Shown here: positions 1 through 56,390 of the stretch, piece after piece
Numbering within the stretch: position 1 is the stretch's first letter
How the letters are laid out: each line of letters starts with the position of its first letter
Assembly (NCBI GenBank): GCA_902529805.1
Contig: CABZXU010000010.1
Span: forward strand, 1 to 56,390
Length of the DNA: 56,390 nt
From: an uncultured Marinoscillum sp.
Lineage (GTDB): Bacteria > Bacteroidota > Bacteroidia > Cytophagales > MED-G16
Direction: 5' to 3'
Position numbers and translations under genes: made by a program
The notes under the pieces: model-generated
The model's input: the letters and a program-made list of their open reading frames with translations, nothing else
What the model was told of the DNA's origin: nothing
Database searches by the model: none

Positions 1-1002
1 ATTGTAGTTGATATTAATGAAAATTCCTTAACTGAATTAACTAGAGATTTAAGAAGTTCTTTTTTACTTGATCATGAAATTTATTATAAAACTTATCCAA
101 TTAATTTTTCAGACACAATACTAAAAAAAATTTTTTTATATGAAGGTAAGTTTGATATTGTTGCAAATTTTGCAGCTCATAAGCATGTCCGTTCTGAAAA
201 AGATATTTTTTCTATTGAAGCTTTAATAAAAAATAATATTTTTGGTGCAATTCATTTATTGAATTTATTAATTAAACATCCTCCTAAATTTTTTTTTAGT
301 GTTTCTACTGATAAGGCAACAAACCCAGTTAATATAATGGGTGCTTCAAAAAGTTTAATGGAAAAAATAATTATTTCTTTTAAAAATCACTTTAAGGTAT
401 CTACTGCCAGATTTGCTAATGTTGCATTTTCTAACGGAAGTCTATTATATGGTTTTATAAATAGAATTAAAAAAAACCAACCATTATCATGTCCAACAGA
501 TATAAAACGTTATTTTGTAACACCTAAAGAATCAGGTCAAATATGTCTTTTATCTACATTTTTAGGGGAATCTGGAGATGTTTTTTTTCCTAAATTTGAT
601 TTTAAAAATCAAATTTTTTTTAAATCTATTTTATTAGAATTTTTAAATTATATAGGTTTTAAGCCAAAAATATTTGACAATGAATTAGACGCAAAAAGAT
701 TTAAAATCAATAATAATGAAAATATTTATTCTGTTTATTTTTTTAAGTCAAATACATCTGGAGAAAAAAAATACGAAGAATTTTATGCGAAAAACGAAGT
801 TGTTAATTTAGATAAGTATGAAAGTTTAGGTTATGTAAAACCAAAAAACATCAAACTTAATATTGATAAACTCAAAGATGATTTTGATACTATTTTTTCA
901 AAAAAAAATTTAAATAAAAAAATGATAATTAATTTATTAGAGAATCATATTCCTAGTTTTAATCATTTTGATACAGGTATTAATTTAGATCAAAAAATGT
1001 AA
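1..1002 (+). CDS. CapD/FlaA1-type nucleotide-sugar dehydratase (5' end outside window)
   Basis: The reading frame is open from base 1, so the gene begins upstream; 333 residues are visible. It is an extended short-chain dehydrogenase of the CapD/FlaA1/PglF group, which removes water from UDP-GlcNAc-type sugars (4,6-dehydratase) at the start of capsule or glycan synthesis. Visible signatures are AAHKHVRSEKD (about residues 57-67 of the visible part) and STDKATNPVNIMGASK (102-117). The last contains the M-x3-K (M113, K117) that replaces Tyr-x3-Lys in this group. The C-terminus, ending in LDQKM, is typical of the family. The N-terminal NAD-binding part, and any membrane segments, lie outside. 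The gene ends 4 bases before the phosphoglycosyl transferase, so the two are probably co-transcribed. The exact sugar cannot be read from sequence. Confidence 0.88.
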   Translation: MVVDINENSLTELTRDLRSSFLLDHEIYYKTYPINFSDTILKKIFLYEGKFDIVANFAAHKHVRSEKDIFSIEALIKNNIFGAIHLLNLLIKHPPKFFFSVSTDKATNPVNIMGASKSLMEKIIISFKNHFKVSTARFANVAFSNGSLLYGFINRIKKNQPLSCPTDIKRYFVTPKESGQICLLSTFLGESGDVFFPKFDFKNQIFFKSILLEFLNYIGFKPKIFDNELDAKRFKINNNENIYSVYFFKSNTSGEKKYEEFYAKNEVVNLDKYESLGYVKPKNIKLNIDKLKDDFDTIFSKKNLNKKMIINLLENHIPSFNHFDTGINLDQKM

Positions 1003-1006
1003 TTCA

Positions 1007-1675
1007 ATGTTTTATATTAATTATGTAAAACGTTTAATAGACATATCAGCTTCTTTTTTAGCAATTATTTTTCTATCACCAATTTTATTGTTTACAACTA
1101 TTTGTCTTTTATTTACTGGGGAGCATTATGTTTTTTATTTTCAGGAAAGAGTTGGATATAAAAATAAAAAATTTAATATCTATAAGTTTGTAACAATGAT
1201 TAAAAATAGTCCAAATATTGGTTCAGGAATTTATACAAAAAGAAATGATCCTAGAGTCTTATTTTTTGGTAAATTCCTCAGAAAAACAAAAATTAATGAA
1301 TTACCCCAATTATTTAATGTTTTATTTGGACAAATGAGTATTGTTGGTCCTCGTCCTCTAGTTGATAAAACATTTCACCAATATCCCAAAGAAATTAAAA
1401 ATAAGATATATAATTCTAAACCCGGATTAACTGGAATTGGTTCAATAATTTTTAGAGATGAAGAAAAACTTTTAACTAATACAAAATTACCTTTAGAAGT
1501 TTATTACAGAAAGTTTATATCACCGTTCAAGGGAAATCTTGAAATATGGTATCAAAATAACAAGTCGTTTTATACTGATATGATGATTATTTTTATTACT
1601 ATTTGGGTAATATTTAATCCAAATAGTAATCTTCCATACAAAGTATTTAAAGATTTACCCAATATGAAATTATAA
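1007..1675 (+). CDS. Undecaprenyl-phosphate sugar phosphotransferase (short, PglC-like)
   Basis: This 222-residue monotopic phosphoglycosyl transferase moves a sugar-1-phosphate onto undecaprenyl phosphate, the first membrane step of surface glycan assembly. An N-terminal KRLIDI motif leads into a hydrophobic re-entrant segment (about residues 10-35). Next come FQERVGYKNKKF, KFVTMIKNS, LRKTKINELPQLFNV and the signature SIVGPRPL, then KPGLTGIGSI. The protein is only the catalytic domain; the multi-pass N-terminal part of WbaP/WcaJ enzymes is absent. It follows the CapD-type dehydratase by 4 bases, which suggests that the dehydratase product feeds this enzyme. The donor sugar is not determinable. 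ATG at 1007 is the only reasonable start. Confidence 0.9.
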   Translation: MFYINYVKRLIDISASFLAIIFLSPILLFTTICLLFTGEHYVFYFQERVGYKNKKFNIYKFVTMIKNSPNIGSGIYTKRNDPRVLFFGKFLRKTKINELPQLFNVLFGQMSIVGPRPLVDKTFHQYPKEIKNKIYNSKPGLTGIGSIIFRDEEKLLTNTKLPLEVYYRKFISPFKGNLEIWYQNNKSFYTDMMIIFITIWVIFNPNSNLPYKVFKDLPNMKL

Positions 1676-1685
1676 TTATAAAATT

Positions 1686-1987
1686 TTATTTTATTACAAA
1701 ATCGTCCTTATCATTTAAAAATGGCAATTCCTTTCTACATAAATCTAACTTTTCTTTTTTGATATTGTTTTCATCCATTTGATTGATAAACCATTCATTG
1801 ATTCATAAACCTCTTCTGGTTTCATTGTAAAACCAGTAGTAAATAATTCTGGTAAAATCCATATATCTACTTTTTTATTATTTGAAAATATTATTTTTTC
1901 AAATTTTTTAATATTTTTTTTAGCATTATGCCAGTGAATATCATCTTGAATCATTCCAATTGTTAATGATTTTTTTCTATTTAACAT
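1686..1987 (-). pseudogene. Decayed omega-amidase/nitrilase-family gene with internal deletion
   Basis: The N-terminal 80 codons (1987 down to the stop at 1745-1747) clearly match the start of a YafV-like omega-amidase (carbon-nitrogen hydrolase). They include the segment ILPELFTTGFTM, which carries the catalytic Glu. Intact members have about 250-260 residues. Directly past the stop, a second reading frame on the same strand gives a family-like C-terminus, KELPFLNDKDDFVIK, ending at a stop at 1686-1688. The two pieces meet near 1750-1760 in different frames. About 150 codons are therefore missing, including the catalytic Lys and Cys, and the join is out of frame. The product cannot be active. 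The N-terminal match is firm; the C-terminal match is judged by eye. Confidence 0.8.
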
Positions 1988-2084
1988 TTTTTTTATTTTT
2001 TTAATAAATTCGTTAATTAATCAAATTCTTAAATTGTTATATTATAAAAATATTTATTGCTAATTTTATAAAAATAACTAGTAT

Positions 2085-3188
2085 ATGGCTAATAGAGAAC
2101 AAAATTTTGATGAAATTGATTTACTTCCACAACTAAAAAAGATTTATGATAATAGACATATCATACTCAGAATTTTAGTTTTTTTTTCAATTATTGGAAT
2201 AATATATTCATTGTCATTGCCAGTAAAATATAAATCAAATATAATTTTCACACCTTCTTCAAATAATGAAAATTTCTCTTCTAATTTATCTGGCTTAGCA
2301 ACTTTAGCTGGAATTGATCTAAGTACTAATTCTAATAACAATTTATTATCTCCTAATGTTTATCCATTAGTGTTTGAAAATATATTTTTTAAAAGAGACA
2401 TTTTAAATATTAAGTTAAATGATGAAAATTTTTTAAAAGATCATTTATTAGTTAAAAAAAATAATTTGATTTCTACTGTAATAAGTTTTACAATTGGATT
2501 ACCGAAAAAAATAATAAGACTTCCTTCAGAGTTTATTTCTTTATTTAGAGAAAATCATAATTTTTCAGATAACACTAATAATATTGAAGATATTTATATT
2601 GTATCTGAGGAAGAATCTGAACTTTTCGAATTATTAGATGAAATTGTTTTTGTTTCATTTAACAAAAGGGAAGGTTATGTTGAGGTTTTTACTGAGTTAG
2701 ATAACCCCGTATATTCTACTATTGTTACATCTAATGTTCAAAAAATTCTTCAAACTTATATAATTAATCATAATATAAAATCAGCAAAAGAACTTTTATT
2801 TTTTAATGAAAAAAATTTTAATTTAAAGAAAATAGAATTTGAACAGATTCAAGGTAAGTTATCAAAATTTAAAGATAATAATCAAGCAATTTCATCATAT
2901 ATTTTTAATGATGAATTATTTAAACTTCAAAATGAATTTGATTTAATTAATTCTGTATATCAAGAGTTAGCCAAACAAGTCGAAAGAGCAAAAATTCAGG
3001 TAACAAAGGATACTCCAGTTTTTACAATCATAAAAGATGTTGAAGTTCCTTTAGTAAGAAGTTCTCCAGATAGGGCATTAACTGTATTAATATTTTTGTT
3101 TCTAGGTTTGATTACTTCTCTATTTTATATATTTATAAAGAATAATCTATTAAAAATGATTAATGAAATTAAATCCGCACGTTATTAA
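2085..3188 (+). CDS. Wzz-like chain-length determinant protein
   Basis: This 367-residue inner-membrane protein has the polysaccharide co-polymerase layout. A short cytoplasmic N-terminus ends in LLPQLKKIYDNRHI, and transmembrane helix 1 spans about residues 28-48. A long periplasmic part with coiled-coil-prone stretches (about 240-310) follows. A proline-containing VPLVRSSPDRAL (321-332) leads into transmembrane helix 2 (about 331-351). Such proteins set the length of O-antigen or capsule chains made by Wzy polymerases. No C-terminal tyrosine kinase domain is present. It sits in the glycan region downstream of the omega-amidase remnant and converges with aconitase, overlapping its 3' end by 20 bases. 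Confidence 0.82.
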   Translation: MANREQNFDEIDLLPQLKKIYDNRHIILRILVFFSIIGIIYSLSLPVKYKSNIIFTPSSNNENFSSNLSGLATLAGIDLSTNSNNNLLSPNVYPLVFENIFFKRDILNIKLNDENFLKDHLLVKKNNLISTVISFTIGLPKKIIRLPSEFISLFRENHNFSDNTNNIEDIYIVSEEESELFELLDEIVFVSFNKREGYVEVFTELDNPVYSTIVTSNVQKILQTYIINHNIKSAKELLFFNEKNFNLKKIEFEQIQGKLSKFKDNNQAISSYIFNDELFKLQNEFDLINSVYQELAKQVERAKIQVTKDTPVFTIIKDVEVPLVRSSPDRALTVLIFLFLGLITSLFYIFIKNNLLKMINEIKSARY

Positions 3189-5748
3189 GAACATAATTTA
3201 AAATACCACCAGACTTATAATATTCTATTTCAATTTCTGAGTCAATTCTAATAATGCCTTTTACTTTTTTATTGTCAAATAAAATATCAATCGGTTTCTT
3301 CACCTTAAGATTATTGATATTAAATTTAACATTTTCTCTTCCAGTAATATTTATATTTTCAATAATTTCTATAGGCAAAACACCCATTCCAATAAGATTA
3401 CTTCTATGAATTCTTTCAAAACTTTTTGCTATAACAGCTTTTATGCCTAATAATTTTGTTCCTTTGGCTGCCCAATCTCTTGATGACCCAGATCCATATT
3501 CATGACCGCCAATTACAACTGTGTCTGTGTTGTTTTTTATATATTTTAAAGATGCATCAAATACAGTCATTTCCTTTCCACTTGGATGATATATAGTCCA
3601 TCCTCCTTCTATATTAACTAATTTGTTCTTAATTCTAACATTTGCAAAGGTTCCTCTAACCATTACTTCCTGATTTCCTCTTCTTGATCCATAAGAATTG
3701 AATTCATTTGATTTAATTCCTTTTTCATTTAAATATTTTCCAGCAGGATGTTCATTTAAAAATTTTCCAGCTGGAGATATGTGATCAGTTGTAACTGAAT
3801 CACCAAGATGAAGTAAAATTCTTGCATTTATTTTTTCATTATTATAAAATTTTTTTTGTTTAAAAAACGATACTTCTTTGATATAAGTAGAGTTTTTTTT
3901 CCAATTAAAAAGTGATGATTTTTTTATTTTTAATTTTTTCCAATTATCATCACCATCAAAAATTGTAGAGTAAGTTTTGTTAAAGTGATCATTTGTTACA
4001 ACTTCATTTACAAGATTTTCAATTTCCTGGTTTGATGGCCATAAATCATTTAAAAAAATACCATTTCCATTTTTATCTTTTCCAATTTCTTCTTCTAATA
4101 CGTTTAAATTTATTTTTCCAACAAGAGAATAAATTACGACAAACATTGGAGACATCAAAAAATTCATTTTTATGTTAGGATGAATTCTAGCTTCAAAATT
4201 TCTATTTCCTGAAAGCACTGATGCTACTGTTAAATTATTATTTATTACATTTTTTTGAACATCAGATATCATATCTCCTGAGTTTCCAATACAAGTAGTG
4301 CATCCGTAGCCAACAATATTAAATCCTAATTTTTCTAGATATGGTAATAAATTTGATTTTTCTAAATATTTAGTAACAACTTTTGATCCAGGCGCAAGTG
4401 ATGTTTTGACCCATGGTTTTACTTTTAATCCCAATTCAACTGCTTTTCTAGCTATTAAACCTGCTCCAATCATTACGCTTGGGTTTGATGTATTAGTGCA
4501 AGAAGTAATAGCAGCAATTACTACTGACCCATCCGAAACTTTAGTATTAGTTAATTTACCATTAAAATCATTTTTAATAATATATTCTGTTTTTTCTTTT
4601 ACATTGTTAAGTTTGATTTTTTCTTGTGGTTTTTTAGGTCCTGAAATAGTAGGAACTACTTTATCAATATTGAAATTAACAACATCAGTGTATTTAATTA
4701 GATTAGAGTTTTCATTCCACAAAAGATTTTTTTTAGCATATGATATAACTTTATCTATCAACTGATTAGATCTGTTAGATTTTTTTAAATATTTAATTGT
4801 TTGTTCATCAATTGGCCAATGTGTATCAGTACAGCCAAACTCAGGGGACATATTTGATATTGTTGCTCTATCAGCTACCGAAAGATTTTTTACTCCATCA
4901 CCAAACACTTCAACTATTTTACCAACTACACCATATGATCTTAATTTTTCAGTAATAGATAGTACTAAATCAGTTGTCGTAATTCCTTCATTTAGTTTTC
5001 CTTTTAATTTTAACCCTATAACCTCTGGTAATATCATAAAAATAGGTTGGCCAAGCATTGCTGCTTCTGCTTCAATACCACCAACACCCCAACCTAATAC
5101 TCCAATTCCATTTACCATAGGTGTATGAGAATCTGTGCCCACTAAAGTGTCAGGAAATAAGTACCCATCTTTTTCTTTGACACACTCTGCTAAATATTCT
5201 AAATTAATTTGGTGACATATTCCCATTCCTGGAGGAACTACATTAAAATTTTTAAACGATTTTTGTGCCCATTTTAAAAGTTCATATCTCTCTTTGTTTT
5301 TTATATATTCAATTTCTACATTTTTTTTAAGACTGTTTTGTGTTCCAAAATATTCAATATTAACAGAATGGTCTATAACAAGATCCGTTTGCACTATTGG
5401 ATTAATTAATTCTTGATTTTTACCTTTTCTGTACAATTCCTCTCTCATCGATGCTAAATCAACAACTGCTGGTACGCCAGTGAAGTCTTGCATTAAAACT
5501 CTTGAGGGTGAATAAGGTATGTCTTTTTTACCTTGGGTGTTTTTCCAATTTAAAATTGCTTCTACATGTTTGTTTTCTATTGAAAAGTTATCATATTTTC
5601 TAATTACATTTTCTAATAGAATTCTAATAGAAAAAGGAAGATTTAAAATTTGGGGATATTTATTACTTAGTTTTTTTAGATCAAAGTATTTATAATTTTT
5701 TGATCCAATTTTTAATTCTGATACAATATTTAGGTAATCTTTAAACAT
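3169..5748 (-). CDS. acnA: Aconitate hydratase, AcnA/IRP1 type
   Basis: This 859-residue TCA-cycle enzyme isomerises citrate to isocitrate through a [4Fe-4S] cluster. The AcnA-type signature DSHTPMVNGIGVLGWGVGG begins at residue 206. The cluster ligands are Cys417 (in SCTNTSNP) and Cys483/Cys486 (in GCTTCIGNSG). The swivel-domain substrate loop is GSGSSRDWAAKG near the C-terminus. The length is slightly below the usual ~890. It is a single gene with its own promoter, divergent from a ferredoxin gene with which it shares a short promoter region, and it overlaps the Wzz-like gene at the 3' end. It interrupts the polysaccharide region without an obvious functional link. Confidence 0.96.
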   Translation of the reverse strand: MFKDYLNIVSELKIGSKNYKYFDLKKLSNKYPQILNLPFSIRILLENVIRKYDNFSIENKHVEAILNWKNTQGKKDIPYSPSRVLMQDFTGVPAVVDLASMREELYRKGKNQELINPIVQTDLVIDHSVNIEYFGTQNSLKKNVEIEYIKNKERYELLKWAQKSFKNFNVVPPGMGICHQINLEYLAECVKEKDGYLFPDTLVGTDSHTPMVNGIGVLGWGVGGIEAEAAMLGQPIFMILPEVIGLKLKGKLNEGITTTDLVLSITEKLRSYGVVGKIVEVFGDGVKNLSVADRATISNMSPEFGCTDTHWPIDEQTIKYLKKSNRSNQLIDKVISYAKKNLLWNENSNLIKYTDVVNFNIDKVVPTISGPKKPQEKIKLNNVKEKTEYIIKNDFNGKLTNTKVSDGSVVIAAITSCTNTSNPSVMIGAGLIARKAVELGLKVKPWVKTSLAPGSKVVTKYLEKSNLLPYLEKLGFNIVGYGCTTCIGNSGDMISDVQKNVINNNLTVASVLSGNRNFEARIHPNIKMNFLMSPMFVVIYSLVGKINLNVLEEEIGKDKNGNGIFLNDLWPSNQEIENLVNEVVTNDHFNKTYSTIFDGDDNWKKLKIKKSSLFNWKKNSTYIKEVSFFKQKKFYNNEKINARILLHLGDSVTTDHISPAGKFLNEHPAGKYLNEKGIKSNEFNSYGSRRGNQEVMVRGTFANVRIKNKLVNIEGGWTIYHPSGKEMTVFDASLKYIKNNTDTVVIGGHEYGSGSSRDWAAKGTKLLGIKAVIAKSFERIHRSNLIGMGVLPIEIIENINITGRENVKFNINNLKVKKPIDILFDNKKVKGIIRIDSEIEIEYYKSGGILNYVLNNVRI

Positions 5749-5774
5749 TCAAATTATAATAACGTAAAAATAAT

Positions 5775-5790
5775 TAACTTTGCAAATCTT
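5775..5790. promoter_or_regulatory. Overlapping divergent -7 elements for acnA and the ferredoxin gene
   Basis: On the plus strand TAACTTTG (5775-5782) is a perfect Bacteroidota -7 box (TAnnTTTG), about 36 bases before the ferredoxin ATG. On the minus strand AAGATTTG (5790-5783) is a one-mismatch -7 box, about 34 bases before the acnA ATG. The two boxes abut around a TTTGCAAA palindrome. No good -33 TTG is seen for either direction. Confidence 0.5.
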
Positions 5791-5818
5791 ATTATTTTAG
5801 TTTAAAATATTAAATTAA

Positions 5819-6166
5819 ATGGCTATTAAAATTACAGATGAATGTATTAACTGTGGTGCATGTGAACCTGAATGCCCAAACACTGCTATATATGAGAGTG
5901 GGGTGGGATGGAAATTTTCTGATGGAACTTCATTAAATTCTGATGAAAATTTAAATGGCATTGAAATTGATTCAAATAAAGAAAATCCACCTAAAGAAGA
6001 TGAGTTCTTTTATATAGTAACTGACAAGTGCACTGAATGTAATGGTTTTTATGATGAGCCTCAATGTGCTGCTGTTTGTCCCGTTGATTGTTGTATTTTA
6101 GATGAAGATAATGTCGAAACACAAGATGAACTATTAACCAAAAAAAAATGGTTGCATAAAGATTAA
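5819..6166 (+). CDS. 4Fe-4S dicluster ferredoxin
   Basis: This 115-residue soluble electron carrier has two cysteine clusters. [12 protein letters not shown] lies at about residues 11-22. A second set, [19 protein letters not shown], lies at about residues 70-90. This split pattern with an acidic insert between the clusters is characteristic of the ~115-residue ferredoxins common in Bacteroidota. The partner redox enzyme cannot be told from context. The gene is divergent from acnA (70 bases apart) and 12 bases upstream of rfbB, so it may be co-transcribed with the deoxysugar genes. ATG at 5819 is the first codon that keeps the first cluster. Confidence 0.92.
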
Positions 6167-6178
6167 TAGTTATAAAAT

Positions 6179-7162
6179 ATGAGTTGTATATTAGTAACAG
6201 GAGGATTGGGCTTTATTGGTTCTAATTTTCTAAACCAATTTGTTCCGAAAAATAAAGATGCAATTATAGTTAATATTGATTCAGAAACTTATGCATCATC
6301 AAAGCTTTCAACAAGTAATGTTATTAATTATTCAAATTATAAGTATTATAAAATAGATATATCTAACTACAGTGATGTGAAAAATTTATTTAATTCTTAT
6401 GAATTCAAAAATATTTTACATTTTGCAGCTGAATCTCACGTTGATAATTCAATTGAAGATCCACTAGTTTTTGCAAAAACAAATGTTTTGGGTACTTTAA
6501 ATCTTCTGGAATCATTTAATTCATATAAAAATTTAAAAAACAAACTTTTTTATCATATATCAACTGATGAAGTCTATGGTTCAACATTAAATGATAGCTT
6601 TTCTGAAAACTCTAAATATGAACCTAGTTCTCCATATTCTGCTTCAAAAGCCTCATCTGATCACTTTGCTTATGCTTATCACAAGACCTATGGTACTCCT
6701 ATAATAATTTCTAATTGTTCGAATAATTTTGGTCCTTGGCAGTATAAAGAAAAATTAATTCCTGTTGTTATTAAGTCAATTATTGAAAACAAACCTATAC
6801 CAGTTTATGGTAGCGGGTCCAATGTGAGGGACTGGATTTATATCGATGATCATATTTCTGCTATAACTTTTTTGATGAAAAATGGCAAGATTGGAGAGTC
6901 TTATTGTATAGGATCTAATAATGAGTTATCTAACATTGATATTATCAAAAAAATCTGTTTAGTTTCTGATAAAATATTAAATAAAAAATCTTCAAGTTTT
7001 AATCTAGTTAAATATGTAAAAGATAGACCAGGTCATGATTTAAGATATTCAATAAATTCTAAAAAGATAAACTCTCTTGGTTGGAATCCTTCATGTAATT
7101 TCGATGAATCACTAGAAAAAACTATCCAGTGGTACATATTCAATTCAAATTGGCTTAAATAA
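6179..7162 (+). CDS. rfbB: dTDP-glucose 4,6-dehydratase
   Basis: This 327-residue extended SDR converts dTDP-glucose to dTDP-4-keto-6-deoxyglucose for rhamnose and related sugars. The NAD-binding motif GGLGFIGSNF lies at residues 8-17 and HFAAESHVDNSIEDP at about 81-95. The catalytic region is STDEVYGS, followed by YSASKASSDH, which holds the Tyr-x3-Lys pair. SNNFGPWQ and the C-terminal RPGHDLRYSI are RfbB hallmarks. It follows the ferredoxin by 12 bases and precedes rfbC by 6 bases. The partner genes rfbA and rfbD are not in the window. Confidence 0.95.
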   Translation: MSCILVTGGLGFIGSNFLNQFVPKNKDAIIVNIDSETYASSKLSTSNVINYSNYKYYKIDISNYSDVKNLFNSYEFKNILHFAAESHVDNSIEDPLVFAKTNVLGTLNLLESFNSYKNLKNKLFYHISTDEVYGSTLNDSFSENSKYEPSSPYSASKASSDHFAYAYHKTYGTPIIISNCSNNFGPWQYKEKLIPVVIKSIIENKPIPVYGSGSNVRDWIYIDDHISAITFLMKNGKIGESYCIGSNNELSNIDIIKKICLVSDKILNKKSSSFNLVKYVKDRPGHDLRYSINSKKINSLGWNPSCNFDESLEKTIQWYIFNSNWLK

Positions 7163-7168
7163 CTAATA

Positions 7169-7714
7169 ATGATAAAAAAACAAGAATTAGATATTGATAA
7201 AGTTTATTTGTTAAATATAAAAACCTTTAATGATAAAAGAGGATCATTTTTAGAGACATATACTGATAATATTAATAAAGTTTTAGGAATAAATGTAGAT
7301 TGGATTCAGGAAAACGAATCTTTATCTCATAAAAATGTTTTTAGAGGTTTACATTTTCAAAAACAACCATATTCTCAAAGTAAACTAATTAGGGTAAGCA
7401 ATGGTAAAATATTGGATATATTAGTTGATTTAAGAAAAAAGTCAAAAACTTTTAAAAAATCTATATCAATTATTTTGGAATCTAGAAGTGATGTTTTGTA
7501 TGTGCCTAAAGGAATTGCTCATGGATTTTTAAGTCTTGAAAATAATACAATAGTTAATTATAAATGTGATAATCTATATTATCCAAAAAGTGAAAGTGGT
7601 TTAAATCCTTTTAAAAGTAATTTAGATATTAATTGGAATATAAATGAGAAAACCCTTATTATGTCCAAAAAGGACAAAAATCTCCCACATTTAAATGAAT
7701 CTTATTCGTTTTAA
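7169..7714 (+). CDS. rfbC: dTDP-4-dehydrorhamnose 3,5-epimerase
   Basis: This 181-residue cupin epimerase acts on the product of RfbB. RfbC signatures are GSFLETY near residue 26, the conserved ESLSHKNVFRGLHFQ around residues 50-64 (the last His is a catalytic candidate), and a KLIRVSNGKILDILVDLR strand. YVPKGIAHGFLSLE, with the second conserved His, and YKCDNLYYPKSE follow. The length matches the family. It is separated from rfbB by 6 bases, so the two are almost certainly one operon. The final product could be rhamnose or another 6-deoxyhexose, because RfbD is not present here. Confidence 0.94.
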   Translation: MIKKQELDIDKVYLLNIKTFNDKRGSFLETYTDNINKVLGINVDWIQENESLSHKNVFRGLHFQKQPYSQSKLIRVSNGKILDILVDLRKKSKTFKKSISIILESRSDVLYVPKGIAHGFLSLENNTIVNYKCDNLYYPKSESGLNPFKSNLDINWNINEKTLIMSKKDKNLPHLNESYSF

Positions 7715-7772
7715 TATACGTTTCAAATAATAAAATTATTTAAATTCGTATTTTTATTTTAATAAAGTTTAT

Positions 7773-8567
7773 ATGTCAATTGGTATTATTGGGAATGGTT
7801 TTGTCGGTGAAGCATTAGCTTTTGCCTTTTCATCATCACATAGTGTAAAAATATATGATATAGTTAAAAGTAAGTCTATTGATTCATTAGATGAAACTTT
7901 AGATACTGATTTTGTATTTATTTGTTTACCCACACCTATGAATGATGATGGATCTCAAAATATTTCTTTTATTAATAAATTTTTTGATAATAATCATGAT
8001 AAAGAAAAACCTATATATATAATTAAATCAACTATATTACCTGGGACAACTAAAAAATTATCAGTAAAATATCCAAATCTTAAAATTGTTTTTTCCCCAG
8101 AATTTCTAACTCAAAGAAATGCAAAAATTGATATAATAACACAGTCAAGAATAATTCTTGGTTCTGAAAATAAAATCCTTTCTAATGAAGTTGAAAAACT
8201 TTTTAATGCTAGATTTAAAAATAAAAATATAATTAAAACAGATTCTATTACAGCAGAATATATCAAATACATGAATAATAATTTTTTTGCAACGAAAGTA
8301 AGTTTAATGAACGAATTTTATCGTTTTGCAAAAAAATTAGATGTTAATTGGGAAGAAGCATTAAATGGTTTTGTTGCTGATCAAAGAATTGGGGATTCAC
8401 ATCTTGATGTGCCAGGTCCTGATGGAAAATTAGGTTTTGGTGGTGCATGCTTTCCTAAAGATATTAATGCTTTTATAAAATTTGCAAAAGAAAATAAAAT
8501 TAATATGAACATTTTAGAGGCCGCTTGGAAAACCAATTTAGAAGTTAGACCAAAAAAGAAGGATTAA
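7773..8567 (+). CDS. Short UDP-glucose/GDP-mannose dehydrogenase-family protein
   Basis: At 264 residues this protein has the NAD-binding and central domains of UDP-glucose 6-dehydrogenases but stops where the C-terminal UDP-binding domain should begin (full enzymes are ~390-450). Features are the Rossmann motif GIIGNGFVG (4-12), FICLPTP (49-55), STILPGT (86-92), FSPEFL (107-112), K165 in YIKYMNNNF, and the nucleophile Cys226 in GFGGACFPKD. All main catalytic residues are kept, so an active NAD-dependent oxidation of a nucleotide sugar to a uronic acid is possible. The stop falls cleanly after a lysine-rich tail, with no remnant of the third domain downstream. The context is nucleotide-sugar synthesis, 58 bases after rfbC. 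Confidence 0.85.
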   Translation: MSIGIIGNGFVGEALAFAFSSSHSVKIYDIVKSKSIDSLDETLDTDFVFICLPTPMNDDGSQNISFINKFFDNNHDKEKPIYIIKSTILPGTTKKLSVKYPNLKIVFSPEFLTQRNAKIDIITQSRIILGSENKILSNEVEKLFNARFKNKNIIKTDSITAEYIKYMNNNFFATKVSLMNEFYRFAKKLDVNWEEALNGFVADQRIGDSHLDVPGPDGKLGFGGACFPKDINAFIKFAKENKINMNILEAAWKTNLEVRPKKKD

Positions 8568-8580
8568 TTTTTTAAATAAT

Positions 8581-9066
8581 ATGAAATTTTTTGATGAGGT
8601 TGAGAACTTATTAAAACAAAATAATTTAAGTTATTTATCAAAAGACTTGAATAAGCCTTGGGGTGGGTTTTATCTCATAAATGAAAATGTATCTAGAGAT
8701 TTTTTACATGTTTTTTTTGATTCATCTTTTATAGAAAAATTAGATTTTAATTCTAAATTAAGTTCTAAAATACTAATTATTAAACCTAAAATGAGACTTT
8801 CTTGGCAATATCATGAACGAAGATCTGAAATTTGGTCTGTTATTAAAGGAAGTATATTTGTTTCTAAGAGTTTTGATGATAATGAAGGAAGTTTAATTCA
8901 ACTAAAAAAAGGAGAGCAAATTAAAATAGGTAATAAAAAAAGACATAGAATTATAGGTGCTGATACTTTTGCTTTAATAGCTGAGATTTGGATTCATACT
9001 GACGAAAATAATCCATCTGATGAAAATGATATAATTAGATTGCAAGATGATTTTAATAGAAATTAA
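8581..9066 (+). CDS. Cupin protein similar to type II mannose-6-phosphate isomerase C-terminus
   Basis: This 161-residue single-domain cupin starts its core with KPWGGFYLI, the 'RPWG' motif seen at the start of the phosphomannose isomerase domain of bifunctional ManC-type enzymes. It continues with KMRLSWQYHERRSEIWSVIKG (two cupin metal-ligand candidates) and GNKKRHRIIG. It probably acts as a sugar-phosphate or nucleotide-sugar isomerase in glycan synthesis. It follows the short dehydrogenase by 13 bases and ends the polysaccharide gene group. The substrate is not certain; related short proteins carry varying isomerase names in databases. Confidence 0.72.
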   Translation: MKFFDEVENLLKQNNLSYLSKDLNKPWGGFYLINENVSRDFLHVFFDSSFIEKLDFNSKLSSKILIIKPKMRLSWQYHERRSEIWSVIKGSIFVSKSFDDNEGSLIQLKKGEQIKIGNKKRHRIIGADTFALIAEIWIHTDENNPSDENDIIRLQDDFNRN

Positions 9067-9131
9067 AATTTATAAATATAAGTTACTTAAAAGTGTTAAA
9101 TTGCAGTATTGTTTAACTAAATTTTATTAAA

Positions 9132-9464
9132 GTGGAAGATAATATAGGGAATGAAAATAATGAAATTTACTCTGATAGAGTAAGGGCTGGAAAAAGAACA
9201 TATTTTTTTGATGTAAGATCAACAAGAGGGGGTGATTATTATGTTACTATAACTGAAAGTAAAAGAGTTTATAAAGATGAAGGGTTTTTTTATCAAAAAC
9301 ATAAAGTTTTCTTATATAAAGAAGATTTTAATAAATTCTCTAAAGCTTTTGAAGGTACCATAAATCATATTAAAGAAAAATTATTGCCTGATGTAGATTT
9401 TTCTGAATTTGATAGAGATGATTACTATAAGAAGAAGTCAGAAGAGGCTTCAAATGAAGAATAA
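9132..9464 (+). CDS. PUR-alpha-like DNA/RNA-binding protein (DUF3276 family)
   Basis: This 110-residue protein resembles the PUR-domain proteins of Bacteroidota and Borrelia, single-domain relatives of eukaryotic Pur-alpha that bind single-stranded nucleic acids. Recognisable segments are SDRVRAGKRTYFFDVRSTRG, the beta-strand YYVTITESKRVY, and an amphipathic helix around FNKFSKAFEGTINHI. The C-terminus is acidic. The start used is GTG at 9132; there is no in-frame ATG before the conserved domain. The gene stands alone between the glycan genes and ychF, with short spacers. Its targets in this organism are unknown. Confidence 0.82.
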   Translation: MEDNIGNENNEIYSDRVRAGKRTYFFDVRSTRGGDYYVTITESKRVYKDEGFFYQKHKVFLYKEDFNKFSKAFEGTINHIKEKLLPDVDFSEFDRDDYYKKKSEEASNEE

Positions 9465-9502
9465 TATTCAATAATTATTTATAATATTTCTAATATCCAT
9501 TT

Positions 9503-10597
9503 ATGGCTTTAAAATGTGGTATTTTAGGTCTACCTAATGTAGGTAAATCAACTTTATTTAATTCTATTTCTAATAATAAAGTAGATGCCAAAAACTTTCC
9601 TTTTTGCACAATTGATCCAAATTTTGGTATTGTTGAAGTACCGGACGCTAGATTAAATACTTTGTCACAATTGGTTAATCCTGAAAAAATTGTTCCAACA
9701 ACAATTGAATTTGCTGATATAGCAGGTCTAGTAAAAGGAGCGAGTAAAGGGGAGGGGTTAGGAAATAAATTTTTATCCAATCTAAAGGAAGTTGATGCTT
9801 TAATACATGTAATTAGGTGCTTTGATGATAATAATATTACTCATGTTAATGGTAAAATTGATCCTTTATATGATAAAGAAATTATTGATTACGAGTTATT
9901 ATTAAAGGATTTAGAGACAATTAATAAACAAATTGAAAAATATAAAAAAAATGCTAAATCTGGTAATAAAGAAACTATTTCGAACCTTGAAATATTAATT
10001 AATTGTGAAAAACAATTAAAAAATAATGTAGCTATAAGAAATATAGGTTTATCCAAAGAAGATAGGGATTTTATAAAAGGCTTTAATTTGATTACAATTA
10101 AACCGATCATTTATGTTGCTAATGTTAATGAGGATCTTATAGTAAAAGACAATGATTATATAAATAACCTTAGAGAATATGTTAAAAATGAAGGTTTTGA
10201 ATTAATTAAGATTTCAGCATCTATTGAAGAACAAATATCCCAAATGGAAGGAGAAGATCAAAATATATTTTTAAATGAATATGGATTAAAAGAATCTGGT
10301 TTAGATAAATTAATTAAAGCATCTTATATGCTTCTTGGATTAATTACTTTTTTTACGGCTGGCCCTAAAGAAGTAAAGGCTTGGACAATCAAAAAGGGAT
10401 CAAAAGCACCACAAGGAGCTAGAAAAATACATTCTGATTTTGAAAGAGGATTTATTAAAGCTGAAGTAATTAAATATAATGATTATATAAAGTATAAATC
10501 AGAATTAAATTGTAAAGAAAATGGTAAAATAAATATTGAAGGAAAGGATTATATTATTGATGATGGAGATATTATCCATTTTAAATTTAATGTTTAA
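9503..10597 (+). CDS. ychF: Ribosome-associated ATPase YchF (Obg/TRAFAC family)
   Basis: This 364-residue P-loop protein has the G1 motif GLPNVGKST at residues 8-16. IEFADIAGLVKGASKGEGLG, the switch II region, carries a hydrophobic residue where ordinary G proteins have a catalytic Gln or His. A coiled-coil insertion lies around 130-160, and the C-terminal TGS-like domain contains FFTAGPKEVKAWTI and SDFERGFIKAEVI. YchF prefers ATP, binds ribosomes and is linked to oxidative-stress control. The length fits the family exactly. It ends 2 bases before the sulfotransferase gene. Confidence 0.97.
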   Translation: MALKCGILGLPNVGKSTLFNSISNNKVDAKNFPFCTIDPNFGIVEVPDARLNTLSQLVNPEKIVPTTIEFADIAGLVKGASKGEGLGNKFLSNLKEVDALIHVIRCFDDNNITHVNGKIDPLYDKEIIDYELLLKDLETINKQIEKYKKNAKSGNKETISNLEILINCEKQLKNNVAIRNIGLSKEDRDFIKGFNLITIKPIIYVANVNEDLIVKDNDYINNLREYVKNEGFELIKISASIEEQISQMEGEDQNIFLNEYGLKESGLDKLIKASYMLLGLITFFTAGPKEVKAWTIKKGSKAPQGARKIHSDFERGFIKAEVIKYNDYIKYKSELNCKENGKINIEGKDYIIDDGDIIHFKFNV

Positions 10598-10599
10598 TT

Positions 10600-11715
10600 A
10601 TGGCAAAGTTTAAAATACCACCAATATCTACTTTAATTGGAACAACAATATTTAATTTTCTAAATGTTATATTAAAAAATAAAATCTCTCCAAGATATTA
10701 TTTAAATGTTTTTATTTCATTTTTTATAGTTTTATTAGCTACACCATTTCATATTATTGAATGGATTTATTTTAGCTTTAAATTAAAAAACTATACTCTT
10801 AAAAAAGATCCAATTTTTATTTTAGGTCATTGGAGAAGTGGAACAACATTACTTCATAATGTGTTATGTAAAGATAAAAATTTAGGATACTTTACAACAT
10901 ATAACTCCTTGTTTTCCAATAATTTAACTACAAAGTTTTTATTTAAAACTTTAATGAGAATTACAATGCCTAAGAAGAGACCTGCTGATAATGTTAAGCT
11001 TGGAATAGATCTACCTCAAGAAGATGAATTTGCATTGGGTAACTATCATAATAACTCCTATTATTATTTCTTTTATTTTCCATTTAATTATAAAAAATTT
11101 TACAATAAATCAATTCGTTTTGATGTGTCAGAGGATGATAAAAAACATTGGAGAAATAAATATGATGAACTAATTAAAAAAGCTAATATTAATACAAATG
11201 GATCTCAAATTTTAGTAAAAAACCCTTGTAACACTGCTAGAATAAAACAATTATTGAAAATATATCCAAATGCCAAGTTTATTCATATATATAGAAATCC
11301 AGTAACTGTATATTTATCTACTATAAAGTTTTTTACTGAGTTATTTCCTTCAGTTCAATTACAAAATACAAATCAAAAACTAATTCAAGAATTAGTAATA
11401 GAAGTTTATAAAAGATTACATAAGGATTATTTTTCTCAAGTACATAAAATACCTAAAAATCAACTATATGAGCTTAAATTTGAGGATTTTGAAAAAAACC
11501 CACTCTCTTATTTAAAAGATATATATAACTATCTTGATATTGATGATTTTAATAAATCAGAAAACCTTTTTAGAGAATATTTTAATGAGAATAAGAAATA
11601 TAAAAAGAATACTTACTCAATACAAAAAAATGATCTTGATTTAATAAATAAAGAATGGGATTTTATATTTAAAAAATACAAATATTTAAACCCTAAAAAT
11701 GTTAATGTTATTTAG
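10600..11715 (+). CDS. Sulfotransferase family protein
   Basis: This 371-residue protein carries the PAPS-binding signatures of the Sulfotransfer_3-type family. The 5'-phosphosulfate loop is in ILGHWRSGTTLLHN (about residues 73-86) and the 3'-phosphate motif is in HIYRNPVTVYLSTIKF (about 226-241). A hydrophobic stretch around residues 35-55 may anchor it to the membrane. It would move sulfate from PAPS to a hydroxyl group, possibly of a surface glycan or lipid. It starts 2 bases after ychF, and its end overlaps the convergent lipoprotein gene by 4 bases. The acceptor cannot be read from sequence. Confidence 0.8.
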   Translation: MAKFKIPPISTLIGTTIFNFLNVILKNKISPRYYLNVFISFFIVLLATPFHIIEWIYFSFKLKNYTLKKDPIFILGHWRSGTTLLHNVLCKDKNLGYFTTYNSLFSNNLTTKFLFKTLMRITMPKKRPADNVKLGIDLPQEDEFALGNYHNNSYYYFFYFPFNYKKFYNKSIRFDVSEDDKKHWRNKYDELIKKANINTNGSQILVKNPCNTARIKQLLKIYPNAKFIHIYRNPVTVYLSTIKFFTELFPSVQLQNTNQKLIQELVIEVYKRLHKDYFSQVHKIPKNQLYELKFEDFEKNPLSYLKDIYNYLDIDDFNKSENLFREYFNENKKYKKNTYSIQKNDLDLINKEWDFIFKKYKYLNPKNVNVI

Positions 11716-12269
11716 TTTAACTTTTCTAATTCAATATCAAAATTAATTAAAATTGCTTGATCAGTAACACCAGAAAACAAAGCTTCAACTGATGCTAAAA
11801 GTAGTGGTGGAACAGGAACTGCAGCAACATTTCCTTTAATTTTTGCAGCTGATTCTTGCAAACCTGTTAATTTAACAGGTACAAGATTTCCTTGAATTAA
11901 TAAAGTTAATGTAAGCTCAGTCCTTTCTGAATTAATTGCCCAGCTTCCTTGATCTTGTTTTTTACCTTCTACTCTACAGGCAAAGTATATTTTTCCATTT
12001 TCGGCAATTTCAATTGCTTTATCTCCAGCGCTAGCACAAACGATATCTGTTAAAAAAGCATTCAAAATAGCATCTGATACATCAGTTCCAGCAGGTAGGG
12101 TAGCAGCTCCATTTTGTGATGTACAAGGGGCGGTTAAAGTAGATTTAGATATTGTATAAAAACCTAGTAGAGGTTCTTTAGCATTATTACCATCCTCTTC
12201 ACATGAAAAAATCAAAAAAGACGATACTAATAATATTATTATTGTTAAAAATGATTTAATTTCTTTCAT
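11712..12269 (-). CDS. Lipoprotein of unknown function, possibly lipocalin-like
   Basis: This 185-residue protein has an N-terminal hydrophobic signal ending in LIFSC, a lipobox with Cys at residue 23. The residues just after the Cys (EED) are acidic, resembling the lipoprotein export signals that send Bacteroidota lipoproteins to the cell surface. A Cys pair (around residues 48 and 78) could form a disulfide. The middle (GSWAINSERTELTLTL) resembles the strand pattern of small lipocalin-like Bacteroidota lipoproteins, but this is weak. The gene is convergent with the sulfotransferase (4-base overlap) and divergent from the TonB receptor. Confidence 0.7.
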   Translation of the reverse strand: MKEIKSFLTIIILLVSSFLIFSCEEDGNNAKEPLLGFYTISKSTLTAPCTSQNGAATLPAGTDVSDAILNAFLTDIVCASAGDKAIEIAENGKIYFACRVEGKKQDQGSWAINSERTELTLTLLIQGNLVPVKLTGLQESAAKIKGNVAAVPVPPLLLASVEALFSGVTDQAILINFDIELEKLN

Positions 12270-12293
12270 TTGATATATTTTTAGTTAAAATTG

Positions 12294-12324
12294 CAAAAAA
12301 AGTAACGTAGTTATTTTTAACAAA
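12294..12324 (-). promoter_or_regulatory. Candidate promoter of the lipoprotein gene
   Basis: Read on the minus strand, TTTG (12324-12321) is followed by 19 bases and then TTTTTTTG (12301-12294), which matches TAnnTTTG with one mismatch. It lies 24 bases before the ATG at 12269. The -33 sequence and spacing fit the Bacteroidota vegetative promoter; the T-rich -7 box makes chance matches easier. Confidence 0.4.
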
Positions 12325-12355
12325 TTTAAACTATTTTATGAATTTTTAATTAATT

Positions 12356-15145
12356 ATGAGATTCTTATTCTTTCTAATCATTAATTTCTTTTTTCTAGTT
12401 AATAATTTATTCTCTCAACAATTTTCCAAAATTTATGGATCAATTAAAGATGAAGACAATAATCCATTAATTGGAATTAATATTTATAAGAAGGAAAATA
12501 ATACACTTGGAACAGTGACGAATTCTGAAGGAAAATTTGAAATAGAATTTTTATTTGAAGAATCCGCAAGTTTTGTTATTTCAGGAATAGGTTATGAACA
12601 GAATATGATATTTATTGATAAACCTGGTGAATTTGAATATAATTTTATTTTAAATGAATCTATATTATTCGGAAATGAAGTAGTAGTATCTGCAAGTTTA
12701 TATGAACAGAATATTTTATCTTCTCCTGTATCAATTGAAAAGTTGGATATTCTAGATTTAGAGCAAAGCTCAGCTGCTAATTTTTTTGATGAGTTATCAA
12801 ACATAAAAGGTATAGATATGATAGTACAAAGCCTATCTATGCGTTTTCCAAATAGCAGAGGTTTTAATGGTAATACAAATTATAGACTCAATCAATTAGT
12901 AGATGGAGTAAATAATTCATCTCCAGGACTTAGCTTTTCTCCAGGAAATATTTTTGGAGTAACTCAATTGGATTTAGAATCATTAGAGTTATTAGTTGGA
13001 GCCTCTTCAGCTTTATATGGTCCTGGCGGTATGAATGGAACATTAATAATGACTAGTAAAAACCCTTTTGATTATCAGGGCTTATCTATTTCATTACAAG
13101 GTGGCATTATGCATCTTTCAAATAATTATGAAAAAAAAATTACTCCTATGCAGGATTTTAATTTTAGATATGCAAAAAAATTTAATGAAAAGTTTGCTTT
13201 TAAAGTTAAAGGAGGATATTTGAGAGCTGATGATTGGAATGCAAGTGATTATAGAAATAAAAGGTATTTAAATAATGAAAACCTTGATAGGTGGTATGAT
13301 CCAGGTTATGATGGTGTTAATGTCTACGGAGATGAGGTAAGTATAAACATGGAAGATATAGAAGATGCAGTAGCTAAAGGGTTTGCAGAAAATCTTGGTC
13401 ACGTAGAAGGAACTTCTGAATATGAAGAATCAGTAAATATGATAAAATCTATTGTTCCAAATCAAGATTTAACCAGAACAGGATGGAAAGAAAAGGATTT
13501 AGTTTCTTATGACGCAAAAAATATTAGAATTGGTACTAGTTTTCATTATAAAATTAATCCTAAAACACTTGCAGTACTTCAGGGTGATTATGCTAGTGGA
13601 ACTAGTGTTTATTCAGCACAAAATAGATTTGAACTTAATAACTTTTCAATTATAACATACAAAGCAGAATTAAAAGGTGATAATTATTTATTTAGATTAT
13701 CTGGAGCTAATGAAAATTCAGGAAATACCTACGATGCTGGTACATTAGGTATTCAGATGAATGAATCATGGAAATCAAGTGAATTATGGTTCCAAGATTA
13801 TTTTACAGGCTTTTTAACTGGTGTTCTTGGATTTAAATTAAATAATGAGGATGCGCATATCTTTGCAAGACAATCTGCAGATAATATTGATAAAAATGGA
13901 AATGTTTTAGATGTTTCTAAACCTTTTTTATTACAACCTGGATCCAAAAATTTTATAGATACCAAACAATCTCTAATAAATAAAAGTATTGCTGATGGGG
14001 GAGCCAGTGTAATTGATAAAAGTTCTATGTATAATTTTGATTTTAACTATGATTTTAAGAATCAAATTCAAAATTTTAAAATATTATTTGGGGCAAATAT
14101 TAAATATACAATCATAAATAGTGAAGGCTCTATTTTTTATGATAAACCTGGAGATCCGTTAGAAGTTTATGAAATTGGATCTTTCTTACAATTTACTGAT
14201 GAATGGTTTGGTAAAAGATTTTTTCCTAATTTTTCTATTAGATTCGACAAAAATCAATATTTCAAACCAAGGTTAACACCTAGATTTTCCTTTGTCTATG
14301 CCACTGATGAAACAAATCAAAAATTTTTAAGAGTTTCTGCGCAAACAGCTTTTAGATTTCCTTCCGTAGTTGATCAATGGACAGATTTATATGTAGCACC
14401 AGTATATGTAGTAGGAGGTCAATCTGTTTTACAGGACATATATAATTTAAGAAATTCAAATATATATCCTCTTGATGGTAATAACCCTGTTTTATCAAAA
14501 CCAATTTTAACTGATTTATTTGAAATACCTGAGTTTGGTCCCGAAAGAGTTATTGCTTATGAAATAGGATACAAAGGACTTTATTCAAATAAAAGGATGA
14601 TGATAGATGCATATGTTTTTTATAATAATTATAATGGATTTTTAGCTTCTCAACTTCTAGCACAAAACCCTGGAACTACTGAAGAAAAAAGATTTCAAAC
14701 TACTGTAAGTTTACAGCAACCTGTAAACTCATATGGCTGGGCTTTAGGAATAGATTATAATTTTAAAAATAATTTTAATTTATCAACAAATGTTTCTTAC
14801 AATGATGTTGATGAGGTAAGTGATCCTGGTTTTCAAATACAATTTAATACTCCTGATTATAGGTTTAATATTGGTATAGGGAATAGAAAAATTGTAAAGA
14901 ACTTAGGTTTTAATATTAATTATAGATGGCAAAATTCATTTTTATGGGAGTCATCTTTTGGTGTTGGTGAGATTCCATCAATAAACAATCTGGATGCACA
15001 GATAAATTTATTTTTACCAAAATATAAAACTAAAATGAAATTAGGTTGTTCTAATATTTTGAATAAATATTATACTACAAGTTTTGGAAGTGCAAACGTA
15101 GGTTCTTTAATTTATCTTACACTTATTGCTGATAATATATTATAA
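12356..15145 (+). CDS. TonB-dependent outer-membrane receptor
   Basis: This 929-residue receptor has a signal peptide (residues 1-20, ending near LFSQQ). A carboxypeptidase-regulatory-like beta-sandwich follows (about 24-105, with GSIKDEDNNPLIGINIY), then a plug domain (about 115-235, with RGFNGNTNYRLNQLVDGV and ALYGPGGMNGTLIMTSK), then a long beta-barrel. It probably imports a large or scarce compound across the outer membrane using TonB energy. No SusD partner is adjacent, so it is not a classic Sus pair. The nearby lipoprotein is divergent. Its 3' end overlaps the convergent decarboxylase by 6 bases. The substrate is unknown. Confidence 0.92.
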   Translation: MRFLFFLIINFFFLVNNLFSQQFSKIYGSIKDEDNNPLIGINIYKKENNTLGTVTNSEGKFEIEFLFEESASFVISGIGYEQNMIFIDKPGEFEYNFILNESILFGNEVVVSASLYEQNILSSPVSIEKLDILDLEQSSAANFFDELSNIKGIDMIVQSLSMRFPNSRGFNGNTNYRLNQLVDGVNNSSPGLSFSPGNIFGVTQLDLESLELLVGASSALYGPGGMNGTLIMTSKNPFDYQGLSISLQGGIMHLSNNYEKKITPMQDFNFRYAKKFNEKFAFKVKGGYLRADDWNASDYRNKRYLNNENLDRWYDPGYDGVNVYGDEVSINMEDIEDAVAKGFAENLGHVEGTSEYEESVNMIKSIVPNQDLTRTGWKEKDLVSYDAKNIRIGTSFHYKINPKTLAVLQGDYASGTSVYSAQNRFELNNFSIITYKAELKGDNYLFRLSGANENSGNTYDAGTLGIQMNESWKSSELWFQDYFTGFLTGVLGFKLNNEDAHIFARQSADNIDKNGNVLDVSKPFLLQPGSKNFIDTKQSLINKSIADGGASVIDKSSMYNFDFNYDFKNQIQNFKILFGANIKYTIINSEGSIFYDKPGDPLEVYEIGSFLQFTDEWFGKRFFPNFSIRFDKNQYFKPRLTPRFSFVYATDETNQKFLRVSAQTAFRFPSVVDQWTDLYVAPVYVVGGQSVLQDIYNLRNSNIYPLDGNNPVLSKPILTDLFEIPEFGPERVIAYEIGYKGLYSNKRMMIDAYVFYNNYNGFLASQLLAQNPGTTEEKRFQTTVSLQQPVNSYGWALGIDYNFKNNFNLSTNVSYNDVDEVSDPGFQIQFNTPDYRFNIGIGNRKIVKNLGFNINYRWQNSFLWESSFGVGEIPSINNLDAQINLFLPKYKTKMKLGCSNILNKYYTTSFGSANVGSLIYLTLIADNIL

Positions 15146-16558
15146 TTTTTTAATTGATCTAGCTGTTTTCTTTATTAGACTCCATGAAGATAGAACATAT
15201 CTTTTATTTGACAAAGTATTACCTATAGGCATTCTTATTGAAAAAATATTATTAATTTTTGTATGTGATAGATAGATTTTTCCTGAGCTATTTAGCTTTT
15301 TAAGCAACTTTTTATTTAAAATATTTAGTTTATTTTCATTATTTATTTTAATAGGTTTAAATCTAAAGTTTACCATATTAAAGTTTCTTTTAGCAGTTAT
15401 TTCAAAATCATTTATTTTTTCTATTTTTTCATTTATTAGCTTTGCTAGTTTTATATGTTTTTTTAGTATTTTTTTTATACCACCTATACCATAACTTCTT
15501 ATTACAAACCATAATTTTAAACTCCTAAATCTTCTTCCCAATTGAATACCCCAATCTTTATAGTTATTTACATTTTTTGACTTTGTTTTTAAATATTCAG
15601 GAAATATTTCAAATGTTTTAATTAATGCTTCTTTATTTTTTACAAAGTAAATACTACAATCGAAATTTGTTAACATCCATTTATGAGGATTGAATAAAAA
15701 ACTGTCTGCTAAATCGATATTCTTAATATGTTTTTGATATTTTTTAATTATCAATGCAGATCCTGCATATGCTGCATCAATATGGTGCCAAATATTATAT
15801 TTTTTAGCTATCAATGATATTTTATTAATTGGGTCGAGAGAAACAGTTCCTGTTGTACCAAATGTACTAATAATTGCTAAAGGGGTTTTGTTCAAACCTA
15901 TGTCTCTTTTGATTTTAAATTCTAAATCTTTTATATTCATTGATAAATCATCGTTTGTATCAATTTTTATCAAGTTATTTTTACCGATCCCAATAATTTT
16001 AATAGCCTTTTCAATACTTGAATGAGCTTCTTTTGAAGAATAAACTATAAAATTATTCTTATTTAAACCTTTTTTATTGACTGCATAATTTGATATAATT
16101 TCTCTCGCTGTTAATAAAGAAGTAAGTGTTCCGGATGATGCGGTATCATTTATTACTCCAGACCAATTTTTTGGTATTCCCATTTCATTTTTTAACCAAT
16201 CAATAACTTTTTCTTCTAATTCTGCTGCTGCAGGTGAAGTTTCCCATATCATACATTGTGCTCCAATTGTTGAGGTAATCATCTCAGCTAAAATTGATGG
16301 ATAGCTATTATTTGCTGGAAAAAATGCATGAAAATTTGGATGTTGCCAATGAGTTATTCCTGGAAGAATAATGTTTTTAAAATCATCAAGAATTTCAGCA
16401 AAATTCTCACCTTTTTTAGGTGGATTTTTTGGAATTTTATTAAATATATCTCTTGGTTTTACTTTTGATTTTACAGGATATTTATTTAACTCATCAAAAT
16501 AGTTAATTATCCAATCTAAAGTATTTTTTGAATTTATTATAAATTCCTTTTTTTTCAT
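15140..16558 (-). CDS. PLP-dependent decarboxylase (aromatic-L-amino-acid decarboxylase group)
   Basis: This 472-residue fold-type I PLP enzyme has the group II decarboxylase signatures HFHAFFPANNSYPSILAEM, MIWETSPAAAELE and TASSGTLTSLLTAR. HIDAAYAGSALI contains the Asp that contacts the PLP ring, and DSFLFNPHKWMLTNFDCS contains the Lys that forms the Schiff base. The group decarboxylates aromatic or acidic amino acids; this sequence looks closest to the tryptophan/tyrosine/DOPA branch, but specificity is not certain. The gene is isolated, convergent with the TonB receptor and divergent from exonuclease III. Confidence 0.9.
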   Translation of the reverse strand: MKKKEFIINSKNTLDWIINYFDELNKYPVKSKVKPRDIFNKIPKNPPKKGENFAEILDDFKNIILPGITHWQHPNFHAFFPANNSYPSILAEMITSTIGAQCMIWETSPAAAELEEKVIDWLKNEMGIPKNWSGVINDTASSGTLTSLLTAREIISNYAVNKKGLNKNNFIVYSSKEAHSSIEKAIKIIGIGKNNLIKIDTNDDLSMNIKDLEFKIKRDIGLNKTPLAIISTFGTTGTVSLDPINKISLIAKKYNIWHHIDAAYAGSALIIKKYQKHIKNIDLADSFLFNPHKWMLTNFDCSIYFVKNKEALIKTFEIFPEYLKTKSKNVNNYKDWGIQLGRRFRSLKLWFVIRSYGIGGIKKILKKHIKLAKLINEKIEKINDFEITAKRNFNMVNFRFKPIKINNENKLNILNKKLLKKLNSSGKIYLSHTKINNIFSIRMPIGNTLSNKRYVLSSWSLIKKTARSIKKL

Positions 16559-16671
16559 AACTGCTAAGTATTAAATTATATTAGTATTTATTAAAAACTA
16601 TTTGTTTTTAGCATAAATTTAAATGAAATTATTTTTAGGATACAATAACGATTAAATAGATATATAAATTT

Positions 16672-17457
16672 ATGAAAAATATAAAAATAATATCTTGGAA
16701 TGTTAATGGAATACGTGCTATTATAAAGAAAAATTTTATAAATGATATAAATAAATTAAATGCTGATATAATTTGTTTACAAGAAACTAAAGCAAATATT
16801 GAAGAAACTAAAATTGCTTTATCAGTATTTGATGATTTTGATATTTATGCTAACTCTTCAAAAGCAAGAAAAGGATATTCAGGTACAGCTATATTAACAA
16901 AAATTAAACCACTAAATGTTACTTATGATATTGATATTGAAATTCATGATCAAGAAGGTAGAGTCATTTTACTAGAGTTTGAAAAATTTAATTTAATTAA
17001 TGTTTACGTTCCCAATAGTGGACAAGAATTAAAAAGAATAGAATATAGAAAAAAATGGGATAAAGATTTTTTGAATTACTGTGTAGGTGTAAACAAAAAA
17101 AAACCGTTAATTATTACAGGGGATTTAAATGTTGCTCATCAAGAAATTGATATAGCCAGACCAAAAGCTAATTACAATAAAACATCCGGGTATACCCAAA
17201 TAGAAATTGATGGGTTTTCCAAATATTTAAATAATGATTTTATTGATATTTTTAGGATTTTAAACCCAGAAAAAACTATTTATACCTGGTGGAATTATAG
17301 ATTTAGAGCAAGAGAAAGAAATGTAGGGTGGAGGATTGATTATTTTTTAATTGACAAAAATTTAGTTAATACTATCAATTCTATAGATATTGAGGACAAG
17401 GTTTTAGGATCTGATCATTGTCCAATAACATTAGAATTAAATGCTAATAATATATAA
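16672..17457 (+). CDS. xth: Exodeoxyribonuclease III (AP endonuclease)
   Basis: This 261-residue Mg-dependent DNA repair enzyme cuts at abasic sites and removes 3' blocks. Family motifs appear in order: SWNVNGIRA near the N-terminus, CLQETKA with the metal-binding Glu, YVPNSGQE, GDLNVAHQEIDIARP with the active-site Asp and Asn, WWNYRFRARERNVGWRIDYF, and SDHCPI with the catalytic Asp-His pair. The length is typical. It is followed after 26 bases by the thioredoxin-like gene, which appears to have its own -7 element. Confidence 0.95.
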   Translation: MKNIKIISWNVNGIRAIIKKNFINDINKLNADIICLQETKANIEETKIALSVFDDFDIYANSSKARKGYSGTAILTKIKPLNVTYDIDIEIHDQEGRVILLEFEKFNLINVYVPNSGQELKRIEYRKKWDKDFLNYCVGVNKKKPLIITGDLNVAHQEIDIARPKANYNKTSGYTQIEIDGFSKYLNNDFIDIFRILNPEKTIYTWWNYRFRARERNVGWRIDYFLIDKNLVNTINSIDIEDKVLGSDHCPITLELNANNI

Positions 17458-17464
17458 CCTTATT

Positions 17465-17472
17465 TAACTTTG
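17465..17472 (+). promoter_or_regulatory. -7 box (TAACTTTG) before the thioredoxin-like gene
   Basis: TAACTTTG matches TAnnTTTG perfectly and ends 11 bases before the ATG at 17484, between xth and the thioredoxin-like gene. No clear -33 TTG is present at the right distance (the region lies in the end of xth), so this is a partial promoter call. Confidence 0.4.
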
Positions 17473-17483
17473 TAAATTATTAA

Positions 17484-17999
17484 ATGAATAAACGTTTATA
17501 TATTTTTATTTTAATTACAATAATATTTTTTCCTTTTAATAACCTTTTCTCACAATCAGAAAAAATAAAATGGATTGAACCTGAAGAAATCAATGAGTTC
17601 CAAAAGTCTAATCCAAAAAAAATTATGATTGATTTATATACTGACTGGTGTGGGTGGTGTAAGGTAATGGATAGAACAACTTTTTCTGATAATAATGTAG
17701 CTGAAAAAATAAATTCTAACTTTTATCCAATAAAAATTAATGCTGAATATAAAGGTGAAATAAAATTTAACAATAAGACCTATAAATATTTAGATGCTAA
17801 ACCAAGAGGAATAAATGAATTGGCTTATTATTTAACAAATGGCCAGCTATCTTATCCGATGACAATTTTTTTAGATGAAGAGTTTAGAATTATAACTCTT
17901 TTACCTGGATATCATAAATCTAATTTTTTTAAATCGGTTTTAGATTACATTGGTGAGGATTATTGGAAAGACAGATCTTGGGAAGAATTTAATAAATAA
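17484..17999 (+). CDS. Secreted thioredoxin-like protein (CGWC)
   Basis: This 171-residue protein has a signal peptide (about residues 1-24, ending LFSQS) and a thioredoxin-fold domain. Its redox motif WCGWCKVMD (Cys56, Cys59) follows an IDLYTD strand, as in DUF255/thioredoxin_7-type proteins. The cis-Pro region is SYPMTIFLD, near residue 127. It is probably a periplasmic disulfide reductase or sulfur carrier. It lies 38 bases upstream of an MBL-rhodanese gene and a rhodanese lipoprotein gene, which suggests a role in periplasmic sulfur or persulfide handling. The physiological partner is not known. Confidence 0.85.
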   Translation: MNKRLYIFILITIIFFPFNNLFSQSEKIKWIEPEEINEFQKSNPKKIMIDLYTDWCGWCKVMDRTTFSDNNVAEKINSNFYPIKINAEYKGEIKFNNKTYKYLDAKPRGINELAYYLTNGQLSYPMTIFLDEEFRIITLLPGYHKSNFFKSVLDYIGEDYWKDRSWEEFNK

Positions 18000-18037
18000 A
18001 TAAAAAACACTAAATTTGTCAATTACTTTTAGATAGC

Positions 18038-19405
18038 ATGTATATCAAACAAATATACACTTCTTGTATGTCTCAGGCGTCTTACTATATTGAGTCAGAT
18101 GATGCTTGTGTAATCATAGATCCTTTAAGAGATATTAAAGTTTATGATGATCTTATATCGAAAAGAAAGAAAAACTTAAAATATGTTTTTGAGACTCATT
18201 TTCATGCTGATTTCATTTCGGGTCATATTGATTTAGCTAAAAAATATAATTCAAAAATAGTTTTTGGACCAAATGCCAATACTAAATATGATGTTTTAAA
18301 GGTAAAAGATAACGATGAGTTAAGTCTTGGTAAGATTAAATTTAAAGTTCTTCATACGCCCGGTCATACTATGGAATCAATATGTTATTTATTAATTGAT
18401 GAAAAAAAGAATGAGCATTCAATTTATACTGGTGATACGCTGTTTATAGGAGACGTGGGTAGACCAGATTTAGCTTCTGAATCAATTAAATCTAGTAAGG
18501 AAATGGCTAGGTTATTATTTGATTCATTATATAATAAAATAATGAAACTACCAGATCATGTACTAGTATATCCAGCTCATGGTAAAGGCACTCAATGTGG
18601 AAAAAACTTGTCATCTGAAAATCATTCAACTATTGGTGAACAAAAATTATTCAATTATGCACTTAAGTTTAATTCTAAAGAAGATTTTGTTAATTCAATA
18701 ATTTCAGATATTCCATCTGCACCTGATTATTTTAAAGAGTCTGTTATTAAAAACTCTAATGGATATGATACATTAGAGTTGTTTTTAAAAGAATCTCTTA
18801 AATCTTATGATTTTATTGACTTTGATAATTTGAAAGATAATTCTGTAGTTATAGATACTAGAAAATCATCAGAATTTGCTAAAGGACATATAAAAGATTC
18901 AATTAACATTGGTTTAAATGGTAGGTATGCAATTTCAGCTGCGAACTTATTAAATGTTAAATCTAAAATTTTAATTATTTGTAATCCTGGTTTTGAAGAA
19001 GAATCCGTAATTAGATTATCTAGAGTTGGATTTGAAAATATTTTAGGTTTTTTGAAAGGAGGTTTTAATTCATGGAGAAATTCAGGAAGAAATGTCGAAT
19101 ATGTAAATAGAATTAATAGTCATAAAATTGATAGTTATAATGATTATAAAATAATAGATGTTAGAAATTTGTTTGAATATAATAATGGTAAAATCAAAGA
19201 CTCTTTGAATATTCCTTTATTTGAGATAAGTTCTAATTTAAATAAATTAGATAAAAAAGGCAACTATTTAATTCATTGTGAAACAGGATATAGATCAATG
19301 ATTGCATCATCTCTTTTAAAGAAAAATGGCTTTAATAATGTAATTGATATAAGTGATGGATATCAAGGTTATATTAAAAATAGTAATGTTCAAATATTAA
19401 ATTAA
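18038..19405 (+). CDS. MBL-fold hydrolase fused to two rhodanese domains (persulfide dioxygenase-like)
   Basis: This 455-residue protein starts with an ETHE1-like metallo-beta-lactamase domain: ETHFHADFISGH (His54, His56, Asp58, His63), HTPGHTMES, GDTLFIGDVGRPD and VYPAHGKGT. These supply the iron ligands. It then carries two rhodanese domains. The first (about 265-350) has the unusual active loop ICNPGFEEESV instead of a C-x-x-G-x-R loop. The second (about 365-450) has IHCETGYRS, a standard loop. The fusion would oxidise a persulfide to sulfite and pass sulfane sulfur between domains. The next gene, 2 bases on, is a further rhodanese. Confidence 0.9.
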   Translation: MYIKQIYTSCMSQASYYIESDDACVIIDPLRDIKVYDDLISKRKKNLKYVFETHFHADFISGHIDLAKKYNSKIVFGPNANTKYDVLKVKDNDELSLGKIKFKVLHTPGHTMESICYLLIDEKKNEHSIYTGDTLFIGDVGRPDLASESIKSSKEMARLLFDSLYNKIMKLPDHVLVYPAHGKGTQCGKNLSSENHSTIGEQKLFNYALKFNSKEDFVNSIISDIPSAPDYFKESVIKNSNGYDTLELFLKESLKSYDFIDFDNLKDNSVVIDTRKSSEFAKGHIKDSINIGLNGRYAISAANLLNVKSKILIICNPGFEEESVIRLSRVGFENILGFLKGGFNSWRNSGRNVEYVNRINSHKIDSYNDYKIIDVRNLFEYNNGKIKDSLNIPLFEISSNLNKLDKKGNYLIHCETGYRSMIASSLLKKNGFNNVIDISDGYQGYIKNSNVQILN

Positions 19406-19407
19406 TT

Positions 19408-19776
19408 ATGAAAAATTTATTACTTTTTATTATACTATTTGGTAGTTGTAATCAAAATAAAAATTTAAATATACAACCTGATAAAGTTTATGATTTATTA
19501 TCAAATAGTAAAAACACTATTTTATTAGATGTTAGAACAAAAGAAGAGGTAATTGAAAAAAAAATAAATAATTCAATAAATATTGACTTTTACTCTGATG
19601 ATTTTAAAGATTCTATATTAAGTTTAGAGAAATCAAAAACTTATTTTGTTTATTGTAGATCTGGAAGAAGGAGTCTAAATACTGTAGAATTTATGAGAGA
19701 ATATGGGTTTAAAGAATCTTATAATGTTGATGGAGGAATTATTAAATGGAATGATTTAGGTTTACCATTAAAATAA
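19408..19776 (+). CDS. Rhodanese-like lipoprotein
   Basis: This 122-residue protein has a short signal peptide with lipobox LFGSC (Cys at residue 14) and one rhodanese domain: LLDVRTKEEVIEKKI, then FVYCRSGRRSLNTVEFM with the active-site Cys in a C-R-S-G-R-R loop, then VDGGIIKWNDLGLPL. It probably transfers sulfane sulfur at the periplasmic face of the envelope. It starts 2 bases after the MBL-rhodanese gene, so the two are co-transcribed, and it is followed directly by a strong terminator. Confidence 0.9.
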   Translation: MKNLLLFIILFGSCNQNKNLNIQPDKVYDLLSNSKNTILLDVRTKEEVIEKKINNSINIDFYSDDFKDSILSLEKSKTYFVYCRSGRRSLNTVEFMREYGFKESYNVDGGIIKWNDLGLPLK

Positions 19777-19804
19777 AAAAAGACCATAAATATGGTCTTT
19801 TTTT
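19775..19804. terminator. Bidirectional intrinsic terminator
   Basis: A perfect inverted repeat has arms AAAAAAAGACCATA and TATGGTCTTTTTTT around a two-base centre (functionally a short TAAATA loop). It has an A-tract on one side and a T-tract on the other, so it can work in both directions. It lies exactly between the converging rhodanese lipoprotein gene and groL. Confidence 0.9.
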
Positions 19805-19822
19805 ATTTTGTTTCATTAAATA

Positions 19823-21475
<1,653 letters not shown>

Positions 21476-21482
21476 TTAAGTT

Positions 21483-21761
21483 TTAAACAATTCCAAAAAT
21501 GTCAGATTCCTTCATTATTAAATAATCAGTACCATCAATATTAATTTCTGTACCTGAATATTTACCGTATAAAACGATTTCACCGACTTTAACGGTTATT
21601 TTTTCATCTTTTGTACCATTCCCAACAGCAACTATTTTACCTTTTTGAGGTTTTTCTTTGGCAGTATCAGGAATAATTATCCCAGACGAAGTTTTTTCTT
21701 CTGCTTCAGTTGGTTCAACAAGAACTCTATCTGCAAGTGGTTTAAAATTAATTTTAGCCAT
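21483..21761 (-). CDS. groS: Co-chaperonin GroES
   Basis: This 92-residue lid protein of the GroEL chamber has the GroES signature [19 protein letters not shown] at the N-terminus, followed by the mobile loop [10 protein letters not shown]. It ends with [13 protein letters not shown]. The length is normal. It is the first gene of the groESL operon and has a recognisable promoter 46-77 bases upstream. Confidence 0.98.
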
Positions 21762-21806
21762 TTTAAATTTGTTTTAGTTAATAATTATTTTAGTACATAA
21801 TCTATG

Positions 21807-21838
21807 CCAATCTATTTATTTTTAAAAATCAAGACAAA
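21807..21838 (-). promoter_or_regulatory. groESL promoter
   Basis: On the minus strand TTTG (21838-21835) is followed by 20 bases and TAGATTGG (21814-21807), a one-mismatch TAnnTTTG. The predicted transcript starts about 40 bases before groES. No CIRCE inverted repeat is visible, so HrcA-type control is not supported. Confidence 0.55.
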
Positions 21839-21844
21839 TTGACA

Positions 21845-22201
21845 CTAGTTTATTGAATCTAGATTTAAATCATTTAAATTTAATTCATTATCATCTTGAT
21901 TTATCTCAGGTATAATACTTTGTTCAGAGGCTTTATCGATATTTGGACTTGATAATTGATTATCAAGAGGTTGTTTACCCAAGAAAATATTTGTTAAAAG
22001 GGTTAATAAAACTATGCTAATTGCTAAAACCCATGTAAGTTTTTCTAAAAGATCATTAGTTTTTTGTACTCCCATAATCTGATTTGAACTATTACCTCCA
22101 AATGTACTCGAAAGACCACCACCTTTTGGGTTTTGAGCTAGAATTATTAATATTAATAAGACTGCAACAAATAATATTATACCTACAAGTATCGTATACA
22201 T
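21845..22201 (-). CDS. secG: Preprotein translocase subunit SecG
   Basis: This 118-residue inner-membrane subunit of the SecYEG channel has two transmembrane helices (about residues 3-23 and 53-73). They are joined by the conserved loop QNPKGGGLSSTFGG (residues 23-36), the hallmark of SecG. An acidic, Asn-rich C-terminal tail of some 40 residues is typical of Bacteroidota SecG. It is the last gene of the miaB / sigma-54 regulator / lptE / TPR / secG string and starts 2 bases after the TPR gene. Confidence 0.93.
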   Translation of the reverse strand: MYTILVGIILFVAVLLILIILAQNPKGGGLSSTFGGNSSNQIMGVQKTNDLLEKLTWVLAISIVLLTLLTNIFLGKQPLDNQLSSPNIDKASEQSIIPEINQDDNELNLNDLNLDSIN

Positions 22202-22203
22202 AA

Positions 22204-22689
22204 TTATTTTATAAGAATTTTAATTTTTTGTGCAAAATAAGCTTTTTTTTTTGGAAATTTTATCATTAATTTTTTATAAATATAAATTGATTCTTTTTTT
22301 TTATTTTGATCGGCATAAATTTTTGCCATATTTTCAGTAATAATCTCTCTTATTTTACCCTTTGATTTTGATAAATCAATATTTGAAGAATTAGTTTTTT
22401 TATTTTTTTTTATTTGTGGATTATTTAATATAAAGGTATTTATGATCTGTTTATGATCTTTATTTTTTTTCGATAATATTTTTTGAATATTATCTTTTAA
22501 AATTCCTCTTTCACTAATAAAAATAGATAAACTATTTAGATCATTTATATAATCCTTATTTTGTATAATAATATTATAAAATTTTAAAAATTTTGGTAAT
22601 AAAAAATAGGGGTGTTTTTTTGATACTTTAATTAAATATGAAGTTGAATTAGAATTAGATAGTAATTTGTTTAAACTTTTTTTTTTCAT
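22204..22689 (-). CDS. TPR-like protein between lptE and secG
   Basis: This 161-residue lysine-rich protein has no signal peptide. The C-terminal 50 residues (ITENMAKIYADQNKKKESI, then YKKLMIKFPKKKAYF) form a helical pair with the spacing of one tetratricopeptide repeat. The N-terminal part (about 1-100) is less clear. Proteins of this kind are common in the same place in Bacteroidota genomes, between lptE and secG, which suggests an envelope-related role. No catalytic motif is seen. Spacers are 3 bases from lptE and 2 bases from secG. Confidence 0.75.
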   Translation of the reverse strand: MKKKSLNKLLSNSNSTSYLIKVSKKHPYFLLPKFLKFYNIIIQNKDYINDLNSLSIFISERGILKDNIQKILSKKNKDHKQIINTFILNNPQIKKNKKTNSSNIDLSKSKGKIREIITENMAKIYADQNKKKESIYIYKKLMIKFPKKKAYFAQKIKILIK

Positions 22690-22692
22690 TGA

Positions 22693-23214
22693 TTACCAAT
22701 TTGCTACAGATGAATTAAAAATATCTAAAATTATTTGATCAAATATTTCATCCATAAATTCTTGTTCATTTGATGACAATTCTTCAGTATTTTGATCAAA
22801 ATCTTTATAAAATGAAAAAGATTTATTTTCATAGTTAAATTGATCATCTCTAGTATTGAAGTACGTAGATGATACTCTAATTGTTAATCTAGTTAATCCT
22901 GTAAAATACTGAGAGTTTTTACCACCATCAGCAGTTGGAGCAATTGGTGAAGTGCTAAAGTCATCAATAGCACCTTCTAATTGTAAATCTCCATCTGATT
23001 CAACTAAGACTAAGCTAGTATTTTTTTGAAAATAATCTTTTAGTTTCTCAGTAAATAATATACTCATATTAGAAGGTCCAAGGGGAGAATTATTAAAATA
23101 TGTTTCTATTGAAACTGTTTTGATTTCAGGAGATATTGATGCTCCGGTAAATGAATAAACACCACAACTAAAATTAATTATTATGAGAAAAAAAAATATA
23201 TTAAAAGTTTTCAA
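22693..23214 (-). CDS. lptE: LPS-assembly lipoprotein LptE
   Basis: The protein plugs the LptD barrel that places LPS in the outer membrane. The TTG at 23214 is preferred as start: it gives Met-KTFNIFFFLIIINFSC, a proper lipoprotein signal with Cys at residue 17, and 173 residues. It overlaps the end of the upstream regulator gene by 14 bases. An in-frame ATG at 23277 would put 21 polar residues before the signal peptide and is unlikely. After the Cys, GVYSFTGASISPEIKTVSIETYFN is the typical LptE opening (residues 18 onward). RLTIRVSSTYFNTRD is another recognisable strand. The order with secG supports the call. Confidence 0.85.
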   Translation of the reverse strand: MKTFNIFFFLIIINFSCGVYSFTGASISPEIKTVSIETYFNNSPLGPSNMSILFTEKLKDYFQKNTSLVLVESDGDLQLEGAIDDFSTSPIAPTADGGKNSQYFTGLTRLTIRVSSTYFNTRDDQFNYENKSFSFYKDFDQNTEELSSNEQEFMDEIFDQIILDIFNSSVANW

Positions 23215-24433
23215 GGTTATACTGTTTAATTTTTCTGTAAAGTGTTCTTTCTGAAATCCCAAGATCTTTCGCTGCATATTTACGTTTGTTATGATTTTTT
23301 TTAAGTGCTCTAATAATAAAATTTATTTCATTTTTTTCCAGTGATAAAGACTCATTATTGTATATCTCAGTAACTTCTTCAAATTGATCATCTTTTTTAA
23401 CTTCTTTTTTAGATTCTATTTTTATATCACTATCTTTTTTTTCTAAAACATTATTATCTAATAGTTTTCTTTGTTCTTCAGTTACATCAATTTGAAATTT
23501 ATCATCTCTTAAAATTTTATTAATCAATTTCTTCAATTCATTAACATCATTTTTTACATCAAAAAGTACTTTATATAAAATATCCCTTTCATTATAGCCT
23601 TTTTTTGAATTTTCAAGATTAGATAAAGTAGGAAGTGTGTTTTCCTGTTTAGGTAAATATTTTAAAATAGTTTGGCTACTAATGTTTCTATTTAATTCTA
23701 AAATAGAAATTTGTTCAACTAAATTTTTTAATTCTCTTATATTACCAGGAAATCTATAATTGTTAATTAATTCAGAGGCTTCAGGGTCTAGTCTTATTGG
23801 ATTTATTTTATGTTGATCTGAAAAATCAGAAGCAAATTTTCTAAATAATAAAGTGATATCTTTTTCTCTTTTCCTTAATGGTGGTACAGAAATAGGAACT
23901 GTATTTAATCTATAATATAAATCTTCTCTAAATTTTTTTTCAACAATACATGCTTTCAAATCTAGATTAGATGCTGCTATTACTCTTACATTAGTTTTTT
24001 GAGGTTTAGAAGATCCAACTTTAATAAATTCACCATTTTCAAGTACTCTTAAGAGACGTGCTTGTGTGCTTAGTGGCATTTCAGAAATTTCATCAAGAAA
24101 AATTGTACCTCCATCTGTTACTTCAAAATATCCTTTTCTAGATTCATTTGCTCCAGTAAATGAACCTTTTTCATGACCAAACAGTTCAGAATCAATGGTT
24201 CCTTCTGGAATTGCTCCACAGTTTATAGCGATAAACTGACCATGTTTTCTTTTGCTTAAAGAATGAATTATTTTTGAAAATGATTCTTTTCCACTACCAC
24301 TTTCACCAGATATTAATACACCCATATCAGTAGGGGCTACCTGAATAGCTACCTCAATTGCATGATTTAATAATTCTGAATTTCCAATTATTCCATACCT
24401 CTGTTTAACCGACTGAATTTTTTTATCTATCAT
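23201..24433 (-). CDS. Sigma-54-dependent transcriptional activator without receiver domain
   Basis: This 410-residue AAA+ activator opens sigma-54 promoters. Walker A is GESGSGKES (43-51) and the sigma-54 contact loop is GSFTGA (90-95, normally GAFTGA). Walker B is TIFLDEISE (110-118), and an R-finger region DLYYRLNTVPI follows. A linker of about 110 charged residues leads to a Fis-type helix-turn-helix at the C-terminus (YAAKDLGISERTLYRKIKQY). There is no N-terminal receiver, PAS or GAF domain, so the trigger must be another protein or constitutive. It lies 6 bases downstream of miaB and overlaps lptE, an arrangement common in Bacteroidota. Confidence 0.92.
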   Translation of the reverse strand: MIDKKIQSVKQRYGIIGNSELLNHAIEVAIQVAPTDMGVLISGESGSGKESFSKIIHSLSKRKHGQFIAINCGAIPEGTIDSELFGHEKGSFTGANESRKGYFEVTDGGTIFLDEISEMPLSTQARLLRVLENGEFIKVGSSKPQKTNVRVIAASNLDLKACIVEKKFREDLYYRLNTVPISVPPLRKREKDITLLFRKFASDFSDQHKINPIRLDPEASELINNYRFPGNIRELKNLVEQISILELNRNISSQTILKYLPKQENTLPTLSNLENSKKGYNERDILYKVLFDVKNDVNELKKLINKILRDDKFQIDVTEEQRKLLDNNVLEKKDSDIKIESKKEVKKDDQFEEVTEIYNNESLSLEKNEINFIIRALKKNHNKRKYAAKDLGISERTLYRKIKQYNLENF

Positions 24434-24439
24434 AATAGC

Positions 24440-25834
24440 TTAATTTAAAATCTTACCAAATAAAGTAGCAGAATTACAATTCAAAACTTTAACGTTTACA
24501 TAATCTCCAATGTTATATTTTTCTTTTGGAAAAACAATCATTTTATTTTCACTATTTCTACCTTTAAAATTATTTTCAGATTTTTTTGATAAACCTTCAA
24601 TTAAAACTTTATAAGTTTTATTTACACATAATTTGTTTCTGTAAAATGAGTGTTTTCTTTGTTTTATTATTAATTCAGATAATCTTTTCTGTTTTATGTT
24701 ATCTGGAATATCATCACTAAATTTTCTTTCTGCCATTGTTCCTTCTCTTTCTGAATAAGAAAATGTATAAGAATAATCATATTTTATGTGATCCATTAAA
24801 GACAACGTATCTTTATGCTCTTTATTAGTTTCACTACAAAATCCACTTATAAAATCAGAAGATATACCACAATTATCGCCAACTATATTTCTAATGGAAT
24901 TAATTTTATTTAAGTACCATTCTCTTGTATAAGTTCTGTTCATTAATTTCAATATTCGATTATTTCCACTTTGGGCTGGAAGATGAATATAATTACATAT
25001 GTTTTCATACTTTTTAATTACATGAAGTACATCATCAGTAATATCTTTTGGATGGGAGGTAGAAAATCTTATTCTTAAATCTGGATCTATTAAAGCAACC
25101 ATTTCTAATAAATTAGAAAATGATATACTTTCTGAATCATTTTGAAGTTTTTCAAGGTCTTTTTTATTATTGGAAAAACGAGACCATCTGTAAGAATCAA
25201 CATTTTGACCTAATAGAGTAACTTCTCTAAATCCTTTTTCGAATAAACCTTTTGCTTCTTTTACTATTGAATTTGGATTTCTACTTCTTTCTCTTCCTCT
25301 TGTAAATGGCACAACACAAAAAGAACACATATTATCACATCCTCTCATTATTGATATTAAACCAGTAATATTATTTGAATCAAAATGATGAGGAATAATA
25401 TCATCATAAGTTTCTACTTTTGATAATTTTGTATCGATGGATTTATATCCTTTACTAGTTTTTTTAATTAAATCAGGTAAATTTCTATAAGAATCTGGGC
25501 CTGCAACTAAATCAACAACCTTTTCTTCATGTAAGAGCTTTTCTTTTAACCTTTCAGCCATACAACCCAAAACTCCAATTTTTAGATTATTATTTTTCTT
25601 TTTTAGCGAATTAAAAAATGATAATCTTTTTCTTATATTTTCTTCTGCTTTTTCTCTAATGGAACATGTATTAATCAATATTAAATCTGCATTTTCAACG
25701 GTTTTAGTATGATCAAAACCTTCTTTTAATAAAATTGAAGAGACAATTTCACTATCTGAAAAATTCATTTGACATCCATAGCTTTCAATATATACTTTTT
25801 TGTTAGAAAATATTTTATTTCTAATTTTTAACAT
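24440..25834 (-). CDS. miaB: tRNA-2-methylthio-N6-dimethylallyladenosine synthase
   Basis: This radical-SAM methylthiotransferase modifies A37 of tRNAs reading U-starting codons. The N-terminal UPF0004 domain has [28 protein letters not shown] and [13 protein letters not shown] (three Cys for the second Fe-S cluster). The radical-SAM motif is [19 protein letters not shown] (C-x3-C-x2-C), and a TRAM domain closes the protein. I chose ATG at 25834 (464 residues) over ATG at 25852, because a good -7 promoter box covers 25850-25857 and the upstream ATG would lie inside it. It heads the operon miaB / regulator / lptE / TPR / secG. Confidence 0.93.
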
Positions 25835-25849
25835 TAATCTATTTTTTGG

Positions 25850-25880
25850 CAAATTTATATAAAGACTGACAATTTGTCAA
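25850..25880 (-). promoter_or_regulatory. miaB operon promoter
   Basis: On the minus strand TTG (25880-25878) is followed by exactly 20 bases and a perfect -7 box TAAATTTG (25857-25850). The predicted transcript start is about ten bases before the ATG at 25834. The -33 box lies in a small palindrome, TGACAATTTGTCA (25867-25879). Confidence 0.65.
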
Positions 25881-25941
25881 TATATTGATTTTAAATGATA
25901 ATTTATTATCTTATGTTTTTAAATTTTAAATCTTACAAAAA

Positions 25942-28900
25942 ATGAAAAAAATACTAATTCTATTATTATTAATATCTTCTATTAACTATTCTTTTTCTCA
26001 AAGAAATAAAACTAAAACATCATTAATCTCTTATCCAGAATCAATTTATAATTCTGTTAAATGGAGATTAGTTGGACCTTTTAGAGGAGGAAGAGCAGGA
26101 ACCGTTTCGGGTGTAATTGATAATAATAATTTGTATTATATGGGAACTGCTGGAGGAGGTGTTTGGAAAACTGAAGATGCTGGAAATAGCTGGGAATGTA
26201 TTTCAGATGGATATTTTGGTGGTTCGATTGGTTCAGTTTCTGTATCTGAAAGTGATCCTAACATAATTTATGTTGGTGAGGGAGAACAAACATTAAGAGG
26301 TAATGTTTCTTCTGGCAAGGGGGCTTGGAAAAGTACTGATGCAGGTAAATCTTGGTCATTTATAGGTTTAAATGATACTGAACATATATCAAGAATAAGA
26401 ATTCATCCAAAAAATCCTGATATAGTGTATTTTGCTGCACTTGGTAATTTATGGAAACCTAACAAAGAAAGAGGTCTATATAAATCTATAGATGGAGGAA
26501 AATCTTGGAAGAAAATTTTATATGTCAGTGATAAGGCAGGGGTAGGAGATATAATTTTAGATCCTAATAATCCTAGAATAATTTATGCTTCAACTTGGGA
26601 AATGAAAAGAAATGGTTATAGAATGGACAGCGGTGGTCCAGATAGTAAAATCTTTAGAAGTAATGATGGTGGTGAAAATTGGATAGACATATCTAATCAT
26701 AAGGGTTTGCCAGAATTTCCATGGGGAATTATTGGTATTACAATATCGCCTGTCAATTCAAATAGAATTTGGATAATGATTGAAGCAGATAATGGTGGTT
26801 TATTTAGATCTGATGATGCAGGTGAAACTTGGGAAAAGGTAAATTCAAATCGAGCTTTAAGACAAAGAGCGTGGTATTATACTAGAATTTATGCAGATAC
26901 TCAAAATGAAGATAAAATTTATGTTTTAAATGTTAGTTATGGTGTATCTACTGATGGAGGTAAAACATTTAAATTAAAAAATGCACCACATGGAGACCAT
27001 CATGATTTATGGATCGATCCAAAGAATAATAATAGAATGGTTGTAGCTGACGATGGTGGAGCTCAAGTTTCAAATGATGGTGGTGAAAATTGGACAACTT
27101 ATTTTAATCAGCCTACAGCACAGTTTTATAGGGTTAATACTGATAATACATTTCCATATAGAATATATGGTGCTCAACAAGATAACAGTACTATAAGAAT
27201 ATCCCATAGAACATCAGGAGGTTCAATTACGGAAAGAGATTGGGAGTCTACTGCTGGAGGAGAAAGTGCACATTTAGCTCCTGACCCTAATAATAATGAT
27301 ATAGTTTATGGAGGTACTTATAAAGGTTACATGATGAGAAGAGATCATTCAATTAACCAGACTAGATCTGTAAATATATGGCCTGATAATCCAGCTGGTT
27401 CAGGTGTTGAAGTAATGAAATATAGATTTAATTGGAATTTCCCCGTTATATTTAGTCCTCATGATTCAAAAAAATTATATGCTGGATCAAATTTTTTACA
27501 TCAAACGACTAATGAAGGACAATCTTGGGAAGTTATATCTCCAGATTTGACCAGAGGTCTTCCTGAAACTATGAAATCCTCCGGAGGTTTAATTACACAA
27601 GATAATACTGGTGCTGAATTTTATGCTAATATTTTTGTAATTCAAGAATCTATGAGAGAAAAAGGTGTGATATGGGTTGGAAGTGATGATGGTTTAATTC
27701 ATATATCAAAGGATAATGGGGCTTCTTGGATTAACGTAACTCCACCCGAATCAATTTCCCCTAAATTAAATATGATTAATTCTATTGACGTTAGTCTATT
27801 TAAAGATGGAACTGCTTATGTTGCAGCGACTTCTTATAAATTTGGAGACTATACTCCTTATTTGTATAAAACATCAAATTATGGTGATACTTGGGAACTG
27901 ATAACTAATGGAATTAAATCAAATTATTATACTAGAGTTATTAGATCAGATAAAGTAGTTGAAGGATTATTATATGCTGGAACTGAATGGGGAATGTTTA
28001 TTTCTTTTGATGATGGAAAATCTTGGTCATCATTTCAATTGAATTTACCTATAACTTCTATAAGAGATTTACAAGTTAAAGAAAATGATTTAATTGCAGC
28101 TACCCATGGAAGAAGTTTTTGGATGATTGATGACTTAACTCCTTTACATCAACTTAGCGAAGAAATGATTAACAAAAATTTCTATTTATTTAAACCTGAT
28201 AAATCATATAGAATGCATCAGTCTGGTGGATGGGGGAGGGTTAATACTAAGTTAGTTGGAGAAAATCATCCAAATGGCGTAATTGTTAATTACTATATTA
28301 AAAATTTAAAAGAAAACGATAAAGTAAGAATAGATATTTTAGATTCTGAAAATAAAATAATACAAAGTTATTCTAATAAGAATTTAGATGATATTGAAAA
28401 TAATGATTCTAAACCTGTTTTAAGTAATTCTCAAGATATAGATTATGCTTTAACTGGGATGAATATAAAATCTTTAAAAGTTAAATCTGGTGGTAATAGA
28501 TTAATTTGGGATATGAGATATCCTGGTTTTACTTCATTTGATGGAATGGTATTGTATTCATCACCTAATGTTGGCCCTAAAGCTATTCCTGGAAATTATA
28601 AGGTTAAAATGTATTACAATGATGATATTGTAAATCAAGATTTCACAATTGTTAAAGATCCGAGAATTTCAAATACTTTAGATGATTATGAAGAACAGTT
28701 TAATTTTTTAATTGATGTAAGAAATCAAGTCAGTAGAGCTAATCAGGCTATTATAGATATTAGAGAAGGTAGAGAAAATTTAAATTTTATTAAAAAGCAA
28801 GTAAATAAAAATGATCAATTACTTGATTTAATTAATGAATTTGATCAAAAAATAACTGTTATAGAAAATAATATTCATATGACTAAAAATAGAAGTAGAC

Positions 28901-29127
28901 AAGATCCTCTTAACTATGGAATTAGAATTAATAATAGACTTGCTTTTTTGATGGCTGATTCTCAAAGAGGAGATTATCCACCTACAGATCAGTCTAAAGG
29001 GTTTTTTAAAGAAATAAAAAAAGAATTGGATACTGAGTTGATTAATTTAAATAAACTATATCTAGAATATACTGAAACAATTAATAGACAAATAGAAGAA
29101 AATAATATTAATAGATTAAAGTTTTAA
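25942..29127 (+). CDS. Secreted sortilin/VPS10-like Asp-box (BNR) repeat protein
   Basis: This 1061-residue exported protein has a signal peptide (1-19, ending YSFSQ). A long beta-propeller region follows with at least seven Asp-boxes of the S/T-x-D-x-G-x-S/T-W type: KTEDAGNSWE, KSTDAGKSWS, KSIDGGKSWK, RSNDGGENWI, RSDDAGETWE, SNDGGENWT and ISKDNGASWI. The last ~300 residues are a separate region containing coiled-coil stretches. This family is widespread in Bacteroidota and often called 'glycosyl hydrolase', but no sialidase catalytic Arg triad is evident, so a binding or peptidase-associated role is equally likely. It is divergent from miaB and overlaps the sulfotransferase convergently by 4 bases. 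Confidence 0.88.
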   Translation: MKKILILLLLISSINYSFSQRNKTKTSLISYPESIYNSVKWRLVGPFRGGRAGTVSGVIDNNNLYYMGTAGGGVWKTEDAGNSWECISDGYFGGSIGSVSVSESDPNIIYVGEGEQTLRGNVSSGKGAWKSTDAGKSWSFIGLNDTEHISRIRIHPKNPDIVYFAALGNLWKPNKERGLYKSIDGGKSWKKILYVSDKAGVGDIILDPNNPRIIYASTWEMKRNGYRMDSGGPDSKIFRSNDGGENWIDISNHKGLPEFPWGIIGITISPVNSNRIWIMIEADNGGLFRSDDAGETWEKVNSNRALRQRAWYYTRIYADTQNEDKIYVLNVSYGVSTDGGKTFKLKNAPHGDHHDLWIDPKNNNRMVVADDGGAQVSNDGGENWTTYFNQPTAQFYRVNTDNTFPYRIYGAQQDNSTIRISHRTSGGSITERDWESTAGGESAHLAPDPNNNDIVYGGTYKGYMMRRDHSINQTRSVNIWPDNPAGSGVEVMKYRFNWNFPVIFSPHDSKKLYAGSNFLHQTTNEGQSWEVISPDLTRGLPETMKSSGGLITQDNTGAEFYANIFVIQESMREKGVIWVGSDDGLIHISKDNGASWINVTPPESISPKLNMINSIDVSLFKDGTAYVAATSYKFGDYTPYLYKTSNYGDTWELITNGIKSNYYTRVIRSDKVVEGLLYAGTEWGMFISFDDGKSWSSFQLNLPITSIRDLQVKENDLIAATHGRSFWMIDDLTPLHQLSEEMINKNFYLFKPDKSYRMHQSGGWGRVNTKLVGENHPNGVIVNYYIKNLKENDKVRIDILDSENKIIQSYSNKNLDDIENNDSKPVLSNSQDIDYALTGMNIKSLKVKSGGNRLIWDMRYPGFTSFDGMVLYSSPNVGPKAIPGNYKVKMYYNDDIVNQDFTIVKDPRISNTLDDYEEQFNFLIDVRNQVSRANQAIIDIREGRENLNFIKKQVNKNDQLLDLINEFDQKITVIENNIHMTKNRSRQDPLNYGIRINNRLAFLMADSQRGDYPPTDQSKGFFKEIKKELDTELINLNKLYLEYTETINRQIEENNINRLKF

Positions 29128-29957
29128 TATTCAAATACTTTTTTCCAATCTTCTTTAAATTTATTTTTAATTTCATTCAAATCATTTTTGTTAATTAGTG
29201 GGGTTTTAACAATTAAAGAACTTGGAATTATTAATGAAGTATACATAACTAAATGAAATAATAACCACCAAGGTCTATAATAGAGCCAATGTTTTATTTT
29301 GTTTTTATTACTAATCGATTTATTTAGAGTAATTTCTTGATAATCATAATATGTTGGAGGTGTTTTTTTAAAAATTTTACAAAATTTTTGAAGAAAAATA
29401 AGCTGTTTTTCAGAATAGGATTTATGAACAGTATTTAATGATATTTTGCCTTTTGAATATTGAGATTTTATATAATTAGAAATTTTATTTAAATAATTAA
29501 ATGGATTCTTTATTAGATCTTCAAACTTTAAAACCAGCGGTTTTGATTTAGAATATTTTTTAATAATTTTAATTTTGTTCATATAGGTCAAATCAGAATC
29601 TTTCCATATCCCTTTATTATTGATATTATAATAATTTTTAAAACCCCAATGATATCCATTTTTAACTGATTTTTTATATTGAGATGCTAACCATTTATCG
29701 TGTCTTCTAAATACTATAATAATTTTAGTTTGAGGGAAATAAGACATGAACTTTTTAATTTCTCTTTCAAATTGCTGATCAAACTCTCTAGATATTAAAT
29801 ATGATTTATAATTAGTTTTATTAATAATATCAATACAATTTATATAATCGTGAGTGCTTATATATCTAATACTTTTTAAGTAGGGAAAAAAATTTTTTTG
29901 CAAAAATGTAGATCCTGTTTTAGCTAATCCAACATGAAAGTAAATTTCTTTATTCAT
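29124..29957 (-). CDS. Sulfotransferase domain protein
   Basis: This 277-residue protein begins with the PAPS-binding loop YFHVGLAKTGSTFLQKNF (residues 6-23), where KTGST is the 5'-phosphosulfate motif. IIVFRRHDKWLASQYKKSV (about residues 80-98) matches the 3'-phosphate region. KPLVLKFEDLIKNPF is another family segment. A hydrophobic stretch near the C-terminus (LLFHLVMYTSLIIPSSL) may associate with the membrane. It is shorter than, and not closely similar to, the sulfotransferase at 10600. It probably modifies a glycan or lipid; the acceptor is unknown. The gene stands alone. Confidence 0.75.
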   Translation of the reverse strand: MNKEIYFHVGLAKTGSTFLQKNFFPYLKSIRYISTHDYINCIDIINKTNYKSYLISREFDQQFEREIKKFMSYFPQTKIIIVFRRHDKWLASQYKKSVKNGYHWGFKNYYNINNKGIWKDSDLTYMNKIKIIKKYSKSKPLVLKFEDLIKNPFNYLNKISNYIKSQYSKGKISLNTVHKSYSEKQLIFLQKFCKIFKKTPPTYYDYQEITLNKSISNKNKIKHWLYYRPWWLLFHLVMYTSLIIPSSLIVKTPLINKNDLNEIKNKFKEDWKKVFEY

Positions 29958-30033
29958 TATTATTACTAACTATATTAGTATTTTAATAATTTTCTATTTA
30001 AATTTAATAATATATACTAAAAATAATAGTAAT

Positions 30034-30804
30034 ATGATTAAACTTAATGAGAATATAAGGTATTTAAGAAAAAAAATGGGATGGACTCAAGATAAATTTT
30101 CAAAAAAAATTGGAATTAAAAGGTCATTAGTTGGAGCATATGAAGAAGGAAGGGCAGACCCTAGGTTATCCAATTTATTAAAAATTGCATCAACATTTTC
30201 TATTTCATTAGATAACATCCTTACAAAAGATGTTAAAAAAGTTCCAAAAAAAGATTTGCTTTCTTCGTCAAATGAAAAAGTGAAAGTTTTATCGATTACT
30301 GTAGATAATACTGATAATGAAAATATTGAGTTAATTAATGAAAAGGCTTCAGCTGGATATTTAAATTCATATTCTGATTTTGAGTTTATTGAAAGTTTAC
30401 CAAGATTTCAGTTGCCATTTTTAAAAAGTAATGGAACTCATCGTGCATTTGAGATTAAGGGCGATTCTATGTTGCCTTTAAATCCTGGATCTATTGTTAT
30501 TGGTAAATATTTAGAATCTTTACATTATATAAAAAACAATAAAACTTATATAATATTAACAAAAAATGATGGTGTTATCTATAAGAGAGTTTCTTTAGAT
30601 GATGATGGTAAAATTAATTTAATTTCTGATAATATCATTTATAAGCCTTATTCTATTTCTTTGAATGAAATTATTGAAATTTGGGAAGCAATTGGTTTTT
30701 ATAGCCATGATTTACCAAAACCTAATGAAACTATTAATTCACTAAAAACGGTAGTTGAAAATATCAAATCGGATATTAATAGTATTAAAAATAAGATTAG
30801 CTAA
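30034..30804 (+). CDS. XRE/S24 LexA-like transcriptional regulator
   Basis: This 256-residue protein joins a helix-turn-helix domain of the Cro/CI type (about residues 5-62; TQDKFSKKIGIKRSLVGAYE) to a LexA/CI peptidase-like domain. The S24 layout is complete. It has an Ala107-Gly108 bond in EKASAGYLNSY, nucleophile Ser145 in IKGDSMLPL, and general base Lys184 in GVIYKRVSL. The spacings of 38 and 39 residues are near those in LexA. A helical C-terminal tail (about 225-256) is additional. It could repress genes until self-cleavage. No phage genes are near, so it is probably a chromosomal regulator of the kind common in Flavobacteriia. Confidence 0.87.
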   Translation: MIKLNENIRYLRKKMGWTQDKFSKKIGIKRSLVGAYEEGRADPRLSNLLKIASTFSISLDNILTKDVKKVPKKDLLSSSNEKVKVLSITVDNTDNENIELINEKASAGYLNSYSDFEFIESLPRFQLPFLKSNGTHRAFEIKGDSMLPLNPGSIVIGKYLESLHYIKNNKTYIILTKNDGVIYKRVSLDDDGKINLISDNIIYKPYSISLNEIIEIWEAIGFYSHDLPKPNETINSLKTVVENIKSDINSIKNKIS

Positions 30805-30838
30805 AATAGAATATATTTACATTTAATTTTTTAATTAA

Positions 30839-31609
30839 ATGTCATCAAATAATATCATTCAATCATCTCAAAATAAAAAACATAATAATCATCTTCCAAA
30901 AATTAATTATAAAGAATTTGAAAAAGTTATTAAATCAAGAAGAAGTATTAGGTTTTTTACTAAAGAAGTAATTCCTAAAATTGTAATTAAAAATTCTTTA
31001 AACAATGCACTTCTTGCTCCAAATTCTTCAAATTTACAGGTTTGGGAAATTTATTGGGTAAAAAATTTAAACAAAAAGAAAAAACTCATTGAAGCATGTT
31101 TATCTCAACCAGCTGCTTCTACCGCTAAAGAATTATTTGTTTTTGTTGCAAGACCTGATAATTGGAAAAGAAATAATAAATTAATGCTAGATCATATTAA
31201 AAAAAATAATTTAAATTCTAAATTATTTAATTATTATTCTAAAATCACAAAAATTGTATATTCTCAGGGTTTTTTAAACCTTTTTGGTTATATAAAAAAA
31301 ATTCTCGTAATAATAATTGGTTTGTTTAGAGTTATTCCAAGAGAACCTACATCATTTTCGGATATGAAGATTTGGTCACAAAAATCAATTGCTCTAGCAT
31401 GTCAAAATTTTATGTTATCAATGAGAGCATATGGGTATGATACTTGTCCAATGGAAGGAATGGATTCTTTAAAAGTAAAAAAAATTCTTAATTTACCTAG
31501 TAGAGCTCAAATATCAATGGTTATAGGTGCAGGAAGAAGAGACAAAAAAAAAGGTGTAACTGGAGATCAAATTCGATTTGATAATAATTTATTTATAAAA
31601 ATAGTTTGA
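30839..31609 (+). CDS. Nitroreductase family protein
   Basis: This 256-residue FMN-dependent oxidoreductase has the family opening KSRRSIRFFTKEVIP (about residues 32-46) with the FMN-phosphate-binding Arg residues. ALLAPNSSNLQVWEIYWV is the second FMN-contact segment. QKSIALACQNFMLSMRAYGYDTCPMEGMD is represented by its core ACQNFMLSMRAYG and the following CPMEGMD. A hydrophobic insertion around residues 140-165 is longer than usual. The substrate is not predictable. It lies 34 bases downstream of the XRE/S24 regulator and 30 bases upstream of thrS. Confidence 0.83.
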   Translation: MSSNNIIQSSQNKKHNNHLPKINYKEFEKVIKSRRSIRFFTKEVIPKIVIKNSLNNALLAPNSSNLQVWEIYWVKNLNKKKKLIEACLSQPAASTAKELFVFVARPDNWKRNNKLMLDHIKKNNLNSKLFNYYSKITKIVYSQGFLNLFGYIKKILVIIIGLFRVIPREPTSFSDMKIWSQKSIALACQNFMLSMRAYGYDTCPMEGMDSLKVKKILNLPSRAQISMVIGAGRRDKKKGVTGDQIRFDNNLFIKIV

Positions 31610-31639
31610 TGATATTATCTTTATAATTGTGTTTTAATA

Positions 31640-33592
31640 ATGAATAAAGAAGATAAAATAAATATTACATTTCCTGATGGTAACGTCATTTCTTATAGCT
31701 TAGGTATTTCTTGTTTTGAAATTGCTGAAAATATTAGTCAAGGATTTGCCAGAAATCAACTAGTTGCTTCTTTGAATGATGAACTTGTTGATTTATCAAC
31801 AAAAATAAATATTGATTCTCATATCATCTTTTATGGGTGGGATTCTGAGATAGGTAAATCAACATTTTGGCACTCAACAGCACATCTTATGGCTGAAGCT
31901 TTAGAATCCTTATTTACGAATATCAGGTTTGGTATAGGCCCTTCTATTGAAAATGGATTTTATTATGATATTGATTTTGGAAAAAATGAATTTAAAGATG
32001 AAGATAAAGTTAAATTAGAAAATAAAATATTGGAACTTGCCAAACAAAAATGTGAATTTATTAGGGAAGAAGTTTCCAAAAAAAATGCATTAAAATATTT
32101 TAATGATAAAGGTGATAATTATAAAATTGATTTAATTAATGAATTAAATGATGGTGAAATCACATTTTATAAGCAAGGGAATTTTATTGATTTATGTAAA
32201 GGTCCTCATCTACCAAATACTAAGCTAATTAAATCGGTTAAAATTTTAAACATTGCTGGTGCATATTGGAGGGGTGATGAAAAAGGAAAACAATTGACTA
32301 GAATTTATGGTGTTTCTTTTCCTAATAATAAAGAATTATCAAATTTTTTGTTACTTCAAGAAGAAGCTAAAAAAAGAGATCACAGGAAAATAGGTAAAGA
32401 ACTTGAATTATTTACATTTAGTGAAAAAGTAGGCCAAGGTCTTCCTTTATGGTTGCCTAATGGAACAATTGTAAGAGAGTGTTTAATAGATTTTATGAAA
32501 AAAGAACAAATTAAAGAAGGATATTTACCTGTTGTTTCACCTCATATTGGATCTAAGGAGTTGTATGTCACCTCTGGTCATTACGATAAATATGGTGAGT
32601 CATCATTTCAACCTATAAAAACTCCTAATGAAAATGAGGAATTTTTTCTCAAACCAATGAATTGTCCTCATCATTGTGAAATATATAAATCTAAACCAAG
32701 GTCTTATAAAAATTTACCATTAAGATTTGCCGAATTTGGATCTGTATACAGATATGAACAAAGCGGTGAGCTTCATGGTTTAACAAGAGTAAGAGGGTTT
32801 ACACAAGACGATGCACATATATTTTGTACTAATGAACAAGTTAAGACTGAATTTATTAAAGTTATTGATTTGATATTAAAAGTTTTTGATTCTCTTTCAT
32901 TTGATAATTATAGTGTCCAGGTATCATTAAGGGACAAAGAAGATAAATCTAAATATATAGGATCTGATAAAACTTGGAAAATGGCTGAAAATGATATTTT
33001 AGAAGCAGTAAAAGAAAAAAATATAAAGTATTCTATTGAATATGGTGAGGCCGCTTTTTATGGACCAAAATTAGATTTTATGGTAAAGGATTCATTAAAT
33101 AGAAAATGGCAATTAGGAACAATTCAAGTTGATTATCAGCTTCCTGAAAGATTTAAATTAGAGTATATAACTGAAAATAATGATAAAAATACTCCAGTAG
33201 TAATACATAGAGCTCCATTTGGTTCTTTAGAAAGATTTGTAGCACTATTAACTGAACATTGTTATGGTAATTTTCCTTTTTGGTTAGCGCCAATTCAAAT
33301 TACTATTTTATCTATTTCCGATAAGTTTAATACATATAGTGAAAAAGTTTTTGAATCCTTATCTAAATTGAATTTAAGGGTTATTAAAGATTTAAGATCA
33401 GAAAAAATATCAAAAAAAATTAGAGATGCGGAGTTAAAGAAAATCCCATATATGATTATAATAGGTGAAAATGAATTAAAATCAAAAAAAATATCATTAA
33501 GAAAACATACAGAAGGTGATTTAGGAATAATGACTTTAGATCATTTAATTTCTACATTGAGAAAAGAAAAAAATGTTATCATAAATAACTAA
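31640..33592 (+). CDS. thrS: Threonyl-tRNA synthetase
   Basis: This 650-residue class II synthetase has an N-terminal TGS domain (1-65) and an editing domain with HSTAHLMAEALE (zinc/editing His residues) and CKGPHLPNT. The catalytic core includes FLKPMNCPHHCEIYK (Cys ligand of zinc), RFAEFGSVYRYEQSGELHG (motif 2) and PVVIHRAPFGSLERFVA (motif 3). The C-terminal anticodon-binding domain follows. The length is standard. It leads the conserved thrS-infC-rpmI-rplT gene order. Confidence 0.98.
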   Translation: MNKEDKINITFPDGNVISYSLGISCFEIAENISQGFARNQLVASLNDELVDLSTKINIDSHIIFYGWDSEIGKSTFWHSTAHLMAEALESLFTNIRFGIGPSIENGFYYDIDFGKNEFKDEDKVKLENKILELAKQKCEFIREEVSKKNALKYFNDKGDNYKIDLINELNDGEITFYKQGNFIDLCKGPHLPNTKLIKSVKILNIAGAYWRGDEKGKQLTRIYGVSFPNNKELSNFLLLQEEAKKRDHRKIGKELELFTFSEKVGQGLPLWLPNGTIVRECLIDFMKKEQIKEGYLPVVSPHIGSKELYVTSGHYDKYGESSFQPIKTPNENEEFFLKPMNCPHHCEIYKSKPRSYKNLPLRFAEFGSVYRYEQSGELHGLTRVRGFTQDDAHIFCTNEQVKTEFIKVIDLILKVFDSLSFDNYSVQVSLRDKEDKSKYIGSDKTWKMAENDILEAVKEKNIKYSIEYGEAAFYGPKLDFMVKDSLNRKWQLGTIQVDYQLPERFKLEYITENNDKNTPVVIHRAPFGSLERFVALLTEHCYGNFPFWLAPIQITILSISDKFNTYSEKVFESLSKLNLRVIKDLRSEKISKKIRDAELKKIPYMIIIGENELKSKKISLRKHTEGDLGIMTLDHLISTLRKEKNVIINN

Positions 33593-33646
33593 TCATATTC
33601 TTTTTTTTATTTAAATAATTTAGATATTTGCATAAATTTTAAAACT

Positions 33647-34189
33647 ATAAGAAGAAAAAAAACATTTTTTAGAAGAAGACGACCTGAAGAGAAGTTTAAA
33701 ATAAATGAAAAAATTACTTCTCCTAAAGTACGATTGGTTGGAGATAATATCAATATTGATATTTATCCTTTACAGCGAGCATTAGAAATTGCTAATCAAA
33801 AAGGTTTAGATTTAGTTGAAATATCACCTAATTCTGATCCTCCTGTTTGTAAAGTTATTGATTACTCAAAGTTCAAATATTCGCAGAAAAAAAAGCAAAA
33901 ATCAATTAAGTCTAATTCTCAAAAAAATGTTTTAAAAGAAATAAGATTTGGCCCTAACACTGATGAACATGATTTTAATTTTAAATTAAATCATGCTAAA
34001 AAGTTTTTAGGAAATGGTTTTAAGGTAAAAGCTTATGTTCATTTTTTCGGTAGAACAATAGTTTTTAAAGAAAGAGGAGAAATTTTATTACTAAGGTTAG
34101 CTCAAGAATTGGAAGATATTTCAAATGTTGAAGAATTACCTAAATTAGAAGGAAAAAGAATGTTTTTAATGTTAACACCTAAAAAATAA
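33647..34189 (+). CDS. infC: Translation initiation factor IF-3, non-AUG start
   Basis: The protein prevents premature joining of the 50S subunit and checks initiator codons. The frame is open well upstream of the conserved VRLVGDNI, and residues there ([16 protein letters not shown], then INEKI) match the basic N-terminus of Bacteroidota IF-3. No ATG, GTG or well-placed TTG occurs before this part. I place the start at ATA 33647 (180 residues, the same length as E. coli IF-3); ATT at 33626 or ATA at 33632 are alternatives. A TTG at 33734 would cut off the conserved N-terminus. [17 protein letters not shown] and [13 protein letters not shown] are further family motifs. It lies between thrS and rpmI. 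Confidence 0.9.
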
Positions 34190-34194
34190 ATAGT

Positions 34195-34383
34195 ATGCCT
34201 AAAATGAAAACAAAATCAGGTGCTAAAAAAAGATTCAAATTAACTGGATCTGGTAAGATTAAAAGAAAGAACGCCTTTAAAAATCATATATTAACAAAAA
34301 AAGAAACAAAGCAAAAAAGAAATCTAACTAAATCTAGTTTGGTACATAAATCAGATGAAAAGAATATTAGAAAAATGATTTAA
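34195..34383 (+). CDS. rpmI: Ribosomal protein bL35
   Basis: This 62-residue, very basic protein of the large subunit opens with [20 protein letters not shown], the bL35 signature, followed by [15 protein letters not shown]. It lies 5 bases after infC and 10 bases before rplT, in the universal infC-rpmI-rplT order. In many bacteria bL20 controls this operon at the translation level by binding upstream RNA; no such structure could be identified here by eye. Confidence 0.98.
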
Positions 34384-34393
34384 ATTTAATTTT

Positions 34394-34738
34394 ATGCCAA
34401 GATCAAGAAACACAGTTGCTTCAAAAAGAAGAAAAAAGAAAATATTAAAATCAGCTAAAGGTTTTTTTGGAAGAAGAAAAAATGTTTGGACTGTAGCAAA
34501 AAATGCTGTAGAAAAGGCACTCTTATACTCATATACTCATAGAAAAAGAAAGAAAAGAGATATGAGAAGTTTATGGATTCAAAGAATTAATGCTGCAGTT
34601 GGTCAACATGATTTGTCTTATTCAAAGTTTATTGGTTTACTACAAAAGAACAATGTTAAACTTAATAGAAAAGTTCTAGCTGATATGGCAATGAATGATC
34701 CAAAATCCTTTTCTGAAGTTCTAAAGACAATTAAATAA
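34394..34738 (+). CDS. rplT: Ribosomal protein bL20
   Basis: This 114-residue basic protein is needed for 50S assembly. Its signatures are [20 protein letters not shown] (N-terminal extension), [10 protein letters not shown], and the globular part [19 protein letters not shown] with [21 protein letters not shown]. The length is normal. It is the last gene of the thrS-infC-rpmI-rplT string and sits 16 bases before the lysA start. Confidence 0.98.
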
Positions 34739-34754
34739 TTTTGAATCTATTATT

Positions 34755-35909
34755 TTGTTTAATTCAGAATTAATTCAAAGACTTAATAAATTAAAAACTC
34801 CTTTTTATTTTTATGATTTAGATCTTTTAGATAAAACTATCTTATCATTAAAAGATTCTCTAGAATTAAACTATAACGTTTATTATGCTATTAAAGCTAA
34901 TAATAATAGTAAAATAATTAAATTGATTAATGATCATAATCTTGGAATTGATGCTGTTAGTGGTGAAGAAATTAATAAAGCATTAAATTGTAAAATAAAT
35001 CCAAAAAAAATTGTTTTTGCCGGAGTTGGAAAAACAAAGGAAGAAATTATTCTTGCTATAAAGAAAAAAATCTATTTATTTAATTGTGAGTCATTTGATG
35101 AAGTTAAGTTAATAGATAAAATTTCTAATGAATTAAATGTAACAACTGAAATAGCTATAAGATTAAATCCAAATATTGATTCAAGAACTCACAAATACAT
35201 AAAAACAGGAATGTTTGATACTAAATTTGGAATACAAATTGATCATTTATCTGATATTTTAGAAAAAATAAAAAACCTTAAAAACATTCATTTAAAAGGT
35301 TATCATTTTCATTTAGGTTCTCAAATTGATGATTTAAACGTTTTTGTTAAGCTATCTCAGGTTTCTAATGAAATAAACTCTTATTTGAAAAATAATAAAT
35401 TTAATATTAGAGATATTAATTTAGGGGGTGGTTTAGGAATAAACTATAAAGAGCCTGATTTAAATTTAATACCAGATTTTAGATCATATTTTAATGTTTT
35501 TAAAAAAAATCTAATTTGTTTTGATAATCAAAAAGTACATTTTGAATTAGGTAGATCTATTGTAGGTCAGTGTGGTTCTTTATTTTCAAGGATATTATAT
35601 TTAAAGAAATCATTTAATAAAAATTTTATGATTATTGATGCTGGTATGACTGAATTGATAAGACCAGCTTTATACAATGCTCATCATCATATTGATAATT
35701 TATCTTCAATTGAAAAAGAAATAAAATATGATATTGTAGGTCCTCTTTGTGAATCATCTGATACTTTTGCTAAAGATTATTATTTAAATGAATCTAAATT
35801 AGGAGATTTAATAGTTATTAGATCTTCTGGAGCATATGGAGAAGTAATGTCTAGTAATTATAATTTAAGAAAAAAAGCAATAGCATATTACTCAAATGAC
35901 CTATTTTAG
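34755..35909 (+). CDS. lysA: Diaminopimelate decarboxylase
   Basis: This 384-residue PLP enzyme of the alanine racemase fold makes L-lysine from meso-diaminopimelate, the last step of lysine synthesis. The Schiff-base Lys is in VYYAIKANNNSKI (about residue 47). GYHFHLGSQI, NLGGGLGINY and the PLP/substrate motifs ELGRSIVGQCG and GPLCESSDTFAKD follow, with SSGAYGEVMSSNYN at the C-terminus. The start is TTG at 34755; no ATG is in frame before the conserved region, and the N-terminal PFYFYDL is preserved with this choice. It lies 16 bases after rplT and 9 bases before the PIG-L gene. Confidence 0.93.
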   Translation: MFNSELIQRLNKLKTPFYFYDLDLLDKTILSLKDSLELNYNVYYAIKANNNSKIIKLINDHNLGIDAVSGEEINKALNCKINPKKIVFAGVGKTKEEIILAIKKKIYLFNCESFDEVKLIDKISNELNVTTEIAIRLNPNIDSRTHKYIKTGMFDTKFGIQIDHLSDILEKIKNLKNIHLKGYHFHLGSQIDDLNVFVKLSQVSNEINSYLKNNKFNIRDINLGGGLGINYKEPDLNLIPDFRSYFNVFKKNLICFDNQKVHFELGRSIVGQCGSLFSRILYLKKSFNKNFMIIDAGMTELIRPALYNAHHHIDNLSSIEKEIKYDIVGPLCESSDTFAKDYYLNESKLGDLIVIRSSGAYGEVMSSNYNLRKKAIAYYSNDLF

Positions 35910-35918
35910 TAGCTAATT

Positions 35919-38396
35919 ATGTTAAGATATTCAATACAATTTTTTTTAATTATATTAATTAATTTCAATCTTCACTCACAAGAGGAAAATAATATATATT
36001 CATCTTCTTCAATAATATCTAAACTTGAAAAATTAAACACATTAGGAAAAGTTTTATATGTAGCAGCTCATCCAGATGATGAAAATACAAGATTAATTAC
36101 CTATTTATCAAATGAAAAAAAATATCAAACTGCCTATCTTTCTTTAACTAGAGGAGATGGTGGTCAAAATTTAATTGGTAAAGATTTAAAAGAAAATTTA
36201 GGTTTAATTAGAACTCAAGAACTATTGGAAGCTAGAAAAATTGATGGAGGTATTCAATTTTTTACTTCAGCTATTGATTTTGGTTATTCAAAAAATTCAA
36301 AAGAATCACTAGAATTTTGGAATGAAGATCAGATATTATATGAATTGGTTTGGATTATTAGAAAGTTTAAACCCGATGTTATTATAACTAGATTTAATGA
36401 AGTTTCAGGCATAACACATGGGCATCATACGGCATCATCAATTTTAACTAATAAAGCATTTCGAATTTCAGGAAACCCTGATATTTTTCAAGATCAACTT
36501 GAATTTTTGGAAACCTGGAAAGCAAAAAGAATTTTTTGGAATACATCAACCAGATTTTTTGATTTAAGTAAATACTCTGATGATGAGATATTAAAAATAG
36601 ATGTGGGCCTATACAACAACATACTTGGCAAGTCCTATAATGAAATTTCTTCTGAAAGCAGATCAATGCATAAAAGTCAAGGTTTTGGATCCCTAAAAAG
36701 AAGGGGGAGTGAAAAAGAGCTATTTATATTAACTCAAGGTGATAAATATGATGATAATTTAATGGATGGTGTAGATGTTACTTGGAATAGATTTGGTGAA
36801 AATAATCAAATTATTGAATACATTAATAATTTAGTCGGTGAGTATGATCCAAAAAAACCTTATAAAACAGTAAAAAAATTATCTATTTTATATGAAAAAG
36901 TAAGTAAGATTAAAGATGAGGGTTGGAAAAAAATTAAATTGAATGAAATAAAAAACCTAATTAAAGCTTGTTTAGGACTTTTTTTCGAATCTTTATCTGA
37001 TGTTTCAATTTCACCTACTGGTGAAAATATTAAAGTTAATTTTGATGCAATTAATAGAAGCCCTATAAACATTAATTTAAAAAAAGTATCAGTTTTTGAC
37101 GAAGATTTTTTGATAGAAAAGGATTTAATTAATAATGAATTTTTTAGGTTAGAAAAAACTATAAAAATACCTGAATCTGAAAATTTTACTGAAAAATATT
37201 GGTTAATGAACAAACCTAATTTTGGTAATTACGATGTTAAAGACCAAGAATTAATTGGAAATCCTGATAATAATTTTCCTGTAGAAACAAATTTTATTTT
37301 TACTCTTAATAATATAGAAATATCTTATACTATTCCTTTATTAAATAAAAAAAATAGTCCTACCAAAGGTGATGATTATAAAATATTTAATATAGGTCTT
37401 CCAATTTATTTGAATCCAAAAAGATACAACGAACTAGTAGTTAATTCAAATAGTCAGACTATTGAAGTAGAGGTTATTTCAGGGAAAGAAAATTTAGATG
37501 CAACTATTTATTTAGATATACCAGAAAATATAAAATATGAACCCAAATATTTTGATCTTTCTTTTAAAGATATAAATGAGAAAAAAATAATAAAATTTAA
37601 TTTAACTCTTCCGGAAAAAGATTCATTTAAAGAAAAGATTATTGTTAAAGCTAAATATAATGATGAGTATTATGAGAGAGGTATAAAAGAAATTAATTAT
37701 GATCATATTATTCAACAAGTAAGATTTCCTTTATCTGAAATAAAAATAATCAAATTTAATATCAAAACTAAAGGAAAAAATGTTGCTTATTTTATGGGTT
37801 CAGGAGATAATATTCCTATCTTTCTTTCTTTAATTGGATACAAAATTGATCTATTAACTTTAGATCAATTAAGTACAGATATTTTGTCAAATTATGATGC
37901 TTTAATTATAGGAATTCGTGCCTATAATGTAAATAAAAAGTTAATTGAAAAAACAAAAGAAATACATGATTATGTCAAAAATGGTGGAAATGTCTTAGTT
38001 CAATACAATACTTCAAGAGGTATTGATGTAAAAGACTTTGCTCCATATAGTTTTAATATTTCTAGAAATAGAACTTCTCAAGAAAATTCAAAAGTTGATA
38101 TTATTAATAAGAATCATATAGCATTAAATTATCCTAATAAAATTCTATTAGAGGATTTTGATAATTGGGTACAAGAAAGAGGATTGTATTTTCCTATCAA
38201 TTGGTCTGATGATTATGAAACATTAATTTCTTCTAATGATTCTGGTGAAAAGCCAAACCATGGCGGTATTTTAATTTCTAAAATCGGAAAAGGGCATTAT
38301 GTATATACATCCTATTCATGGTTTCGACAATTACCATCTGGAGTTAGCGGTGCTTATAAATTGTTTGTTAATTTAATTTCTTTAGGTATAGAATGA
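35919..38396 (+). CDS. Secreted PIG-L (LmbE) family deacetylase
   Basis: This 825-residue exported protein has a signal peptide (1-20, ending LHSQE). An N-terminal PIG-L domain (about 35-300) has the zinc site AAHPDDENTR and a later THGHHTAS with further His ligands, consistent with an N-acetyl sugar deacetylase. The remaining ~500 residues are beta-rich, followed by a C-terminal alpha/beta part (KGKNVAYFMGSGDNIPIFLS, then GGNVLVQYNTSRG) resembling a glutamine-amidotransferase-like ThuA fold. This long form is common in Bacteroidota next to sodium:solute symporters, as here. The substrate may be a GlcNAc-containing compound; this is inference. Confidence 0.9.
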   Translation: MLRYSIQFFLIILINFNLHSQEENNIYSSSSIISKLEKLNTLGKVLYVAAHPDDENTRLITYLSNEKKYQTAYLSLTRGDGGQNLIGKDLKENLGLIRTQELLEARKIDGGIQFFTSAIDFGYSKNSKESLEFWNEDQILYELVWIIRKFKPDVIITRFNEVSGITHGHHTASSILTNKAFRISGNPDIFQDQLEFLETWKAKRIFWNTSTRFFDLSKYSDDEILKIDVGLYNNILGKSYNEISSESRSMHKSQGFGSLKRRGSEKELFILTQGDKYDDNLMDGVDVTWNRFGENNQIIEYINNLVGEYDPKKPYKTVKKLSILYEKVSKIKDEGWKKIKLNEIKNLIKACLGLFFESLSDVSISPTGENIKVNFDAINRSPININLKKVSVFDEDFLIEKDLINNEFFRLEKTIKIPESENFTEKYWLMNKPNFGNYDVKDQELIGNPDNNFPVETNFIFTLNNIEISYTIPLLNKKNSPTKGDDYKIFNIGLPIYLNPKRYNELVVNSNSQTIEVEVISGKENLDATIYLDIPENIKYEPKYFDLSFKDINEKKIIKFNLTLPEKDSFKEKIIVKAKYNDEYYERGIKEINYDHIIQQVRFPLSEIKIIKFNIKTKGKNVAYFMGSGDNIPIFLSLIGYKIDLLTLDQLSTDILSNYDALIIGIRAYNVNKKLIEKTKEIHDYVKNGGNVLVQYNTSRGIDVKDFAPYSFNISRNRTSQENSKVDIINKNHIALNYPNKILLEDFDNWVQERGLYFPINWSDDYETLISSNDSGEKPNHGGILISKIGKGHYVYTSYSWFRQLPSGVSGAYKLFVNLISLGIE

Positions 38397-38488
38397 ATAA
38401 AATAAAATGGAATTTTTTGTATATAATAATAGCTTTTTTATTAATAGTTTATATCTTTTTATTGTCATTATTTACAAATAATTTTTAA
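38393..38488 (+). CDS. Small single-helix membrane protein (31 residues)
   Basis: A short frame starts ATGAATAAAATA: its ATG overlaps the PIG-L stop (ATGA), and its TAA overlaps the ATG of the symporter (TAATG). The product is 31 residues, with a positively charged start (MNKIKW), one hydrophobic helix (about residues 8-26, YIIIAFLLIVYIFLLSLF) and a short polar end. Both overlaps are the tight type used for translational coupling, and the coding potential matches the neighbours. It may be an accessory subunit of the downstream sodium:solute symporter. It is too short for standard gene finding. Confidence 0.75.
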   Translation: MNKIKWNFLYIIIAFLLIVYIFLLSLFTNNF

Positions 38489-40191
38489 TGAGCAATATTG
38501 ATTTTTTCATACTTTTTTCTACTCTACTATTTATTTCTTTATATGGTGCCTATAAGAATTTTTCTCATAAATCTATAAAATCTTATTTTCTTGGTGATAA
38601 CAAAATGTCTTGGGGTACTGTAGGTATCTCGGTAATGTTGACTCAAGCAACAGCAATAACTTTTTTATCTACTCCTGGTCAAGGTTTTGCTTCTGGAATG
38701 AGTTTTATTCAAAACTATTTTGGTCTTCCATTAGCTCTAATTGTAGTTTGTATATTTTTTATCCCTACTTATTTCAATTCTAAAGTTACCACTGCATATG
38801 AATATCTAGAACAAAGATTTGACTTAAAAACTCGAATATTAACATCTTTTCTTTTTCTTCTCCAAAGAGGTTTCCAATGTGGTTTAACAATATATGCTCC
38901 ATCAATAATTTTAACTACTATTCTTGACTGGAACCTTTCTTTAACTATTATTTGTGTTGGTATTTTAGTTATAATTTATACTGTAATAGGTGGCAGCAAA
39001 GCTGTAAGTTTTACTCAGAAACAGCAAATGGTAGTTATTTTAATTGGTATGCTTTTTGTCTTTTATTTTTTAATAAATAAATTATTTGTTTATACTACTT
39101 TTAATGAATCTCTTCAATTGGCTGGTGTTTTTAATAAAACAAATGCAATAAGTTTTAGTTTTGATCCATCTGAAAGGTATACTGTTTGGACAGGTTTATT
39201 AGGTGGGTTTTTTCTATCCTTATCTTATTTTGGAACTGATCAATCTCAGGTTTTGAGATATATTAATGCTAAAAACATTGATCAAAGTAGAATGGGATTA
39301 GTTTTTAATGCAATATTAAAAATACCTATGCAATTTTTTATTCTTTTACTAGGAGTGTTATTGTTCGTTTTTTATTTGTTTTATACACCCCCAATCCATT
39401 TTAATAAAAATGTTTTAGAACAGTTCAGATCATCTAATACTGAAACCTTAAATTCTTTTGAACTTTCTCATGAAAAATTATATAATGAAAGAAAAGATTT
39501 AATTAATGATTTTTTAGAAAATGATGATGAATTAATAAAAGAAAAATTATCTGTTATAATTTTAGAAAAATCTCAACAGCTTGATGATCAAAAAAATGAA
39601 CTTGAAAAGTTAATGGTTTCATCAGGTAGTAAATTAAAAAACTCTGAAAGTGATTATGTTTTTATATCTTTTATTCTAGATTATTTGCCTGTAGGTTTTA
39701 TTGGTTTATTATTAGCCGTTATTTTTTCTGCAGCAATGAGTTCAACATCAGCTGAAATAACAGCATTATCTTCTATTTCAACAATTGATTTTTATAAAAG
39801 ATTGATTAACAATAATTCTAAAGAAATTCAGTATATAAAGTATTCCAAATTATTTACTTTATTTTGGGGACTATTAAGTATTATTTTTGCTCTTACTTTG
39901 GTAACTAGTGAAAATTTAATTGAATCTATAAATATTGTTGCTTCTTTATTTTATGGAAATATTCTAGGTATTTTCTTAGTAGCTTTTTTTACAAAAAAAG
40001 TTAATTCAAGTAATGTTTTTTATGCTGCAATATTATCACAACTATTAGTTTTAATACTATTTATTTTGTCTAAATCTTCTATATTACAAATAGGTTATCT
40101 TTGGTTTAATTTAATAGGAGGGTGTATTACTATTATATTATCAATCATTTTTTATAAAATCAATGAGTATTTTAATTATAGCTCCAAATAG
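38488..40191 (+). CDS. Sodium:solute symporter (SSS family)
   Basis: This 567-residue multi-pass membrane protein has the SSS core. Features include GDNKMSWGTVGISVMLTQAT (TM1 with the unwound Na-site region), GGSKAVSFTQKQQMVVILIG, GGFFLSLSYFGTDQSQVLRY, and MSSTSAEITALSSISTIDFY with the second Na-site Ser/Thr. About 13 helices can be counted. A hydrophilic, glutamate- and lysine-rich insertion of about 75 residues lies between helices 7 and 8 (about 300-385). It probably imports a sugar or organic acid with Na+. It follows the 31-residue membrane protein and PIG-L deacetylase, and overlaps the next gene by 29 bases. Confidence 0.93.
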   Translation: MSNIDFFILFSTLLFISLYGAYKNFSHKSIKSYFLGDNKMSWGTVGISVMLTQATAITFLSTPGQGFASGMSFIQNYFGLPLALIVVCIFFIPTYFNSKVTTAYEYLEQRFDLKTRILTSFLFLLQRGFQCGLTIYAPSIILTTILDWNLSLTIICVGILVIIYTVIGGSKAVSFTQKQQMVVILIGMLFVFYFLINKLFVYTTFNESLQLAGVFNKTNAISFSFDPSERYTVWTGLLGGFFLSLSYFGTDQSQVLRYINAKNIDQSRMGLVFNAILKIPMQFFILLLGVLLFVFYLFYTPPIHFNKNVLEQFRSSNTETLNSFELSHEKLYNERKDLINDFLENDDELIKEKLSVIILEKSQQLDDQKNELEKLMVSSGSKLKNSESDYVFISFILDYLPVGFIGLLLAVIFSAAMSSTSAEITALSSISTIDFYKRLINNNSKEIQYIKYSKLFTLFWGLLSIIFALTLVTSENLIESINIVASLFYGNILGIFLVAFFTKKVNSSNVFYAAILSQLLVLILFILSKSSILQIGYLWFNLIGGCITIILSIIFYKINEYFNYSSK

Positions 40192-41086
40192 AGATGAAAA
40201 TATATGGAAAAAATCATTTATTGATTATGATCCTAATATAAAAGTTTTTAATTCTAGAGATACATTTGATGATGAATCTATAGATTGTGTTGTTGTATGG
40301 AATCACCCTCAAGGAGTATTAAAAAAATATAAAAATTTAAAACTTGTTTACTCAATGGGTGCCGGTGTAGATCACGTTTTCAATGACAGTGAACTTCCAG
40401 AAGACATACCTATATGTAAAATTGTTGATGATAGACTTTCTTTTTCTATGTCAAATTATATTATAATGGCAATTCTAAATTATCATAGAAGATTTTATAA
40501 ATATCAAAGTGATAAAAAAAATAAAGTTTGGGATCAAGAATCAAACCCTGAAATTAATCTAAAAATTGGCATTTTAGGTTTTGGTATTTTAGGAAAAGAT
40601 GCAGCTGAAAAACTTAAAAAATTAAATTTTGATGTTATTGGATATAGTTTAACTAAAAAAGAAGAAAAAGAAATTGATGTTTATTTTGGTAATAAAATTG
40701 ATCTTTTCTTATCAAAAATCAATGTTTTGGTTTGTACAGTTCCTTATACAAAAAGTACTCATTCGCTTTTAAATAAAGATCTATTTAATAAATTAAAAAC
40801 ACCCACATATTTAATTAATGTTTCAAGAGGAAAAGTGCATGTTGAAAAAGATATTTTAGATGGAATAGAATCAGGTAAGTTAACGGGTGCTTTTTTAGAT
40901 GTATTTGAAAAAGAACCTTTACCAAAGGATAGTTTTATTTGGGAGCATGATAAAATTCAGTTTACTCCCCATATTGCTAGTATAACTAATGTTAAAGCTG
41001 TTATTCCCCAAGTAGTAAAAAACTACAAAAACTTATTGTCAGGTAATAAATTAATTAATTTAGTTAATATAGATAAAAAGTATTAA
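40163..41086 (+). CDS. D-2-hydroxyacid dehydrogenase (GhrA-like glyoxylate/hydroxypyruvate reductase)
   Basis: This 307-residue NAD(P)-dependent enzyme has the Rossmann motif ILGFGILGKDAAEKL (about residues 137-151). NVSRGKVHVEKDIL holds the catalytic Arg region, GAFLDVFEKEPLP the Glu, and FTPHIASIT the catalytic His. The N-terminal MGAGVDH matches the GhrA branch. It would interconvert a 2-keto acid and a 2-hydroxy acid, for example glyoxylate/glycolate or hydroxypyruvate/glycerate. The ATG at 40163 overlaps the symporter end by 29 bases, so the two are translationally linked; the transporter may supply a related acid. Confidence 0.9.
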   Translation: MSILIIAPNRDENIWKKSFIDYDPNIKVFNSRDTFDDESIDCVVVWNHPQGVLKKYKNLKLVYSMGAGVDHVFNDSELPEDIPICKIVDDRLSFSMSNYIIMAILNYHRRFYKYQSDKKNKVWDQESNPEINLKIGILGFGILGKDAAEKLKKLNFDVIGYSLTKKEEKEIDVYFGNKIDLFLSKINVLVCTVPYTKSTHSLLNKDLFNKLKTPTYLINVSRGKVHVEKDILDGIESGKLTGAFLDVFEKEPLPKDSFIWEHDKIQFTPHIASITNVKAVIPQVVKNYKNLLSGNKLINLVNIDKKY

Positions 41087-41097
41087 AATAATATTTT

Positions 41098-42363
41098 ATG
41101 AAATTTAGAATTTTATTTTTTTTATTATTAATAATTTCTTATCCATTTTTTGGTCAGATTCCAATTAATAATCTTGTAGGAATTGAATCAATTTCAAATA
41201 TAAACACAGAGTTTTTTGAATATAATGGTTATATCAATAAAAATAAAAACTTTATCTTTTTCAATAGATCAAATGATCCAAATAATGTTGGTGGCATTAA
41301 GGATCAAGGAGATGTTTGGTATTCTAAAAAAGTATTTGATAATCTATGGACGTCTCCAGAGAATATGTTAGAACTAAATGATCAAGAAAATAATTTATTA
41401 TTAGGTGTTGAAAACCAAAACATTATTGTTTTCACTAATGGTGAAGTTAATATTTATAATATTACTGATGCAGGCACTAAGCTTATTAGTAATTCTTTTA
41501 TTAAATATTATAAATCTAATTCTAATATACTTTCTGGTTCAATTTCAGAAGATAAAAAATTAATAGTTTTATCTACAGATTCTTACGGATCATTTGGTGT
41601 TGAAGATTTATATGTTTCTAAAAAATTAAATGATTCAACCTGGTCATCATTAATTAATTTGGGATCATCAATTAATACTTCCTATCAAGAAACATATCCT
41701 TATTTATCTTCTGATAATTCAAGAGTGTTTTTTTCATCAAACGGTTATGATGGTTATGGTGGTTTTGATATATTTTATTCTGATAGACAAGATGATTCAT
41801 GGAAAAAATGGAGCAAACCAATAAATTTAGGAAACAAAATTAATTCTGAAGGTTCTGAAAATTCATTTATATACGATTCAAATTCTAATATAATATCTTT
41901 TAGTTCTTCAAAAAATAGTATTGGTAATTCTGATTTGAAATTTTATTATTTAAATCTTGATAAAGATGACTTACCGTCATCTGATATAAATAATTTCTCA
42001 AAAATTGAAGATGGTCAAAAAATCATATTAAATAAGGTATTTTTTTATCAATCATCTCATGAGTTGATGAATGAATCTTTTGATCAGTTAGATTTGATTT
42101 TTAATTTTTTAAATGAAAATGAAAACTTAACAGTATTTTTAGAGGGTCATACAGATAATATAGGTAATGCTAAAAAAAATCTAGAGCTTTCTGGTAAAAG
42201 AGTTCAAACAGTTAAAAAATATTTAACTACAAAAGGAATAAATAAAAAAAGAATTGATGGTAAAGGATTTGGAGGTGAAAGACCTCTTATATCAAATAAA
42301 AGTTCGTCATCAAATAAATTGAATAGGAGGGTAGAAATAATATTTAATAATAAGTTAGATTAG
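41098..42363 (+). CDS. OmpA-family protein with PD40-type repeats
   Basis: This 421-residue exported protein has a signal peptide (about 1-20, ending PFFGQ). The middle contains PD40/WD40-like beta-propeller elements such as YPYLSSDNSRVFFSSNGYDG and GGFDIFYSD. The C-terminal OmpA domain (about 310-420) has FLEGHTDNIGNAKKNLELSG and the peptidoglycan-contact Arg in NRRVEIIF. Such proteins tie the outer membrane to peptidoglycan; many are linked to gliding or surface structures. It starts 11 bases after the dehydrogenase and converges with the SDR gene (4-base gap). Confidence 0.92.
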   Translation: MKFRILFFLLLIISYPFFGQIPINNLVGIESISNINTEFFEYNGYINKNKNFIFFNRSNDPNNVGGIKDQGDVWYSKKVFDNLWTSPENMLELNDQENNLLLGVENQNIIVFTNGEVNIYNITDAGTKLISNSFIKYYKSNSNILSGSISEDKKLIVLSTDSYGSFGVEDLYVSKKLNDSTWSSLINLGSSINTSYQETYPYLSSDNSRVFFSSNGYDGYGGFDIFYSDRQDDSWKKWSKPINLGNKINSEGSENSFIYDSNSNIISFSSSKNSIGNSDLKFYYLNLDKDDLPSSDINNFSKIEDGQKIILNKVFFYQSSHELMNESFDQLDLIFNFLNENENLTVFLEGHTDNIGNAKKNLELSGKRVQTVKKYLTTKGINKKRIDGKGFGGERPLISNKSSSSNKLNRRVEIIFNNKLD

Positions 42364-42367
42364 ATTT

Positions 42368-43090
42368 TTAAAAAAACCTTGATAAAATCTTTTCAGGTAG
42401 GATTTTAATAAGTAAAGAAATTAATTTCCACCTTTTTGTTATATATAAAATATTCTTTTTTGATTCAATTCCTTTCATAATTTGACTACATGCTTTTTCA
42501 ACTGTAGATACCCAAAACAAATCATCTTTATTGCCCTGAAGAATTTCTGTGTCTACAAATCCTGGCCTAACATCTGTCAAATAAATTGGAATCTTTTTTC
42601 TGATTGTCTTGAATCTTAATCCTTGAAGATAATTAGCTTGATATGCTTTTGAGGCATTGTAAGATGGCGCAATACCATTTCCAATTTCAGAAGCAATAGA
42701 ACTAATATTTACAATATGACCATAGTTTTGATTTATAAAGTAATTAAAACCCCAATCAACAACTTGAGTAAAGCCTGATACATTAAGGTTATTAACTTTT
42801 TTTTCTATTTGATAATCTAATTTTTTATTTAATATACCAATACCTGAAGAATAAATTAAAAGGTCTAATCCGCCTAATTTATTAACTAGATAAGATAAAA
42901 GCTTATCGTTTTGCTCAGTAGATGAATCAAACTCTTTAATGATTACATTATTTGGATTAATGGATTTAATTTCTTCTAATCTCTCTATTCTTCTAGCAGA
43001 AATTGCTACTTTATAATTTTTTTTAAGAAGCTCTAAAGCTATACCTTTTCCTATACCCGAAGAAGCACCAATTATTATAGCTTTTTTCAT
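42368..43090 (-). CDS. Short-chain dehydrogenase/reductase
   Basis: This 240-residue classical SDR has the cofactor motif IIGASSGIGKGIALELL (residues 5-21) and NADP-type basic residues in ISARRIERL. NISSIASEIG has the catalytic Ser, and PSYNASKAYQANYL the Tyr-x3-Lys. VRPGFVDTEI is the usual C-terminal motif. The substrate is not predictable. The gene has its own promoter directly upstream and the ATG lies only 4 bases from the -7 box, so the mRNA may have almost no leader. Confidence 0.92.
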   Translation of the reverse strand: MKKAIIIGASSGIGKGIALELLKKNYKVAISARRIERLEEIKSINPNNVIIKEFDSSTEQNDKLLSYLVNKLGGLDLLIYSSGIGILNKKLDYQIEKKVNNLNVSGFTQVVDWGFNYFINQNYGHIVNISSIASEIGNGIAPSYNASKAYQANYLQGLRFKTIRKKIPIYLTDVRPGFVDTEILQGNKDDLFWVSTVEKACSQIMKGIESKKNILYITKRWKLISLLIKILPEKILSRFF

Positions 43091-43094
43091 TCGT

Positions 43095-43125
43095 CTAATC
43101 TACCTATATAGAATGAAAATACAAA
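43095..43125 (-). promoter_or_regulatory. Promoter of the SDR gene, probably leaderless
   Basis: On the minus strand TTTG (43125-43122), 19 bases, then TAGATTAG (43102-43095), a one-mismatch TAnnTTTG. The start codon at 43090 is only 4 bases beyond. The same boxes, spacing and distance occur at 43900-43930 before the next gene. Confidence 0.55.
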
Positions 43126-43200
43126 AAAATGAATTTAAAAAAAGTGTTAGAGTAACTTTATAATAAAAATAATAACTAAAATAAGATGGGATAAAAAATG

Positions 43201-43214
43201 ACGAATATGTTCGT
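43201..43214. terminator. Weak hairpin with A/T tracts, possible terminator
   Basis: ACGAA-TATG-TTCGT forms a short stem with A-rich DNA before it and T-rich DNA after it, so it could end transcription either way. It lies downstream of the secreted-protein gene that ends at 43332. A second weak stem (ACCCAA/TTGGGT, 43272-43291) lies between. The rest of the 43126-43331 gap shows nothing recognisable. Confidence 0.3.
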
Positions 43215-43331
43215 TTTTAAGTAAACTACCCCAAAACTTATTTGTAACACTAACTATAGGATTTTTTCCATACCCAAAAAAAATATTGGGTTTGTAGGAA
43301 AATCAAAAAATATCTAATATTGTGAGTTCTA

Positions 43332-43895
43332 TTAGTTAATTACTTTTGAAAGATCATTAACAATATAATTTGATGTTAATCTTGCTGAAACTAAAGGTTT
43401 AATTCCTTTTTTTGTTTTTTGATCTGTTAAATTCTTAGTTATTGATCCAGGAGGTATTGAATAGATAGAATTATAATATGCTGAAAGTTCTATGCTAAGT
43501 ACATTATCCAATAACTTTACTGACTTAATAGCTTCTTCACTTCTTGAAGAATTTAAATTTTTTACAGCAAATCGAGTTTCTATTCCTTCTAGGGGAGGTT
43601 TTTTTGATTTTCCAACAGAATTTAATAATCCACTTTTAACATTATCAACGGAATAATCTAAATATCCAATATTAGTTTTTTTTCCAGATTTATTTTCTTG
43701 TTTTTCAAGATAATATAAATTATTTCCAGTAAGGTTTTGAACTTTAAAAGTTATATCGTAGAAACTAGACTTTTTATTTTCTTTAATTAAATCATAAGAA
43801 TAAGAAACTCTTATTTTATCATTTTTAAGAATTTCAATTTCTTCTTGAGCGTATGATAAAAAAGGGATAAACAATAATAAAAGTAAATTTTTCAT
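43332..43895 (-). CDS. Secreted protein of unknown function
   Basis: This 187-residue protein has a cleavable signal peptide (MKNLLLLLFIPFLSYAQEE, cut probably after SYA). The mature part is a beta-rich domain with a strand pattern like YSYDLIKENKKSSFYDITFK, then QNLTGNNLYYLEK, resembling an immunoglobulin-like comparison of 'extra' properties. No family is recognised with confidence. No catalytic motif, no cysteines and no repeats are seen. Its promoter is directly upstream with a leaderless layout, like that of the SDR gene. It lies downstream of the hydrolase operon but is probably transcribed separately. Confidence 0.65.
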   Translation of the reverse strand: MKNLLLLLFIPFLSYAQEEIEILKNDKIRVSYSYDLIKENKKSSFYDITFKVQNLTGNNLYYLEKQENKSGKKTNIGYLDYSVDNVKSGLLNSVGKSKKPPLEGIETRFAVKNLNSSRSEEAIKSVKLLDNVLSIELSAYYNSIYSIPPGSITKNLTDQKTKKGIKPLVSARLTSNYIVNDLSKVIN

Positions 43896-43899
43896 TTAT

Positions 43900-43930
43900 C
43901 TAATCTACATTTATTTAATTTAAATTCAAA
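43900..43930 (-). promoter_or_regulatory. Promoter of the secreted-protein gene, probably leaderless
   Basis: On the minus strand TTTG (43930-43927), 19 bases, then TAGATTAG (43907-43900). The ATG at 43895 begins 4 bases later. The layout is identical to the SDR promoter at 43095-43125. Confidence 0.55.
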
Positions 43931-43948
43931 AAAGAATAATCTGAGAAG

Positions 43949-45082
43949 TTAATAACCTATTGTTATTGAACCTTTCCCTTTTGTAGCTTCATAGAAATTA
44001 TATTCAGGTAAATTATCAAATTCTTTTTTATGAAACCATTCGGCATCAGCGTCTATTTGATTAAATTCCTCATTTGTAAGACTATTATTTGAAATAACCA
44101 TTAAAAGTATTTTGAAGTTTTTTTGAGAATCATTCACATCAGGAATTCTTTTTCCTAATAATTCCTTTAAATATTCTGATGTGTATGTTGTCCTTGAAGA
44201 AGCTTTAAATCGCATTCTTTTATTAGATGCAGAACCAATAGCATATAGTGATAATGAGGTAATATTTTTAAAAACATCAAAGTCTTTAACAGAATCTATT
44301 GGAAGCATTCCAGCTAAATATAATTCAAGTTCATTATAAGGAGCATGGTAATCATTTATATGTCTAACTGGCTCAAATTTATTTACTGAATATGTACTAT
44401 CATCATATTCTTGAAGAGTACTTTGAATGAAACCTCCCAGTTGACCATTTACATTACCACCAGTAAAACCCCAGTGTGATCCATTATTTCTTCCAAATGG
44501 AAAAGAACTAATATTATTGCCATAATTAGAAACTGATTCAGTTTCTAATGCATGATTAGCCCAGTGATGCATTAATTCATGTAAAATTGGGCCATTTTTT
44601 ATTAATTTTCTATTACCTAAATGAATGACACCCTTTAATTTACCTTCAGATGAGCCAAACAAATTAGAATTACTGTAAATTGGATTAGTACATTGAGCAA
44701 TGATACATCCAATTCCATTAATATCGTTTGATACTGGTTGAAAACTACCTTCACCTTTTGCACTTTCAGTCTCTAGAGATTTTGGTGTTTTAGATTCATT
44801 TAATAAAAGAATTATAAAATCATATTTATCAGGAAATTCTTTATAAATATCTTTAGTCAACTTTATTAAGTTACTTTTATTTTTTTTAAAAGTATTATTT
44901 TCAACCCAATCATTATATTGCTCATCATTCATTATTAAAGTCGCAACTCTATTGTTTTTATGTTTTTCATAGTTATAGATTAATTCTTCATCTTCCCCAT
45001 TTGAAAGATCATCTATAGAATTACATGAAAGAAATAAGAGAATGCTCCAAAATAAAATTATTGATTTATAAAAAATTTTCAT
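43949..45082 (-). CDS. Lipoprotein with HExxH metallopeptidase motif
   Basis: This 377-residue protein has a lipoprotein signal ending LLFLSC (Cys20) with nearby acidic residues. The key feature is HELMHHWANH (His168-Glu169-x2-His172), a zinc-metallopeptidase motif, preceded by the helix GPIL. A downstream SHWGFTGG (about residues 206-213) and a conserved-looking ELYLAGMLP (about 254) could provide a third zinc ligand. I do not recognise a named peptidase family. It lies 1 base downstream of the gamma-glutamyltransferase gene, in an operon of lipoprotein hydrolases, which supports a peptidase role. Zinc binding is inferred, not shown. Confidence 0.7.
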   Translation of the reverse strand: MKIFYKSIILFWSILLFLSCNSIDDLSNGEDEELIYNYEKHKNNRVATLIMNDEQYNDWVENNTFKKNKSNLIKLTKDIYKEFPDKYDFIILLLNESKTPKSLETESAKGEGSFQPVSNDINGIGCIIAQCTNPIYSNSNLFGSSEGKLKGVIHLGNRKLIKNGPILHELMHHWANHALETESVSNYGNNISSFPFGRNNGSHWGFTGGNVNGQLGGFIQSTLQEYDDSTYSVNKFEPVRHINDYHAPYNELELYLAGMLPIDSVKDFDVFKNITSLSLYAIGSASNKRMRFKASSRTTYTSEYLKELLGKRIPDVNDSQKNFKILLMVISNNSLTNEEFNQIDADAEWFHKKEFDNLPEYNFYEATKGKGSITIGY

Positions 45083-45083
45083 A

Positions 45084-46769
45084 TTAATACCCTAGAGCAA
45101 CATTATCACCTCTTTTATCAGCACCACCTTCTAAGGTCTTATCATCTTTAATTAAAATACAATCCATTCTACCTATAGAGTTTCTTTCAATAAATGAATG
45201 ACCTTTTTCTTTTAAAAGATTTATATTTTCTTGAGACAATGTATTTTTTTCTATAATAATTGCATCAGGTAGCCATTGATGATGAAATTTTTTTGAATCA
45301 ACGGCTTCTTGCATTCCCATATTAAAATCTATTACATTTAATATTGTTTGAAATACTGATGTAATTATTGTTGAACCACCTGGGGTACCTAATACCATAA
45401 ATAAGTTATTATTTTTTTCAATAATTGTTGGGCTCATTGAAGATAACATTCTTTTATTAGCTTCAATAGAGTTAGCTTCTCCACCTACTAATCCAAACAT
45501 ATTTGGGTGTCCAGGTTTAACGCTAAAATCATCCATTTCATTATTTAAAAGAAAGCCCGCACCATCAACAACTACTTTGGATCCATATGCTCCATTAATT
45601 GTAGTTGTAACTGAAATGGCATTACCAAATTTATCTACTATAGAAAAATGAGTGGTTTCTTCGGATTCAATTAAATCTATATCTCCTTCTTTTATTTGAT
45701 TTGATGGAGTCTTTAGGTTATTTATTGTTCCAAACCTTTCTAATAAATAATTAGAACTAATAAGTTCATTTTGAGGGACTTCGTAAAAATCAGGATCTCC
45801 CAAATAAGTAGCTCTATCTGCATAAACACGACTTTCTATTTCAGATAATAAATGAATATAATCGGAAGAGTTATGTTTGAAATTGCTAACTTTTAGCATT
45901 TCAGCTCCTTTTAAAAGTTGATTTAATGCAATTCCACCACTTGATGGTGGGCCCATCGATATAATTTTATGATTTTTATAATATCCTATTACAGGTTCTC
46001 TCCAAATTGATGAATAATTTTTCAAATCATCTTTTGTGATAATTCCACCTCCATTAATCATCTCATTTAGTATCAATTCTGATGTAATTCCTGAATAAAA
46101 TCCATTTCTTTTATCGGTTTTGATTCTACTCAAGGTGTTTCCTAAATCATCTTGAATTAAAACGTCATTTTCTTTCCATTTCGATTCATTTATAAAAGAT
46201 ATTGGTTTATCATTCACCTTTTGAAAAGAAGATTTAACCTTATTTAAACTTGCTGATTGCTTTTTAGTAATATTAAATCCTTTTTTAGCAAAGATAATAG
46301 CAGGATCTAAAAGGGTAGACCAACTTAAAGATCCAAAGCGCTCGTAAAGAGTAACCATTCCATCTACAGAACCTGGAACCCCAGATGCTAAATGACCTAA
46401 TTTACTTTTATTATCATCAACAATTAACTCTCCATTTTCTTCTTTTAAATACATATTTCTAAATGAAAGCTTAGGAGCTTTTTCTCTAAAATCAAGCGAT
46501 CCAACCTCACCATTATTTAGTCTATATACTGCAAATCCTCCACCTCCTAAATTTCCAGCGCTTGGATAAACAACAGATAATGCAAAATGAACTGCTATAG
46601 CAGCATCAAATACATTTCCTCCTTTTTTAAGTATATCTATTCCTACTTCAGAGGCTAGGGGATGGGCTGAAGAAACCATACCAGATTTAGATATCGTTCC
46701 AACTACTTTATTGTTTTTTGTTTCACAAGAAAAACATAAAAAAAGGAATAAAAATATAACAAATCTCAT
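45084..46769 (-). CDS. ggt: Gamma-glutamyltransferase, predicted lipoprotein
   Basis: This 561-residue Ntn-hydrolase cleaves gamma-glutamyl bonds such as in glutathione. The signal ends in CFSC (Cys15), so it is a lipoprotein. The large subunit contains GNVFDAAIAVHFALSVVYP and NLGGGGFAVYR with Arg/Glu substrate residues. Self-cleavage would occur at Thr372 in SEETTHFSIVDKFGNA, releasing the small subunit. MLSSMSPTI and GTPGGSTIITSV form the oxyanion region. It is one base from the metallopeptidase-like gene and 2 bases after the penicillin-acylase-type gene, so it is in the same operon. Confidence 0.95.
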   Translation of the reverse strand: MRFVIFLFLFLCFSCETKNNKVVGTISKSGMVSSAHPLASEVGIDILKKGGNVFDAAIAVHFALSVVYPSAGNLGGGGFAVYRLNNGEVGSLDFREKAPKLSFRNMYLKEENGELIVDDNKSKLGHLASGVPGSVDGMVTLYERFGSLSWSTLLDPAIIFAKKGFNITKKQSASLNKVKSSFQKVNDKPISFINESKWKENDVLIQDDLGNTLSRIKTDKRNGFYSGITSELILNEMINGGGIITKDDLKNYSSIWREPVIGYYKNHKIISMGPPSSGGIALNQLLKGAEMLKVSNFKHNSSDYIHLLSEIESRVYADRATYLGDPDFYEVPQNELISSNYLLERFGTINNLKTPSNQIKEGDIDLIESEETTHFSIVDKFGNAISVTTTINGAYGSKVVVDGAGFLLNNEMDDFSVKPGHPNMFGLVGGEANSIEANKRMLSSMSPTIIEKNNNLFMVLGTPGGSTIITSVFQTILNVIDFNMGMQEAVDSKKFHHQWLPDAIIIEKNTLSQENINLLKEKGHSFIERNSIGRMDCILIKDDKTLEGGADKRGDNVALGY

Positions 46770-46771
46770 GT

Positions 46772-49138
46772 TTATGGTTTATAAATTGTTTTTGAATGAA
46801 TATGTTTATTAATTTCTTCTTTGCTAAACAAAAGTTTAAAATATTCATCATTAGCCCAGCTTTCATATAAATTATCATAAAAAATACTTTCAGGGTTTCC
46901 AGATTGACCAGGTGAATTTGAAGCTATGCTATTATCCCAATCTTTTGTATCTATAATTATTCTAAAAGTAGCACCAGATGATTGATTAAAATAATACCCG
47001 GTTGATCCTGGTGTAAACATATTACCAGATCTAGGATAGGTATTAAATTCTAAAATACTTTTTATTGAGTCGTTAACGACATCTTCTAAAGGGTGTTTTA
47101 TTTTAATATGTTTATAATCTTTTTGACCATAAACCCATTTGGTTTCTTCTTCACCAAATTTTTCTTTTAATTTTTTAATAGCAGACGATAAGGTTTCATT
47201 TAAAAATTTAGATTTTTCATTCTCATTAAATGATTTTAATTGTTTGATAATCGTATAAAGTTGAACGTAAAGAAGATTTGCAGCTTCAATTGGAATATAT
47301 TTTGAATAAAAATAACTCGAAATTTCTCTTTCCCATTGTATATATATTCCAGCTTCGTATGAATTTTTATCAAGTATATAATTCCAATTAGATAAAATAT
47401 TTTTAAAATAATTTAAATCCTCATTTATTTTTATACTATTTAATTCATTAATTAAAATTTCAGCTGGAATTGAATAATAGTCAACTTGTAAATCTTTCAT
47501 TTCATCCATAGTAAATTTTTTGTTTTCATTTAATATATTATTAATTCTATTTCCTCTATATGGATCTGACCATGTATAACCAATTGCATTCCAATACTCA
47601 TAATCATCAGGTGTAACATTTTCATTAGCTGTAGCTATAAATTGAGATTTAGGATTGTAAATATTTGGTTTATCAATTATTGGTAAATATTCATTCCACT
47701 CGTAATCTCCATTACCTAATACAGGAACCATTCCGCTATGATTGTTTCTTAATGGAATTATACCAACTGCTTGCCAACCTATGTTTCCATATTTATCAGC
47801 CCAAACCATATTTTCACCTGGAATATTGCTGTAATTACATGCATCCCTAAATTCTTCCCAGGTTTTAGCCTGGTCCATTCTCAAAGAGGCTAAATATGGA
47901 GATCCTCCTATTTCTAACCATCCACATTTTACTGCATAAGCTCTGTTGTCAATAGTATCAATTAATGTTACAGGGCCATGAATTGAATATTTAAGTTCAA
48001 CTTTTTTAGTTTCAGCATCTTTAACTTTAATATTTTCAACAATAGTCTCAAATTCTATCCATTTATTATTGTGCCAATACATATTTTTATTTTCCGGGTT
48101 CACATCATAGATATATAAATCTTCTGCATCCGTTCTAAAAACTGTTAATCCCCAAGCTCCATGTTCATTGTGTCCAATGGAAATACCAGGAATTTCAGGT
48201 TCTCCACCACCTATAACATTCCAATTCGGTGAAACTAAATGAGTAAGGTATCTTAAGGATGGGGCAGCAATAGATCTATGAGGATCATTAGCTAAAATAG
48301 GATATCCATTAAAAGATTTTTCCCCAGAAATAGCCCAATTGTTACTTCCTAAAGAATACTTTTCTACATTTATTTTATTATTGAAGTGATTGAATGAAGT
48401 TTTTTTATCATCATTTGTTCTATATATTTCTTTAATATGTTTTGAATTAAACTTTAAAGGTTTTCTATATGCTTTATATAATTTTAATATATCCTTTTTT
48501 AAATCATTTTTTGTAATCGATTTATCTAATTTTATTAATGGTTTTTTAGGGTGAAACCAAACTAACTCATTAACTTTATCTTCTCCAATTAAACTGACAG
48601 CACGTCCAATATTAAGCTCTTCTTCAATATTACCCAACAAACCTTGATGTCTTGAAATAACAACTTCTGGAGTCCAAAGTTTAGGTTTTATACCCAATAA
48701 TTTAAATTCTATAGGTAAAGCCTCAGAGTTTAAATTAATTTCATTTATATAGGTATTTACACCTTTTACATATGAATTAATGATTTCAAAACCATCATCA
48801 TGGTAATGATTTAGTTCATCAACAATATTTCCTCTAAATTTAAATAACCTAGTACCTATATCTCTTTCTAACTCTTCCTTACCAAAGACTTCTGATACTG
48901 TACCAGTAGCCTGTCTTCTCCATATTTCAAATTGAAACAATCTATCTTTAGCTGCCAAATAACCTTGCATAAAGAAAAGATCTTCTTGATTATTTGCATA
49001 TATATGGTTTATACCAAATTCATCTCTTATAACTTCCACCTCATCAATTAAATTTTCTAATTGAATACTTGAATTACAACTGAATAATAAAAGTAAAAGA
49101 AAAAAATAAATTAAGTTTTTAGAATTATTTGCATTCAT
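46772..49138 (-). CDS. Penicillin acylase family amidase, predicted lipoprotein
   Basis: This 788-residue Ntn-hydrolase precursor has a lipoprotein signal LLLFSC (Cys21). DEFGINHIYANNQEDLFFMQ and DRLFQFEIWRRQATG are typical of the alpha chain. The autocleavage site is Gly264-Ser265 in YSLGSNNWAISG, giving an N-terminal nucleophile Ser; ANDPHR and later NENVT are family segments. Members hydrolyse amide bonds of penicillins, acyl-homoserine lactones or other N-acyl compounds; specificity is unknown here. Its start overlaps the end of the PLP-lyase gene by 14 bases and it is followed by ggt after 2 bases. Confidence 0.94.
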   Translation of the reverse strand: MNANNSKNLIYFFLLLLLFSCNSSIQLENLIDEVEVIRDEFGINHIYANNQEDLFFMQGYLAAKDRLFQFEIWRRQATGTVSEVFGKEELERDIGTRLFKFRGNIVDELNHYHDDGFEIINSYVKGVNTYINEINLNSEALPIEFKLLGIKPKLWTPEVVISRHQGLLGNIEEELNIGRAVSLIGEDKVNELVWFHPKKPLIKLDKSITKNDLKKDILKLYKAYRKPLKFNSKHIKEIYRTNDDKKTSFNHFNNKINVEKYSLGSNNWAISGEKSFNGYPILANDPHRSIAAPSLRYLTHLVSPNWNVIGGGEPEIPGISIGHNEHGAWGLTVFRTDAEDLYIYDVNPENKNMYWHNNKWIEFETIVENIKVKDAETKKVELKYSIHGPVTLIDTIDNRAYAVKCGWLEIGGSPYLASLRMDQAKTWEEFRDACNYSNIPGENMVWADKYGNIGWQAVGIIPLRNNHSGMVPVLGNGDYEWNEYLPIIDKPNIYNPKSQFIATANENVTPDDYEYWNAIGYTWSDPYRGNRINNILNENKKFTMDEMKDLQVDYYSIPAEILINELNSIKINEDLNYFKNILSNWNYILDKNSYEAGIYIQWEREISSYFYSKYIPIEAANLLYVQLYTIIKQLKSFNENEKSKFLNETLSSAIKKLKEKFGEEETKWVYGQKDYKHIKIKHPLEDVVNDSIKSILEFNTYPRSGNMFTPGSTGYYFNQSSGATFRIIIDTKDWDNSIASNSPGQSGNPESIFYDNLYESWANDEYFKLLFSKEEINKHIHSKTIYKP

Positions 49139-50375
49139 TTAAAGCATTTTTGATGTCATCTATTAAATCATCAGAATCTTCTAGACCAATTGATAGTCTA
49201 ACTAATGAATTTGTTATACCTATTCTATTTTTTGTTTTTTCATTAACATCAACATGTGTCATTGTCCCAGGATGACAAGCCAAGCTTTCAGTACCTCCTA
49301 AACTAACAGCAAGTTTAATAAGTTTTAAATTATCAAGAAACCTATAAGCATTGTCTAAATCACCTTTAACATAAATTGTTATCATGGCACCACCTGAACC
49401 ATATTGTTTTTTATATAGTTTATACTGTTTATTTGATTTATTTATTAATCCTAAATAATTAACTTTTTTAATTTTAGGATGTTTTTCTAGGAATTTGGCA
49501 ATTTTAAGTGCAGTTTCAGCTTCTTTTTCCATTCTTATTTTAAGAGTTTCTAGACTCCTTAATAGTAACCAACTAGTAAATGGACTTGATATATTTCCAA
49601 AAAATACTCTAGATGATTTAATTCTATCTATTACAGATTTTTTTCCTAATGCTGCTCCGGCGACAATATCACTATGTCCACCTAAGTATTTAGTAACTGA
49701 ATATAATACCACATCTGCTCCAAATTCTATTGGTTTAGACCAAATTGGCCCCATAAATGTATTGTCAATAAGTAATAATGCCTTATTTTTTTTAGTAGAT
49801 AGCTTTTTTGCTAAAAGTGCGCATTTTTCAATATCAATAATTTGATTTGTAGGATTGGCAGGACTTTCTATATATACTATATTAACATCAGTATTTCCAA
49901 ATTTCCTTTTCTTTTCTGATATGATTTTATCTAAAGAATCATTATCATCAAACTCCATGGAAGAAATATTATATTTAGGTAAAACATCTTTAATAAAATG
50001 ATTTGTGCCACCATATAGAGTAGAAGAATGTAAAATTAAACCTCCTGGATTTGATAATTCAAGAATTGATGTGGAAATAGCAGCCATTCCACTTTGAAAA
50101 AGGGCACAAGATTCTGCTTCATCCCATAATTTTAATCTTTCTTCAGCAATTTCTGCATTGGGATTATTTATTCTAGCATAAGATAAAGGTAAGTCTTCAG
50201 ATTTTTTCTTTTTTCTTAACCCATAGGCAACCTCAAAATAAGCTCTTCCTTCTTTTGAGTTTTTAAATACAAAAGTACTTGTTTGAAATAAAGGTGTCTT
50301 AGCTGCTCCTTCAGATAAATGAGGATCATAGCCATAGGACATCATTTCACTTTCCGGCTTATTCTTTTTTTTCAA
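49125..50375 (-). CDS. Trans-sulfuration PLP enzyme (methionine gamma-lyase / cystathionine gamma-synthase family)
   Basis: This 416-residue fold-type I enzyme has the PLP Lys in YSVTKYLGGHSDIVAGAA. SYARINNPNAEIAEERL, LFQSGMAAIST and LLIDNTFMGPIWSKPI are further signatures. GGTESLACHPGTMTH and SVGLEDS-like LSIGLEDSDDLIDDI close the protein. The N-terminus YGYDPHLSEGAAKTPLFQTS is typical of the branch often named methionine gamma-lyase or cystathionine gamma-synthase-like. An insertion with RKKKKSEDL near residue 55 is family specific. It heads the operon with the penicillin-acylase-type amidase, ggt and the HExxH lipoprotein. The exact reaction cannot be fixed from sequence. Confidence 0.9.
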   Translation of the reverse strand: MKKKNKPESEMMSYGYDPHLSEGAAKTPLFQTSTFVFKNSKEGRAYFEVAYGLRKKKKSEDLPLSYARINNPNAEIAEERLKLWDEAESCALFQSGMAAISTSILELSNPGGLILHSSTLYGGTNHFIKDVLPKYNISSMEFDDNDSLDKIISEKKRKFGNTDVNIVYIESPANPTNQIIDIEKCALLAKKLSTKKNKALLLIDNTFMGPIWSKPIEFGADVVLYSVTKYLGGHSDIVAGAALGKKSVIDRIKSSRVFFGNISSPFTSWLLLRSLETLKIRMEKEAETALKIAKFLEKHPKIKKVNYLGLINKSNKQYKLYKKQYGSGGAMITIYVKGDLDNAYRFLDNLKLIKLAVSLGGTESLACHPGTMTHVDVNEKTKNRIGITNSLVRLSIGLEDSDDLIDDIKNALNECK

Positions 50376-50393
50376 TTATTTAATATTAAAATA

Positions 50394-50966
50394 TTATCCC
50401 TTAAGTTTTCCTTTTTTCCAGTCTCCAGACATTTTGGTTCCATCAGGTGATGTTAATGTTCCTTGCCCGTGTGGTTTCCAATTTTTAAATTTCCCTTCAT
50501 ATATATTCCCATTTATATAAACCATCTTTCCTGAGCCATTTATAGCTCCATTATTAAATTGTCCAGTATATTCATCTCCAGTATTAAACTTCATTTTTCC
50601 TTTTCCATGAGGTTTACTAAACTGAAATTCTCCTTCATATACTCCACCATCAGAAAAAACTTGAGTTCCATTTCCATGTTTATAATTATCTTTCCATTCT
50701 CCTTCATATTTTTCACCATTTGAGGTTGTAAAAATGCCATAACCATTCCTTAGCCCTTCAACAAATTCTCCGTCATAAACACGGCCATCTTTAAAAGATA
50801 ATTTACCTTTTCCATGATAAAGTCCGTCTTTTAAATTTCCTTCATATTCTCCTTTATCTACATCTCCAATTACACCGCTAGATGCTTGATTCACAACATT
50901 AACTTGAGCTAAAACTAAATTCAAATTAAATAGTAATATTATATTTAAATAAAATAAATTTTTCAT
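50394..50966 (-). CDS. Secreted MORN-repeat protein
   Basis: This 190-residue protein has a signal peptide (about 1-20, ending LVLAQ). About seven MORN repeats follow, for example YEGNLKDGLYHGKG, YDGEFVEGLRNGYG, YEGEWKDNYKHGNG, YEGEFQFSKPHGKG, YTGQFNNGAINGSG and YEGKFKNWKPHGQG, with a final partial unit. MORN repeats form extended beta sheets that bind lipids or proteins. There is no fused enzyme domain. It lies 18 bases upstream of the PLP-lyase operon on the same strand and has a promoter candidate next to its ATG. Confidence 0.92.
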   Translation of the reverse strand: MKNLFYLNIILLFNLNLVLAQVNVVNQASSGVIGDVDKGEYEGNLKDGLYHGKGKLSFKDGRVYDGEFVEGLRNGYGIFTTSNGEKYEGEWKDNYKHGNGTQVFSDGGVYEGEFQFSKPHGKGKMKFNTGDEYTGQFNNGAINGSGKMVYINGNIYEGKFKNWKPHGQGTLTSPDGTKMSGDWKKGKLKG

Positions 50967-50971
50967 ATAAT

Positions 50972-51001
50972 TAAAGCTAATTATATAGTCTCATATTTCA
51001 A
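50972..51001 (-). promoter_or_regulatory. Candidate promoter of the MORN gene, probably leaderless
   Basis: On the minus strand TTG (51001-50999), 19 bases, then TAGCTTTA (50979-50972), a one-mismatch TAnnTTTG. The ATG at 50966 is 5 bases beyond, the same layout as the promoters at 43095 and 43900. Confidence 0.45.
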
Positions 51002-51054
51002 AAAATAGAAAGATTTAATATCTTAGTTAAATTAAAATCAAACATTTTATTTAT

Positions 51055-51432
51055 ATGAAACCTAAAATAGCTTTATTAATTATTGGATCTTTAATGATCT
51101 TGCAGTCAATAGGATTTTTATTTTTTGCTGATAGTCTTATTGAAGGTGTATTAAATGTTGGGGAAGAGGGAATGAAGGTGGGGGAGTTAATGCATAATGC
51201 AATTGCTCCTGCTTTTTTAATGATAGGATTGATGCTGATTTTTGCTAAAGATTTTGAGATTGAAAGTCAAAGAAAAATGTTGTTAGCAATGATAATTGGT
51301 TATATACCACTTTTTATTGTTCTTTATAATTTTTCATCATTAGAAATAATGAATTTTCATATAGCAACAATGATTCCTGATTTTTTAATTTTTACTTTAG
51401 CTTTATTTGCTTATCTAAAGCCAAAAAGCTAA
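51055..51432 (+). CDS. Four-helix membrane protein of unknown function
   Basis: This 125-residue protein has about four transmembrane helices (near residues 5-25, 48-66, 75-92 and 100-120). A short polar loop (EGVLNVGEEGMKVGELMHNA) follows the first helix. I see no known motif; the layout resembles small DUF-type membrane proteins of Bacteroidota. It is the only plus-strand gene between 42363 and 52599, divergent from the MORN gene and convergent with the Kazal gene. Function unknown. Confidence 0.65.
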   Translation: MKPKIALLIIGSLMILQSIGFLFFADSLIEGVLNVGEEGMKVGELMHNAIAPAFLMIGLMLIFAKDFEIESQRKMLLAMIIGYIPLFIVLYNFSSLEIMNFHIATMIPDFLIFTLALFAYLKPKS

Positions 51433-51449
51433 AGAATTTAATTGCAAGT

Positions 51450-51656
51450 TTAATTACAAGCGCCATTAGTATAATATGTAGCACCTGCTCTTTGGGCATA
51501 GCAAGAGTTAGAGTAAGTTACGTTATTACATCCACATACAGGATCATATTGTTCAGTGCATACTAAATTATCATTTTTGCTTTCTAAACATTCATGTTTA
51601 GTGCAAAAGCTAAAAAAGAAAGAAATTGGGATTAATAGTGTTAAAATATATTTCAT
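51450..51656 (-). CDS. Small secreted Kazal-type protease inhibitor domain protein
   Basis: This 68-residue protein has an N-terminal hydrophobic signal (about 1-18, ending FFSFC, possibly but not clearly a lipobox). Its mature part has the Kazal pattern: Cys24, then NLVC, TEQYDPVCGC, NNVTYSNSCYAQRAGA and a final GAC. That supplies the six cysteines and the TY-x-N-x-C core of Kazal inhibitors, which block serine proteases by presenting a rigid loop. It lies 18 bases downstream of the next minus-strand secreted gene. It may protect the cell from proteases of hosts, predators or neighbours; the target is unknown. Confidence 0.85.
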   Translation of the reverse strand: MKYILTLLIPISFFFSFCTKHECLESKNDNLVCTEQYDPVCGCNNVTYSNSCYAQRAGATYYTNGACN

Positions 51657-51674
51657 AATATAATTTATAAAATA

Positions 51675-52481
51675 TTATTCTCCTGGTAGCGGAGGCCCTG
51701 GTAGTGGCGGTGGATTACTACTTTTAGTGCCCTTATCCTTGAATAAAAAATAATACGCTCCATATACAATCCCTCCAACAAGCATTGGGATAATAACTTT
51801 TTTTGCTCCTCCACCTTTGATTCTTATATTCTGTTTAATAGAATCTTTTCCAAATTTATCTTTACTTATTTCAATGGTATATAATCCTTTTTCAAAATTT
51901 TTAAATATTATTCCAAAATATTGTAGTTCATTATTAATATTCGATGCAAAATTATCATAAGGAAGTGTAACAACTTCTCCAAAGCTATCTGTCATTCTTA
52001 ATTTATAATTAACAGAATTATTAGGTCCATAAAATATTATTGCTCTTTCCTTTTTTGACTTTGAAAAAACTAAGGTTGATCCTATTGGTATAATTGGAAT
52101 AAACTCAGGTATAATTTCTAGTTTAAATTCTAACGAAGAAATATTACCAAAAAATTCATTTAGTTCATTAATTTTTTTTACATCAATTGTAAATGATTGG
52201 TTATCTCCTGGTGATATGGTTTTTGGTATATTTTGATTATTTAAATTAAGTTTTTTAAAATTCTTTACATTGGTATTTTTTGAAACATATAAATTAAAAC
52301 TATACTTTTCTTTCGAACTATAATTGTTATTCCAACTATGATATCCTGTTAAATTATAATTGAAATTTAAGAGGTTTCTATCTCTAAAATCTTGCGAGAC
52401 ACCTAGAAACTCTATTTCTTGTGCATTTGAAAAGTAAAATATAATACTAAAAAAACATGTAAAAAAAACTCTTTTCATCAT
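51675..52481 (-). CDS. Secreted protein with C-terminal transmembrane helix and proline-rich tail
   Basis: This 268-residue protein has a signal peptide (about 1-20, ending FSNAQ). A beta-rich extracytoplasmic part (about 21-225) contains a strand-loop pattern NFEKGLYTIEISKDKFG that resembles a PEGA or carboxypeptidase-regulatory-like fold. One C-terminal helix (IIPMLVGGIVYGAYYFLF) and a short basic, then proline-rich tail (PPPLPGPPLPGE) follow. The tail would face the cytoplasm or the periplasm depending on topology. Family unknown. It starts with two adjacent ATG codons and is probably co-transcribed with the Kazal gene. Confidence 0.65.
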   Translation of the reverse strand: MMKRVFFTCFFSIIFYFSNAQEIEFLGVSQDFRDRNLLNFNYNLTGYHSWNNNYSSKEKYSFNLYVSKNTNVKNFKKLNLNNQNIPKTISPGDNQSFTIDVKKINELNEFFGNISSLEFKLEIIPEFIPIIPIGSTLVFSKSKKERAIIFYGPNNSVNYKLRMTDSFGEVVTLPYDNFASNINNELQYFGIIFKNFEKGLYTIEISKDKFGKDSIKQNIRIKGGGAKKVIIPMLVGGIVYGAYYFLFKDKGTKSSNPPPLPGPPLPGE

Positions 52482-52598
52482 AACAAAGTAAATAATATTT
52501 CTTAAAATAAAAGGATTATATAATGAAATAATGTAAAAAATTTATTTTAATAGGAGTTAAAAAATTGTATTTTTATCTACTTTTTCATTGTAGAGAAG

Positions 52599-55500
52599 AT
52601 GTATAAATCATTTAAATTTTATTTTTTTCTAATTCTATCTTTTTTTTTAATTGAATCTATTCATTCACAAGGCTACTCTAAAATAGGAGAAATTACTGGA
52701 GAAGGTTCTATTGATAATTTTGGTTATGCGGTTGCAATCAATGGTGATGGTACGATTATTGCCGTTGGTGCCATTAATAACGATAATCCTAATGGAGGGC
52801 TTTCAGGTCACGTGCGAGTGTATCAATATGCAAATAATACTTGGACGCAGCTTGGTCAAGATATTGATGGAGAGGCAGCTCAGGATCAAAGTGGCAATTC
52901 CGTTTCTCTTTCTAATGATGGAACCATTTTAGCCATTGGAGCTTCAAATAATAGCAGCAATGCAGCTAAGTCAGGACATGTTCGAGTGTATCAATATGCA
53001 AATAATACTTGGACACAATTAGGCTCTGATATAGATGGAGAAGAAGCAGATGATTTTTTTGGTTATGATGTATCACTTTCTGACGATGGAACCATCTTAG
53101 CTGTTGGTTCTCAATATGGACCTGAACGAATCTTTAAATATTCAAACAACAATTGGATACAATTAGGTCAAAAAATTTATGGAGAAGCTGTTGGTGATCA
53201 AAGTGGTACTTCTATTTCACTTTCGGGAGATGGAAATACTGTAGCTGTTGGTGCTCGACTTAGTGATGGAAATGGAACTAATTCAGGTCATGTAAGGGTC
53301 TATCAAAGAGTAATAAATACAACTATTGGTTATGGAACAAGGGGAACTGCAACATTTAAAACAGTAGATGGTGGGGTAACCTGGACAGAGGTTAATTATG
53401 ATGATTATATTAATTTAAGTTTTCCTACAGAAACTATTGGTTATGGAACAAGGGGAACTGCAACATTTAAAACAGTAGATGGTGGGGTAACCTGGACAGA
53501 GGTTAATACAGATGATTATATTAATTTAAGTTTTCCTACAGAAACTATTGGTTATGGAACAAGGGGAACTGCAACATTTAAAACAGTAGATGGTGGGGTA
53601 ACCTGGACAGAGGTTAATACAGATGATTATATTAATTTAAGTTTTCCTACAGAAACTATTGGTTATGGAACAAGGGGAACTGCAACATTTAAAACAGTGA
53701 ATGGTGGGGTAACCTGGACAGAGGTTAATACAGATGATTATATTAATTTAAGTTTTCCAACAGAATACTGGAAACAAATCGGTGATGACATTGATGGAGA
53801 GGTAGCAAATGATCTAAGTGGCAGGGATGTTTCATTGAATACTGATGGAACAATTTTGGCCATTGGTGCTGACGGTAACGATGGAAATGGAAATGCATCT
53901 GGTCATGTACGCGTTTATCAATATGCTAATAACTCTTGGACACAATTAGGTCAAGATATAGATGGAGAAGCAATTGGTGATCAAAGTGGCTTTTCAGTTT
54001 CACTTTCTAGTGATGGAAAAAAAGTAGCTATAGGCTCTCCACACCATACTAATTCTCTAAATGGTGATGGTCTTGTAAAAATTTATTCATATAATGGAAC
54101 TTCCTGGCAACAAAGTGCAGGAATGAATATAGTTAGTAATGGTGCTGCAGGTACTTATTCTGGTAATTCAGTAGCTTTAAGTGATAACGCTGAGAGAATC
54201 ATAATAGGTGCTAAAGGATCTGGAAATCAAAATTATAATGGGATAATAAGAGTTTATGAATATAATGGCCCGTCTGTTAAACTTTCTTCAACTAGCGGAG
54301 GAGCTACTGAAGGAATAAATGCTACTTACCAAATCAGAGCAAAGATAACCAATGCTCTTGCTCATATCCCAACATCAGTAGATTTGGTTTTAACATCTGG
54401 TGATGTGGCAGACATAGGAAATTATACAACTCAAACAATCACTTTTCCTGCCGGAAGCACACAAGAAGATACCGTAAACATAACCATCACAGATGATAAC
54501 GATATAGAGCCAGATGAAGATTTTGTTTTTACACTCCAAAACGTTGTAGGGTTTGGTGCATCTATAGGAAATAACGATACTCATACCCTTACAATAGATA
54601 GTGAAGATGCTTCGGGAAATTGGACACAATTAGGCTCTGATATAGATGGAGAATCAGCTGGCGATCATAGTGGTTGGTCTACTTCTTTTAATGATGATGG
54701 AACTATACTAGCTATTGGAGCTATACAAAATAATAATAATTCAGGGCATGTGCGCGTGCACAAATGGAATGGAAGTGCATGGACACAATTAGGTCAAGAT
54801 ATTGATGGATCGGGCACAGAAATGAGTGGGCATTCTATTTCACTTAATGGCGATGGAACAAAACTTGCTGTAGGCGTTCCTTATACTCAACAATATGGTG
54901 CAAACACCGGTGAAGTTCGTGTTTATGAGTATGCTAATAACACCTGGTCTAAACTAGGACAAGATATTGTTGGAGAGGCGTCTCAAGATGAAAGTGGTTT
55001 TTCTGTTTCACTTTCTAGTGACGGAACTATTGTTGCAATTGGTGCTAAAGGAAACGATGAAAATGGAATTGTTAATTCAGGACATGTAAGGGTATATAAG
55101 TATTCAAATAACAGCTGGTCTCAATTAGGTATGGATATTACTGCTGGAGAAAGTGATGGTGATGAAAGTGGCAGGTCTTTATCACTTTCTAGTGACGGAA
55201 CCATTGTTGCTATTGGTGCTCCAAAAAATGATGGAGGAGGTCATCAAGACGGAGGTCAAGTTCGTGTTTTTCAATACATTAACAATAACTGGGTTCAATT
55301 AGGTGATGATATTCATGGAGAATATCGTACAGATCAAAGTGGTTATTCTGTTTCACTTTCTAGTGATGGCATGAGAGTTGCAATTGGTGCTATTGGGAAT
55401 GATGCAACTGAAGCTAGTATAAATTCTGATTTAGGACATGTACGTGTATATCAATTTTCTAATAATAACTGGACACAGATTGGACAAGATATTGATGGGG

Positions 55501-56390
55501 AAGATATTCAAGATCAAAGTGGTAATTCTGTTTCTCTTTCTGGTGATGGAAATATTCTTGCTATAGGCGCTAAAAACAACGATGGAGGAACAGGCGTTTT
55601 ATATCAAAATTCAAAAAGAGGTCATGTAAGACTATATCAGTATGCTAATGGCAATTGGAGTCAACTAGGTCAAGAAATCAATGGGGTAGCTTCTAATGAT
55701 TATAGTGGCCGTTCAGTTTCTCTTAATAAAAATGGTAATACGGTAGCTATTGGCGCTCCATATCACGATAATAAAATTGGACAGGTAAGGGTATTTAGCT
55801 TTCCTACCACTTCAGTAAAACTTACTAGCACTACAGCTACAGTAACAGAGGGAACAAATGCAACCCATAACATAGAAATTTCAATTACTAACCCTAGCTC
55901 AAATGCTTCAACAAGTGTTGATTTGGTGTTAACTTCAGGAGATACAGCCGATGTGGGTGGGTATACAACTCAAACAGTTATATTTCCTGCTGGAAGCAGT
56001 GCGTCAAAAACAGTTGCTGTTACCATTTCTGATGATAATATTGTTGAATCCAATGAAGAAGTTGTGTTTACCCTTCAAAATGCTACTGGAGGAAATAGAG
56101 CTATATTATCTTCTCCTACTTCAAAGACTATAACCATTATAAGTGATGATGTTGCTAATACATCTCAGATTGGCGCAGACATTGATGGAGAAGCAGCGAA
56201 TGATCGAAGTGGCTATTCTGTTTCAATGAACGCAGATGGAACTATCGTAGCTATAGGAGCTCCAGATAATGATGGAAATGGAAATAACTCAGGACATGTT
56301 AGAGTCTATCAATATGCAAATAATACTTGGACACAAATAGGAGTCGATATTGATGGAGAGGCAGCTCAGGATCAAAGTGGCAATTCCGTT
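52599..56390 (+). CDS. Giant secreted repeat protein: 7-fold propeller-like repeats alternating with Calx-beta-like domains (3' end outside window)
   Basis: The frame is open from ATG 52599 to the last base: 1264 codons visible and no stop. A signal peptide (about 1-24, ending SIHSQ) is followed by repeats of about 55 residues of the form W-x-Q-L-G-x-D-I-D-G-E ... D-x-S-G-x-S-V-S-L-S-x-D-G-T ... A-I-G-A ... S-G-H-V-R-V-Y-Q-Y. Seven repeats (to about 54269) precede a Calx-beta-like domain (54270-54617). Seven more (54621-55799) precede a second one (55800-56165), and two more follow. Between repeats 4 and 5 lies a 4 x 37-residue array with the Asp-box KTVDGGVTW. It is probably a surface adhesin or secreted matrix protein. 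Any C-terminal sorting domain is outside. Confidence 0.88.
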   Translation, partial: MYKSFKFYFFLILSFFLIESIHSQGYSKIGEITGEGSIDNFGYAVAINGDGTIIAVGAINNDNPNGGLSGHVRVYQYANNTWTQLGQDIDGEAAQDQSGNSVSLSNDGTILAIGASNNSSNAAKSGHVRVYQYANNTWTQLGSDIDGEEADDFFGYDVSLSDDGTILAVGSQYGPERIFKYSNNNWIQLGQKIYGEAVGDQSGTSISLSGDGNTVAVGARLSDGNGTNSGHVRVYQRVINTTIGYGTRGTATFKTVDGGVTWTEVNYDDYINLSFPTETIGYGTRGTATFKTVDGGVTWTEVNTDDYINLSFPTETIGYGTRGTATFKTVDGGVTWTEVNTDDYINLSFPTETIGYGTRGTATFKTVNGGVTWTEVNTDDYINLSFPTEYWKQIGDDIDGEVANDLSGRDVSLNTDGTILAIGADGNDGNGNASGHVRVYQYANNSWTQLGQDIDGEAIGDQSGFSVSLSSDGKKVAIGSPHHTNSLNGDGLVKIYSYNGTSWQQSAGMNIVSNGAAGTYSGNSVALSDNAERIIIGAKGSGNQNYNGIIRVYEYNGPSVKLSSTSGGATEGINATYQIRAKITNALAHIPTSVDLVLTSGDVADIGNYTTQTITFPAGSTQEDTVNITITDDNDIEPDEDFVFTLQNVVGFGASIGNNDTHTLTIDSEDASGNWTQLGSDIDGESAGDHSGWSTSFNDDGTILAIGAIQNNNNSGHVRVHKWNGSAWTQLGQDIDGSGTEMSGHSISLNGDGTKLAVGVPYTQQYGANTGEVRVYEYANNTWSKLGQDIVGEASQDESGFSVSLSSDGTIVAIGAKGNDENGIVNSGHVRVYKYSNNSWSQLGMDITAGESDGDESGRSLSLSSDGTIVAIGAPKNDGGGHQDGGQVRVFQYINNNWVQLGDDIHGEYRTDQSGYSVSLSSDGMRVAIGAIGNDATEASINSDLGHVRVYQFSNNNWTQIGQDIDGEDIQDQSGNSVSLSGDGNILAIGAKNNDGGTGVLYQNSKRGHVRLYQYANGNWSQLGQEINGVASNDYSGRSVSLNKNGNTVAIGAPYHDNKIGQVRVFSFPTTSVKLTSTTATVTEGTNATHNIEISITNPSSNASTSVDLVLTSGDTADVGGYTTQTVIFPAGSSASKTVAVTISDDNIVESNEEVVFTLQNATGGNRAILSSPTSKTITIISDDVANTSQIGADIDGEAANDRSGYSVSMNADGTIVAIGAPDNDGNGNNSGHVRVYQYANNTWTQIGVDIDGEAAQDQSGNSV
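52860..52904 (+). repeat. 45-bp exact duplicate of 56346-56390
   Basis: The 45 bases here, encoding DIDGEAAQDQSGNSV, recur without a mismatch at the window's right edge (56346-56390). Most other repeats of the gene are more divergent at the DNA level. The match may continue past the window. Confidence 0.9.
53322..53765 (+). repeat. Four near-identical 111-bp tandem repeats
   Basis: Units begin at 53322, 53433, 53544 and 53655, each exactly 111 bases (37 codons), so the array keeps the frame. Copies differ only slightly: copy 1 has TATGAT where the others have ACAGAT, and copy 4 changes GTAGAT to GTGAAT (Asp to Asn in the Asp-box) and CCT to CCA. Each unit encodes TIGYGTRGTATFKTVDGG and then VTWTEVN. 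The array splits one propeller repeat after RVYQ. Confidence 0.95.

Follow-up and report, generated by a model that had tools for sequence, protein, structure and literature searches.

The 56,390-nucleotide window analysed here, contig C10 of a 1.65-Mb draft genome of an uncultured Marinoscillum sp. (55 contigs, 89% complete), carries a gene in which four near-identical Asp-box blades are inserted, in frame, into a single blade of an FG-GAP_2 propeller. The array is real and not a chance pattern, and its site is the hairpin turn between strands C and D in blade 4 of the first propeller. We consider it probable that one Asp-box blade was gained by, or arose in, this turn and was then amplified in tandem. 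Amplification of propellers from single blades is known; what is unusual is the nesting of the new blades inside an FG-GAP blade.

An array of four units in the C-D turn of blade 4

The host gene (52599-56390, forward strand), delimited from the ORF list, Pfam matches and blade parsing, is truncated at the end of the window. From N to C terminus its product has a signal-like N-terminus, a seven-bladed FG-GAP_2 propeller, a Calx-beta domain, a second seven-bladed propeller, another Calx-beta domain and the beginning of a third propeller; Pfam recognised FG-GAP_2 (PF14312) in 13 stretches (E 5e-54) as well as Calx-beta (E 6e-13). Propeller 1 (52689-54280, forward strand) was parsed into the seven repeats of an FG-GAP_2 propeller, with blades 1 to 7 starting at 52689, 52857, 53025, 53169, 53784, 53952 and 54120.

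The contig stops inside propeller 3, and its final 45 bp (56346-56390) match positions 52860-52904 of the host gene exactly. A collapsed repeat at the contig end was rejected, because these 45 bp recur within the contig only at 52860-52904 and have no close match on other contigs. In a related genome (G008), similar arrays of 168-bp FG-GAP blades (85% matches) are found on contigs C2, C3 and C38 (L097, L095 and L096, respectively), two of the three near the contig start; such genes seem to break assemblies.

Analysis of the region with TRF revealed a single tandem array without indels at 53321-53765 (period 111, 4.0 copies, 98% matches). At a lag of 111 the sequence matches itself exactly over as much as 188 bp, compared with 8-12 bp in shuffled sequence of the region. 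The initial annotation had described four in-frame 111-bp units at 53322-53765, and TRF, comparison of the units and the ORF list all agree with this description: every unit is read in the frame of the ORF that runs from 52599 to the contig end. Units 2 (53433-53543) and 3 (53544-53654), all units being on the forward strand, are identical and represent the consensus. Unit 1 (53322-53432) departs from them by three adjacent nucleotides (TAT instead of ACA, replacing Thr with Tyr), and unit 4 (53655-53765) by three nucleotides that change Asp to Asn within the Asp-box and make one silent change.

Blade parsing supports the earlier view that the array interrupts the fourth repeat of the first propeller, which is blade 4 of seven. 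Strands A-C of this blade occupy 53169-53321 and strand D (YWKQIG), with which the host blade picks up again, 53766-53783, so that the blade reads GHVRVYQ-RVINT-array-Y-WKQIG. The equivalents of RVYQ and WKQIG had been taken to be contiguous in all other repeats. This is wrong, as a five-residue turn (YANNT, YSNNS or YINNN) lies between them, and a comparable turn, YRKINNTW, is present in L090, a paralogue from the genus mate. The residues RVINT (53307-53321) are thus a normal turn that has been retained; the native turn of blade 4 appears intact, and the insertion seems to have come without cost to the host blade. Among the propeller proteins compared (own genome, three relatives and phage contigs) this is the sole insertion within a blade, no further one having been found in the related proteins; the remaining long gaps in them are paired blades with a missed signature or domains between propellers.

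Could the array have been stitched into the FG-GAP gene from another gene or organism by a false join? The window represents a single contig from a draft genome, neither a copy of the unit elsewhere nor an orthologue with or without the insert was found in the searches described below, and the initial annotation had itself raised an assembly artefact. However, the FG-GAP blade restarts at the exact next residue, in frame and with its native turn retained, the composition and codon usage of the array match those of the host gene, and two independent matching junctions would be needed. We therefore regard a false join as very improbable; the part of the earlier suspicion that stands is doubt about the number of copies, owing to the 188-bp exact repeats.

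Unit identity and predicted fold

Each unit is one Asp-box blade, kin to the blades of YCF48, VPS10 and BNR proteins. The unit sequence, TIGYGTRGTATFKTVDGGVTWTEVNTDDYINLSFPTE, contains the Asp-box (S/T-x-D-x-G-x-T-W), which reads TVDGGVTW in units 1-3 and TVNGGVTW in unit 4, and the four-unit insert scored 31.4 bits against the Pfam BNR family (PF02012), above the cut-off of 27; motif and match together bear out the canonical Asp-box previously ascribed to the unit. Its relatives are YCF48/BNR-type blades from many phyla, at most 49% identical to it (40-49% for the best). Since the spacing of Asp-boxes among these relatives is mostly 36-55 residues, the 37-residue unit corresponds to a single blade at the short end of the range.

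AlphaFold2 predicted the insert alone, on an alignment with 16 YCF48/BNR-type relatives, with a mean pLDDT of 88.6 and a pTM of 0.83. The model has four strands per unit (within one repeat length, residues 40-44, 47-51, 59-62 and 67-70). The 543-residue nested domain was predicted with a pLDDT of 86.7 and a pTM of 0.81, and in this model the host strands flanking the insert are intact, while the last strand of unit 4 (residues 358-363) falls below a pLDDT of 50. Both models rest on shallow alignments (of 17 and 16 rows, respectively), so that they cannot be used to judge how the two propellers are oriented to each other.

YCF48/HCF136 is a stand-alone photosystem II assembly factor made of seven diverged blades. 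Like it, the array consists of Asp-box blades, and YCF48 structures (5ojp, 2xbg) were the first Foldseek matches of the insert model (E 3e-6, query TM-score 0.59). They were also the top profile matches, obtained with a profile enriched by relatives; the insert sequence alone had no match in the PDB. Unlike YCF48, the array has four units, and its identity to YCF48 is about 20%. The array is not a stand-alone seven-bladed protein of this kind: the four units are nested in an FG-GAP_2 protein, and the similarity is at the level of the fold only.

Some integrin alpha chains carry an inserted I domain, of the Rossmann type, in the propeller loop that connects blades 2 and 3. The host domain resembles these proteins in being a seven-bladed FG-GAP propeller, and Foldseek matches of the nested domain in the PDB include the integrin alpha propellers (alphaM and alphaX; 7usm, 5es4) at a TM-score of about 0.48; double-propeller WD40 and GH74 proteins, whose TM-scores are very low, account for many of its top-ranked matches. 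The host domain differs in that its insertion is a repeat array and lies in the turn between strands C and D of blade 4.

The FG-GAP_2 type of propeller is common to phage particles and this bacterial, probably secreted, protein. Two IMG/VR contigs (L112:4467-5645 and L113:4809-5990) encode FG-GAP_2 propellers of seven blades that share about 51% identity with that of the window, and the proteins that bear them match PHROG virion structural and tail fibre families. The 1906-residue virion protein at L112:2388-8105 also contains 21 [AST]TP tripeptides (13 of them ATP), dispersed along its length and encoded by varied codons.

Proposed origin and amplification of the blades

Judged by sequence identity, the amplification is recent, as the initial annotation had proposed for the expansion: the units are 97-100% identical to their consensus at the nucleotide level, whereas the blade segment at the contig end shares 66-77% DNA identity with other FG-GAP blades of the host gene. 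The units also exceed the 60% identity between blades above which propellers are taken as recently amplified (PMC9218822). Their near identity may reflect a single recent expansion or ongoing homogenisation.

The proposed origin begins with a first blade of YCF48/BNR type, acquired by, or originating in, the hairpin that links strands C and D of blade 4. It would then have been multiplied by slippage during replication or by unequal recombination among the 111-bp units, the units at the edges drifting while the inner ones stay identical. As the unit is one whole blade of 37 codons, copies could be added or removed with the reading frame and the host propeller unbroken. In favour of this origin we count the array and its frame, the intact halves of blade 4, the BNR match, the 37-residue spacing, the predicted fold, the host-like composition, the absence of other insertions within blades in the proteins compared, the documented amplification of single blades (PMC9218822) and a second recent Asp-box array in L037; against it we count that neither a donor or ancestor nor an orthologue without the insert was found, the low confidence of the last strand of unit 4, the want of a known four-bladed Asp-box ring and a copy number that would be unreliable in a short-read assembly.

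Searches of the own genome, its genus and family, 391 genomes from its order and about 85,000 species genomes, as well as viral, plasmid and phage sequences, found no other near-identical unit, nor did the genome, viral, phage and plasmid collections yield a donor or single-copy ancestor of the first blade. As far as tested, this agrees with the earlier remark that the unit has no sequence in common with its surroundings, since matches in the own genome are short or weak and confined to Asp-boxes; the best of the weak ones, to a VPS10-like Asp-box protein, is 72% over only 20 amino acids. Foreign DNA as the origin was rejected, given a G+C content of 35% for the unit and 37% for the remainder of the gene and codon usage within the range of the gene. 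A mobile-element reading was likewise set aside, because the 5-bp AATAC near both edges yields no in-frame empty site. An orthologue of the host gene without the insert was not found; the genus mate has FG-GAP paralogues, no clear orthologue of the gene and no copy of its neighbour, so no empty site is available to polarise the insertion.

Two further loci contain Asp-box proteins. A Chloroflexi MAG carries a separate recent amplification of Asp-box blades (L037:10085-10570; 123 bp x 4, 90% matches), and the genome of the window encodes four consecutive paralogous Asp-box/VPS10-like proteins of 1019-1178 amino acids with T9SS-like tails (G000:C3:18000-36000, L098).

The strand order of the insert is BCD-(ABCD)x3-A, in which the terminal A may complete a ring by pairing with the BCD at the start ('velcro'); such closure would also join the two ends of the insert, as insertion into a hairpin requires. 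The Asp-box rings known to us have six or more blades, and we know of no precedent for a four-bladed one. The four units are therefore probably a nascent or incomplete propeller in the form of an open arc, one half of a pair with a second copy, or an undercount. In Afanasieva 2019 (PMC6805158), partial sets of identical blades could be stable and blocks of four blades formed dimers; those propellers are engineered from WD40 blades, unlike the Asp-box array described here.

An undercount deserves serious consideration, with a likelihood that we place somewhat short of even. The array would then be real but contain a number of middle units other than two, for instance four to six, giving a complete six- to eight-bladed propeller; this is compatible with in-situ amplification and alters only the count. 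To our knowledge, a complete Asp-box ring takes more than four blades in the known families. The 188-bp exact repeat exceeds the usual k-mers of short-read assembly, so that the copy number would be unreliable if the genome was assembled from short reads, and distinct edges with identical inner units are also what loop resolution by an assembler would be expected to give. Limits of read length on tandem repeats are well documented and long ones are recognised as miscounted (PMC6868369), a caution also found in PMC9218822. On the other hand, the contig crosses the array, where an assembly made with k-mers shorter than 188 should have broken off.

The array may also be a recent, functionless product of slippage that the loop tolerates and that will soon be lost or degraded. 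An Asp-box residue of unit 4 is already altered, its last strand is predicted at low confidence, and the insert occurs in only one genome. However, the frame is intact across all units, the Asp-box and core residues are retained and the predicted fold is confident, and we regard this neutral reading as rather unlikely.

Probable secretion and possible roles

The host protein is probably secreted by the type IX system. As the end of its own gene is missing, this assignment follows from the TIGR04183 sorting tails on related proteins, namely a paralogue in the genus mate (G001) and an Asp-box protein of the same genome. Blades amplified in situ may then be displayed as a side module of a secreted protein, and length variation of the array is plausible. 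A more specific proposal, that copy number varies between cells and, under selection, alters how far a secreted adhesin reaches or how it binds, is possible but doubtful. It would be in keeping with the in-frame unit, the near-identical copies and the position on a surface hairpin, as well as with FG-GAP or Asp-box propeller proteins of the same genus that have T9SS sorting tails. Still less likely is a nested 'propeller nursery', a loop of an FG-GAP propeller in which Asp-box blades would be gained and lost within the living population, so that the surface proteins of different cells carry different numbers of inserted blades.

Pereira and Lupas (2022; PMC9218822) described new propellers as being continuously amplified from single blades, including near-identical ones. 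Asp-box propellers make up to 5% of their set, which includes Bacteroidetes and ranges from 2 to 47 blades. The array resembles these propellers in its tandem, near-identical blades derived from one blade. It differs in that the new blades lie within a single blade of a propeller that belongs to a different supercluster (the FG-GAP/VCBS type); the 'locally repetitive' cases of that study adjoin other propeller blades, and the word 'insert' is absent from its main text. Our limited search of the open-access literature found no description of Asp-box blades nested in an FG-GAP blade.

Propellers are thought to arise through copying of a single blade, and near-identical cases are the best evidence for this. 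The locus appears to show a new protein domain at the moment of its birth by copying. This step seems to have been caught within a propeller that already existed and is unrelated to the new blades, which would form an inserted side domain and replace nothing. If the copy number is fixed, this would be one more recent amplification at an unusual address; if it varies in nature, the birth of a domain and its effect on a secreted protein could be watched directly.
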